DNA of 64,000 nucleotides from Tubulanus polymorphus (Eukaryota; Nemertea; Palaeonemertea; Tubulaniformes; Tubulanidae). Under the pieces are notes generated by a model. The model made no database searches. It had not been told where the DNA came from and saw nothing but the letters and a program-made list of their open reading frames with translations. A program made the translations under genes and the position numbers. Below are positions 1 through 64,000 of the stretch, one piece after another. The stretch is from positions 20,023,307 to 20,087,306 of the forward strand of contig NC_134031.1 of assembly GCF_964204645.1 (NCBI RefSeq), in the 5' to 3' direction. The first letter of the stretch is position 1. Each line of letters starts with the position of its first letter.

Positions 1-78
1 AGCGGCCACCCTGTAAACTGGCCCTCCCAGTTTGTGTTTATGTAATTCAAGAATAAACGCCGTCTTTCAAATACTAAC

Positions 79-3000
79 CAGAAACTTTGAAGAAATCATA
101 GCGTGTTCCGAGGGCTCCGTTGTTCGTCAAAGTGAAACAGCGTTTTAAAGTCTCTCCGATCACAGTCGTTCCAAAATCAACAGTTTTTATATCAACTGAC
201 AACTAGAAAAAATAAATTTCATGGATTTATTTCAAACATATCATATTTTGGTGACTGTGCTTGCAACGGACTCAGTGGCCTCAGATTACAGTATTGCTTC
301 CCTCTGCTCGAGAAAATATGTTTGAAATTTTCCCACTCGAATTCATTGTCAACTGCCGCGGAATTTGCTTGCCTCAGAGAAAACTTCTTGGTCTCGTGAG
401 ATCTGATGCGAGCAGAGTAAACTGTATCTGTTTGTATTAACGGTGTTTAAAGAAGATTGACTTACATCACACTTTTTCGTTGTACATTGTAAAGGAATTG
501 AGAATGGTCCGGTTTGAGCCATGAAACTCACTTCACCGAATAAATCCTCGTTTATCTGAAAAAACCGTAAAATTATTGAATTCGTCGTCGATAGAATTTA
601 CAGTAAAATCTCAATTATTTATGAATGATTTTGACGTACCATCGGTTTGAACGTAACTAGCATTTCACAGGTTAAACCAGCCGACATCTGACCCGGTGGA
701 TCAAAACTACAAGATACGAATCGTAAGCTGTAATCTATTGCAGTGGTGAGATCGACGTAAAGTACTCAAATCTATCAGATTTTAACTTACTGTATTTTGA
801 TGAAATCTTTCAGATGTTCAGTAATACCGATCAGTTTACAGTAGTTCACACTGTAAGACACATTCGTCAATGTTACTCGCTTTTTATACGATTTGCCGAC
901 ATCAAAATCCTGAAATATCAAAAAGGAATATTTTTTAAAATTACAGCTATTTGAAGTGAGCATACGCAGCCCGAAATAAATCGAGGACCAGGACTGTTAC
1001 ACCCAGCCCTATGGCTCCAGATTTTTAGCGGGGTCTGTGAACTATTATTATCAGGGGCATTCTTTCAACTCACCTTAAAATGGATAACAGATGGTTTACT
1101 ATAGAAAGCGACCCCTTTAAATTCTCGACCGGCTGCTACTTGTTTTTGAATGATCCCTGCTCTCTGTTTCTCCAAACCGGCTTGAAGTATTCCCTACAAA
1201 ATATTCACGAAGACTTTATCAAAACCGAATGATTTCAGTGAAATACTACAACTTTGGATGAAATTCCGGACGTTTGATTTGAGTTTTTGCGCACCTGTTC
1301 CATTTTGCTGCCACCCGGAATCGTGTGAACAGCGACGACATCTTTCGGGACGTTGTAATGTTTGTGTTGATCCCACAAACCTTCGAATTCTGGTTCAGCC
1401 AGATTCACTGCACTTTCAGCTACAAACAGAATTCAAATCAGCGATAATAAAAGGAATTTCGGACAGCATGAAAAAATTGCAATAAATCTCCAAAAACATT
1501 CAAAGAGTGATACACTTACATTCTGAATCCGAGTCTGGAAGATCTTGCTTGCTTATCGCGCCACTAGAGCGCGCTAAAATCGGCTCATCTTCATCTTCAG
1601 ATTCGGCAAAACGTTTATCACTAAAATCAGGTAATGACGACTGAAAAGATAATCGTAATATATTTCACATTTATTCAATGAAATGTTCAATGTTTTGACT
1701 AGAATTCGTGGAGAAGCCATATTAACCTGATGTAAAACAAATGAATACAATGAGATGAATAGTATTTCATAGGTTAACAAGTATATTGATGCACAAGCTT
1801 TTACTACCGTGTCATTTCCTATAGATACTGTAGTTTATTCACTCACCTGATGAAGCTACAATACACTAGAAGCAAATGCTTGTACGTCAAATTAACTAGT
1901 TAAAAGTACTGTTCATTTCATTGTATTCGGCTAGAATTGAAATGCATCTTTGATAATGCATTAGTTTATTCCTAATGAAATCTCGAGGTTCTGTAATGAA
2001 ATTCTTACCTTCAATGCGTCCGATTGGCGGTTAATCTGATCCTTGAAAATTTTCAGATCCTTTTTCTTACGCCGAGGAATTACCTGAATATGATAATCGC
2101 CAAATAATTAACTATTCAAATCTTTAGGATAGGATAGGATGGGATAATCAATTTGTATAGTGCCTTGTACTACTATCAAGGGTGCTCTCTAGAAACAGGT
2201 GATGACTTGAATAGAAGTGTCCTGAGCTTGCTGGGAGAGCGACAGACTGGTGTTAGGGTAAAGGAGAAAATTTCCGAAATGCATGTCCACTTAATATCAG
2301 TACAGGATAAATCCACTGAATTCAATCTCTATATAATAATGTACCTTGGACGGGTCATTTTTTGGGTCGATCCACAAACACGGCTGTTGTTTTTTACGTT
2401 TTTGCATTTGTTGTTCTTCTTTCAGAATACGACCGGCGATTTCGATTTGATTCTCTCGTTGTTTCGCTTTGAATAACCTACGAATAGATAATTACGATTC
2501 GTAATTCACAATCCAATTCTTCTCACTCCACACCTTCCCGAGACTCTACTCACTACGTCCCCATCGTGGTTCTAGAGCGATAGAAACTTACTGTTTTTGT
2601 TTTTCGAAGTCTTGAATACGTTTTTGTTTCATCATGATTTCATCAGGATTCCCACCGTCGTTGATAATTGATGCACGTTGATCGTCTTCCTCGTCTTGTT
2701 TCTGACGAGCGTAGGCTTTATCTCGCGCGTGAATTGCTCGTAGATTTTCCTACAAAATATAGCAAAATATAACAATGATCACACTGACTGGGACCAGGTC
2801 TGAGAAAAATTCATCCTCCTTATCAGCATGGCCACTTTTATTTAAATTGCTTTTCCCCTGACATGCACGTTACTTTCCCTGACTTAATCTGCTTAGAATC
2901 CAATCTAATAATACTGTCAAATACATAAGACATATGCAGAAACTATTCTATTTTACGAGTAATCTCGATAAATTTCCCTGAGCTTTAGAGTTTACACTGA

Positions 3001-5163
3001 CTATTCCCTGAATTTTTTGAAGAAAAGAAAATAGCTTATTCCTGATTTCTGGGTTTAGTAGTCACCTGCTTATGTAACCGGTAACTGACAACTGGGTCAG
3101 TCAAATACAAACCTGAACAAAACCTGGCTAGACCGGTATAAAGTACAATTTACCCCTGGGGATATCTTCTTTTTCGTTACCTACTAATTCACCTTGATAT
3201 TTAGGAATCAAACAATATGAATTGTTAAGCCCAGAAAAACTTACCCTGTTTGCTGATATGTTAGATTTTAGTGATAACAGGGCATCAATTCTATGATCTC
3301 TATGCGCTGAATCTGTCTCATCTTGTTTCCTTTCTTTCTGATTCCGTCTAACAAAAACAAAGTAGATTCAACTCAGTTAAAATCGAAAATTACTGATCTT
3401 TTTCATTTTGCAGAAATAGCTTCACAATGTAGTGAGATTTACTACTGTACATTAAAACATACTTAGCCATGGAATTTTTGAGGAACACATTAGCGCGATC
3501 CTGACTCTTTTTCGCTTCTTCTTTGAAATGGTTATGACGTAAAGACATATTTTCGTGCTGTGCTTCAATCTCGCTGTAAATATTAGAAAATTACGACATT
3601 TTTCGAAGCTTCTATTTGAAAATATCAATATCGCGACAACTGAGAAATACAAATTTACAAGAGTTACCTTTCCTTTTTCTTGTAAATTTTCTGGGAATTT
3701 TTCGAGTATTTCTTTTCCTTTTTCAGTCGATTTTGAGCGACTTCGTTTCGTTGTTCGAGATATTGAATTTCTCTATTCTGCAGATCGTCCTCCTCCAGTT
3801 GGTATCGGCCCTGATTAACTTGAGACTTTGCCAGGTTATATCTGTAAAAATGGTCGGTAGTTCTAAATTATGTTTTGACTTTCTATTTAATTACTTAAAT
3901 CTTAATCCAATTGTCTGATTCTCGTATAGATATTCTGTTATTTCATTTTGTTCCTCAGTACGCCTGATGATGACTAATAGTATTTAACCGAAACATCTTT
4001 GACTGAATAATTAGGGATTTCTCTTGTCATCCAACTTACACTTCGTATCTTCTCGACTCATTAATTATTTACTTACTCGGCTAATTCTACTTGATATTTA
4101 ATCTTTCCCTCTAATTCCAGTTCAGCTTCGATTTCCTTCACTAAACGTTCGTGTTGATTGCTCAGACGACAGACGGCGGCGCTGGAAAAACGATTCCGAA
4201 TTCAACTTTCTGATCTGAGAGCGCGGCTTAAACCTCAATCCCTACAGCCATGTATTCGTACTTACACATTTCCATCCACTTCAGAATTTTGAATCTCTTC
4301 GAAAACTTCATTTCTTTCCGTTTCGAGTGATTGTAATTTCTCGCGACACATACTCAACTCCTCTCTATTCAAAACACGTAGAAAATATCGAAATGAAATG
4401 TCATCAGAAAATCATATTTTCAAGGATTTGTTTTTGAAGAGTTTTTTTTTACCGTGTTTTCTGCAGTAAATAATCACATTCCTGGACTCGTTCGTTCAAC
4501 TGGTCGAGATACCGACGAGTATAAATCATTCCAACTCGATCGTCGTGAGTGATTTTAGACGGCGTAGCAACAACTTCTTCGGTCGTACTAAAAAAAAGCA
4601 AACGACAACAATACAAGCCGTGTTGCTAATGTCTGATTGAACTCGGCTCGAGAGGACGTAGTAGATATAGGTGTTAATACAACCGGAATTGACGAGCGGC
4701 TGAACTAAAACATCGATTTTTAATCTATTTTCACAGCATCGAAGGATTGCCCACAAAGTCTCGTTTAAAAGGGGTGGATAATGCTGGAAAGTGTCACCAT
4801 TTACATCAACTATAGCAATATGTCTCCAAGCTTACAACACATGAGGTTTTTCAAATCATCATAAACTATGGTAGGCCTATGTAGGTATGGACACATTGTT
4901 AGGCCTAACATTCAAAATTATAAAGTCACTTTTTAAAAGTCACTTTAAAGAGATTTTCTCATATAGCAATCCAAAGAACAAATGATTTTCTACCTGACCG
5001 AAAAAATGTCATCATCTTCTTCCTCTTCAGCAGCTGGTACCGGTAACGAAGCATCATCACCGAGATCATTATTGTCATCATCGATTATACCTAAAATATC
5101 CTCTTCATTTTCATTCTCATCAGTATTCGCAACGTTCACAGCCAGCTCTGTATTCGTGTCCAT
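79..5163 (-). CDS. CFAP74: CFAP74 homologue, N-terminal part (17 exons, cut by left edge)
   Basis: Ciliary/axonemal protein; the family is associated with the central apparatus of motile cilia. Exons on the minus strand, all phase-consistent: 5163-4994, 4587-4453, 4364-4266, 4181-4077, 3841-3668, 3573-3463, 3347-3245, 2749-2592, 2477-2345, 2083-2009, 1640-1520, 1419-1295, 1193-1074, 909-791, 706-640, 555-466, 202-79 (about 676 residues). The order is an acidic N-terminus, a long coiled coil rich in E/K/Q, then beta-rich ASH/MSP-like repeats. Diagnostic stretches that I recognise from human CFAP74 include SNISANR, RILKEEQQMQKRKKQ, EPEFEGLWDQ, VNYCKLIGITEHLKDF, FDPPGQMSAGLTCEMLVTF and FMAQTGPFSIPLQC. 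The start is the first ATG of the acidic exon. Human CFAP74 is roughly 1,580 residues, so more than half lies beyond position 1. A possible next acceptor is at about position 11. Gene identity is secure; individual exon edges are slightly less so. Confidence 0.93.
2790..3075 (-). repeat. Dispersed TCAGGGAA-type repeat in a CFAP74 intron
   Basis: Repeated TTCCCTGA / CCCTGACTT motifs, the reverse complement of the TCAGGGAA motifs at 39655-39915, 59870-60070, 62560-62790 and 63625-63665. It lies wholly in an intron. The family carries no visible coding potential. Confidence 0.55.
3964..3994 (+). ncRNA. Weak hammerhead-core-like motif in a CFAP74 intron
   Basis: CTGATGA at 3964-3970 and GAAAC at 3990-3994 are spaced as in a hammerhead ribozyme core, inside the intron between CFAP74 exons 4 and 5. 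The intervening 19 nt pair poorly, so it is probably a decayed Penelope-like or retrozyme remnant, or chance. Confidence 0.2.
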
Positions 5164-6000
5164 CTATTAGGAAAAGATTTAATTAAAGGGCCTACAGACC
5201 TACCGGATATAACCTCACATGATTAAAATCTATCATCAATAATTGTTAATTCTATTGGAATTGAATTTTTTGAATTGTTGATTGGTTACTTTTTTGATAG
5301 ATTTACTTACACTTCACGATCTTTGACTTTATGAATTTGAAGCGACTTCGGGAAGTTTAAATTTCGATAAACTGCGTTCAATCGTATAAGAATTAGCAAA
5401 ATGGGAATTACTGTAGCGCGAATCTATCGTCAAATTCCGATTTTAATGTTTTCCGTAATAGAATTTGTTTACATCGGCCATCTTGCTTGTTACTAACCGG
5501 AGAAATAGACTGGTTGCCGGTCTAGACTGCGAAATAGAAACACTGGAACCTATAACAACAACATAACCCTATAAAAGACCCGGCAGGAACTGATTACAAA
5601 TTTTATTAGGCATATATCTAACCAAAATGACCCGGCCGCTGCGAAGAAACAAAGTATCATTTTTGTTTAGCCTTGAACTTGGAATTATTTATGTCACTTT
5701 TAGGCATTTATGAGAAATAAAGCTAGAGGTTTTCATCAATAAATGTTAACGTTTTTATCCTTCGATTTCAATAAATTATTCTAAAATTTAAGAAAAAAAA
5801 ACAGGCGGTGGCTAAATTAGGAGGGGAAGCTGTTGGGAATCAAGTAATTTATTTTTATGGCCTCATTAAAGTTCCACGATTGTTCAGCTGGCTACTGGCG
5901 CGTGTTCAACACGGCAGTTGAACCTTCGATAACTCCATTCAACAATAACGAGACACAATTGCGGTTTTTCAGAGTTGGTTGATATCATTCACACGCGCTA
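5164..6000. other. Intergenic region upstream of CFAP74
   Basis: No coding exon is recognisable. It should hold the CFAP74 promoter (minus-strand ATG at 5163) and possibly that of a transcription unit running rightward. A 19-bp palindromic motif starting TAGACTGGTTGCC near 5507 recurs as the arms of a small foldback at 18024-18106, so part of this stretch is repeat-derived. Confidence 0.4.
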
Positions 6001-6087
6001 TTGATCACAATTGGAATACGTCACCGGCTGACCACAGTGCGTAAGCATAGGAAATCATTCACCTCCGCTCTCTCACACTGTGCAGAC

Positions 6088-6462
6088 ATGCTTCCGTGGA
6101 TTCTCCTGGCGATCTTCGCTGCGCTCCTGTTCCTGCTTCCTGAGGAACGACGTCTTTATGTCTTATGTGTTACTGTTCGTCTCTGTGCTGTCCTGTACTG
6201 TTCCGTGTTAATTAATCCGTTCTATTTTTCAGGAATTAACCCGTTCTTTATTTCAGGGCCGATTTCTCTGTCGAATTTCAACGTTTGCTGGAACAAAACT
6301 AATGTCCGAAAGCGTCAGCTCTCCTTCGCCGGTCACGTGTCGAGGATGTCAGACAAAGAGTCGGTCAGGAAATGGCTGCCCTCTACACGCCCTCATACGG
6401 AACACAAAACCAGGATGACGAGGCCACACTCTCCCCAAGTATCAACAGAGTGTGCTGGGTGA
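6088..6462 (+). CDS. Candidate signal-peptide ORF running into LINE-derived sequence (unverified)
   Basis: From the ATG at 6088 the first residues read MLPWILLAIFAALLFLLPEE, a textbook hydrophobic signal-peptide core, in a locally GC-rich stretch. After about residue 25 the ORF passes through a duplicated pyrimidine tract with two AG acceptor-like sites (about 6232 and 6256) and then enters sequence resembling the 3' end of a non-LTR reverse transcriptase (RQLSFAGHVSRM, from about 6291). I cannot find a convincing GT donor after the signal peptide. Either the first exon is real and its splicing is unclear, or the whole ORF is fortuitous. No function is assigned. Confidence 0.22.
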   Translation: MLPWILLAIFAALLFLLPEERRLYVLCVTVRLCAVLYCSVLINPFYFSGINPFFISGPISLSNFNVCWNKTNVRKRQLSFAGHVSRMSDKESVRKWLPSTRPHTEHKTRMTRPHSPQVSTECAG

Positions 6463-6967
6463 CGTCAATGACGGGCAAGTCAGTCGAATTGCACGGGTTA
6501 AAAATGGAGTGGTTAAGCTGGACTGTCTACTAGTATTCATTGATTCCTTTTCAGGGATTGCTTCGGACAAAGATTTAGTCTTGTCTTCCTTTGCGTTCTA
6601 GCATTCATTGATTCTTTTTAAGGGATTGCTTCGGGCAGGGATTAATTTTCCTGTTTCCTTTGCGTGCTAGGATTCATTGATTCCGCGTGGGTTGCTTCGG
6701 GCAGGGCTAAGTCTTGTCTTCCTTTGAGTGCTAGTGCGGGCAATCCAGTTGCGCTGCCCTATTTTTGGCTTGGGTAATTTGATAGGTTTGTCACCCGGCA
6801 CACCCTGTCGGTAAATGGTGAAAGTAAGGCGTCGTCATCCTGGTTTTCACGTTTTGTGTGAGGACGTGTAGAGGGCAGTATATTCCTGGCTGGCTCTTTG
6901 TCTGGTGTTCTCGGCATGTGACCGGCAACGGAGAGCTGTAAAGCTTTCGGACATTGGTTTTGTTCCG
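6291..6967. mobile_element. Inverted pair of LINE 3'-end fragments around a triplicated spacer
   Basis: 6291-6465 encodes on the plus strand a decayed C-terminal reverse-transcriptase motif of the non-LTR type (RQLSFAGHVSRM...RKWLP). 6788-6967 is the reverse complement of the same segment with substitutions and small indels. The roughly 320-bp spacer holds three imperfect copies (about 60-68 bp) of a sequence starting ATTCATTGATTC at about 6536, 6603 and 6672. The arrangement is a foldback that could form a long hairpin transcript. Confidence 0.7.
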
Positions 6968-7007
6968 TACCAGATTTTCATCGCTCTTCTCTTTTTTTAT
7001 ATTTTAG

Positions 7008-7094
7008 GATTCCCAAGATGAAGAAGAAGATGCTGAAGGCGACTACAACGAAGACGATGCCGAAAAAAGAACGCTGAACTCAGCAATATTGAAA
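7008..7094 (+). CDS. Exon-like acidic ORF of an unknown transcript
   Basis: A strong acceptor (TTTTTTTATATTTTAG) precedes an 87-nt open segment of 29 codons, beginning DSQDEEEDAEGDYNEDDAEK and then RTLNSAILK, followed by a GTTAAG donor-like site. The composition is unlike the surrounding AT-rich repeats. If read with the signal-peptide ORF at 6088 it would give a small acidic secreted protein with a dibasic KR, but the join is not demonstrated. Related copies of the end of this segment (GAACCCAGCAA...TTGAAA) recur at about 12780 and 12965 without the acidic part, which fits an exon duplicated with its intron and then decayed. Confidence 0.25.
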
Positions 7095-7689
7095 GTTAAG
7101 TTGATACACATGTAAATTACGATGTATGATACAGAAAGCATTGTGTAACTACAGAATATCATTCTTTTGCTCATTTCAGCTAAACTTAATCTGGAAAGGC
7201 CCAGCGTGATATCAACCTGAAATCTACCCACCAGAAGAGACTCCACCTTGATTAAACCAACCACCGAAAGACCTGCCGCAACCGAACCTGGCAGTCTCGA
7301 CCTCATTCTGAATAGGCAACAGGAATGCATACATACCGGGACATAAAGCTAAGTTGATTTTTCATAGCCTACCTGGAGCAAAATGCATAGGCACTGGAGA
7401 GGATAGAGACGCTGGTCAAGCTCGGCATCTCCACACTTCTTTATCAAAGCTCTGTGGCCGGTATATTGTTGATAGTAAAATGAAATATAACTAGGGAAAT
7501 GATTGCTTAAATATTTACAATATTAGACGAAATCAATGAGTGGGGTCCCTTTAAATATAGGCCTACTTTGGCTGATAATTAAAATGAAGATTGGTCAGTT
7601 ATTAATTTTGATTTTTTTTAAGTATGTACAATTAAGGTAAATTCAATATTTTATGTGACATTTGAAATTTTTCGAATGTACTGTAGATA

Positions 7690-9240
7690 TTTCAGGCCTC
7701 ATATGACTATTGTTTAACTGACAATCAAGATATAGATAGGACAATTTACTAATTAACCAATCGCTTAGAAATTAGCAATCATTCAATATCATATAATATT
7801 TGATGGGAAATTCTTCTAGTGTAGATATTTTAGGGCCCCATGTACAGTTAGGGTCGCTTTACTTGTAAAGATATATATCAATTAAACTTTATCATCGGTT
7901 AATAGATTTTTTACAAGTATATTGATACATTTATAAACATTCAGGTACTTTACAATATATATTATGTGTTGCTTTACCCATTGCATTAATGAATTTCTCC
8001 GCGGAAAGATGTATAAAATAGTGTCTAGGGCTCTATCGAGATCTGGTGTAATATGGGGAAAACTATGGACTGCGGGTCTTTTAGAAACTATGATTACGTC
8101 ACAGCACTTTGACAAATCTAGAATGAAACAAAGCTTAAATTGATTCAAATCATTCCCCAGAGCCATACTCTGTGCATTGTTTTGCGCTATGATTATTATT
8201 TAACTGACAATTATCATATATATAGCTAGGACAAATTGCTCATTAACAAATGGCTTAGATATCCACAATTAAGATTCCACAATCAATATTTAATGTACGA
8301 TCAAAAACTATTTATACGGTAGGCCTATGTCATACAGGTCCATAATATAAATGTCGTTAAACTGACAATTTAAATATAGCTGATATATGTATGAGCACAT
8401 CTGAATCAGTCTCATCGACTGATCAGTATTTACATCTCCAACTGCCATACTTACGGCAACTGGTCATGCTCTTCAATATTGCCAGAATTTACCAAAACCT
8501 AACTGATTCAAATAATATCTAAAAGCATTACTGTGTGTCAAATGAAACATAATAGATATAGTTCAACTGACAATTAGAATATAGCTTGAATTACTCATTA
8601 ACGTATTACTTAGATATCTTTAATTAAGGTAAATTCAGTATGTTATATGAAATTATTTTTAATTCAGGTCCATGGACATTTAAAGCTGATACATGTGTAT
8701 CAGAGCACATTTATTTATCTGTATCTAAAGTGAACCTATTGTGTCTTCATACAGCTGTATTAGTTCTGATACATATTGCCAAAATCATTTAACGCAGATT
8801 TACTTCCGATCGAAGGGAGATAAAACAAATCTGAACGTGCACAAATACATTCCAGAATTTGGAAGGGGAATATTTCAATTTCACTGTGTATGTCAGATTG
8901 AAAGCCTTATTCTGACAGGATGTCCTAAACTTAGGTCTTATTCCTCTTGCTAATAGCTCTCTTTTACTAACCCCTCTCCTTCAATCTATATTCCAGCATC
9001 ATGACTCGCACCGCACCAGGGAGGTCCAGTCATAACAAGGTGTTTCGGTCCTTATACACAGTGTACTGTAAAAGGGAAATAAAGATTATATAGCAATTCG
9101 GCTAAGGGAATTTCTAATTTACCACTAAAAATGTGCTTTTATCGTAAGTTCTGATGAATTCAACTGACAATTAAAATGTAGCTAGTATGATTACTAATTA
9201 GCGGATTGCTTTAGATATCTAGAAGATTAATTAAAATAAA
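7690..9240. repeat. Degenerate interspersed tandem repeats (TAACTGACAAT... family)
   Basis: Several diverged copies of a unit containing TAACTGACAAT, ATAGCTAGGACAA and a following ACTAATTAACCAATCGCTTAGA-like stretch occur at about 7715, 8195, 8355, 8565 and 9160. Spacing is irregular (about 200-600 bp). No coding exons are seen. A related fragment (TTTCAGGCCTCATATGA) recurs at about 13030. Confidence 0.5.
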
Positions 9241-9279
9241 TTCAATATAATGAATATAAGTGAAAATTATTAAAAAAAT

Positions 9280-9420
9280 AGCGCAGTGGATGAGACGACT
9301 GTATCGCGCAATGTCGTCTGCGTCTAACTGGGCCACATGTGTGTGGGATCTGTTGAATCAGTTAGGTTTTGGGGACTCTGGATTCGTCAATTTAAATTAT
9401 AGAGGACATTAATTGATTGT
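9280..9420 (+). mobile_element. Possible tRNA-derived SINE head
   Basis: TAGCGCAGTGGATGAGACGA near 9287 fits a Pol III A-box and the usual start of tRNA-derived SINEs. A degenerate B-box-like GGGATCTGTTGAATC lies about 55 nt downstream. The cloverleaf is not intact, so it is not a functional tRNA. Confidence 0.4.
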
Positions 9421-9659
9421 TTAGGCATCTATGATAAAGATTAATTCAGCATCTTCATATGAGGTAAAAGTGCTCAAATCCAAACCATAGGGGGTTGATT
9501 GTATAATTTAATATTGGCTGATATCAAAAGAATACAGGAAGTGTAACTCCGGCTCTTGTGCAAAGGATTTATTGAATCTTTAAAAAAACTTTGCTGAATT
9601 CTGGATTTATCAAGGTGTGGGAATGATTCAAAGTTTCTTATGTCTAAATCTGGATGAAT

Positions 9660-12600
9660 TGAAAGAGGCAGAAAAAAGTTAACCTTGTAATATAGATATC
9701 CAAAATCTCGACGTATTCAAATAGGCACAAAAAAAGTTAACCTTGTAATATAGATATCCAAAATCTCGATGTAATAAATTAGGTAGAAAAAAAAATTAAC
9801 CTTGTAATATAGATATCCAAAATCTAGATGTATTCAAATAGGCAGAAAAAAAATTAACCTTGTAATTTAGATATCCAAAATCGAAATGTAATGAATTAGG
9901 CAGAAAAAAATTAACCTTTTAATATAGATATCCAAAATCTAGATGTATTGAAAAAGGCAGAAAAAAATTAACCTTGTAATTTAGATATCCAAAATCTCAG
10001 TGTTTTGAAATAGGCAGAAAAAAAGCTTACCTTGTAATATAGATATACCAGATATCCAGAAGTATAAACAATTAATCAGGAGCAGCTGAGACAATAGTGT
10101 ATATTATGTAGAGTTATTCAGGAGCAGCAGAGACAATGCGTATCTTATAAACACTTATTCAGGAGCAGCAGAGAAATTGCGTATCTTATAAACACTTATT
10201 CAGACAGTGCGTATCTTATAAACACTTATTCAGGAGCAGCAGAGACAATGCGTAACTTAAAAACATTTGTTCAGGAGCAGCAAGGCACAAAAAAAGTTAA
10301 CCTGGTAATATAGATATCCAAAATCTTGATGTAATAAATTAGGCAGAAAAAAAGTTAACCTTGTAATATAGAAATCCAAAATCTCGATGTATTGAAATAG
10401 GCAGAAAAAAGTTAACCTTGTAATATAGATATCCAAAATCTTAATGTAATAGAATAGGCAGAAAAAAAATAACCTTGTAATATAGATATCCAAAATCTAG
10501 ATGTAATAAATTAGGTAGAAAAAAAGTTAACCTTGTAATATAGATATCCAAAATCTCGATGTAATAAATTAGGTAGAAAAAAAATTAACCTTGTAATATA
10601 GATATCCAAAATCTTGATGTAATAGAATAGGCAGAAAAAAGTTAACCTTGTAATATAGATATCCAAAATCTCGAAGTAATAAATTAGGTAGAAAAAAAAT
10701 TAACCTTGTAATATAGATATCCAAAATCTCGATGTAATAAATTAGGTAGAAAAAAAATTAACCTTGTAATATAGATATCCAAAATCTCGATGTAATAGAA
10801 TAGGCAGAAAAAAAGTTAACCTTGTAATATAGATATCCAAAATCTCGATGTAATAAATTAGGTAGAAAAAAAGTTAACCTTGTAATATAGATATCCAAAA
10901 TCTCGATGTAATAAATTAGGTAGAAAAAAAATTAACCTTGTAATATAGATATCCAAAATCTCGATTTGTTAAAATAGGCAGAAAAAATTAAGCTTGTTAT
11001 ATAGTATCCAAAATCTCGAAGTAATAAATTAGGTAGAAAAAAAGTTAACCTTGTAATATAGATATCCAAAATCTCGATGTAATAAATTAGGTAGAAAAAA
11101 AATTAACCTTGTAATATAGATATCCAAAATCTCGACGTATTCAAATAGGCACAAAAAAAGTTAACCTTGTAATATAGATATCCAAAATCTCGATGTAATA
11201 AATTAGGTAGAAAAAAAATTAACCTTGTAATATAGATATCCAAAATCTCGATGTAATAGATTAGGTAGAAAAAAAATTAACCTTGTAATACAGATATCCA
11301 AAATCTTGATGTAATAGAATAGGCAGAAAAAAAGTTAACCTTGTAATATAGATATCCAAAATCTCGATGTAATAAATTAGGTAGAAAAAAAATTAACCTT
11401 GTAATATAGATATCCAAAATCTAGATGTATTGAAATAGGCAGAAAAAAAATTTACCTTGTAATATAGATATCAAAGATCTCAATTTATTAAGATAGGGCA
11501 GAAAAAAAAGTTAACCTTGTAATATAGATATCCAAAATCTCGATGTAATAAATTAGGTAGAAAAAAAATTAACCTTGTAATATAGATATCCAAAATCTCG
11601 ATTTGTTAAAATAGGCAGAAAAAATTAAGCTTGTTATATAGTATCCAAAATCTCGATGTAATAAAATAGGCAGAAAAAAAGTTAACCTTGTAATATAGAT
11701 ATCCAAAATCTCGATTTGTTAAAATAGGCAGAAAAAATTAAGCTTGTTATATAGTATCCAAAATCTCGATGTAATAAAATAGGCAGAAAAAAAATTAACC
11801 TTGTAATATAGATATCCAAAATCCCGATGTAATAAATTAGGTAGAAAATAAATTAACCTTGTAATATAGATATCCAAAATTTCGATGTTATAGAATAGGC
11901 AGAAAAAAAGTTAACCTTGTAATATAGATATCCAAAATCTCGATGTAATAAATTAGGTAGTAAAGAAAGTTAACCTTGTAATATAGATATCCAAAATCTC
12001 GATTTGTTAAAATAGGCAGACAAAATTAACCTTGTAATATAGATATGCAAAATCTAGATGTAATAAATTAGGTAGAAAAAAAAATTAACCTTGTAATATA
12101 GATATCCAAAATCTCGATGTAATGAATTAGGTAGAAAAAAAATTAACCTTGTAATATAGATATCCAAAATCTCGATGTAATAGAATAGGCAGAAAAAAAG
12201 TTAACCTTGTAATATAGATATCCAAAATCTAGATGTAATAAATTAGGTAGAAAAAAAAATTAACCTTGTAATATAGATATCCAAAATCTCGATGTAATGA
12301 ATTAGGTAGAAAAAAAATTAACCTTGTAATATAGATATCCAAAATCTCGATGTAATAAATGAGGTAGAAAAAAAATTAACCTTGTAATATAGATATCCAA
12401 AATCTCGATTTGTTAAAATAGGCAGAAAAAATTAAGCTTGTTATATAGTATCCAAAATCTCGATGTAATAAATTAGGTAGAAAAAAAAGTTAACCTTGTA
12501 ATATAGATATCCAAAATCTCGATGTAATGAATTAGGTAGAAAAAAAAATTAACCTTGTAATATAGATATCCAAAATCTCGATGTAATAGAATAGGCAGAA

Positions 12601-12780
12601 AAAAAATTAACCTTGTAATATAGATATCCAAAATCTAGATCTTTAAAATAGGCATAAAAAAATTAACCTTGTAATATAGATATCCAAAATCTAGATGTAT
12701 TAGAATAGCCGCAGAAAAAAAGTTAACCTTGTAATTTAGATATCCAAAATCTAGATGTTTTGAAATAGGCAGAGAGAAAG
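9660..12780. repeat. Satellite array, 58-bp unit, about 50 copies
   Basis: Head-to-tail repeats of a unit containing TTAACCTTGTAATATAGAT, ATCCAAAATCTCGATG and TAATAAATTAGGTAG plus an A-tract of 6-9 bases. Successive copies of AACCTTGTAATATAG are 58 bp apart (for example 9681 to 9739). Variants include a GAATAGGCAG type and a shorter type with TTTGTTAAAATAGG and AAGCTTGTTATATAG at about 10965, 11605, 11720 and 12410, so the array has higher-order structure. It is interrupted at 10075-10283. Because 58 is not a multiple of three, ORFs in it cycle through frames and are not genes. Confidence 0.95.
10075..10283. repeat. 41-bp repeat inserted in the satellite
   Basis: About five copies of a 41-bp unit containing TCAGGAGCAGCAGAGACAAT and GCGTATCTTATAAACAC (10117 to 10158 gives the 41-bp period). 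The satellite resumes on the right with AAGGCACAAAAAAAGTTAACC. The same unit, more diverged, is found at 13425-13625. Confidence 0.85.
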
Positions 12781-13424
12781 AACCGATACTGAACCCAGCA
12801 AACTTGAAATGAAGGCTGATTTTTGATGGAAATTGTTATGAGAAATTCTAAATGAAATATTTGTCATTACAGGATATCTTCTTTAAATCATTGCAGCTAT
12901 AAGACAAAACCCAGCTTGAGATCAACTACTCTTCCAAAATCTACCAACTGGAACAGAGGCCAGAACTGAACCCAGCAATCTTTAAAGGTAACGATATACA
13001 TGATATACATGAAATTACCGCAATATAGAAATTTCAGGCCTCATATGAATATCATTTAATAAGTGACTATCACCAAAATCTATTTACTGGTCCACATGGG
13101 TGATATTTTATCTTTAAACTTTTATCCTCACTAGTCTTAAACAATGATGAACTAGTCATCCATTGATGTCAATGAAGTTTACTGTGAAAAACACAGTGGC
13201 TTGTAATTTGAAATGACATGTAAATTATGATAAATCTCTCTGAAATGTTTTGCTTTCTTCACTTTGTTTCAGCCAAACTACATATCGGAAATAATGGTCT
13301 GAAGAAGACACTCACAAGTAGATGAATACTGATCGACCCATTTTTAGAAGTTGAGCCAGCAATGGATTAATCACTCAATGATGGATTCTTCTACAATCGG
13401 TGATTTCTATAAAACATTTTATCA

Positions 13425-13750
13425 GGAGCAGCAGAGACAAAAGTGTATCTTATAAATAAACATTGATTCGAGCAGCAAAACTAATGGATTATTTCATAAA
13501 CACTGATTCAGGATAAAATTTGTTTTAAAAGCAGCAAAGACAATAGTGTATCTTATCAGGAGCAGCATAAACAATATTGCATCTTATAAACACTGAGATC
13601 CAGGAGCAGCGAAGAGGATGGACTTCTGTTGTAAGACAGTATTGATTTTTTTTTTACTTATCACCCTTTTTCAAACTAGTCTGATGGATAAGATATCGTT
13701 TTTGAGGAAACTATTTTATGATGTGTTATGCAATGTGAGAGTCTAATAAA
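13425..13750 (+). repeat. Diverged 41-bp repeat block followed by a polyadenylation-like signal
   Basis: Four to five diverged copies of the CAGGAGCAGCA...TCTTATAAACAC unit seen inside the satellite, followed by AATAAA at 13745-13750. Upstream (12780-13400) lie acceptor-like and donor-like sites around copies of a GAACCCAGCAA module. Together this looks like the 3' end of an uncharacterised, possibly noncoding, rightward transcript, but it is only suggestive. Confidence 0.4.
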
Positions 13751-14727
13751 AGCTAAGCTCCAGTAATTCACGGTATTGGTATTCGATCCTTGGTTGATAG
13801 ATGAATCAATTTAGGTTAGTGACTAGGGGTAAATGGTCGCGTCGAGCGCCTAGTTTGGACTTGTTTGTTGAGTTAGTTTCAACATGATAATATCGTGAGT
13901 TTAATCGTTATGCTTCTATAGTTAAACATAGTCAACTGTGGCTATTTGCCTGCATATCACATAGTAAGGAAACATAGAACATACAAATATTAAGTATTTG
14001 CTGAATTAAAGATGTACTAATTTAATGGCATTTATATTTTTCAAGGTCCATGTAACCAATTTGACAAATGAACTGTAGATGTCATTTTCACATTGACCTT
14101 TAAGCCTCCATCAATTTGTTTGATGATCATAGCTACGTATTTGAAAACAAAAGCTTCATCTAAATGGAGACTGTTATTTACATTTGAGAGGTAAAGCTAG
14201 AAATAACGAGGCATACAGTTATAGCTAGGACTAATTTTGAACGTTTTAAACATTGTTTATAGCTGTTTGAAATTCTTTTATTGTAATAGGTAAAATCCAT
14301 ATCACGAGATGGCTTTCGTGAATAATCACTTAGCTTCAAATCGGGTGTTCATGTATAATGATTAATAAGGAGTGGCAGTGAATCAGTAGCGCTTTCTTAA
14401 AAATGGGCCCAGAACTTTACTGTGAAAAAATGCCTGCAGTTGTAAATAGAGGAGTATAAATAATACATAATACAAAATACAAGTACATAAATTAATAAAT
14501 AAATAAATAAATTTAAAAAAAAACCAATAGATAATAAAATAGTAAATAATAAAGAATACAAGTAAATGAATAAATAGATAATCTTAGAAATAGATAAAAA
14601 CAATAAACAAAATTGCAAACAAACAACAAATTTATATTCTATTCACATGAAAAGGCATTTTTTCAAATATTTATCAACAAGGTTCTTCATTTATCGAACA
14701 ACCTTCCCTAAGCATGCTGAAAATCCA
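13751..14727. other. Gene-free AT-rich stretch
   Basis: No exon is recognisable. 14480-14610 is dominated by AAATAAATAAATA-like low complexity. Confidence 0.5.
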
Positions 14728-14874
14728 AGATCTTTTCTGTTGTTATTCAAAGCATTCTATCGGACTCAGTTATTGTAATGAACAAACAAATAACCATAAC
14801 CCTAACTAAATCGAACACACTTAAAAAAATAACTGATATGATAGAATGCTTTGAATAACTGTGATGAAAGATCT
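14728..14874. mobile_element. Foldback/MITE-like element, about 45-bp inverted arms
   Basis: AGATCTTTTCTGTTG...TTATTCAAAGCATTCTATC on the left is matched in inverted orientation by GATAGAATGCTTTGAATAA...GAAAGATCT on the right, around a central segment of about 55 bp. Confidence 0.7.
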
Positions 14875-15048
14875 ACCGTCCTATGAACTAGCCGCGCTCA
14901 ATCACTGCTGTGACCGTTGATCGTTATACTGGGGTAGACTTACTGTCTAAAATCTGGTACATACATTTTACTTTTTAGAAAGAATGTGAAACAGCTATAA
15001 ACTTAAGTTATTGATGTTATTGATTAGTTACCAATTGTTTAGGCCTAA

Positions 15049-16450
15049 TTATGTTGATGTTTTCGAAGCTGCAAGAAAAAACGTCAGAATACTTAAGTAT
15101 TTAATGTCAAGGTGTTTGGAAATCTTTAAGACAAGGCAAAGTTGGCAAAATTCTAGTTTTCTAGAGTAATGATTAGTTGATACTAAGAGTTCCAGAATGA
15201 ATCTGTATGATCCATCTCTAGTTTTAATGCTTTTATGTTGGAGACTGTTATTGTAACACAGTTCGCATGTTTGGAAATTAGGAACTTGCATGATGATTAA
15301 GATATTATTGTTGTGTAAATTTTCATCATTCGTGTTGAAACTTATCAGTTGTTAAGTTTTATAGCACCAATTTCACTGTGGTGCTTTTCAGTGGTTCATA
15401 AAATAGTGATTTAATTAAGGCCTTGTCGAGAATAGCAGGAGCATAGAAAATAAGGAGCAGTTTCTTGATAGGCTAACTTGAGGATAAAGTGCTTATTGGT
15501 CAATTCTCCTAGCTTTGTTTTGTTTATCAGTTTAACGGCGTCTGTGTGGGGCCTGTAATTGAACAATATTTGTATACTGGATTTATCTTGTTGAATGCAT
15601 ATAAGAGATACCTCCAAATACTTTGCATTAGATGTAACATTTGAGAAAATAACCAATTTGATCATGTCTAAAAACCTCTTAAAGACAAGGCAAAGGTGGC
15701 AAAACTCTAGTTATCTTGTAAAATAATGTTAATGAAAATCAAATCAAAGACTATTGAGTTAATCTAATCTTAAGCTTTCCAGTTTCAATTTGTGGTTTAA
15801 ATGTTTTTATGTTGAAAAACAGGTCATGTTTTTGTAAATGACTGAGTCACTTCCTTGAGTACAGTACATAAATACCTGTCATTTAGGTATAATTGTTGTT
15901 GTGGGGATAAAACGTCATGTTCATGTCATGATTTATTATCGAATAAAGTTGAGCTTTTTTTGATAATTGAGATGTCCTCAATCTCGAAAAGTTGACATGA
16001 TAGATTCATATTTCATGAAATATAACAAAGTGTCGGTTATATTGACCTCATGAATTGTCAAATTCATAATCTTTCAGACAAGTCCAACTTTCGGTGTTTT
16101 ATGGATCAAAGATTCTTTGTGATTTTTTGTTATTTTCCCATTGATGCAAATTGTATAAATCAGCTGTAGTGGAAATGTATCGTAGATAAAGACTTCTAAA
16201 TACTTTACGTGTAACTTTTGTTGTGATTTTAAAGTTAGCACAATTTCATATATAGTAATAGAAATGTAATTACTATTGAAATTTGTGAAAAATAAGCTAA
16301 AATAATAACTTAATATGTGAAAATGAAATGATGTAAAAAATGTAAATCAGATTGATTACTTAATCCTACGCTTTCCAGAGAATTTGGCCAGGTTTATCTC
16401 TGGTTTTAGTGCGGGGGCCATGGACTATTGAGTCCATGGTTGGGCCATAG
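15049..16450. repeat. Old tandem duplications, about 560-700 bp units
   Basis: AAGACAAGGCAAAG(T/G)TGGCAAA occurs at 15129 and 15681, and TCTCTAGTTTTAATGCTTTT-like sequence at about 15216, 15790 and 16395. A CCAAATACTTT...TGTAAC module occurs at about 15614 and 16198. The copies are strongly diverged and ORFs in them are broken. Confidence 0.5.
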
Positions 16451-16525
16451 ACTTTTTTTGTTTTAGAGTCTATGGTTGGACCATGGCCGTATAAACTCTC
16501 GTTTATAGTTTATACGCTTGTGGTG
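16410..16525. repeat. Cluster of short palindromes
   Basis: GGGCCATGGACT...AGTCCATGG, GGGCCATAGACT...AGAGTCTATGG and TATAAACT...AGTTTATA are nested short inverted repeats within about 115 bp. The structure is visible directly; the function is unknown. It resembles a remnant of the WGGGCC-containing MITE family found elsewhere in the window. Confidence 0.4.
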
Positions 16526-17087
16526 GTTGGACTAGTTGTTTTTGAAAGTCCACGTGTTTGAGGAGCTTACATTATAATTCCTCGAGCACTCCTGGCATTT
16601 CGTATAATTGTTGTATGAGAATAAATATGATTGATTTTGAAATTTGTTAAGTTTAATACAGCATTTCCTGGATAAGGGCCTAAATCGATTTAAGATAAAT
16701 CGATTTAAGTGTTCAACCTTTTTATGAAACTGGGCGGTGGGCATTACTGTTGTCCAATCAGTTTCACCCAGGGATCCCAATGGAGTTGTAGGTAGTGTAA
16801 AAAATATCTGTTAATCCAGTGTCTGTTAATAAACAGTTTTTATACTACCTAAAACTCTGATACGAGCCCCTGTGTTTTATTCTTGCAATGTACTTCTTTT
16901 TTTCAACCCAATAAATAATCCCACCAACTGGTCCGCTGGCTTTATACGTTCGGAAGACATGATTATGCGATTACATGATTCAATGGCAAAACCAATACGA
17001 CTTTGCACATTACACTGGGCCCGTTTACAGTTGTTGACGGAAAAAGTCGCACGATTCGAATTTTATACGAATGAAATAATCTATTAA

Positions 17088-17136
17088 AACGAAACCAACC
17101 ACAACGTTTCGACTGTTGACTAACAGCCATCATCAG
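17088..17136 (-). ncRNA. Hammerhead-ribozyme-like core
   Basis: On the minus strand, CTGATGA (17136-17130) is followed by a 7-bp hairpin (GGCTGTT / AACAGTC, AGTC loop), then GAAAC (17110-17106). AACG...CGTT then closes a short stem III (17107-17088). These are the conserved core elements of hammerhead ribozymes of the small-stem-III kind known from Penelope-like retroelements and retrozymes. One extra U precedes stem II and stem I pairing looks weak, so activity is doubtful; it may be a decayed retroelement end. Confidence 0.4.
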
Positions 17137-17689
17137 GTTGAATGACCAGAAAACAGAAGTTACGTAGCATATAAACTGACAGGACATAAACAAAAGCAAT
17201 GTGTCAGAATAAATGTTAACAGAACAAGTGACAAATGAAAACAACCTGGGGTACCGGTACCGTAGAAACCACAAAATATGAACAGTTCAGGATTAATAAA
17301 AATTATGTAATGGGGAAGAGTAAAAGAGGACGGAGAAAGCAGTGTGACACAGTCTCGTAGAGATCAAAATCTAGTAGAGATCGTGTTAATGATATCTCTA
17401 GATAATAATTGATTATGTGGCCGGAGCTGGTAGATAAGTTGGATTACGAAAGTTTTACAAATAAGAGCTGATTCTATGTGTCATGGATGTCTACTCCACC
17501 CGGACTTGGGGTCATTTAAAACTAGCCTGGGTTCAAAGGAAAGCGGCTCCAATGATGTGTGATGGATCCTTAGGTCTGGAGTCCTTGACAAGTTGAATGA
17601 CAGGAAACAACAGCAGAGACAATAGAATCGGGATCCTAACGCTGACGGGGTAGGTCAGGCCCTTCAGAAAACTATCACACACTGGCCTA

Positions 17690-17830
17690 TGATATATCTA
17701 AAGTGACTCCGGGACTGAAATGTGTAATTCGTAAAACGTAAGTCATAAATCTTGAGTCGTAACGTAATGAAGGAAATGTATTGGTAACTTGTAAAATGTA
17801 ATTCGTAAACCGTAACTCGTAAATCGTTAG
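17690..17830. repeat. Short CGTAA-rich repeats
   Basis: GTAATTCGTAAA(A/C)CGTAA occurs twice about 80 bp apart, within a run of CGTAA/CGTAAC motifs. Confidence 0.4.
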
Positions 17831-18023
17831 TGGTATGGCCCTTGAGGAAGTACCCGTGATATGGACTATGGAAATATTTATAAGTTACCCTGAATTTCAA
17901 TTTTGCAAAATTGAGATAAAAGACCTTATCAACCATTAGAGAGTATTTGTATTCCTTCTGTGAAATACCAATTCTGATTCTATGTTCTAAGAATAAAGTT
18001 GTTGGCCGAATATAACTTATTTG

Positions 18024-18106
18024 TAGACTGGTCGCCTGTCCAATTCTGCGCCACCTGCATTGCAGTCAGTTAGTCTAACTGAAGGTAGAGACCGGCAACC
18101 AGTCTA
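18024..18106. mobile_element. Small foldback element (83 bp)
   Basis: TAGACTGGTCGCCTGTC on the left and GACCGGCAACCAGTCTA on the right are imperfect inverted repeats (15 of 17 match). The same arm sequence occurs alone near 5507. Confidence 0.55.
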
Positions 18107-18130
18107 ACTTATTTGATTTGTCCTATCATC

Positions 18131-18310
18131 TTGACTTGCCACCGTTTCAGCTAAATTTGATGAAAGTATTTTCATTTCTCCAAAATATGACACAATCTTC
18201 TATTTTACGATTGAAAACTTTTAGTTCGTTTGAATTTTCCAATCTTTTGACTAGCCACCGTTTCAGCTCAATCCGGTGAATGGGTTTTCATTTTCTATTG
18301 CCTCTAACCA
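18131..18310. repeat. Two-copy tandem duplication, about 115 bp
   Basis: GCCACCGTTTCAGCT at about 18140 and 18258, each followed by a diverged TGATGAA...TTTTCATTT. Confidence 0.45.
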
Positions 18311-19300
18311 CTTGCCATCCAGCAGGGCAGGTTCTGGAAATTATGCCGGATGACGCATATCGGTTCAGTAGTTTCGAATCCCCGAATATCCATCCGTTTA
18401 TTTAGCTCTTTCTGATTATTAAAGATACTTGCTTATTTTTTTATTTGCCACTAACTATAATGGTAGTGCAATTCAGTGTGGGTGACTTGTTTTTTGTTAA
18501 AGGACGTTTCATTTTAGAAATTATGTCTGGAAGCTAGTGTATTGCGCAATAACCTCAGTCAGTGATGATGCAGCGCGTTGTTGATGATGATGCTGCGGTA
18601 GTGGATTTGTAGCGCAATAACAGCTCTGTTGGTAAGTGAGATTTTATTTCGTCAATTCTAAGCGACGATTCTAACATAAACCGAGCATATATATTAACAT
18701 AACCAGCTAATTACTAACCAAGTTTCAAACAAGATACTTTGGAGGAAGATGTTGGTTGCACTCTGCTCTGGTGGATTGTCCCATCCAATTTTCTAGTATG
18801 GAAGAGAGAGAACTGTTATTTGATTTATTGGATGCTGCTTTTGACTGAGCAGTGTCTGAATGTGAAATTAACATCAGTTTCACAATCATAGGTGACTTTT
18901 AAAAGAAGATAATCCCTGTAGGGCCTTATACTTTGAATGATCAATATTTTAGATAGGATGAAATGATGGCTGCTCATTGGTTTTACTTGGTTTTATTAGG
19001 AGCGTTTCATGTTTGTCATCCTTTACTCAACCGTTGCGATTTATACTTTCACTTGCAGCCACAAATACCACAATCATTTACTAATGACTTGACCATTGAG
19101 AAATAGTCAAACTGTCTTTGTGTCAAATAACACAAGTGATGCGTGAATTTCTGATTTTATTTGATGCTTACAAGATTTTATAGATCGAGCTTCCATGAGC
19201 TCATAAAAAATCAGACATCACTGAGAAGTTTATCGTATTATGTTCTCTACTGTCGGCTGTAAGATGGTCATATAGAAAAAAAGCTCTTATCAATGTAAGT

Positions 19301-19694
19301 ATCTGATGTTGGGTTAGACCGGTGGAGTATTCCGCATGCAATCTGATCAATATGATGCCATTCTATCTGATGTTGGGTTAGACCGGCGGAGTATTCCGCA
19401 TGGAATCTGATCAATATGATGCCATTCTATCTGATGTTGGGTTAGACCGGCGGAGTATTCCGCATGGAATCTGATCAATATGATGCCATTCTATCTGATG
19501 TTGGGTTAGACCGGCGGAGTATTCCGCATGGAATCTGATCAATATGATGCCATTCTATCAGATGTTGGGTTAGACCGGCGGAGTATTCCGCATGGAATCT
19601 GATCAATATGATGCCATTCTATCTGATGTTGGGTTAGACCGGTGGAGTATTCCGCATGGAATCTGATCAATATGATGCCATTCTATCTGATGTC
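19301..19694. repeat. Minisatellite, 64-bp unit, 6 copies
   Basis: Units begin ATCTGATGTTGGGTTAGACC at 19301, 19365, 19429, 19493, 19557 and 19621, with a partial seventh. Copies are almost identical, so amplification is recent. Confidence 0.95.
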
Positions 19695-19699
19695 TAATT

Positions 19700-22600
19700 T
19701 TTCACTATTCACTGAATGCTGCTATGTGGCTGTGGTTGATAGCAGTATTACGATGAAATACTCACTCAGGTATTGGGCAGATATGTGGAACTAGTTCATC
19801 TGTAATTGAGTTCAGATTTTTTCACCCTTACCTAATTGCAACTGGCTCGCAACTCGGGTGGGTCCAAGGGGAGGGTGTTGGGGTCGCGCACCCCCTAGAA
19901 TGTCCCTGAAATTTTAAGGATAAAATGGAAAATATTTAACTGGATACCTAAAAAGTTTAGATTAAGCTTTTTCTCTATATTACCAAAAATGAGGTAATGT
20001 TCTCTGATGAGTTTTCTTTTAATTATGATATAGGCCTACCCTATTTTGGAATGCACCCCTCCCTGAATCAGATCCTAGAATCCGTCCCTGCAACATGGTC
20101 ATGTTGAAATTTCTTGGAAATAACTCGATGAAAATACTCCTCAGTCCAGGCATACACGCTTTAGCCTATTACACATGTACCTTAGAATACTTTGTGTCTG
20201 GCTTCATCTTTTCAAACAGATTTTTTCGAGGCAGTCTGTGTTTATTCTTGCTCAACGGAAAGATGTTATATTTTTATTGCTAAGAAAAATCTTTGAAATG
20301 TCAAAGTTTAAAAAGCAGCTGATACCGATACATACCAGTACCGGTACTACTAGAATAGTGAAAATTGTTTAACTTCTTCACAATAATACAAGCAGATCAA
20401 GTTAACAAGAATACCAATTTTCTATTCTATCAATCTTATACCACTGATTTTATTTTGATCAATGTGTTTTGAATAGGGTTTTGCTGAACTGTTCCTCTAG
20501 CAAAGAAGGGTCTTAGAAACCTTTATATAAAAGACCCTTTATAGACCCTATATTTAGCAGTGTTCTCCATATGCTATAAAGGGACTGCAATCATTGTTCA
20601 ATGTATGATAGCATGGCTACTGAAATGGCAAGACTTTTCATACCCTCTTAATTTTAGTGTTAGCTTCTATTTTTCATATTTGCTCAATATATTTCAAAGC
20701 AAAATGTAGAAACGGAAGGCGTGGCTGCCCCTCTAAAACCTGTTATGGTGAAAGATGAAATAATATTAAAGTACCGGTACCCGTTTTTGGTATAAGAAAT
20801 GTCGGCTTTATCGGATTTTCATTGCTAAATCATCAATATTGTGGGTGTATGTACATACATAGCTACTGAGACGATGGCGAGTCTTTAAACTAATTGATTT
20901 AACTTTCGATTTCCAAATTAATTCTCTTCAAATTGATTTAATTCGAATATCAAGTTTATTTAAGCTGGTGACATGAATCTGGGTCATTGTTCTTGTTGTT
21001 TTTGGGGCGAGAATCTAATTTGCAACGTTGTAACCGTGGACGACGGTCAATGATAGTAACCCGCAGTCGCCAAAGCGTAAGATCTTCATGAAAGTGAAAG
21101 TGACACTTATCGCTTTTTTTTTAATCGCCCAATAAACAATCCGTGGATCCACAGTACGTAATAAGATGATTACCCTGGAACCGCTGTTAGCGATAAAAAA
21201 AGATGATCCCTTTTGATCAATGCAAAGAAATGATGATCCCTGGATCTTAAGCTATAAACGCAGTGTAGGTTTGATCGTGTTATGCTGGTGCAGTTGTGAC
21301 AGGTTTTCTTGATTTATTGAAAAAGCAGTGTTTTCAACAATAGCGACGACAGACAGACGGAACAGAAAGTGACTGGAATAACCTAGTCTCGAGAAACACC
21401 GTTCTAACTACAAACTGAGATTGTTTTTGTAATTCGTTGGTTTTCAGTCTGTTTTTCGTAGATTCTATCGAGGAATCTTCAGACGCTGTGGTATGTTTAT
21501 AATCTCCGATCGGACTGGAATAATTCAAACAGTTTCTAGTTCACTTTGATGGCTTTGTCGTCGTTATTCTGTACAGCGCAAGGCTTTATCTCGATAGTCG
21601 CAGCGGATTAAAACTCGCGATTTTCTGATCGCAGCCGGATTATCAATGGTATCAACGCAATAGTATAATCGGATTATTGTCCGTTTCAATACAGCAGTCT
21701 CTCCGGTGAAATCTCTTCTACTTTTTACAAAACTTGAAAAGGTAAACATCGATGATTCGAAAGATTAATAATAATTGGGTCTAATTGACCTCGGGTTGTA
21801 GTTTCCAATATCAACGTAATTTTCCAATAGGCTTCTTGATTTTGTTTTATGAAAAGATTCTATATATAACTCAGCAGCAACCGGTTATCCAGTTGCAAGT
21901 AAAGTTTGACTCAAAACAGTCTAAATCAGGTCAATTCTAGTGTAATACATGAGCCAAACATATGCCAAACTGGATCCTGAATTTTTTGTTTATTCCAAAC
22001 TTGTCTTGTTCCTTCGCTTTTTCGTGAATCAAAAAGATTTTGATTTTGCTGACAATTTTTAAGGATATCTAATAATGTTTTGTCGAGGTAGATTTTCCCC
22101 GGAGGATAAAGGAGCGCAACGTCGAGACCTTTAACATTTTGGAAAGATTGTTTTGTTGCAAATTCTATGCTTTCTTCAATTTGTTTATCTAATTGTGCTA
22201 TGCTAGGCGTAAATGTATGCTTACTCTAGGTCAATATGCGACATTCAAACTGACGATTTCGCATTGATTTTTTAGTGGGTGTATTCTTTATCTCGTTATT
22301 GATTAAGCCTCAAACACCGTGGCAACTCCTTCAGCGGTTTCAATCGATTCCCACTTTCACAACCTTCACCTAATGAAAAACAAGAGGTTTCGTGAACGCA
22401 TTCAATCCCGTGTTAAAATTTGCCTCGGCCCTGGTCTGTCGTTTATAGCCCGGGCCATACAAGCACAGGCTGATTTGGCAACGGTGTGAGCAGACACTTT
22501 CTAGATTCTAAGCCACATCTGAGTCGCGATATTTTTTTTTCCAGTCTGTAAAGGAGCAAAAATCGTTCACGGCCCTTAAAGGGTTAAGCGTGTACAAAAA

Positions 22601-23215
22601 GTCATTATAATCTCGTCGCAAAATTTAATCACGCGTTTGTTCAAAGTGTTTTATATGAATTGCGTGTAACGTTGAATGAATATTTGATTGTATTCACTCG
22701 TAATACTACAACGGGTTTTTTCAGAAGTCGTAAAAAACACCTCGCGTATGTCGTCGATTATAAAAACCCTGAAGTATTGAACAGAGAGAGCCGGATCTAA
22801 AAACGAGCGCGAAATCATCGACAAATTTAATAGAATTTTCAATAGAATTTTCATCCGAAGTTTTGACATGACGTTCGTTGTCGTCGTCAAATGCGATTAG
22901 TTTCGATCTGTGAATGTCAAATAAAGAACATCATCTGGTGATTAAGTTAATGTTGAACCGACGGGAAGTTTTCATTTATGAATCTTGATTTTAATTAGAA
23001 TATCCTCTCGTTCAGAGAGGAATACAACACACCCCACATATACCGTCCACATTGGTAAGTTGTACGGATATTCTGTTGCCAGAAAAAACCTGGCCTTAGG
23101 CCGCAGTGGCGGTTTATGGGAGGGAGGGGTTGACTAGATAATAAGATAAAAACATTGCCGTATAAATCTAATTAAAAGATTAAAAACGAAATTCATCGAT
23201 ACTTGATATAGAAAA
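19700..23215. other. Gene-poor stretch, nothing assignable
   Basis: No exon can be supported. 21330-21760 and 22650-22890 (minus strand) contain short open segments in slightly GC-richer sequence, but without matching splice signals or recognisable protein. Confidence 0.4.
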
Positions 23216-23336
23216 TTGAAGACGATTCATCTAAGTACCTTCACCCTACCGCCCTATATACCTACCTCCCTAGCTAGCTACCTTCCACCTACCACTCTAC
23301 TTACCTCCCTCCCTACCTCCCTCCCTCCCTCCTGGA
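23216..23336. repeat. CCT/CTAC-rich pyrimidine tract
   Basis: Repeated TACCTCCCT / CTCCCTCCCTCC low-complexity sequence. The ORF across it is compositional. Confidence 0.6.
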
Positions 23337-23924
23337 GACCATTGATGATCTTTTCAATTTGTATGAATGGGGTTTGTATCTATATAGTGTGTTTTTAATC
23401 TAATGATCTGAGTTCTTTCAATGCAAAAATGAATCTGTTGGTTTCACTTGTAATTTAATTGAAACTGGCAGCGACGCACAAACCTCTAGAGACACTGTAG
23501 AGGATGATAGGTGTATCGTGGTGAATCACGCAGTAGCAGCAGCAGCAGCAACGTTTAATCAAATTAAACGCTTAGTAACCCACGCCTGTTCGTAAGCTGT
23601 CTGTCAACAACAGTTTCAGTCTGAAACGATTATTGTCAACTTTGAACGATCCGGAAAATGGTCCATTAATCACTTGGAACTGAGAAAATAACAACTCCTC
23701 CTAAACTATTTGTCTCATCAAAAACCATGGACCTTCAAATTGACAAATAGTAAAATACACCAGATCCATTGTTAGTAATCTATGGTGAGATCCACCTGAT
23801 CCATGGTTAGTAATCCATAGTAATCCATTGATTGTAATCCACGGTAAGAAGATGTTACCAAAATATTGTGATATATGAATGACACAATTGTTCAGAGGTT
23901 TCTAGAGCTATGATTGGTTTAGAT

Positions 23925-24110
23925 TGATATAAACAAACTGGTCACATGGTACAATTACAACTATGAAGGTTACCTATTTGACTACCGTGGGATATGATTG
24001 GCCTAGAGGTGGTCAGCTGATATAAACAAACTGGTCACATGGTACAATTACAACTACGAAGGTTACCTATTTGACTACCATGTGATTGGTCTAAAGGTGG
24101 TCAGCACAAT
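23925..24110. repeat. Tandem duplication, about 96 bp, two copies
   Basis: ACAAACTGGTCACATGGTAC followed by AATTACAACTA(T/C)GAAGG and TTACCTATTTGACTACC occurs twice, with GATTGG(C/T)CTA(G/A)AGGTGGTCAGC after each copy. Confidence 0.8.
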
Positions 24111-24378
24111 TACTGTGAAAAATCTGTAGGGGCCTATTTTGAAATGATTTGAATACCAAATATGATAGAGCAGATCTATTCCTATATGATATATCAATTC
24201 CTATTAAAATGAACTGCTCCACTTCATATTTCAGATGAAATTTCGCCAAAAAAAATTCTGTATTTTTACCCCACAAAAAATTCGATCATTCTTACGGCTT
24301 TTGTTACACGGAATCTTTTCATTACCAGCGACTTGTCATTCTCGTATTCTGTCTACCCTTCACGCATCTTATCCTTAC

Positions 24379-24573
24379 CGCGTCGTCTGCCAATTTCCGC
24401 CATTGATACACGTTTATGAAATGGCCCTCTTCGCCCTCGTACATTCTTTGAGTCAAATAATTGTCGGTTACCATGGTTACTAATTTGTCGGTGACGGAAA
24501 AGGCGTCCGCGCGGCTGTTACTGACCGGCAGTAATAAAAGATAATGAATTAAAAATGGCTGGACACCGCACAC
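24379..24573 (-). CDS. Candidate first exon of a secreted protein, family not recognised
   Basis: From an ATG at 24573, 65 codons are open and end at a strong donor (GACGCG then GTAAGGAT at 24378). Residues 3-26 look like a signal peptide (hydrophobic PFLIHYLLLLP, then a small-residue SRADA cleavage region). The mature part is acidic/aromatic and ends GHFINVYQWRKLADDA. Base composition is richer in GC than the flanks. I do not recognise the family and could not locate a next exon on the minus strand to the left (23 kb and below), where repeats dominate. It could also be a chance ORF. Confidence 0.35.
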
Positions 24574-25011
24574 GAGTTTCCGAGCCTAGCACGCATACAG
24601 CACGAGATTGGCGCTGAACAGAAACGTCTTTCCGGCTTGTTTCATGTCTGGAACAAGAAATGCTGATTCACCTATAAAACTCTGCGCGATGGTCTCTGTG
24701 GGTGAACTAGAAATGCTGCCACCATAGCCGACTGAAATGTCACTTGTTGAGAAATGTGGTGCCAAATCGTCTCTTGTGTGATCGTGGCTTTAGTGACTGA
24801 AGTAAATCATTTTTCGTGCGAAATCTTTATGATTATAGCATAAGTTGGTGGCTTTAAGAGGTTAACATTCATAGAATCTTCATCCTCTTTACTTGTAGAC
24901 GACCGTGAATTCTATATTCTCATAAATCGCTCTTGTATAAATGATTTTTTCTCGGTATAAAAAGTTGCATTTGTCGTGTGTCGTTGAGTTCTAGACCATA
25001 AATCAGCGGTT

Positions 25012-25044
25012 ATGAAATATCCACTGAACAGCGCAGGTTTAGAT

Positions 25045-25141
<97 letters not shown>

Positions 25142-25146
25142 TGTGA
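25012..25146 (+). repeat. CAG microsatellite (31 uninterrupted repeats) within a 44-codon open frame
   Basis: Pure (CAG)31 at 25048-25140. The frame reading it as glutamine is open from an ATG at 25012 (MKYPLNSAGLDK, then 31 Q, L, stop at 25144). No splice signals or other coding evidence are seen, so it is annotated as a microsatellite. The purity indicates recent expansion or a mutable site. Confidence 0.9.
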
Positions 25147-25423
25147 TGGGCGGCGGTTTATTCATGTTTGATCCTCGGTTTTAATCGAAACATGAAAACC
25201 CCATCATCTGAAATCTTAACTTCGTCGTTTTCTGCACCGAAGATGAAAATAATGTTTACTCTTGTTGAGGTTTTTCTATTTGATCGGTTTGAGTTACTTC
25301 AGTCGGGCGACACTAAAATGACACTAAAACGGTAGCAATTTTAATAGCACTGTTGTGGTAGCTAAGTCACCGGGTCTTCATTATACTCTGCAATTTAATT
25401 AAGGGGTATAATATACTATGGAA

Positions 25424-25730
25424 TGAGGTTGTCTCTATCTGTCTATCTGTCTTATCTGAGGTTGTCTCTGTCTGTCTGTCTGTCTATCTGTCTGTCTGTC
25501 CGTCTGTCCGTCTGTCTGTCTATCCGTCTTGCTGTAAGTCAGTCTTGCTGTCTGTCAGTCTGTCTGTCTGTCTATCTGTCTGTCCGTCTGTCTGTCTATC
25601 CGTCTTGCTGTAAGTCAGTCTTGCTGTCTGTCAGTCTGTCTGTCTGTCTATCTATCTGTCTGTCTGTCTGTCTATCTGTCTTGCTGTAAGTCAGTCTTGC
25701 TGTCTGTCAGTCCGTCTGTCTTGCTGTTTG
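25424..25730. repeat. TCTG-type microsatellite with higher-order repeat
   Basis: (TCTG)n with TCTA and TCCG variants. Three copies of a longer block end in CTTGCTGTAAGTCAGTCTTG. The long ORF of LSVCLSVC type is compositional. Confidence 0.9.
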
Positions 25731-25739
25731 TCCAAGAAG

Positions 25740-26525
25740 TGGATCTTGTCCTCAGAACTTGATGTTTGACATTTGATCAAACTTCAGAGTTGTTTGTTTT
25801 GGTGCGTAGTCGTGCACCGGTAATTTGTTTCAAGTTTTTTAAGATGGCTGACTGATGGCCATCTTTGATTTCGTGCGAAGAAATCCCTCTAGGCTCCTAG
25901 TCATATTTCGATAAGACTTTACAGAGTTTATCTGCTCGGGGTTTGTAGTTACGTAGCGCCGTGATTTGTGTTGTTTTTGTAAGTAAGTAGTTCTTTACGG
26001 TTATATGGGAAATTGGTATTTGTTTGCCTCTGGCGTTCAGTTCTAGTTATCGCACTCACAACAACCTGTGTTCAGTATATATATACACGTACACATATTG
26101 CCTACTGTCACGATGAATTTTTTCTATTATCACGAGAAGCGATGGAAAATCATCGACGAACAATGAATGATTGAGACGGTATTACGGGTATTACGAGCAA
26201 ATCCAGCGTAATATTAATACAGCCAATTTCCGCTTGTAATTCGTGTTGATTGGACGATTGTGTAAATGTCGCGGTGACGTATTGCTTTTTCTACCGCTAG
26301 AAAAATATGCAAAACTGGTTTATATCGATTTTGAGAGCGAAAAGAGAATGGGAATTATTATCGTTGTCAATATTTGTCTCCGTTATAGTTTGAATTGCAG
26401 CTGAAATCATAATCAACCCACTTAATGGATATCAGGACTTCAGGGGTTCGAATTTGAATTGTAGTTTAACGGATAACTTTAATAATACAGGAGCTTTGTG
26501 TCGACTAATGAAATTCTAAATTTGG
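25740..26525. other. Gene-free stretch
   Basis: No exon is recognisable. A short TATATATATACACGTACACA tract is at about 26078. Confidence 0.4.
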
Positions 26526-26722
26526 GGTTCACACGTAAATCACTTACTCGTTGCTATAATGGGATCGAAATGATGCTGTGGCAAGTGAGGTGAGTCACTT
26601 CCACGACCAGTTTGCAGTCAACCCATTTTTTACCCATGCTAAAATTCTCTATGGGCCCGGTCTGAAATTTTTGGTCGGGCCAAATTTGGTCTGGTTCAAA
26701 AACGCTCGTACGATAGTAGCTT
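26526..26722. mobile_element. MITE-family copy (partial)
   Basis: Contains CACACGTAAATCACTTACTC, ATGATGCTGTGGCAAGTGAG and GGGCCAAATTTGG, the same order as the intact copies at 29511 and 33753. It ends in a decayed CTCGTACGATAGTAGCT terminal repeat. Confidence 0.6.
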
Positions 26723-27092
26723 AAGCCATTCTGTGAAACTGCCCCTGGTGCGGAGCTATTTTTGCGATGTTGAACAGACAGATAATATCCTTGAGACTCG
26801 AGACGTGGACTGAATAAGATCAGTATTGTTGGGACTATAATATAATCTGTACTGGTCAGATTGATCCTTACCTGACTTCCTGTTAATAGCGTCATTTGGA
26901 CAGCCTTTAATCAAGAAAATGCCGACAGTAATAGATTATCTAATCACCTAACAACGCTCCGAGGTGTCTTTCATTGGATACAGATTTTTTCAAGGGTCAT
27001 TGACGGCCGGATGATTACAGTTTTTTATTTTGCCTCGATAAAATGTGTCAAAGTATGTGATTTTTGTGTATGAAATGAGCAAGTAAAATGCA

Positions 27093-27485
27093 AATGGTTG
27101 CGTTCAATTTTGCTGGTAACTTCTGAATATGATTCAGTAAAATGTCACCCGATTATAGATCAGTTAAGATTAATGTTTGTATATGTATATTTAGCTTTAG
27201 GCAATAACGAGTTGAACATATCTACGGCCACTGCAGTAATGCTGTAATATTCACTGGTTTGTTTCCTCCATGTAAAGATGCCAGGAGGTGTGAAACTGAT
27301 GATTAGCGTATAGCAGCTTCAGCACAAGTACTTTACCTCCTGGTATTTAACTAGTTATTGCCTAAAGCTAAATATACAAATACATACATAAATCATAACT
27401 GATTTATCATCGCAATTTACTGAATCATATTTCGAAGTTAGGAACGATACGAGAATTTATTTAGTAGCAGCAAAATTGAACTATT
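27093..27485. mobile_element. Long foldback element (about 390 bp, arms over 100 bp)
   Basis: GTTCAATTTTGCTG, ATATGATTCAGTAAA, GATC/AAATCAGTTA and ATTTAGCTTTAGGCAATAAC on the left arm (27093-27207) all reappear in inverted order on the right (27352-27485). The centre has a further inverted pair (CCAGGAGGT / ACCTCCTGG). It is non-coding. Confidence 0.75.
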
Positions 27486-27489
27486 CAAA

Positions 27490-29505
27490 ATAATCATCAT
27501 TCTCTTCATCGTTTAGATCCATGATTTAAAAATCTAAGGCCCAACTGTCGGTTAGTTAAATTCCCTAATCAAAATATTTTGATTTTTCCATATTCCCCTC
27601 TTGATATCTACTTTTAATCAAATTTCCGTCGATGAATAACTTTTTCGCCCGCATTTTTACCACAGGGTAGGAATCCACTTAGTTTATTGAGTAGTTGACA
27701 TTTTACTAGCTGCTGTAGTCAGAGGCCCTGTGATCAGTGGTGCGAAAATAGCAACTTGATAAACAATTCTCCTAAAAGCGGCCACGAGTTCGTCTGACAG
27801 AATTCGTTAACTTCTTTGTGCGAGTTTCTAAATTGAAACACTGATGACGCAGTGAGTTCGATTACAGTCATTACAGAGAGAGAACTGTTAGTTACAGGCA
27901 ATTCTCATCAACATCACGCGCTATTTATGACATGTTTTTTCTCCATTTCCAGTGACCAAACAAAAACTACCGAACTGACCACCAACTCCAGTCATCAGTC
28001 TGTAGATAGTAACGATTAGGCGAGGACGGGTTTAGGGGGATGGATCAGTCCACCCGGACCACCCCTTCAAAATTTCAATGTACCCTTAAAAGCATCTGGA
28101 AAATTTTAAAAAGACCAAAAAATTAATCAAAATGTGCTCTGTTAGCTTAATGGCCAGAAAGGTCCTTTTTTGTTCTTCAGTTCTCCGTGGTAGGGCCACC
28201 GAAACCCCATCAATACTTTGCTGGCAGCCCTTGCATTGGCAAACCTGCCGTTTTCAATTTAATTGCCTTTTTCAATTTCCTAAGTCCACCCTTGTTAGAG
28301 TGGAATGACATGCACTCGTCGGGGACCGAACCAAGTTTGTATTTTTGAAAAACCGTTGCTTAAAAAGAGAAGAAAATTACTTATTGCTTATTTACGTACA
28401 AGGTACGATGATTTAAGACGTATGATAAGATCCCAAAGTACAGAAGAAAAACAGGTGTGAAAAGTTTCCTTGAGTTTATTTCAATGAGATTAATTTAGTA
28501 ACCAGAAGAGTAACAAACAAGGAGTAATGCATCATAAAAACAGTGGTAAACTAAATATTGGTTCTCAGGAGACCTTTATTCTCATACTGTCTGTCTGTGT
28601 GTGTGTCTTTCAGCTACTTAGTTTTGTTGATAGTTGGTCGATCTTGATGAAACTTGGGTATAATATTAATATGGGGTCTAGTTGTGCAGTGCAAAGAATG
28701 GGACCAGCAGAACTAGGCACTAAAAATTGTTTTTCAGCGACATTACCTTGAAGATGACCTCGGAACGGGGTCGAAATTCTAAAAGTTGTCTCGTCAAAAT
28801 TTAGGTATTGGCCAAAAATATACAAAATACATTGGAAAACTAATGCATGGTAATTTTGGAGTTCGAGTCTGAGAACCATTGTCGCCTATGGCTTGTTTAT
28901 CTTTTCTATCACAAGATGTGATATATAATTGTTAGAAGATTGGACGGAGCGTAACACACACGTAATTGCAATGTGAACCGTATAGGTAGACGCAGTTAAA
29001 GGTCACGTTTAGGTCACAAGTGATTCCAATAGAATTCATATTAATTGTGTTAATCATTGATGTAACACATAGACGAATCCAATCATGCGAAAAATACGAC
29101 ATTTGTTCATTACAACGTTCTATTATTGTTGCATTTCGTTCGTAGCCCGCAGATGCTGTTGCTATGACTACGAGACATTCCGCTGAAAGAGACATGTCTG
29201 GGAAAGTGCGTTATGTAACTAGTTAATGAAATTTGGCTTTTTTATGAGCTCTCATAAAACTGCGTACTTTGTTTTTTGCCAAAGCGATAGTGATATTCCT
29301 GCTTTGAAGTCGGAGAATATTCAGATATTCCTGCTTTGAAGTAGAATTGGTGAAGCCAACGATGATTTCCAAATTAGGAGATGGATATTTCACTCTTTTA
29401 ATGTCTCTTAAGATATGTTGATTTCGGAATCAAGTATTGATATGGAATCAGTAATTGTCTGAATAAACTCCACGTAGCTAGACTTGTTAATGCTAAAATG
29501 GCCTT
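27490..29505. other. Gene-free stretch
   Basis: No exon is supported. 28610-28790 carries CGATCTTGATGAAACTTGG and nearby sequence of a sort often seen in dispersed repeats, but its class is not identified. Confidence 0.35.
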
Positions 29506-29510
29506 GAATC

Positions 29511-29760
29511 GCGATCACACGGAGATGATTTGGCCCGGATCTAAATGGCCCAGACCGGTCTTGAGCCAAATTTGACCTATGCTTAGTAAGAAAGCACGTT
29601 CACACGTAAATCACTGACTCGTTACTATAATGGTATCAAAATGATGCCGTGGCAAGTGAGTTGAGTCACTTCCTTAGCATTCACGCAGTATAATTTGACC
29701 TGTGCTAGATTTTGGTTGGGCCAAGTTTTACCCATGTCAAACACTCGTGTGATCGCGACA
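29511..29760. mobile_element. Intact MITE copy with terminal inverted repeats
   Basis: Starts GCGATCACACGG and ends CGTGTGATCGCG, a terminal inverted repeat of about 12-14 bp around about 225 bp of non-coding sequence. It contains CACACGTAAATCACTGACTC and GTGGCAAGTGAGTTGAGTCA. Relatives are at 26526, 33753, 35631, 36380 and 42465. Confidence 0.7.
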
Positions 29761-30098
29761 ATATTAAAAAAGTGATTTCTACCTGAATGACCCTGTTTGA
29801 TCTGTATGGGTAAACACATGTTTTGTTGGCTGACTCGTACTGATAACACTTTAACAAGCTCCGTCTGACAAAGCTGTGAATAAAGAGAGAATCTTTTGTT
29901 CGTGTGAAAAATCAACTGCTCATTTTTCCAGATGGAATATATCGGGATTCATGTACTGCCGGTTGAAGGTCTCCGGTGTAGTAAAGAGCTTACATGAAAA
30001 TCACCGGCCAATTTATCATGCATCTTACTGAGAAAAACTGTTCTTATCAATTATTAGTGATTCACATAATAAGTCTCATTATTGAATACAGAGAAGTT

Positions 30099-31370
30099 AC
30101 CGATAGAGGTAGACTGGGAAGGTTTATACTGGTACAGGTAGACTCGGAAGGTTTATACCGATAGAGGTAGACTCGGAAGGTTTATACCGATAGAGGTAGA
30201 CTCGGAAGGTTTATACCGATAGAGGTAGACTCGGAAGGTTTATACCGATAGAGGTAGACTCGGAAGGTTTATACCGATAGAGGTAGACTCGGAAGGTTTA
30301 TACCGATAGAGGTAGACTCGGAAGGTTTATACCGATAGAGGTAGACTCGGAAGGTTTATACCGATAGAGGTAGACTCGGAAGGTTTATACCGATAGAGGT
30401 AGACTCGGAAGGTTTATACCGATAGAGGTAGACTCGGAAGGTTTATACCGATAGAGGTAGACTCGGAAGGTTTATACCGATAGAGGTAGACTCGGAAGGT
30501 TTATACCAATACAGGTAGACTCGGAAGGTTTATACCGATAGAGGTAGACTCGGAAGGTTTATACCGATAGAGGTAGACTCGGAAGGTTTATACCGATAGA
30601 GGTAGACTCGGAAGGTTTATACCGATACAGGTAGACTGGGAAGGTTTATACCGATACAGGTAGACTCGGAAGGTTTATACCGATAGAGGTAGACTCGGAA
30701 GGTTTATACCGATAGAGGTAGACTCGGAAGGTTTATACCGATACAGGTAGACTGGGAAGGTTTATACCGATACAGGTAGACTCGGAAGGTTTATACCGAT
30801 AGAGGTAGACTCGGAAGGTTTATACCGATAGAGGTAGACTCGGAAGGTTTATACCAATACAGGTAGACTCGGAAGGTTTATACCGATAGAGGTAGACTCG
30901 GAAGGTTTATAGCGATAGAGGTAGACTCGGAAGGTTTATACCGATAGAGGTAGACTCGGAAGGTTTATACCGATAGAGGTAGACTCGGAAGGTTTATACC
31001 GATACAGGTAGACTCGGAAGGTTTATACCGATACAGGTAGACTGGGAAGGTTTATACCGATACAGGTAGACTCGGAAGGTTTGTACCGATAGAGGTAGAC
31101 TCGGAAGGTTTATACTGGTACAGGTAGACTCGGAAGGTTTATACCGATAGAGGTAGACTCGGAAGGTTTATAGCGATAGAGGTAGACTCGGAAGGTTTAT
31201 ACCGATAGAGGTAGACTCGGAAGGTTTATACTGGTACAGGTAGACTCGGAAGGTTTATACCGATAGAGGTAGACTCGGAAGGTTTATAGCGATAGAGGTA
31301 GACTCGGAAGGTTTATACCGATAGAGGTAGACTCGGAAGGTTTATACTGGTACAGGTAGACTCGGAAGGT
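30099..31370. repeat. Minisatellite, 29-bp unit, about 44 copies
   Basis: Unit contains GAGGTAGACTCGGAAGGTTT followed by ATACCGATA. Variants (GATACAGG with ACTGGG, TACTGGTACAGG, CAATACAGG, TAGCGATAG) recur in short blocks, which indicates multi-unit amplification, especially toward 31080-31370. Confidence 0.97.
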
Positions 31371-31372
31371 TA

Positions 31373-32113
31373 ACGCTTTTAAATCATTTCAACTTTGTGT
31401 ATAGTTGGGTTTTAAATGAATCGATCCGTTCTCCACATCAGAGTACATGGGCTATTCTACTAGGGGGTAATTATCTGAAACAATAGTGTGAATATAAACT
31501 GCAATATGAATCTATATCCATTTTGCCTATCAATTCAGTCCATTAGAGTCCTCAAACACGAATCTTTTATTCTCGATGATAAGAGGTATATGTTTACTGT
31601 TCTTTGTGCTTCTTGCTGTCCTTGATTCTCCCGGGGATTGGAATAAGAGGGAAGATGAGCCACGTACATACAGCTCACGTACATACATACATGTACGTAC
31701 ATACATGTACGTACACTGATACGCGACAAATAAATTGATGAAGATGCAATCAAACAATCATTGATAACTAATACTCTGTGATGACATGTTGTTTTGATGA
31801 CGATGATGTTAGTTGTGATCGTCCTTCAGCTCGCCTCAGGCAGCTCTGATTCTATCAGTGTCTAGACCGGCGCTTGTTTTGTCATATTTACCGCAATCAC
31901 AGCAACAACGCTATCATCATTAACTGTAACATCAGAGATGACTAGACTCGTTGTTTCCGGTTAGTGTCTACACTACTAACTCGGGCCTGGTCCAAACACG
32001 TGTAGCCCATTTAGTCCGGGCCCAAAACACTCGTGTAAGCGTGGCTTTTATCTGTTCGATGCGAAATGCAATATGCATAAATTGTCCTGAAGCTATATAT
32101 GTATAAGCTGATA

Positions 32114-32149
<36 letters not shown>

Positions 32150-32300
32150 CACTATTCATTGGATGTTTGCGTACTTTCACTAGTTAGTCAGAGTTAATGG
32201 AAAAATTCAATAAAATACAAGTATTTTTAGTGATGCGGTCAATATAAAATAGCATTATAACGTATGTGTGAATGTATTGAATCGGTGGTCTATATATCGA
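31373..32300. other. Gene-free stretch with short repeats
   Basis: 31680-31715 is a palindromic GTACATACATGTACGTAC cluster. 31965-32050 is a fragment of the GGGCC/CTCGTGT MITE family. 32117-32146 is (TA)n. Confidence 0.5.
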
Positions 32301-32301
32301 T

Positions 32302-32636
<335 letters not shown>

Positions 32637-32639
32637 ACA

Positions 32640-33750
32640 CTCACTCGCGTTCTCTCTTCGTTTCTGATCGCGCCTTCATTCTGGTGGTGGTAATTTGCAG
32701 CTCATGGCAACAGCGTAAATTTAGTTATGTTGACGTGAGACTGGTAACATCACTACAGCCACGCATACAACACTGCATTCACACGGTGACAACGTTTCAT
32801 TTTTCTGTTCTTACTTTTCTTCTAAGAATCAGCGCAGATCATTTGTGATTTTCATTTTTCTTGGATAAACTTCAGCCGAGGAATATAAGCTAATTAATGT
32901 CATTGATGTGCTCACTCGATGTAAGTTAGAGATAAATTCCACAATAATTCAGCTGATGATGTAAGTTATTGTCTATATATTTGAGCAACGTTCCGGCTAA
33001 CGACTATGAGCCATTGACAGTACGCCTGATCTTTAGCCTAAACGGCGCTCAAATATCGAAAAATATTGAAACCATTTATTCAAGAACTTAACAACTTTGT
33101 CTGAAGTGAGATATTGCGTAACTTCTTGACTCATCTCTAGTTGATTAATGAACTGGAAGTAAATTAGAATGTTGTTAATTGTACGTTAAGCAGGTTGAAA
33201 AGCGTTGTGCGATCGTGACATACATCGCTATATTACAAAATATATAAACATTGTAGTTAAAAATTAATGACGTTTTTGAGTATTACATAAATATGTGTAA
33301 TATACAGACGTATCAGACGTATATATTTGAATTGGTGGCGCTCCTCTTGTTGAATTACCTGCTGTTATTGTTTGATGATAATTCTTGCCGTAAATCATAT
33401 TTCAGATGTGAATGGTCATAAAGCTCATATTGCACGCAGTTCTCCAGCTGAGATACTAAATTAAACATCGTAAACAGTAGCAGTGTCGTTAGAGCCCGTC
33501 ATATGTGACCGAAAGGTTAGTTAATGACGTTCATTCAGATAATTAGTATTTCGTTAAAGCATAACCTGTTTACCTTTGACGTGAATACTGCAACATCGGG
33601 TTGAATTCAATGATCAAAAGTTTGAATTTTCAAAAACTGCCTAAATACTCATCGCGCTAATAAGGAGCGATTCCGTGAGATTCAGAGAAGGGACAGTTGC
33701 ATAGACCAGTCTTAAAACTGTAGCCACTCGTAACAACAGACTTGAGTCAT
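32640..33750. other. Gene-free stretch
   Basis: No exon, RNA gene or clear repeat was recognised. Confidence 0.4.
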
Positions 33751-33752
33751 TA

Positions 33753-33976
33753 GCTGTGATCACACGTGCCAAATTTCACACTTAAACCACTCACTGGATA
33801 TTAAATAATGCTCAAACAAAGCGAAGTCAGTCACTTTCGGAACCATTTGCGATTCACACGCAATCTTTTACGCGCTAAAATTTGGCGTTTTTGGCCCAGG
33901 CCAAATTTGGCACCTGTGTAAAAAGTTGTTCCGGGTCTCATTTGGCACCGGCAAATGGTGCTCGTATGATCACAGC
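33753..33976. mobile_element. MITE copy with TA target-site duplication
   Basis: GCTGTGATCACACG at the left end and CGTATGATCACAGC at the right form a 14-bp terminal inverted repeat with one mismatch. TA immediately flanks both ends (33751-33752 and 33977-33978), as expected for Tc1/mariner-type insertion. The interior is non-coding. Confidence 0.75.
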
Positions 33977-33979
33977 TAT

Positions 33980-35290
33980 AATTTTGCAACTGGTCTTCAA
34001 ATAAATGAGTTGCAAAAATGAACTCTACTCGTATCAAAGAGTATTGTGTGTGGGTGGATGATCATGACACATTTATTGTATGCGCGTACATCTTATTGCT
34101 TGAATTATTTCTGCATCTAAAAAGAAGGAGCAGATTTTCTATTCGTATCTCGCTACTCTGTGATTGCTTCATTATTCATTACAACGCGATGTATTGGATA
34201 AAAAAACACTCATTCTCAGCAGATTCAGTTTCTTATCACCGGATTAGTGAGTTGAATAATTTAACAGGAACAAATTTGTACAGTTCTGAGTTGATAGTAC
34301 GTACGTGTAATGGGGATCGACTTCAGATTTGTTTCATTGCCTTTTTTAACGTGGGAATCTAAGTGACCTAGCCTCATTTCAGTCATTTTGTTTTCAAAAG
34401 ATTGTGAAAGAAAGTCTGGAATATTTGATATTGCCTTTTGACCAAAATAGAGTTCAGGTTGAAGCCATAACTGCGGAACTAAGTCCATGGTTTCAGCAGT
34501 TATATCTAGCCAAATTTTGTCCGTGCCAAATTTGACTTGGACCTGATCCGTGCCAATTTGGCTGGAGTTGCAGCTTTCTGTTATTGCTGATATTGGTTCA
34601 ATGGAGGCTGTCTTAGATTATGGAACAAAAATTAAATTTTAGGCTATCAATGGGCTGATGATTTGGCGACCAGCTTTGATGACGTGTCTACTTCAAAAGA
34701 AACCCCAAATGAGTTAAACTAGTTGACGTATATTGACTAGACATTTTCCAGACTTGCAACCCTCACTCTAACTCATGGCCTCCTTCGCCCAACATATCTC
34801 ACTTGATCGACGACATCATTTGAGAGAGATTGAAACTTTTCGGTTGAATGCATAAGTTTCATTAGGATCCAATCAGGTTACACTTTGTGATCAAACAGCA
34901 TTACTCAGTGTTGCGTCTACTAAGTGTACGCACTTACCTGCCTTTGACATTTTACGCTTTTCTCATCTGGTTGTCTATCTGTAGTTCATTACAGCTGTGC
35001 GGTTCATTTGTCGATCATCAAACGTATCGGAATTTCTAGACGAGACTACAGGTGTTTTTATTGGACGCGGTGACCTTGTCCTAGTATCCTGTATATGGGA
35101 TAAGTTTATAAGATATTCAGCAAGTCTGGATGACACTTGACATCAGTTCAGGTTGGAACGAACTCTGGTGGCAGCGCAATTTCTTGGTCAGTGATTCTTC
35201 TCTGGCTTCTAAGACGTGAACCTGCTTATAATAGCAGAGATGACATGGAGATTATTTGGGTCAGGTCAAACTGGCTAGGATCAGACGTTT
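33980..35290. other. Gene-free stretch
   Basis: 34500-34570 is a fragment of the MITE family (CCAAATTTG, GTGCCAATTTGGC). No gene was recognised. Confidence 0.4.
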
Positions 35291-35299
35291 AGTATGGCT

Positions 35300-35445
35300 C
35301 TCGTAGTTCAGCCTGTCGTAGTTCAGCCTGTCGTAGTATTGCTGTCGTACTACTGCTGTCGTAGTATTGCTGTCATAGTACTGCTGTCGTAGTTCAGGCT
35401 GTCGTAGTACTGCTGTCGTAGTTTAGGCTGTCGTAGTACTGCTGC
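35300..35445. repeat. Short tandem repeat, 14-15-bp unit
   Basis: About ten copies of CTGTCGTAGTACTG and variants (CTGTCGTAGTTCAGG). Confidence 0.85.
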
Positions 35446-35630
35446 TAATGTTATAATCAGTGTTGAATTAATGTTTGAAACTAGATTCAATTCATCTGTA
35501 TGAAACTGTGACTGAACTAGAAAATCGATTTTCAGCTCTAATTTCGCTTGAAATTTCTGCAACCATCCAAGTGAAAACTCTGTCAATCACAGATACAGCA
35601 CGCGTTTTATCACCAGTTTATCTCGTTATA

Positions 35631-35954
35631 GCCGCGATCACACGGAGAACTCGGGTTAGACCCACAGTCATATTTGGCCCATTATGTAATTAGAGAGCGC
35701 GATCGCATGTAAATCACTCACTGATTATTAAAATGCTTTTAAATGATGCTGTGGCAAGTGAGGTTAGTCGCTTTCAGAACCAACAAGCTTTCACACGCAA
35801 TAATCTAACACATGCTTAACACGGCCGTGGTCCGGTGTTTTCGGTCTGGCTGAATTTGAATTTGGGCCATGTAAAACTGGCCCATTTGGGGTTAGTGTGA
35901 ACAGTTGGTATGCCCCAAATTTGGCTTTGGTCAAAAAGTTCATATAATTGTGGT
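35631..35954. mobile_element. MITE-family copy
   Basis: Left end GCCGCGATCACACGG preceded by TA, right end CATATAATTGTGGT. The interior has GCATGTAAATCACTCACTGA and GTGGCAAGTGAGG as in the other copies, plus extra GGCC-rich sequence. Confidence 0.65.
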
Positions 35955-36379
35955 TTAGTAACTCTAAATCTGGTAATAGTAGTTGTAGTTTATATTTGTG
36001 TTTTTCTTTTTTAGGTAATGCGAGTATAAAGAATTGGTCGGTCTTACTGCCTGTCGACTCAAGTTTTTACATAACCCATTTCCAGGTAGGTTTCATTTAA
36101 TCAGCGAAACTCAGGTATTTGTAAATGGGCGGTAAGTTGCCATCCTGCCCGGGCAAATTAGGCCTTTGGCTGATCAAGCAGAGATATCATGTAAAAACTC
36201 AGTTGAGCATTTAGAATTTCTAGGTTTAACACATTATCGCTGTTTCCCGATGTTGATTTCGGAGTCGCGCTGAACTGAATGACGTTTCTCTAGTGGATAT
36301 CACGTCACTTCGAATATGACAAGTATTTAGTCTCTACATCGAAGGAATGATTTCCACGGCAAAATCAAGCGAACTGTTT

Positions 36380-36615
36380 TGACCTCTGCCACATCAGGCC
36401 CAACCGTTTACGCTGATGCTAGATAGTTCTGAGTCTCTTGATATGAGTCAAATTTTGCCCAACCGAAAGCATCGGACTAGGCTGAATTCTATCAATGGTC
36501 AAATTATTCCATTCGAATGTTAACTGGTTCTGGAAGTGACTCACGTCAATTGCCACACTATCATTTTGGGAGCATTTTAGACATAACATGATTTAAGTGT
36601 AAACGCCCTCTCTCT
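36380..36615. mobile_element. MITE-family copy, inverted and partial
   Basis: Contains TAACTGGTTCTGGAAGTGAC, TTGCCACACTATCATTTTGG and ATGATTTAAGTGTAAACGC, the reverse-complement order of the family core. It lies about 270 bp before the C1orf21-like start codon, so it may be in the promoter region of that gene. Confidence 0.55.
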
Positions 36616-36887
36616 ATAATAAGGCACCGGATCATCTCTTGTGTGTTGATATTAGAGAAGGGTTTTAAAAAGAGATAATCATCTAAAATGAGCAAATATT
36701 GTTCAACAAAACTTTTTGTGTATTTCTCTCACTGGACACTTGGTCAATATATGCAGGTTTGAGGTTCTCAAGACACGCTGTAGTCGGTGTAACTCGGCGA
36801 TCCCTCGGAAGTGTCGAAGACAAATTTGTATATTTTCATCCTCTAGGTGGCGCTGAGGTATCAGTTCAGATGAGGCTGCCAAGGACA

Positions 36888-39800
36888 ATGGGATGTGGAC
36901 GCAGTAAAGCTTTGTCCAAAAGTGACTCAGAATCCGACAATGATCTATATACGAAAAATGACAAGAAAACTAATCAAAGTAAGCATGAGTACCTGGTACC
37001 TGGTAAAAAAACCTCATTCACACCAATTTTTCATTTGTTCATTCTAATTTTACTCGGACCTGAAACGAACCAACTGAAAAAACCTATCAAAATGATAACT
37101 CCAATTTTCTATCGATAACTGAGTTGATATGACAGACAGATAGCGGATTGCACTGAAGTTTGATTTTCAATATTTTTTGTGACGCCGAAAACTTTTCTAC
37201 TTCAGCAGCCATGATTTTATAATGCAGGCCCTCTAAGATTTGAACGTACGAAGAACACTGATAATACATCGAATCAATGAATGAATTTAATTTCTCAATA
37301 AATATTCAAGTGATGTACATACTCACAGAACGGGAACGTTAAGAGAATATTGAGCGCATAAAGACTTGAGAAATCTAGAGAGCTGTACCACGAGAATAGG
37401 GTGGCCAAACAAACGAGATGATTATAGAAAATAAATACAGGAATACTCGATACATAGGCCCTGCACCGATAATCGATGTGATGAAAATATATGTAAAATA
37501 TGATAAATCAATAATCTAAGAAAGGAAATTATCGATGAAATTTTGAACGGGAAATATTTTGTTTTCAGAAACGAATTCTAAGAGTAAAACGACGATTGAC
37601 GGCAGCGTAGGTAACGCGTCTGCCATGTCGTTTAGCGCCGCTGCTGGTGACTCACAAGATACCGTTTCCATGCAAACTATGTTCAGCATGAACAGTTTGA
37701 ATCACCGTGCGATTCATTACAACAACGGAGCCGGAGCTGGAGCTGGAGCTGGAGGAGGGTCGGCGAATGACGTCGGTCAACAACCGCTGGAGCAACAACA
37801 ACGAAACTCGTTTTCGAATTTAGATTCGAATGCGGGACGTAAAACCCCATCACCTCAAAATCAGCAGGTAACGTTTAGATGATCGCAGTTCACATTGAAA
37901 ATGGACTAGTAATATCTTTAACCCAGGGGTTAACTCAATTGACTATGAATTGGGTTTGCCTTTCGGGTATAAGTTAATACCAGTCACTAAAACTAGTCCC
38001 AGGTTTATCTGGAGCCAAAGCCTTTGCAAAACATTAAGAAATTTTGAAAAAACCTCAAGTTGAGATGATGAATAATCCCACAATGACGATATTTATCTGA
38101 TTTTCCTGATAACCTTCTCAAACAATCTCGAAACAGTCTGATGAATAAACTTCGAAATATCATCATTATGGGATTAATCTTTTAATGTTCATCACTGTCA
38201 GAAAACCGTCGAAAACTGTTGATCGAAATAGATATAGTTGAACTGGAGGCGTACTGATCCCCTGGTGTATACGGAGTCCCGTGGTGTATATGGAGTCCCT
38301 TGGAGTCCCGTGGTGTATATGGAGTCCCTTGGAGTCCCGTGGTGTATATGGAGTCCCTTGGAGTCCCGTGGTGTATATGGAGTCCCTTGGAGTCCCGTGG
38401 TGTATATGGAGTCCCTTGGAGTCCCCTGGTGTATATGGATAACCTATGAAAAAAGAGTTATTTACCAGGAATGATTATTTACCAGGAATGATTAATCAAC
38501 TGTAGGATGACAGCTCTTTGCAATCGCCTGGTCTCTATTCCTTCTCTATAACACTAGTAAATTGCCTACATTGATTTACACAATTCCGCCGTCGCCGTCA
38601 TCACTGCCGTCAATGTTGTGCTAGAGTTCATTTATCGCTGACGAGAATTACAAGAGGATTTGTCGAATTGAGCAGAAAACGACTCGTTTTTGACGGCAAT
38701 TTTTAAGCTCGTATTCGATGTGAAGTATATGAGATAATAGACACTACTCTACTTACTTTCATATCCGTTTCCATGGTGATTGGCTTCATTTCGAGTGTTA
38801 CATTTTCCGATTTATCTAGCGATGATGATATATTTGATTGGTTCGTTTACAGAAACTTGTTGTATTTAAAAGATTAGGCATTACGAGACAGTTTGGCAGT
38901 TCATATGAAATCTACGTACATTCATACGGTGTTAAACTATGCAGCTGATTAATCAAAAGTGAAAGGTCCGAGCCATAGCGGGGCTAAATGCGCATACTTA
39001 AATCCTAATATGGTCTTAATTCTAAACACTGGTCTTACGTTGTAGAACTAAGATGGTCCTTAAACCCTTTCAGTGCGTCTGCATGGCAGTGCGGTGTATA
39101 AGACTCCGGCGCTTTCGGGAATTAATTAGTCAGCTCTGAACGGGTCAAATCTAAGTACCAACTGGATCCTAGGAGTGATCCTTGTTTTCTTTTGAAAACT
39201 ATGATTTTAATCGTTGAAGAACCTTCGTAATTCGAGAAATCTAAAACCGTTTTCTTATTTTCATTTCAGGATCGAAAGACTGCGAAATCAGCTTTCAGTA
39301 ACAAGCTCGACCCCGCAAATGGCCCGGTGCAATTAAATCTGTAGGTATTTCTGTTTTTCGTCGCCTATCTTTAAATCATTCTATGTCCGTTGCTTTTAGC
39401 GTGACATCAAATGGCCGAAAGTAATATGTGTAATAGCCCGGCAGTAATGGCTCACAGTTATTTATGTAGCATCATCAACTTTGTTTTGTTTATAAACCTC
39501 CTGTAGCGGGAAAGTTTTATATAGCTAAAATAGAAAAATGTCAACGGCTTCTCCGATTTTTTTTCTTGCTGCTGTGTCTGAATTGCTGATTATGAACAAT
39601 TGTAATATAAAAGGCTGTTGTAGGAGCCTTTAAGGAACATCCACATTATAAACAGGATACAGTCACTAACCTGGAAATCAGGGAAAAAGTCGGGGACATT
39701 TCTTTTCTTTAAGAAAGTCAGGAGAATTTTATGAAAACGCTAGAAATAAGAGAAAATCAGGGAAATTTGTTGAGATTGCTATATCACAGGTAAAACCAGT

Positions 39801-40987
39801 TTCCATCTTTGCTTTACATATTTGACTGCGTTAAATGATTGGATTCTTATCAGATCGAGTCAGGTAAAACAACATACATATCAGGGAATAGTCAGGGGAA
39901 AAGCAAGTCTAATAAGAGTAGCCCACTGATAAATTTTAAGTTTATCAATATGGGCTACTGGTATGTTTATCAAAGTGTATAAACATGTAGAAATTAATTC
40001 AGAAATAAAACTCCTCTTTCGATCCTGTTGTTAACGCGTTTCTCTTGATTGCAGCAATTTTTGCTTACGGCCGTAACATTTCAATCTACCAATAGTATTC
40101 CTTTACATCAGTTGATTACTACTTCACTTTATACCATAATTCCAGTCGTTGAGAGTTTCTTTTCCCCGTGTAAAACCCGATACCATCGACGCCGCTGCAG
40201 CTGAAAATCTGAGGCGATAATTTTTTTTCTAATGAGATTTCTCTCCTTTTCAAATGACTGGTAATTGTAGCACGGCGACGCACAGTCAGATAGATTTCTT
40301 CCGAATGTTAGATCGTCGTATCGAAGAGGTAAGCGAACGTATTTTAAGCGGATCGTTTCATGATGTCGTCGTCGTTGTTTCGTTACAGAGGGGTAACTAT
40401 GAGTCAAATTGAATTCTTCCGTTTACTGGACGAAAAAATCGACCAGGTAAAACAACACGCGTCTGACTCGTAGCTGGTTGTGCCGTGTGTTTAATTAGTG
40501 CATACTAAATACATATGAACAAATGATTATATAGTAGGTTAGATAGATACCTCCTCGGTTAAATTTAACCCCGCGATGCATCCTTGAAATAACAAGTTAG
40601 CAAAAGTGCATAACTGTAATTACACATAGAACTGTTTTTAATGAACTAGTGTAACCTATTCAGATTCTCCATGAATATTCTCGTATTCGCGATCTAAATT
40701 GAGAAAACAAAAAACCTAGTTGTAACTTCAAGTCAACATTTAGATCTTTCCATCCCCTATTAGATTTTAGATGATTAAATTTGGTATCATCTGCCCTCGA
40801 ATGTCAGGCGGCCTATTTGAATCGTAATTTGATTTTGACCCGAGTTAAACGTCAGTTCCTAACCCCTTAAATGTCTTATTAGAACCATTAAATGGGAAGC
40901 ATTAAACTGAATGAGAATCAATCAAATGCACTCATTCGATTTGATGTATCTTGGTCGTGTTACTGATGGAATAGATTAGATTAGATT

Positions 40988-41020
<33 letters not shown>

Positions 41021-41750
41021 AGAGGAGGTCAGTTTCACCGATAGTTCCTCAATGTTGTAGAAATTCACGCACGACTTTACCTTTAGTTCACATATTGTAG
41101 CTGCACTCTCTATTTCAGCTTCACATTTCATGCGACTACCTCATTCCTTGAAAACTTGTCTAAATTCAAGAATTATTTTCGTCACGGACTTTGAATCTCC
41201 ACTTTTGCAAATATTTTGTGACAGTCTTTAAAAGATGTCACAAAAGTCAATGTGTTTCTTGTGTGCGACAATGGTTCCTCGCCTCTTCAGCAAGGCTCCC
41301 TTAGATTCAGACTTTATGTTTATAGAATACTGATAATAAGATTTGGGACTGTTCATGAAGTGCCTACATCTTAACAAGGACTCTTAGATGAATGGTCCAT
41401 GGTCATTTCACATCGGAATTGCCTATGACTTCCTGCCTTACATATGGAATGTCTTACTTAATTTCCCAAACAAACACCCGTGTCAAGGTCCATTTTATTT
41501 CAAGACGTAACTGCTGATTTTAAATGAAATAATCAGGAATTTTGAAGTCAAATTCTCTTGTAAATCTCTTTGATATTATCTGTTCGAGGTAATAGTATGA
41601 ACTCTTGAGTGACGGCGAATGTTATGATGAAATTTAAGTTATTCCACTCAGAGTTCTCACATTTCGAGACCAGAAAATCATCTGAACTTGAACAAATTAT
41701 CTTTTTTACAGGGTCCGGATTATTTGTCAGGGGAAGAGGATAACACGTAG
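36888..41750 (+). CDS. C1orf21-like lipid-anchored protein with alternative penultimate exons
   Basis: Function unknown in the family. Exons: 36888-36978, 37569-37867, 39270-39340, then either 40271-40328 (A) or 40389-40446 (B), then 41712-41750. With one of A/B the protein is 185 residues. It starts MGCGRSKAL, fitting N-myristoylation at Gly2 and palmitoylation at Cys3. The middle is low-complexity (GA repeats, Q-rich). The C-terminus with exon B, SQIEFFRLLDEKIDQ then GPDYLSGEEDNT, matches the end of human C1orf21 (SQQEFFRMLDEKIEK...EEEDIT), which has 121 residues. Exon A reads SQIDFFRMLDRRIEE. A and B are each 58 nt with identical phases, and using both gives a stop after seven codons of B. 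AATAAA is at 41829-41834. The 5' UTR is not defined. Confidence 0.88.
38260..38438. repeat. Minisatellite in intron 2 of the C1orf21-like gene, 29-bp unit
   Basis: About six copies of GGAGTCCCGTGGTGTATAT with an alternating GGAGTCCCTT block. Confidence 0.9.
39655..39915 (+). repeat. Dispersed TCAGGGAA-type repeat in intron 3 of the C1orf21-like gene
   Basis: ACCTGGAAATCAGGGAAAAA, AAATCAGGGAAATTTG and ATATCAGGGAATAGTC motifs, shared with introns of CFAP74 and DIS3L2. Confidence 0.55.
40271..40328 (+). CDS. Alternative exon A of the C1orf21-like gene
   Basis: Acceptor GTAATTGTAG and donor GTAAGC flank 58 nt. Phase in is 2 and phase out is 0, and it encodes LTATHSQIDFFRMLDRRIEE. It is 11/20 identical to exon B, keeping SQI, FFR, LD and I. 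Confidence 0.85.
40389..40446 (+). CDS. Alternative exon B of the C1orf21-like gene
   Basis: Acceptor TGTTTCGTTACAG and donor GTAAAA flank 58 nt, phase 2 to 0, encoding LGVTMSQIEFFRLLDEKIDQ. It is the copy closer to the vertebrate sequence. Only 60 nt (40329-40388) separates it from exon A. Confidence 0.88.
40975..41025. repeat. TTAGA / GA microsatellite
   Basis: TAGATTAGATTAGA followed by (GA)n, in an intron of the C1orf21-like gene. Confidence 0.8.
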
Positions 41751-42464
41751 CAGTTACCATGGCAATGGAGGATGGTGTGAGTCGGTTTAAAACGAGTGAA
41801 AGTAAAAAAAAGATGATGACGACATCAAAATAAAACTTCGATAACCGCAATCACCGCGAGCGAGTTTTACTTGTCGCTATGGAAACGCTGTTTCTGTGGA
41901 AATATGTCAGTTACTATGGAAACATACGATTTCAAGAAGCAACCGAACGGGATTCAGTTCAGAGCGATGTCCTGCCGTTCATTTCATGATATATTTTCTC
42001 GATTGCGTCGAGTTCAAATATAAGGAAAATACGTTCATTCGTTCGTTCGTTCATTACATAAATTTGCGCCGTAAGGATTAAATAAGTTCGTCACGATGAA
42101 TGTGTATTCGCGAATCTCTTTCAGTTTTCGTTTTTGCGTAAAAGTCTCGATGAAATGCCGAGGACGTTGTGAATAGTTACTGTATATTTTGTGATGTACG
42201 TTGAAAGGATACATGTATGAAATTGTTTAGTGCGGCGGTTAATACATACGTTATTTAACACGGAGAACGACGGCGCCACTGTTTCCATGGTAATAGAAAT
42301 ATACGATGAATGATCATTAACAGTTGTAAATATTGTTAAATGGAACTAATTTATTTTTTCAAATGTTTGTAGATACATAAATTATCTGTGTATGTGATCT
42401 GTTGTTAGTTCGGCAGTACAGTATCTGATGAGATGAGTTATTTGTGAGCCTGAATTTGAACTGT

Positions 42465-42745
42465 ACTCGCGCAGGCGTTTTTAATCTGGGCCCAGTGTTA
42501 AAACGTGTCAAATGCATACGTTGCCCATTTGACGCGGCCTGGCCAAAAAAGATGGACCAGACGGTTACCTATAATTAGCACGGGTCCAATTACTCATTTG
42601 AATGCTAACTGGTTCTGGAAGTGACTCGCCTTGCTTGCCGCAGCATCATTTTGATAGTATTTTAGCAACAAGCGAGTCATTTACTTGTAACCGTGCTGAT
42701 CCGGACCACTTGGATCCAATCGTCTGCGCGTGATTGCGGTTTATA
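42465..42745. mobile_element. MITE-family copy, inverted
   Basis: TAACTGGTTCTGGAAGTGAC, TTGCCGCAGCATCATTTTGA and GCGAGTCATTTACTTGTAAC in inverted order. The right end is GCGCGTGATTGCGGT, the family terminal repeat. Confidence 0.65.
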
Positions 42746-43835
42746 ATGGTTCATCTGTGAAATTCAGCCCCCGGAATGGAAACGCTTTAATGAGAGCGTC
42801 TGGAGACATTCATTATCAGCTATTTACAACGCGATATCTCCCTTATCCATAGTTTGTAGACCTCTTGGGAAACATATTCTTGATGAGACGTCAATCAATA
42901 CGTTATTCGCACTGTGCAGTCATTGATACGTCTACTTCGAGATTATGAATCCACTCGATTTTAGCCACTATTTGTAACATCTACATCAATCTTTTTCATA
43001 GGTTGTCAAAAACAAAAACCTTGTCCCCTGTTTGGAAAAGATGTTGAAGTTCAATTGGAAATACTGGGTAGTTTATCTAATGCCCTTTGCATTAATGCAG
43101 AAACTAGATCTAAGAAGCTGTCTATCGATCACCAAATGAATTAGTATTTTTGTCATTTTGTCACCGCTGAGCGTGGTGGTGGTGATGGTGACAGTATCGA
43201 TATGTATCACTACATAAGAAGCCAGATCTGTAGATGAAACAGGTGCTTTCTGCTCTGACTGAACTGAATGCCATTCAGATCTAATATTGTTTCATAATGC
43301 ATGATATGACAAGCTTTGTTACATCGAATTAAACTAACATTCGCTCAAAAACTCGCAGACTGTTGGAAAGATAGAACTTGCATTCTTTTTCACATTTGTT
43401 CTGTTTTTACATGATCTATTGATTTACGTGAAAGTCTCCCGGTAACTTGGTAGGTAATCGATGACAGCTGAAACTTGGAAAAAATGAAAAAGTTTGTTGT
43501 AAAAGAGAACATGAGAAGTGTCTGATGAATGATTTATAAGTTTCTTTCTACATGTTATTCATAGTAACAGTTCATTGTTATTATGTAAAAACATTTGCTG
43601 ATAATTAAATATCTAAAATAGTATAATTAGTTTAGCTTCCTTTGATTATGATTTTAGTCAGTTTTCTGACATTAATAATTTAGTTTAAGAACAACGGACA
43701 CATTATACAGGTATTCATAAGTTATTTCCAGGCTCTGATCGTTAGCCCTGAGTTTTAGTTTTGTTGAACCATTTGTGTTAATATGTAGTGAATTCCACAA
43801 TAACAATGAAAAAATGGTATGAAGTCTGAAATGTT

Positions 43836-43980
43836 TCTTAGAGCTAGTAGTTTATTCGATGTTTCAACTATATCCTAATACAGGAAGATTAAGTAATCTT
43901 CTGGGGCCGGCTTTATAGACTGGTATTAACTTTTAATCTTAGGATATAGTCGAAAAGTCGAATAAACTACTAGCTTTAGG
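43836..43980. mobile_element. Foldback element (about 145 bp, arms about 35 bp)
   Basis: CTAGTAGTTTATTCGATG...ACTATATCCTA on the left; AGGATATAGTCG...TCGAATAAACTACTAG on the right. Confidence 0.75.
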
Positions 43981-46305
43981 AAACATTTTCGAACTTTACT
44001 TTATTTTTTTTGCTATTATTGTAGGATTCTCTACATATGGTCATAACATGAATATAGTGTTCTATCAATGGTAACCATTTTTGTTGTATAATTCTTATCT
44101 GTTCTAATTCGTGGTGTGTATTTTCATGAGATTGTACCAGTACTCGCAGAATCATGAAAAACTTTGATGTTGAATTTGCCACTTCGAAGGCATGAATCTA
44201 GCATATTCAAAAAGGTAAAGAGGTTAGCCTAAACTATGATCATGAGGTGCACATAGTGGGTTCAGAATGGTATGGTTGTTTGAAATCTTAAAAATGTGTT
44301 TGTTTAGGGGTTGAAAGGCACTGTAGATATCTCCGACAGTTGACATTCGACTGCTTTATATCCCAAAGGGTAACATGAACACTTTGTAGGTAGCTTGTCG
44401 CATTATATTGCCAAGTGATCTGACTACTAGCCATCAGCATCACTAATCCTGCTGTCATGATTGTAAGATTGCCGACAATTTTAGCATATGCGCTCTGCCA
44501 TATATGTGTTAGGAATTGTTGGTTGTGGGAAGATTGACCAGACGCTAGCTTCGGATGAAAATGATCTAATGTGACAATTGATGTAAATGTTATTCGGTAG
44601 TCATTTTGTCAGGTTAATCTAACCACGCTACTTCCATTGGTGCCAAGAAAAACGCATAAATTAGATAAACTCTATAAGGAATGTTTTATCTGCCTAGTCA
44701 AATTAGTCATTCTAGTCATTTGTCATATATTGAACAAATATTTACACGTTATGATATATGTAACATCAGATTTTTGTGTATGAAATTTTTTGTGTATAAA
44801 TTAGCCGCATTTTGTTTATTTTATATTCAGCGAATATGAGTGTATATAAATATATAGAATATGGCCTTCACTTATTTTGCTATATTCAGTCCGCACGTCT
44901 TTATTCCGAGAAATTTATTCTTTTTAGTTTGTATGCTGTGATAAATAATGCTTATGTTATATATTTGAGCCCCATAGAAAAAAAACTCAGTTTAAAAACG
45001 TAGCATAACTCAACGAACTGCAAATGAAGATGTTATTTGTAGATTCATGTACCGATGTAGTTGTTTTATGATCACAAGATTTTAAACTAAATAATGTATA
45101 TTGATGAAAGATAGAATGAAGATATTAAATCGGTCTTGTCTCAAATCGTGCCATGTTATTTTGTTGTTTGCCAGTTTCGTCGATTTGTTAATTTTAAATT
45201 TGCTTTTATGTCGAGATTTCGTTCTTTTTTTCTAAAAAAACAAGAAGAAATTGTACTAATAAATAATGATGTCTATACAGAAAAGTGCGTATTCGTTGTA
45301 GAAATGTCTGAGGTTAAACTTTGCGAATAAAGGAGTTACTATGATTCCTCGCTCTATCGCCACACAGTGAGATGAGATTTTTTCAAGATTTCTAAGTGTA
45401 AATTTCCAATAAGATACTAATTCTTTCTGAAAAAAATGTCAGTAAAAAATCTTTTCTGGTCGAGTAGCTGGAGGTGAGAATTTGATATGTCCGACAGAAT
45501 TGGATGTCCCCCCAACATGAGAAAATTCAGCTGTTAAATTCCCTAATCAAACACCATTCATCAAGTGGTGATGGACCTGAGGAAAAAAGCGCCCCTGCGA
45601 AATCTTCATGAAAGTTTCAAACGCATTTACTGCACAGAAGTTGAGATGAATCGCCAATCAGTAAAAAAATCTAATGAAGAAAGCGGATACTGTTTCTATC
45701 CGTAAAACCCTGCGTTCTTACTGGTCAAGGTCACCGAGCACCACATCATATCATTAGGGAAAAAAATAGAAAATAACTCTTCGCATCTTTTCTCGGATTT
45801 CTACAAAAAAAAACTGCAACTAACTGAAATATTGATGAAATATCTAATCGCTGGACTCTGTTAGATCGCTAAACGTGGGCGTAAAAGGAAAATTGTCTAA
45901 ATTTCTTGGCTAAAAATGATTCCTGTTGTTGGCAATGGTTGCCACGGTTAAAGTGATCAATAAACACAGGCTCGTCTGCTGCTGCTGCTGCATATTACTA
46001 CTGTTTTCATAATCTACAAAATAAATAGACACGTATCATATATAGAAAAAGGGTTTTTAGGTAACCTCGGTCAAAAGGGTTTTCAATAACTCGATAATAT
46101 TTTTACACTATCTTTTTACGCAAAATTTTCACTCAGTTATTCTGAGGAATTTTTTCATCATGATTGAATTCGAAAACAGGCGTAATTTATTTTAGCACGA
46201 AATATTCTGCACCATTTGCATCATTCAAGGATATATACGCATCGTCTGGTAATGCCAGTTACCCTTCAGTTTATACATACTTCTTCATACATGTTTTAAC
46301 ATTTT

Positions 46306-47947
46306 CTAGATGTCATGCTCCAGTGGAGCTCGACACTTATACTCTAGTGTGTACATTTCATATCGTGTACCCTTACAGAATTTATAATGAAATTCGTCTT
46401 CGTATCGGCTGAGATAAAACTGTGTCTGCGCCAGAAACCCGCCGTTATTCGCTCGCTGTACAGAAAACCGGTAAACACCATGATGCGCCGCCTTCAGGTT
46501 CAACTCGTAAATCGTGTCCGCTGCATCGTTTCGCTACGTGTCGAGAAAAAAAGATAGCAGAGATGCAACAATGATAAAGGCAGGTTTATTGAAAATAAAT
46601 CCATCGCAACCAGAATGAAATGGGAAAATGGTTCCAGATTGTCTACAGAATTAGCATCGTATTAATCCTGACCAGATTCTAATTACGTCTATCGTTAACT
46701 TGGGCTCCTAAAAATACAGGTTTTTACTAAATTCATGATCAATACACATAAATTCCTTAATCTAGTGGGCAAAACAAATTATGTTAGAAGAATTTCCAGA
46801 TTTTTTAAAGTTATGGAATCCCTTAGGACACGATTACTAGCTGTATGATACAGTATGCTGTTCCGGATTATCGGAGTGCCAAGTGTTTCTATCCATCTTT
46901 ATAAATGTATCAATATCTGTGTTATTTTGTCAAACGATTATCATCAATTAACAATACAGTTTAAGTAAGTATAAATTTGATTCCAAGTAGGCCCAATAAC
47001 GTTCATTAGTTACCTTAGTGATCATCGAAACATTATTTGTAATGTCTTCGTTCGCTGAATACGTTTGGCGGATGATTTCGATTTTTACGCGGTCGACACT
47101 TCGTAAAGAACACGTGACAAACACCGGTTCAGTTTGATCACTATGGATACTGATATAGGTCGGTTTGCAGGATAACGTTTGTCTAACCCTATCAGCTTCT
47201 ACAAAAATATTCAAAAACATATCTATAAATTTCTCGTTAAATGGAATACACACGTTTGCAACAGTGCCTATGATTACTGAAGTAAAACTGGACGAATCCG
47301 GGATACTTTGCAGGTGTGTTGATTATGTCTACCGGTACCTGAAAGGGTGTAGATACTAATTCCAGTGGATTTGGATCCGTATTTGCATTCTAAGCTTCGA
47401 CCGTCGTCACCAGGGAGCCAAGTGACGTACAAATCCACGATGATCGTCTGGTCGTATATTGCCTCGATGAAACTCGATTGGCTACAGAAAAGATATGAAG
47501 GACCTAGAAAACCAGAGTTAGTAGCCAACTCAGCAAACAACTAGGCTTAGCATGACTAATGAATACAGCTTCATGTTAACTTATAAATAGAAAAAATATA
47601 TGGATATATATTTAAATTAATATCAAACTAATCGAAAGAACACAAATTCAACATTTCTGTCGGGATTGACCACAAATCGCTGAGAGCGATTTCTATCTCA
47701 AGGAACTAACTTGTTGAATCTGGTTAGATTTGAGTTGTAAGATACTTGACAGTGCCCTCTATTGGCGCAGATGTCGGTGTAACCCAACATGACGCTTAGA
47801 TTTTTTCGAGAATTCGCCATCGCGAACTGAGACACTTTACATCTGATTCTCGTGTTTTTGATCAGTACTAGAGTCTCATTTTCTGCCAAGACTCTCCAGA
47901 ACGGCTCGCCAACTGTTTTCGACTGTAAGTCAACCCCGACAACAGCG
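46306..47947 (-). CDS. Ig-like extracellular protein exons (C-terminal part or separate gene)
   Basis: Phase-consistent minus-strand exons 47947-47711, 47481-47339, 47198-47014 and 46533-46306 (stop TAG), with AATAAA at 46191-46186. They encode about 265 residues with several cysteines and Ig-like signatures (TRIRCKVSQ, RSLECKYG, VFVTCSLRS, HHGVYRFSVQ), several N-glycosylation sequons and no clear transmembrane segment. The first exon needs an upstream exon ending in phase 2. The preceding Ig exon (48222-48139) ends in phase 1, so a direct join breaks the frame. Either an unusual splice site (an AG inside the first exon would restore phase 1) or a separate first exon is missing. A molluscan-type immune or adhesion Ig protein is possible but not established. 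Confidence 0.55.
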
Positions 47948-48047
47948 TCTGCAATTAAGGATTTATTTCACATTATATAAGACAGAAATAGATAGTAGAA
48001 AACAATAAAAAGCCGAGGCTTGTAAGAAACTGGCCCCTTTACCCTAA

Positions 48048-48053
48048 TTTATT
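48048..48053 (-). terminator. Polyadenylation signal for the short Ig isoform
   Basis: AATAAA on the minus strand, 12 nt after the TAA at 48065. This supports termination here rather than, or in addition to, splicing onward to 47947. Confidence 0.5.
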
Positions 48054-48064
48054 TAACTATCTTT

Positions 48065-51000
48065 TTAATTCACACTTAGTTCTTCGTTCGCTTCGTTTTT
48101 AGAAATGTGAATAGATTCTCGAGTAACAGAAAACATACCGATGTCATTGATAATTACATCAGCGGTGCTGTTTCCAATAGCATAGTTACACATGTACCTG
48201 CCAACATCCACGTACGATACACCTCCATCATGAAACACATTAAAAAGTTACCGGCTAGGAATTTAAGAAACTTTTAAAACATAAAAAAACAGAAAAATAC
48301 ATTTCAAGAAATTAGTAAGAATGAATAATTCTCCAATACGACGTGAAACACTTACTGTGAATGTAAAATATTAGAAATCGCCCTTTATATTCGCCGACGT
48401 AAAAGTCGTAGTTTGAAGATCGGTTTCCGGATTCGTATCCTTCGTCTAAATGCGAACCGTTCCATATAGGGTACCATACTCCGTTTATACGCCGTAAAAG
48501 CGATGCATTAGGATCTGCCGATTTCTACGAAAAATATTTTAAAAAACCCACGTGATCTGACGATCGTTTTACAATATCCACAAATCTACATCGTATAGAT
48601 ATAGACGTAATTCTTTCCAATTTCTTGAAAAATACTATCAGGGCGGATGTAGGAAAATTCTAAGGCGAGAGACAATTTAAGGGCACCCCTCAAACAAAGC
48701 AGCTACTCCGAAGACCTCAGGTGGGGTTCCGCCGTCTGGGTGGGTTAGATATTTCTAAATTCATCCGAATAGACAAAATTTCCTCTCCTAGAAGATAATT
48801 GTGTCACATCTTAAAATAGAGATCGAACCTGTTATTATCTGATTGGTAGATTTCGTTTGATTTTTAGATTTGGTGTACCTTGCAAACCCACCACACCTGC
48901 CGGGAGCGAAACAGGATTGATTTTGATTCTAAGTTTTAATAATCTTTGCCTTGACAAAAAAGGGGAACCTCGATGGGAATGAAAGGGTCCAGACCACCGA
49001 ACCACCCCCTCGATCCGCCCTGATAATGTAATTCATTATGTAGATTAAGCTAGGGTCTTTATCATTATAGATGCAACATCACTGACCTTGCACCATATTT
49101 TAACCTGATCACCTAGTTTTACGGGCTCGATTCCAGCACCAGGGTCAACAATAATAGCGTTAGGAGCATTTGTGCGGCGGAAATATTCCTTCGCTATGCC
49201 ACATCCTACATTTCAACGAAAAAAAAATAACGGTTTTGCAAATTTTTTTTATTTCATCAAGTTCTATTTCCAAACTGAAAAAGAATCCTCGTGAAGGTCC
49301 ACACAAGATACTTGGAAAAATGATTTCGATTTTAGTTTAAAAATCTGATTGTTAAACAATCAAATACATCATGATAAACATTATCATTAATCATTGTTTG
49401 AATTTAGCGGCTCGAATCATTTCAGTGTTCGAATCCTTAAATCAATGGTCGTTTCCTTTCAGAATATAGCTTTCGATAAACACACCTGACGGAACTATAT
49501 CACGCTTACGACGGTTATGCTACTCGCCGTGGTTGAATTCCCGATAGTTTAAGAATGATCGCTTTTTGTCAGATCGCGCTATTCTTGTGTTTACAGAGAA
49601 CGTAGACAATGGATCAAACGGTCTCTCGGAAAACTCACCAAGAGGGTACAAATTCCAGTGTAAAATCTCTTTATGAATCGACGCTGAGAAGGTATATATT
49701 TCCTAGGATATGAAAGGGCAGTACTTAAATAAATTGAGCTACCGTAGATTTAGATATAATTTAGGTAAGAAAGTTATATTCTTGATAAACATTAATAAAG
49801 CGACTAAAGCCTTGACTTTAAAGCCACTATGTACATGTACTTATATTGATAATCATAATAATATTGGAAATCAAGGTAATTTGCAATCCCCCACAATGGT
49901 CGCGGTAGTTTTCATACCAGTTAGATATCTGTATTTCATAAAGAGGAGTGATATATACGCAGAAATTTCCTCTCCTAGAAGATTATTGGGTCACATCGCT
50001 AGGTTTGATCTTAAAATAGAGATCGAACCTGTTATTATCTGATTGGTAGATTTCGCTTGATTTTTTGATTTGGTGTACCTTGCAAACCCACCACACCTGC
50101 CGGGAGCGAAACAGGATTGAATTTGATTCTAAGTTTTAATAATCTCTGCCTTGACAAAAAAAGGGGAACCTCGATGGGAATGAAAGGGTCCAGACCACCG
50201 AACCACCCCCTCGATCCGCCCTGATAATGTAATTCATTATGAGGGTCTTTATCATTATAGATGCAACATCACTGACCTTGCACCATATTTTAACTTGATC
50301 ACCTAGTTTTACGGGCTCGATTCCAGCACCAGGGTCAACAATGATAGCGTTAGGAGCATTTGTGCGGCGGAAATATTCCTTCGCTATGCCACATCCTACA
50401 TTTCAACGAAAAAAAAATAACGGTTTTGCCAATTTTTTTTATTTCATCAAGTTCTATTTCCAAACTGAAAAAGAATCCTCGTGAAGGTCCACACAAGATA
50501 CTTGGAAAAATAGTTTCGATTTTAGTTTAAAAATCTGATTGTTAAACAATCAAATACATCATGATAAACATTATCATTAATCATTGTTTGAATTTAGCGG
50601 CTCGAATCATTTCAGTGTTCGAATCCTTAAATCAATGGTCGTTTCCTTTCAGAATATAGCTTTCGATAAACACACCTGACGGAACTATATCACGCTTACG
50701 ACGGTTATGCTCCTCGCCGTGGATAAATTCCCGATAGTTTAAGAATGATCGCTTTTTGTCAGATCGCGCTATTCTTGTGTTTACAGAGAACGTAGACAAT
50801 GGAGCAAACGGTCTCTCGGAAAACTCACCAAGAGGGTACAAATTCCAGTGTAAAATCTCTTTATGAATCGACGCTGAGAAGGTATATATTTCCTAGGATA
50901 TGAAAGGGCAGTACTTAAATAAATTGAGCTACCGTAGATTTAGATATAATTTAGGTAAGAAAGTTATATTCTTGATAAACATTAATAAAGCGACTAAAGC

Positions 51001-52581
51001 CTTGACTTTAAAGCCACTATGTACATGTACTTATATTGATAATCATAATAATATTGGAAATCAAGGTAATTTGCAATCCCCCACAATGGTCGCGGTAGTT
51101 TTCATACCAGTTAGATATCTGTATTTCATAAAGAGGAGTGATATATACGCAGAAATTTGCTCTATGGAACTACCATTCATAACTTCATTACACGTATAAT
51201 CTAATCGGAAAGATGGCAATACATTATACGCTAGTTTATTGGTCGGCAGAAATTGAAAATTCATTTATCTACGATGTTAGGAATATGTCGCGAACGCAGT
51301 ACTGGTTGACACTAGTAGTTTTACCGACAGTTATTTTCATCGGTATTTTGGGAAATTCGATGACACTGTTTATCATGCAGATGAAGTTACGCAGACGAAC
51401 GTATTCGGTGTATTTCTCTGTAATCGCCGTAACCGATTCGGTCATTCTCGTATCCAGACTTTTATTTTGGGTGAATTTTATACGAAGATGCTTACAACGA
51501 GAGATTTTGATAACATTTCGTGACACGCCATCGTGCATAGCTTTCAATTATCTACTACACGTTTTCCAGAACGTGTCTTCGTGGTTTATCGCTGTTATAT
51601 CAGTGGAACGCTTGGTCTGTGTGGCGTATCCGTTCTTGACCAGACGCTTAAACCGAGTTAGAACGGCTCGGATCATTGCGATATTAGTAGCTTTAGGATG
51701 CATGCCTTCTGGATTCATATATTTTGTCATCGTTAGATTTTATGCACCGCTGAATCAATGCGTTTACAAAAACATGAATCATTTGAACGCGAGAATAAAA
51801 TTAGTCTTTTCTTTAACAGTTTTCTACGTACCAGCCATCATTATCCTCATAGCAAACATACTGCTTTTGATAATTCTTCGATATCGAAAATTTTCAGGCC
51901 GTCGAAACGAACAAGCAGAAAAGAAAGATTCTATGATGAATAGAGGCGTCATTCTAATGACTTTAGTTGTGACATTTTCATTCCTGTTGTTAGGCGCACC
52001 TATTTGGGTTTTGCAGAGTTTCGTAGCCTATTCGAATCGGCCGAGTGTCAAGATATTAAACGATTTGTTTACTTTGCTTTACGTTGCTAATTACGGTATC
52101 AATTTTTTTATCTATGTCGTCACAGGTGTCGAGATCAGAAATGAATTGTGCAAAATAATCTTATTTTGTTGCTGTTGCAGTCGTTTTCGACAGGATTTTC
52201 GATAATCTTCCGGTTACGATACCTGATAAATAATGATTTTTATACTTAGAAACGCATATTCTATGTAAGTTGTGTCGCTGGAGAAGTTGAGATCACCTCA
52301 ACCGAGTACAACGACACCTTTCTGAATAAGCAGAGAAATATTATTTATAAAATCCGACCGCTTGTTCTATCAAAACACATGGCCCTGTTACAAGATTATT
52401 GCCGACCGCAAATAATGAATTATAGACATTTATGCTCCGATTCATATTCATTTCAATACAAAAATCAAATATACGGAATGATAACTATTTGAAATCATGC
52501 AGTTTAATCAATTAACTTAGATATCAACTGGTTTAACTCACCGAGACAGACTAAAACAGTAATAACAACAATGTTTCTCAT
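48065..52581 (-). CDS. Secreted single-Ig-domain protein (with duplicated exon 2)
   Basis: Exon 1 52581-52542 encodes a signal peptide (MRNIVVITVLVCLG). Exon 2 is present twice, at 50395-50277 (2a) and 49205-49087 (2b). Exon 3 is 48524-48356. The last exon is 48222-48065 with stop TAA and AATAAA at 48053-48048. The result is about 161 residues with one Ig fold: B-strand Cys in QVKIWCK, C-strand Trp in NGVWYPIW and F-strand Cys in VDVGRYMCNYA. The last exon also has a possible donor (ATCG then GTATGT at 48138), which would allow continuation into exons further left. A TATA box lies 50 nt upstream of the ATG. The partner is unknown. The GPCR at 51213 sits in intron 1 on the other strand. Confidence 0.7.
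49087..49205 (-). CDS. Exon 2b of the Ig protein (duplicate copy)
   Basis: 119 nt, phase 1 in, phase 0 out. It differs from exon 2a by two synonymous changes only (CAG/CAA, ATT/ATC). Acceptor and donor (GTCAGT) are intact. Confidence 0.75.
50277..50395 (-). CDS. Exon 2a of the Ig protein
   Basis: 119 nt with acceptor GAAATGTAG and donor GTCAGT. It encodes CGIAKEYFRRTNAPN and then the A'-B strand region ending KIWCK. It is the first copy met after exon 1. Confidence 0.78.
51213..52205 (+). CDS. Rhodopsin-type (class A) orphan GPCR, single exon
   Basis: 330 residues with seven hydrophobic segments. GN(48)S is in TM1 and the TM2 aspartate is in AVTDS (about 75). Cys108 and Cys183 are positioned for the TM3-ECL2 disulfide. 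ERL (132-134) is in place of DRY. The TM6 region is LLLGAPIW and TM7 is N297-F-F-I-Y in place of NPxxY. N24-M-S is an N-glycosylation site in the short N-terminus, and the C-terminal cysteine cluster (319-322) suits palmitoylation. The degenerate DRY and NPxxY motifs fit the expanded protostome orphan/FMRFamide-receptor-like group; the ligand is probably a neuropeptide, which is inference. It is intronless and lies inside intron 1 of the Ig gene on the opposite strand. An alternative start is the ATG of NMSRT (51285). Confidence 0.9.
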   Translation: MAIHYTLVYWSAEIENSFIYDVRNMSRTQYWLTLVVLPTVIFIGILGNSMTLFIMQMKLRRRTYSVYFSVIAVTDSVILVSRLLFWVNFIRRCLQREILITFRDTPSCIAFNYLLHVFQNVSSWFIAVISVERLVCVAYPFLTRRLNRVRTARIIAILVALGCMPSGFIYFVIVRFYAPLNQCVYKNMNHLNARIKLVFSLTVFYVPAIIILIANILLLIILRYRKFSGRRNEQAEKKDSMMNRGVILMTLVVTFSFLLLGAPIWVLQSFVAYSNRPSVKILNDLFTLLYVANYGINFFIYVVTGVEIRNELCKIILFCCCCSRFRQDFR

Positions 52582-52630
52582 CCTCGTCGTATAGATGTTT
52601 ATCACTCTTACCCGTCGTGGAAAAACTTAC

Positions 52631-52640
52631 CTTTTATATA
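52631..52640 (-). promoter_or_regulatory. TATA box of the Ig gene
   Basis: CTATATAAAAGG on the minus strand about 50 nt before the ATG at 52581, a canonical TATA sequence at a plausible distance for a short 5' UTR. Confidence 0.6.
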
Positions 52641-52641
52641 G

Positions 52642-53431
52642 TTACCATCAGAACAGGTAAAACGTGTTCAAGTGACCGCTATACATCAGGTACTTTCCAT
52701 TTCGATGCATTCAACCGAAAAATTAACGGCTTCAGCCTATTTGATGTTTGTTTCTTATACATGTGTATTTCATGAAAGATATGGATGTGTAAGGGTTTTC
52801 AATATGGTGATAGTTTATCACGATTTAAGGATAGTACTTTCCCCGCCGGCAGACGAACACACCCATCTTCTCTTGGTGTGCAGACTGCAGACATCCTCCT
52901 CGTGGTGTGCACGACCATAGACAACTGCAGAAGATTTTTAACCAACGAATTCATGTTTGAATCTTTTTTATGAAGCGTCACTGAGAAAATGTATTTTATC
53001 CTGGGAGATTAAACATTTGTCCATCTATTAAGTGTTAAATTCATTGTATGTGTCGTATGTATTGTGAACTTCCAAAGATAACGTTTTTCTATCCCACAGT
53101 TCCAATGCGTCTTGATTCCAGAGGTCCATTACTCGTTCCACGCTCGAGGCATAACTTCAGTCGACAAACAGTGAAGATTCTAGGTTTGAGTAGCGAGTCG
53201 ATTTGAAAATGATGAATGACATAAAAAGAGACGACCAAACTATTCCTGTTGTACCTCAGAAATTCCCGACCCACAACCAAAAAAAAAACCAAGAGAACAT
53301 TTAAATCTTATTTTAGGTAGAAATTTTGATTGATGCATTTCGATATACATGTATCAATAAATAATAATTATATAATTCTTTATATTTGAAGATAACTATA
53401 TATGTTTTAATCGATTTATGTATAAATTCGT
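52642..53431. other. Intergenic stretch, nothing assignable
   Basis: No exon is recognised. Just to the left, 52255-52330 (downstream of the GPCR) shares a diverged segment with 55460-55560 (TCTAT(G/A)TAAGTTGT, CCTCAA(C/T)CGAGTACAA). Confidence 0.4.
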
Positions 53432-53510
53432 TTAATCCCGGATTTCGTTGGGTTGAGGAAGAACGTGGAGAATCATAAGTGAACCGTATTTCCGAATGCC
53501 GGTGTCGACC
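53432..53510 (-). CDS. Possible terminal exon of an unidentified minus-strand gene
   Basis: An acceptor (TTTAATTGTTTTTATAG) precedes 26 codons reading VDTGIRKYGSLMILHV and then LPQPNEIRD, followed by a stop. It vaguely resembles the F-G region of an Ig domain, as in the neighbouring Ig gene, but there is no cysteine and no partner exon was found between here and 55.8 kb. Confidence 0.25.
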
Positions 53511-53519
53511 CTATAAAAA

Positions 53520-55700
53520 CAATTAAAACCTTGCGTGAAAATCCAGAAAAAGAGAACACAGCGCATTATTGATACGGGTTCATTCAAACTACCAGAGGTC
53601 TCTAACATAATATGCCACAATGTCCGCTTAGTGTGGGATTTTATATCATCTTTACAACGACACGGACTCAAGAGTGGTGTTTCATCAATGGTTAGGTATT
53701 GTGACTTTGCGATTTATCTCAGAAGACTTGGAAATATTAGCACGACTAAACATTGAAATCGTCGGGAGCAAATGTTGAAAACTTCCTCCATAATTACATT
53801 ATATAAAAGGTAATCAATAATGCGCTGTTGGAGAGATACAACATATTCAATAGTAACGAAAACTATTATTTTTCCATATTTTCATGTCATAGAAATTCTT
53901 TTATTTACAGAAGAAATAGTCTATACACATTGTATGTTTGTTAAACAGCGAATAAAACTGATCCAGAAGTGCGACCGATTCATTTTACGATATGAATCGA
54001 CGAAAATAAGAACAATTACGAAGGAATAACATTGTTTATGATGTCGAAAGATATTTAAAACATATGTGAAGTTCGGGAACTGTGCGCAAACTACATAATA
54101 TTAGCAAAAATATTTCAGCGAGACTAAATCAGTTCAGCAGCTAATATCATTCCATACAAATCATGCCAAGTAGTAAAATCATATCTTTCTACGAACGACG
54201 TTCTAATAATCAACCAAACTAGTCTTACTCTTCCCACTTCTCCACTCATATAAACAACTAGGCCCCTATTTTACCTATTTTCTTATTCATTTGTCAAGTT
54301 TCATTCCTTATTGACGCAGAGCAAAATTGGGAAAATTCAACACCTAATATGACAGTAACGTGTTAAAATAAATTTCGACAATGAAGCGCTGCTGACGCCA
54401 GATTTTGCGGCAAAATTTGATCTGATTAAGCTGTCGACATATAATCAAATCATACTTTGTAATTTGGACGTAGATAAACGTAATACTAGGCCATGACCTC
54501 GGTTATACCCTGAAATAATCATTACTCTATATAAAGTTTAACATGAATTACATATTCAAACTTTATTACAAATGTATAATGACTTAATCATAATAAATGA
54601 ACTAAAACTGTATTCATTTTCACCCGACTCAAACTCCCGACTTTTCACAGAAAATACCATTCAATCGTTGTTCATGATTACTAATATTTCCAACACAAAA
54701 TGACATCGAAAATGGAATAAAGATGAGAAAAGAATCGGAAAGAAAAACGTTTTTCATGCGACAGTATTTCAGGAATCAGCTAACTGATTGAGGACAGGCG
54801 GCGGATTGAGAGCAATTTGTTCCATTTCTTCTGGAACAGAAATAAGAATACGTTGCGTTAAGTTTGTTCTTTTTTTATTTCACCGAACTGACTTTGAATA
54901 TACAAAGATAATAATCTATCGGTACATGTAAATAGATATATCACAATCTTATTTTGAAATTGCGACGAGGAAAAAATTGGACGCGTGGAAATAAAAAGCA
55001 ACCATGAACAACAATGTGAAAATTCAGGGTGACCACAATCCATACCGATGAACAGCCATTAGAAAGACTGGACAGTTGTTACGATTCACCCCATCCAAAT
55101 AATAAATTTCAAAAACATTCCCTCCCTGTTTTTTTTGATAAATTTTACCAAATTCCTTGCGTCTACCCTAAGAGAAATCAGTTCCATATATTTTCCAGAA
55201 TCGTGGTCATCCCGAGATTCAGTGACAACAACAATATCACCAATAAATATCTTAAGTGTGTCTGAGTGATTGTATAAATATTGGATTTGGTCGTGGAGTC
55301 AGAAGATGTAACTCCTCAAATCAGTGTCTGAGTTCGATATCGCGTTTGAAAAATCCACTACATTCCGTTATATACCGTATTTACAAAAAAAAATATTGGA
55401 TCCACTCGGCAATTCAAATAGTTTGCACGTATACCGTTTGGTTTCTCATTGATGCCACCCATAGAGATTATTCTATATAAGTTGTCTAGTTGGTGAGTTT
55501 GTGGGAACCCCTCAATCGAGTACAATTAACATCTATAAATAACTAGAGAACTGGTCACTTATTTCTCTGACGGCGAAATCTTTCCGAACTAAAGACCTCA
55601 ATGAGGTTTTTGTCCGGATATTTTCTTCTATTTCTATCATGAAAAGTGTACGATGAATTACCGCACGAGAACAGCACTAACGAAGCACCTCATCGGAGTA
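53520..55700. other. Intergenic, no gene recognised
   Basis: At 54775-54835 the minus strand has an acceptor-like CTGTTCCAG followed by EEMEQIALNPPPVLNQLADS and a stop, which could be another terminal exon. No upstream exon was found and it does not match RER1. Confidence 0.35.
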
Positions 55701-55826
55701 CAGTGTTTTCAACCGAGAATTAAATCCTTTTATTATCGCTATGGCAAATTCACGAGAAGGGCGGCCCACATCCACATTCACTTTTTCAGTAACAACTACG
55801 AATACAATGAATATTCATTCACACTC

Positions 55827-57533
55827 TTAATGAGCTGTCACCTTACCGGTGTCTTCTTTACCCTTGTATTTAGTCTTGCCGTGGCTAAAAGGTAGATATC
55901 TATATTTGATCATATGCTGAAAATGGAAAAAGAAACGCACTATTAGAATATAGTAATTTCGACTAACTACATCATCATTGAAAGCAGCTTAAATCGTTTT
56001 AATTTGTTTGCTCCTTAGGGGATATTACCTAAGGGGATCGTAACTTGGGCGATTTTTACATTGCGGTCACAAACCAGACAATATCAAATTTATTATTCGA
56101 CTCACCCTGATTTGGCGTTTCATTGTAATCGTAAAAAGAATGAAGAAATACATGACAAGAATTGGCCAGAACACCGGAACATTGAGAGCGTCGAAACACG
56201 TACAAAACATCGCTAATACAACAGCTTTAGTTGATGAATACCTGAAAAATTGTTCATAAGAAAAATAACTTCTAAATACCAGGATTTCACACATAATATT
56301 TTCACATTTTTTCGCATCAAGATACAATAACCTAACAGCATGTGGCATAAAAAGAGAATCAAAACGTTTTTACTTTTCTTGAATTATTCAAATATTTTCT
56401 AATGATTTTTCCACATTCTTTTAAGCGCAGACATCCATTCTTCCCATCAATCTCATAACTAAATGATTACCATCTTATCTGGAAAACCATGAACTACCGG
56501 ACTACTACAACGGATGAAAAACTTACCAGAATTTGAATTCGGGTAAACGTCTCATGAATGGCCTAAATTCTTCGTTCGATTTCGTCGGTAAAGAAGGACC
56601 GTCTTCATCTGGAGTTGAAATGAAATAAATTTACTGTTTACAAAGCGAATTCAAGTTACAGTAAAACTAACTCGCCAAAGTCAGACCGCTGTAAATCTGA
56701 AAATTGGCCAATATAAGTCCACAATTTTCCTGTGTCGAATGGTATTTAACTGACCTATTTCGTCATGCATCGCAGGATCTATCTTAGGTGTTAGGAAGGC
56801 TATAAACAAATTCAGTTCGTAAATACCGAGAGCGTACGTCACAATATACCAGCCCTACGAAAACAATTACAATGCAGTTAAGATTGATAGATTTAGGCCA
56901 GCTATCCAGCCAGATGACATGCACACCAAAAGGCATCCTCGCTTGCCAGGGTTTGATTGCCTCATGTCAACCCAAACCCTGGCTGCAGTTGAGAGGGAAC
57001 CAAAAAGTCTTGGACGATGTAATAAACCAATGAAGGAACTGCAGCCAGTGTGTATTGGCGTGAGGCAATCAAACCCTGGCAAGCGATGAAAAAGGACCAC
57101 TTAAGATCAAAATTCATTTCCAACGAGGACTCTTTATTCGACTGTGGCAATCTGGCATCGTTGTCCTCAGGCAAACTAGCGCCACCTGAGGGGGGTCCTC
57201 GCTTGCCACAGTCAATCTCATTTGACATGTAAATCAAAATATTGATTTGCAACTGACCTGTAGAAAAAATACTCTAAGGAAATAGAGTATTAGTAGAGCA
57301 GCTGTTCCACCCCATCGGCCGATTGTGTACGGTGTTGATTTATCTAAATAATATTGATGTATCTAAAAGAGAAAGAATGAGCTAAAAATAGCCATCAGGC
57401 AGCGATAACAGATTCTCTGTAAGCTCAATATGGTTGATAATTTGTAACATACCTCCCAGTAACGACGGTAGGCTCGTGATATCGCACCCGGTTGATTGGA
57501 TGATTGTGAATCACCCGGTAATGTATCCGACAT
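55827..57533 (-). CDS. RER1: RER1, ER/Golgi retrieval receptor
   Basis: Golgi membrane protein that returns ER membrane proteins and unassembled subunits from the cis-Golgi. Six phase-consistent exons on the minus strand: 57533-57453, 57362-57258, 56854-56755, 56608-56527, 56241-56106 and 55916-55827. They give 197 residues (human 196). Family sequence is intact: [76 protein letters not shown] and KGKEDTGK. Four hydrophobic segments fit the W-shaped topology. The C-terminus ends VTAH instead of the vertebrate AFAS-like end. AATAAA is at 55734-55729. Only the N-terminal 25 residues are diverged. Upstream it faces DIS3L2 across 962 bp. Confidence 0.97.
56940..57085. mobile_element. Foldback element in RER1 intron 2
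   Basis: GCTTGCCAGGGTTTGATTGC with CTCATG...CTGGCTGCAGTT on the left; AACTGCAGCCAG...GAGG and GCAATCAAACCCTGGCAAGC on the right. Arms are about 50 bp around a core of about 45 bp. A second inverted pair (GACTGTGGCA / TGCCACAGTC) follows at 57138-57212. Confidence 0.75.
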
Positions 57534-58495
57534 CTTTCACCAACTAATGAATACCTACAATCATAACTACAGATTATAACGGTTCAGAACTGCAGACGAT
57601 TCATAGCCTTACTGAAAACAGACAACCATCCTCCTTCTAATCTACGTCAAATTGACACAAGACAAATAATACTTGAAAACAGTTTCTATACAATAAACCA
57701 AGCCTACTCCAATTACAATTTTACCAACAAGTATAACTTTCTAGCTTAGAACAATTCAAATTCTGTCGTCCCGTTTAACTGTTTTTGCAACGACAGGATC
57801 CCGATTCCCGGGCACAGAGAGTAACATCGAAAAAGTAAAAGTAAAACTAAGGAAACCCGGAAGTAAAATTTTACTGCCGGCCAGTGACAAAACGGCTTTG
57901 TTGTCATATTTCCTCAACAGAGAAATGGATAATAATTGCAGTAACCCTAGCCACCATCCTCATTACCTGATTGATGCGCTTAATCTGACCCTTACAAACC
58001 ACGGCTGCTAATTAATCAACTATCTCTCACGTCATTAATTAATTCTCAAAGCTCGGTTCCACGTCAACTCGTTTCCGGTGTCGGGCTGGTCAACCCTAGA
58101 TCGTAGTCGCTAGATCCTCAATAATCGCGACGGAGCCACCCGCTCCATCGGGTCGACATTCGATCGTAGTCAGAAGACGACGAATCAAATCAATTCAACC
58201 AATGAAATAAAATTTAATTGACGCTGGATTATGGAGCCGTAATCGAGTCGTCGAAAAAGATTCATTTATCAATCAATCAATTAAACAATATTTCACCACA
58301 ACCAACCACAATCATCATTAGTGGATATAGTTATGATAATATTGGGCCATAAATATTGTAGTTTATTGACCGGGTTAAAGCTTGTGTGTGTTGTCATAAT
58401 TAATTCACCGGACCCTCAAAAAGTATTTTGTATTACTTAGCAAATTCAAATTAGCTATATTGCTATTAGTTAATAATTGCACTTCACTGCCAAAA
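57534..58495. promoter_or_regulatory. Shared RER1/DIS3L2 divergent promoter region
   Basis: 962 bp separate the two start codons of head-to-head genes. It contains a GC-richer core (about 58070-58180, with ATCGCGACGGAGCCACCCGC) in otherwise AT-rich DNA and no other exon. A bidirectional promoter is inferred from the arrangement only; no specific factor site is claimed. Confidence 0.45.
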
Positions 58496-61400
58496 ATGGC
58501 TAGTTGTACTCCTGGAAATGAGGAGTTACCAGCATCATCAACAGAACAAGATGATGAATTGACTGCAACTGGATCTACTACTGCTGTACCAGAATGTTCT
58601 GTCACAGGTTGCACTCTTGAAGAACCAGCAGACCCAGAGTATACCGAAAAATTGATGACTATTGTCCCAAATACTCTACCAGAATCTACTTTACCAGGTT
58701 GCTCTGAACTGAAAGAAGAATTTGTTGAGGTTACAGCCGATAAAGTAAAACCCAAGAAACAGAATCGCAGAACTAGAAATAGAAGATCTAAAACTGAGCA
58801 ACTAGCAGTGGTAAGTGAGTGATAGGGCCTACCTATTCAAAGGTTTAAATTCCTGTGTGCTACTAAGAGTAATCTTATTATTTGAGCATTGAGAATGAAT
58901 AAGACTTTGTTCACATTGCCAGGCAGGAAAGTGAGTCATTCCAGTGACAAGTGTGAATATCCGGGCTCGGAAGCAATTTTTGAATGCCAATTGCTGATTT
59001 TTGACAGGTTCTAACATGTTGCCACGAATTTACTTCAATTTCCTCAAAAATATGGTATTCATTCAAAGAAAAAACGGCATTCGGTAAATTATTGGCATGG
59101 TTTTTTGCGGTTAAATGATGTATGTGTCCCCTATGGAACAGCGTCTAGATACTAGACAAGCAGTGAACATGTTAATTCACTGCTTTTGGTGAATTTCTGA
59201 ATAATCCTTTTCAGGTTGTGGATGGAGATGTTGAAGATGATGGCTCCGCTGCTGCTGCTGCTGCTAAACGCGTCGAAAAACCAGCTTTAGATAATATTGT
59301 CGTGACCGTATTTAACAAGAAAGTGAAGGGCGGTGAAACGTGTCCGAAAGTGGAACGCATAATTCAGAACCTTTCTCCGGAGAAATCGAAAGGGGACCTC
59401 GAAAAAACCTCGAACTACTGCGGCGATCGACCGGCCAATATTGCTTCTCCGAGTTCTGTTGACGTGCGAAAAATTCATCAAAAAAAAGAAAAAAGTAAAA
59501 GCACTACGAGTTTCGAAATGTCGACAGCCGGTAAGCAGACATACGGTGATCAAATATCGGTCAGTAAAGATGATTTGGATGATAAGTCGGATAAGAAGAC
59601 AAGACGTGGTAATCGAGGTGGTAAGAAGGCTAAAGACGGCAAGAGGGATGAAAGCTGGTCGAAAGACGCCAATCAACCGGGGTTTTCATTATTTCCACTG
59701 AAAGGTGCGAGATCAGCGAAAGAACAGCAGTCGCCTGGTGGGAACGTTGGGTGTTACACGGCGCTAGTGATGAAAAACCAGCGAGCTCAACGCTTCGATC
59801 AACCGTCATGTAGTAAAGATAAATATCGCACAAGGTAGATGTCAATTTTTCCCATTTCGAATTTAGGGTTCTTTCTGATAAGGAAAAGTCAGGGTATTGG
59901 GACTCTTCTTGAAAATCAGATGAAAGTCAGGGAATCTATTGTTGGTTTCTTGTTGTTGGTGATGATGAGTGACGCAATGAACCTCTTGATAAGAAACAGC
60001 TCCCACTGAGGATATCTTATGATTTAATCAGGAAATGGCCAGGGAAATGTCAGAGAATGTTGAATACCCTAACCGTAAGAACATTGCAGTGAAATTGTTA
60101 CTAAAATGGTTGCAATTTCATTGTTCCTTATGTAGATCTTTCATTCGTAAAACAAGATGTATTTCGTTTTTTTATAGGAATGAGTCTTCCTCCAGTGATT
60201 CTACGGTTAAAGGCAATAACGCACCATCTCCACGATCTAAACAACAAAATCCAAATCCGGTATCACAATCTCCAAGAGCTACTGGTAAACAGAAAACTGC
60301 AAATTCTCATCCACAATCTCCTAAAGTTGTTGTACCTACGATGGTTTATGAGAAAGACAAAGGATTTACTTACTACGAAAATGCATTCATACATAGAGAC
60401 ACAGGCTCTGTTACAATGAACTCTGAATCACCTGCACCTAATCCACCTAAAGGTTGGTATAGATTACCCGATTCTGAATGTTCATCAGCCACTCAAAATG
60501 TGCAGAAGCCAAAATCATCGTCAAAATCAAATAAACGAAAGTCAAAACAGCAAAAGTCATCCACAAGTTCACAAGGAGGAGAGACTCCTACATCAGGCGG
60601 CAGTTCACAAGGAGGAGAGACTCCTACATCAGGCGGCAGTTCACAAGGAGGACAGACTCCTAAATCTGGCGGCAGTTCACAAGGAGGACAGGCTCCTAAA
60701 TCTAGGGGTAATTCACAAGGAGGAAAGACTCCTAAATCTGGCGGCAGTTCACAAGGAGGACAGACTCCTCAATCTAGGGGTAATTCACAAGGAGGAAAGA
60801 CTCCTCAACCTGGTGGTAGTAATCAGAGAAAGTCAACAGCAGAGTCTAAAAATGTGATGCCATCTCCTCAAACACCTCGGAGTGATATCGATAATGGACC
60901 TGGTAAATCTAGTGGAAAGCGTAAAAACAATAGGTCTAAACAAAACAAAAGCAGCAAGGTACGTATTAAAATTCCTGTCCAAATCACTGAACACTGCATA
61001 GAAAATACATGGTCATCTATTAATGTTTTAGTCGTATGAGGCTCATTTGCCGGTTGAGATTGTATCTGAAGGGTTGAAAAGAGGCACTATCGTAAAAGGC
61101 ACAATTCGAATTAACCCGAAAAACTACGAGGACGCCTATATTCCACATCCGGTAGGTTATAAAACTAAAGCCTAACTCGGATCGTACTAAGGTCGGTGAT
61201 TCGGTCCTAAGAACACTCATGTCACATCGCGAGGTCGAGTTGCCAATTCAGCCGAGAGTTGAATCTTATGCGAACTGAGTCTTGGCTTTAGATCAGTGAT
61301 TCGTGATGGTTTGAATGAAAACAATTAATACGATCTTCATTTTATAGGACGGTAAATCAGATATCTACATCCGTGGTACGCGTGACAGGAACCGATCACT

Positions 61401-63818
61401 AGAGGGCGATGTTGTAGCCGTTTTACTGAATCCTAGATACGAGTGGAAGGTTAGTATTTTACAATTTTCCGTCCTGGTAAGGTGGGTTTTCTGTTCTCAT
61501 AATTTACTTGCGTTTATCGTGCCAGGTTTTGATGGATGATCTCATCAACTTCGAAGAGAAAGAAACTGTTGTTGAGGATATCGAACAAAAAGAAGATGAT
61601 GTCGTCGTCGAAGCAGATGAAATCATAGTCGAAATGGCAACAGATGACGGCGTCACCGAGGCCGATCCCCTCGGTGACGTGACGCGATCGTTGAAAGCCT
61701 TAGAAATTCATCCGACACAGCCACTGGGAAGTGAGCCTAAACCGGTGCAGAACGGCGAAGGAGATTCGGTGAAATTAGTTACCGATGAATCAAATAAAAT
61801 TGATGAATCTCCGATGAAAAAAACTCCTCGCAAAAATCGTGATTCGCGATTCTCGTACACTCCGCTGAAACATCTGAAATCGGCGAGTCCAGTCGTTCAG
61901 AAATTATTCGCAGATCAGACAAAATCGGATAAATATCTACAAAGAACTGGAAAGGTTTGTGCAAATTTTTCTCTTCTATCAGGGTTCGTAGCGAGTCTGA
62001 CTAAATTTCAATAAAGTGCTTTTGAAAAATTTAGGATGGACCCTGATTAGTGCTAACTTCGATCCCAAAAGTGCTGAAAAATACATACTTTATGGACTCG
62101 CTGTGATCATAATAAAATTCATCGGACAATTTTATCGCAGTCTATTAGGTCTTTCGCTTTACTGCTTGATCAAAATTTAAACTGGCGATTTCTTTCAGAA
62201 TAAGTTTTAAATTTTGATTGCAAATGCATTTTCTTATTTCATCACTTAATCGTTGATTGAGAAAAATACCGGAAACAATGTCATTTGATTCAAGACAAAG
62301 TGCTGACTTAAGACTTCCACAGTCCGACTCCTACATTAATGACTGTTATAATGTTCTGCTGCGTTTCTCGTAGGTTGTTTACATACTTGAGAAAGTTCAT
62401 TCTCGTGCGACGTCCGGATACCTGAAACTGATGGCCGATAAAAACAAATCAGTCGCGTTGTTTTCACCGATAGATTATCGAATGCCTCGTATGAAGATTC
62501 CTATGTCTCAGTGTCCTGAAGGTATGATTTCTGTTTCGAACCCTCCTTGGTGCAAGGTTCTTAATGATCACGAAAAATCAGGGAATTCCTAAATTCATTT
62601 TTCCGTGCAGAGAAAAAAGTCATAGAATTTGACTTTTTGTTGTCTTGTTGTTCGATTTCTAGTGACGAGTGGCACAAGGAACCTCTTGATAAGAAACAGC
62701 CCCCACTGATGATATCTTATAATCTGATCAGGAAATATTTGGTCAATGGTCAGGGAAATGTCAGGGAATTTTTAATTATTCGCTTATCTGAAGGAACCCT
62801 GCCAGTTGTCATTGAAGTATTTTTTCTATGGATCACTGGCAGATTTTAGCTACAGTAGACTCTGCCTTCTTGAGTATGGGTTAACTCCGTAAACTACTAA
62901 AGCCAGTGAATTTTACTAATTAAAAATCATTTGGAAAACCTTCTATTCCCTTGTAATGCTATTGAAACTGATTGTTCTGAACTTCTTGAACTTAGTAGAA
63001 CATGTTTTTTCCAATATGTTTTAGGGTTTGCTGAGCGACCTGACGATTTCGCTAATACTTTATTTATTGCTCGCGTCTTGAACTGGGAAGAAAACACGAA
63101 TTTTGCTAACGGGTAAAAACAGTAATGCCGACTAAATCTATCCACTAGAAATTCTGTAAAATTGTTGTTGATTTAATGAAATTCTTCTCTTCTTAGGCAA
63201 TTGATGAAAAGTTTGGGTCAGGCTGGAGAAATTGAACCGGAAACTGAAGCTATTCTCATGTCTTACGACGTCGATTTTTCTGAATTCTCCGACGAGGTGA
63301 GATTTGCTCTATTGAACTCAATAGAGAAATTATCAAAATCAATGGAAATATTCTTTGTAACGCCACGTTTTTCATTGGTTCCAACCGTGGCATTATAAAA
63401 GGACTTTTACTGACAGCTATTCTGTAATGACGTTATCTCTTCAGGCAACGGACTGTCTACCGAAAAACCTACCGTGGAAAATACCCAACAACGAGTTCGA
63501 ATCGCGCAAAGATCTACGGAAAAACTGTGTATTCACGATTGATCCTGCAACTGCTCGCGATCTCGACGATGCTTTATCATGTGAATGTGTTAGTGATGGT
63601 ACGTTCACTGTTGTTTATTTGGACAGGGGGCGCTGCTTACCTGGAAATCAGGGAAAAGTCCGGATTATTTTGTAAAAAAAAAGGATTGTTATTGTTTATA
63701 AACAGGTGTTTATGAAATCGGAGTTCACATAGCAGACGTCAGTTTCTTCGTGAATGAATTGACTGAACTCGATCGCGTCGCTAGTAACCGAGCAACAAGT
63801 GTTTATCTAATTCAAAAG
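58496..63818 (+). CDS. DIS3L2: DIS3L2, 3'-5' exoribonuclease (cut by right edge)
   Basis: Cytoplasmic exosome-independent RNase II-type exonuclease that degrades uridylated RNAs. Exons: 58496-58810, 59215-59834, 60178-60958, 61032-61151, 61348-61449, 61526-61954, 62374-62521, 63025-63112, 63197-63296, 63445-63598, 63706-63818 (990 residues so far). Residues 1-572 are a disordered, K/S/Q-rich extension. From 573 the cold-shock domains follow ([28 protein letters not shown], then [19 protein letters not shown]). Then come [31 protein letters not shown] and the RNB domain with [17 protein letters not shown]. The active-site aspartates (934, 940, 942, 943) are present. The insert between the two CSDs is acidic. 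The ATG at 58496 is the first in the exon. The rest of RNB and the S1 domain lie beyond 64000. Confidence 0.95.
59870..60070 (+). repeat. TCAGGGAA-type repeat in DIS3L2 intron 2
   Basis: Shares CCTCTTGATAAGAAACAGC, CCCACTGAGGATATCTTATG and CAGGGAAATGTCAG with the copy at 62560-62790. Confidence 0.7.
60566..60817 (+). repeat. DIS3L2: Coding 36-bp repeat in the DIS3L2 N-terminal extension
   Basis: Seven in-frame copies at exactly 36-bp spacing (60566, 60602, 60638, 60674, 60710, 60746, 60782), encoding 12-residue units of the form S(S/N)SQGG(E/Q/K)(T/A)P(T/K/Q)S(G/R)G. Nucleotide identity between copies is high, so the expansion is young. Confidence 0.95.
62560..62790 (+). repeat. TCAGGGAA-type repeat in DIS3L2 intron 7
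   Basis: Homologous to 59870-60070 (GAACCTCTTGATAAGAAACA, CCCACTGATGATATCTTATA, CAGGGAAATGTCAGGG). Confidence 0.7.
63625..63665 (+). repeat. Fragment of the TCAGGGAA repeat in a 107-bp DIS3L2 intron
   Basis: GGCGCTGCTTACCTGGAAAT and CAGGGAAAAGTCCGG. The insert makes up much of the intron between the exons ending 63598 and starting 63706. Confidence 0.5.
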
Positions 63819-64000
63819 GTCAGTGTCATCACACATCGTGAATATGTAATCCTGTATTTTGCACACTGGACTAATATCGAAATTTTTCATCGCATTGATT
63901 TTGAAAGAATGTGAAAATTCGGTAAAATCATTAAAAATGTTTGAAAAATTCGAGAAAATCAATGACAGGAAAAACAGTAAAAATTTCACTTTCAAATTTG

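Follow-up and report, generated by a model that had tools for sequence, protein, structure and literature searches.

The stretch of DNA analysed here (the window, 64 kb) contained a gene whose coding exons are listed in Table 1, among them two neighbouring exons, A and B. Splicing in silico with either A or B gave a protein of 185 residues, starting with MGCGRSK and ending with GPDYLSGEEDNT; Gly2 and Cys3 of this start presumably fit an acylation signal. Splice sites were scored on a scale of our own, built from consensus frequencies. An earlier note on this DNA had placed both exons at these coordinates, each with 58 nt, phase 2 in, phase 0 out and good splice sites: the GT-AG borders and the phases were confirmed in the sequence, and the acceptor of A proved weak on our scale. 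A and B were adjacent, internal and homologous, and alike in length, phase and splice-site type, i.e. they showed the structural features by which mutually exclusive exons (MXE) are recognized.

Table 1. Coordinates (positions in the window) of the coding exons of the C1orf21-type gene and of the intron between A and B. Splice-site scores are on our own scale.
Feature	Position	Strand	Evidence and remarks
Coding exon 1	36888..36978	+	Start, MGCGRSK...; open reading frame and donor AAA/GTAAGC
Coding exon 2	37569..37867	+	Open reading frame between AG and GT
Coding exon 3, upstream partner of A/B	39270..39340	+	Weak donor TCT/GTAGGT, 3.2
Alternative exon A, 58 nt (LTATHSQIDFFRMLDRRIEE)	40271..40328	+	Acceptor weak (3.0), donor strong (10.3)
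Intron between A and B, 60 nt	40329..40388	+	Below all 36 homology-resolved introns in length
Alternative exon B, 58 nt (LGVTMSQIEFFRLLDEKIDQ)	40389..40446	+	Acceptor fair (7.9), donor good (8.0)
Last coding exon (GPDYLSGEEDNT, then stop)	41712..41750	+	Translation, Pfam match, genome match of C-terminal query

Further downstream, from about 58500 to 64000, a multi-exon gene ran off the window; Pfam recognized an RNB domain in it (30.3 bits, cut-off 29.3), and we take it to be a DIS3L2-like exoribonuclease gene.

The whole protein scored 42.3 bits with A and 39.3 bits with B on PF15389 (DUF4612, C1orf21), above the curated cut-off of 27, and its 32-residue C-terminus alone scored 39.7 bits (A) and 37.7 bits (B) on DUF4612; the protein spliced without either exon had no DUF4612 match. 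The curated rule for PF15389 concerns the score. A match along the full length of the profile, an additional criterion of our own, was not seen: positions 58-115 of the 115 matched alone, the N-terminal half being diverged, though its start was MGCG. In the 268-Mb assembly, exons A and B were the only matches of the PF15389 profile at E values up to 10; searched singly and genome-wide, A scored 21.8 bits (E about 0.06) and B 22.0 bits (E about 0.05), both below the Pfam cut-off. A 33-aa query against the genome (E up to 10) matched A together with the last exon and missed B, a 15-aa query had no match in the genome, and the 33-aa C-terminus had none in a PDB sequence search at E up to 10.

The human C1orf21 sequence scored 149.5 bits on PF15389, so the name of C1orf21 homologue, given to the gene in the earlier note, is sound: both isoforms exceed the cut-off of the model which the human protein also fits. 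The two proteins shared the MGC start, the SQxEFFRxLDxxI motif and a G-x-DY-x-S-x-EED tail, but the human protein is known with a single version of the motif, versus two here. Over the 15 residues of the motif, A agreed with the human sequence at 10 positions and B at 11, and A agreed with B at 9.

The peptides of A and B were identical at 11 of 20 residues, as had been claimed, and the nucleotide sequences at 32 of 58 positions. S-Q-I-x-F-F-R-x-L-D-x-x-I was common to both, and the differences (9 of 20 positions) surrounded these residues. The peptide pair had a BLOSUM62 score of +59; 200,000 stretches of 20 codons without a stop, drawn at random from the window, had a mean of -17.8 (SD 9.3). 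After A and B, the next-best of the stop-free AG-58nt-GT candidates in the whole window (48 on the forward and 72 on the reverse strand) scored +5, and the best other six-frame stretch of the window, splice sites not being required, +30. No third copy of the exon was found within the 64-kb window, which, together with the nucleotide identity of 32/58, makes an assembly artefact unlikely. The earlier note had also described A as the more basic form (RR in place of EK); this was right in direction, but the difference amounts to one charge in the 15-residue motif (net -1 in A versus -2 in B). The helix amphipathy of the motif versions was not significant with respect to shuffles (0.12 and 0.18).

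Between A and B, pS was 0.88 and pN 0.32 over the 20 codons (Fisher p = 0.001 on rounded counts), and 0.96 and 0.26, respectively, over the 15 codons of the motif (p = 0.0002, also on rounded counts); of the 11 codons that kept their residue, 7 were changed. Synonymous sites were saturated, and the split between A and B is therefore old, with a date that these sites no longer hold. On the evidence of the sequence, the exon was duplicated long ago, and purifying selection has kept A and B protein-coding. The Pfam model was further used for swaps between the versions, one at a time, at 8 of the 9 differing positions of the A peptide (39.7 bits): M13 to L cost 4.0 bits, R17 to K gained 2.9 and the other six changed the score by -0.9 to +0.4, while the A peptide with both R16E and R17K reached 43.0 bits. 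Alanine at four hydrophobic positions of the A peptide cost 20.7 bits, against 4.0 at most for the eight A/B swaps. The profile-preferred Met was kept by A and the profile-preferred Lys by B, so neither copy is simply ancestral.

These data bear on the most serious alternative, in which a single copy is used and the other is a fossil exon still looking intact. The weak acceptor of A would agree with such a reading, but conservation of the protein across saturated synonymous change, the near-equal Pfam scores (by which neither copy has drifted far) and the intact splice sites and frame of both copies argue against it, and we regard it as improbable.

Because 58 equals 1 modulo 3, double inclusion or double skipping of the exons shifts the frame; the pair thus has the form of frame exclusion known for MXE (length not a multiple of three, non-productive double use). 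Translation reproduced the stop predicted by the earlier note for joint use, after seven codons of B (R-G-N-Y-E-S-N). The accompanying claim, that use of neither exon also breaks the frame, held as far as the frame itself was concerned, which shifted into an unrelated tail of 25 residues; what follows from it is loss of the C-terminus, destruction of the mRNA being less than certain. Junction-dependent decay obeys a 50-55-nt rule. The double-inclusion stop was 34 nt upstream of the last junction and the double-skip stop lay in the last exon, so neither is a clear target of this decay, and a broken frame means here a lost or truncated C-terminus. The 60-nt intron had no in-frame stop in translation, so its retention would be expected to reach the same stop in B.

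The length of this intron was compared with 36 introns resolved by homology, by matching adjacent exons to Pfam profiles in four loci for myosin and four for CCT; the sample is small and the best-scoring splice choices were taken. In a first pass, 16 of 30 neighbouring myosin matches had no GT-AG solution; the splice search was then widened and the four CCT loci were added. Pairs with a profile gap above 8, the four tandem myosin copies described below, and three further matches (108-167 and 576-644 of locus L066, 609-679 of locus L068) were left out. All 36 remaining pairs were solved, some of them with weak sites (e.g. the 465-, 341- and 186-nt introns and one of the two 77-nt introns). The intron between A and B was shorter than all of them; the shortest had 77 nt, and 16 of the 36 formed a short class of 77-98 nt. 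For two introns of 80 nt, the second-best splice choices gave 74 and 71 nt. Three introns of the neighbouring RNB gene, resolved by eye, had 73, 76 and 84 nt. Taken together, the nineteen short introns had a mean of 84 nt (SD 6.4), and 60 nt is 3.8 SD below this mean.

One of the RNB introns (61450-61525, 76 nt) had an in-frame alternative donor at 61477, which would reduce it to 49 nt and add nine residues (VSILQFSVL) after WK. The 76-nt reading is preferred, since V comes straight after WK in human DIS3L2. Given the possible 49-nt reading, introns near 60 nt may occur in this animal. Ab initio scans for short introns were without power: a first scan gave 2 candidates (decoys 1, 1, 0 and 0), a second one 10 (decoys 12, 8, 2, 5 and 1) and, at laxer settings, 45 (decoys 35, 30, 18, 45 and 20). 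The lax scan contained, at decoy level, a 49-nt candidate, which is the one made by the donor at 61477, one of 51 nt from a single place present in two loci, and one of 56 nt. The earlier statement that the intron is probably too short to splice has the support of a modest sample: at 60 nt the intron is below 36 of 36, but a neighbouring intron can be read as 49 nt.

Except for two beside the acceptor (57 and 59 nt), the adenines of the 60-nt intron were 3-35 nt from the donor, the best branch-like one, a guess from the motif, at 32 nt. A passage of PMC7969005 cites about 50 nt as the threshold for the distance from donor to branch point and shows that OGDH exons 4a and 4b use branch points below it. 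As in 4a/4b, the intron between A and B is short and its candidate branch adenines lie less than about 50 nt from the donor; the A/B pair differs in belonging to an unrelated gene and in that its branch points are motif guesses.

Another conceivable lock, in place of spacing, is RNA pairing over a long range as in clusters of the Dscam type, here between the tract before B and positions 41802-41827. Duplex energies were computed for 15 region pairs, with 60 shuffles each. Two arms of 26 nt, 40361-40386 in the tract before B and 41802-41827 in the last exon, were 77% complementary, and the duplex of their regions had an energy of -40.2, compared with a shuffle mean of -34.4 (z -2.4), a value equalled by 1 of 60 shuffles. 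Second came the pairing of the last exon with the region that follows B, at a z of -1.6 (2 of 60 shuffles). However, this was the sole pair of the 15 with a z below -2, the arms consisted of GTC/GAC-rich simple sequence, and the stretch before A had no pairing of equal strength. One success in 15 tests on GTC-rich sequence makes the pairing only a lead, and we consider it very unlikely to be what enforces the choice.

Least probable of all is use of B mainly from an internal start, with the in-frame ATG before SQIEFF giving a 28-residue protein without the N-terminus: the motif in B does open with ATG AGT CAA, but the phase-2 acceptor and the length of B exactly match those of A, as splicing from exon 3 needs.

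Together, membership in PF15389, the old and selected duplication, the frame exclusion and the very short intron support mutually exclusive exons: A and B are very probably an old tandem duplicate of the core-motif exon of DUF4612/C1orf21, of which each mRNA would take exactly one. The earlier note had seen the one-of-two choice as enforced by frame and spacing alike, and both fit, the frame from translation and the spacing from the intron sample. Joining of A to B would be disfavoured at 60 nt, below the usual short-intron range of the genome, where any branch adenine would be so near the donor of A that both splice-site complexes could not assemble; a transcript escaping by double inclusion or double skipping would be out of frame, as the length of 58 nt dictates. 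To judge by the weak acceptor of A and the equally weak donor that precedes it in exon 3, B would be the easier choice, and A would need help.

Like the MXE clusters of Pillmann et al. 2011 (PMC3228551), as characterized in part of that paper, A and B have the same length, the same phases and compatible splice sites, and are homologous, adjacent and internal; a passage of the same paper reports these features for only 0.56% (90/16,180) of non-exclusive fly X exons, a figure which supports the prediction that A and B are mutually exclusive. They differ from those clusters in that one-per-transcript use is, for A and B, a prediction from sequence. According to passages of PMC5740500, 60% of human clusters hold exons whose length is no multiple of three, and potential steric interference is seen in 9%; the A/B locus bears the frame mark, and probably the steric mark too.

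Another likeness is with the clusters of muscle myosin heavy chain (PMC3912159), where alternative copies of an exon for a conserved motif stand in tandem and share their end codon and phase, and which are described there outside chordates. A myosin gene of the assembly (C4:4125126-4126944, reverse strand, locus L065) carried one myosin-head exon in four tandem versions, with profile starts at 112-121 and all with profile end 152, each ending in NNNSSRF with a GTAAGT donor. The exon is presumably the switch-1 region, and the cluster is probably mutually exclusive, of the known muscle-Mhc kind, to judge by our analysis, suggesting that such exclusive exons are not foreign to this animal. Its presence also makes the animal probably an invertebrate, so that the lack of an A/B switch in vertebrates need not in itself surprise. 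From one start to the next, the four copies were about 550-610 nt apart, which excludes a too-short intron as their exclusion device and sets them apart from A and B.

To our knowledge, no mechanism has been described for the C1orf21 family. In the protein studied here, an acylated N-terminus (from MGCG) would hold the molecule at membranes, the motif would be a contact site, and the exon choice would swap residues around the fixed S-Q-I-x-F-F-R-x-L-D-x-x-I, likely changing the partner or the affinity. A wider proposal can be made tentatively, and is somewhat doubtful: the switch may be old, perhaps shared by a wide range of invertebrates, with vertebrates having either lost it or never acquired it, the gene product being a membrane-anchored adapter of C1orf21 type with two partner-selecting versions of its motif, enforced by spacing and frame. 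A table row for C1orf21 in PMC10298883 names AKT1, ERBB3, MAP2K1, MET and TGFBR2, and a passage there considers C1orf21 theoretically an adapter or modulator of signalling.

Among the literature matches listed, which covered few subscription papers, no title or abstract opening reported an exon pair in C1orf21, and no literature on DUF4612 by name was found. C1orf21 was not named in the main text of PMC5740500, nor mentioned in the results section of PMC9013439; the gene named in the relevant passage of PMC12851673, a splicing paper, was C1orf213 and not C1orf21. Mutually exclusive exons are well known as a kind; A and B are very probably a further pair, with a probable double lock, in a gene that is itself uncharacterised. 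Two selected versions of the most conserved motif in one gene mark this motif as the likely partner-contact part of the protein, and A and B, different at 9 of 20 positions, are a natural bait pair for finding partners and for deciding which residues matter. With its short intron and frame lock, the gene is also well suited to clean tests of splice exclusion in animals other than vertebrates and flies.

Several other features were noted in the window and in the assembly. Three minisatellites with different units, each with a period of 29 nt, were located at 30098-31371 (43.9 copies), 35313-35444 (4.6 copies) and 38273-38439 (5.8 copies). A segment of about 0.9 kb (about 49050-49980) was repeated 1190 bases downstream (about 50240-51170), with 97-100% identity in the inner 100-base bins, and was directly followed by an open reading frame (51183-52205) for a rhodopsin-type receptor (Pfam 7tm_1). 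Elsewhere in the assembly, a chaperonin (Cpn60) match on contig C31 (7097-8704, reverse strand) lay in a single open frame of 575 aa, which is perhaps bacterial DNA.
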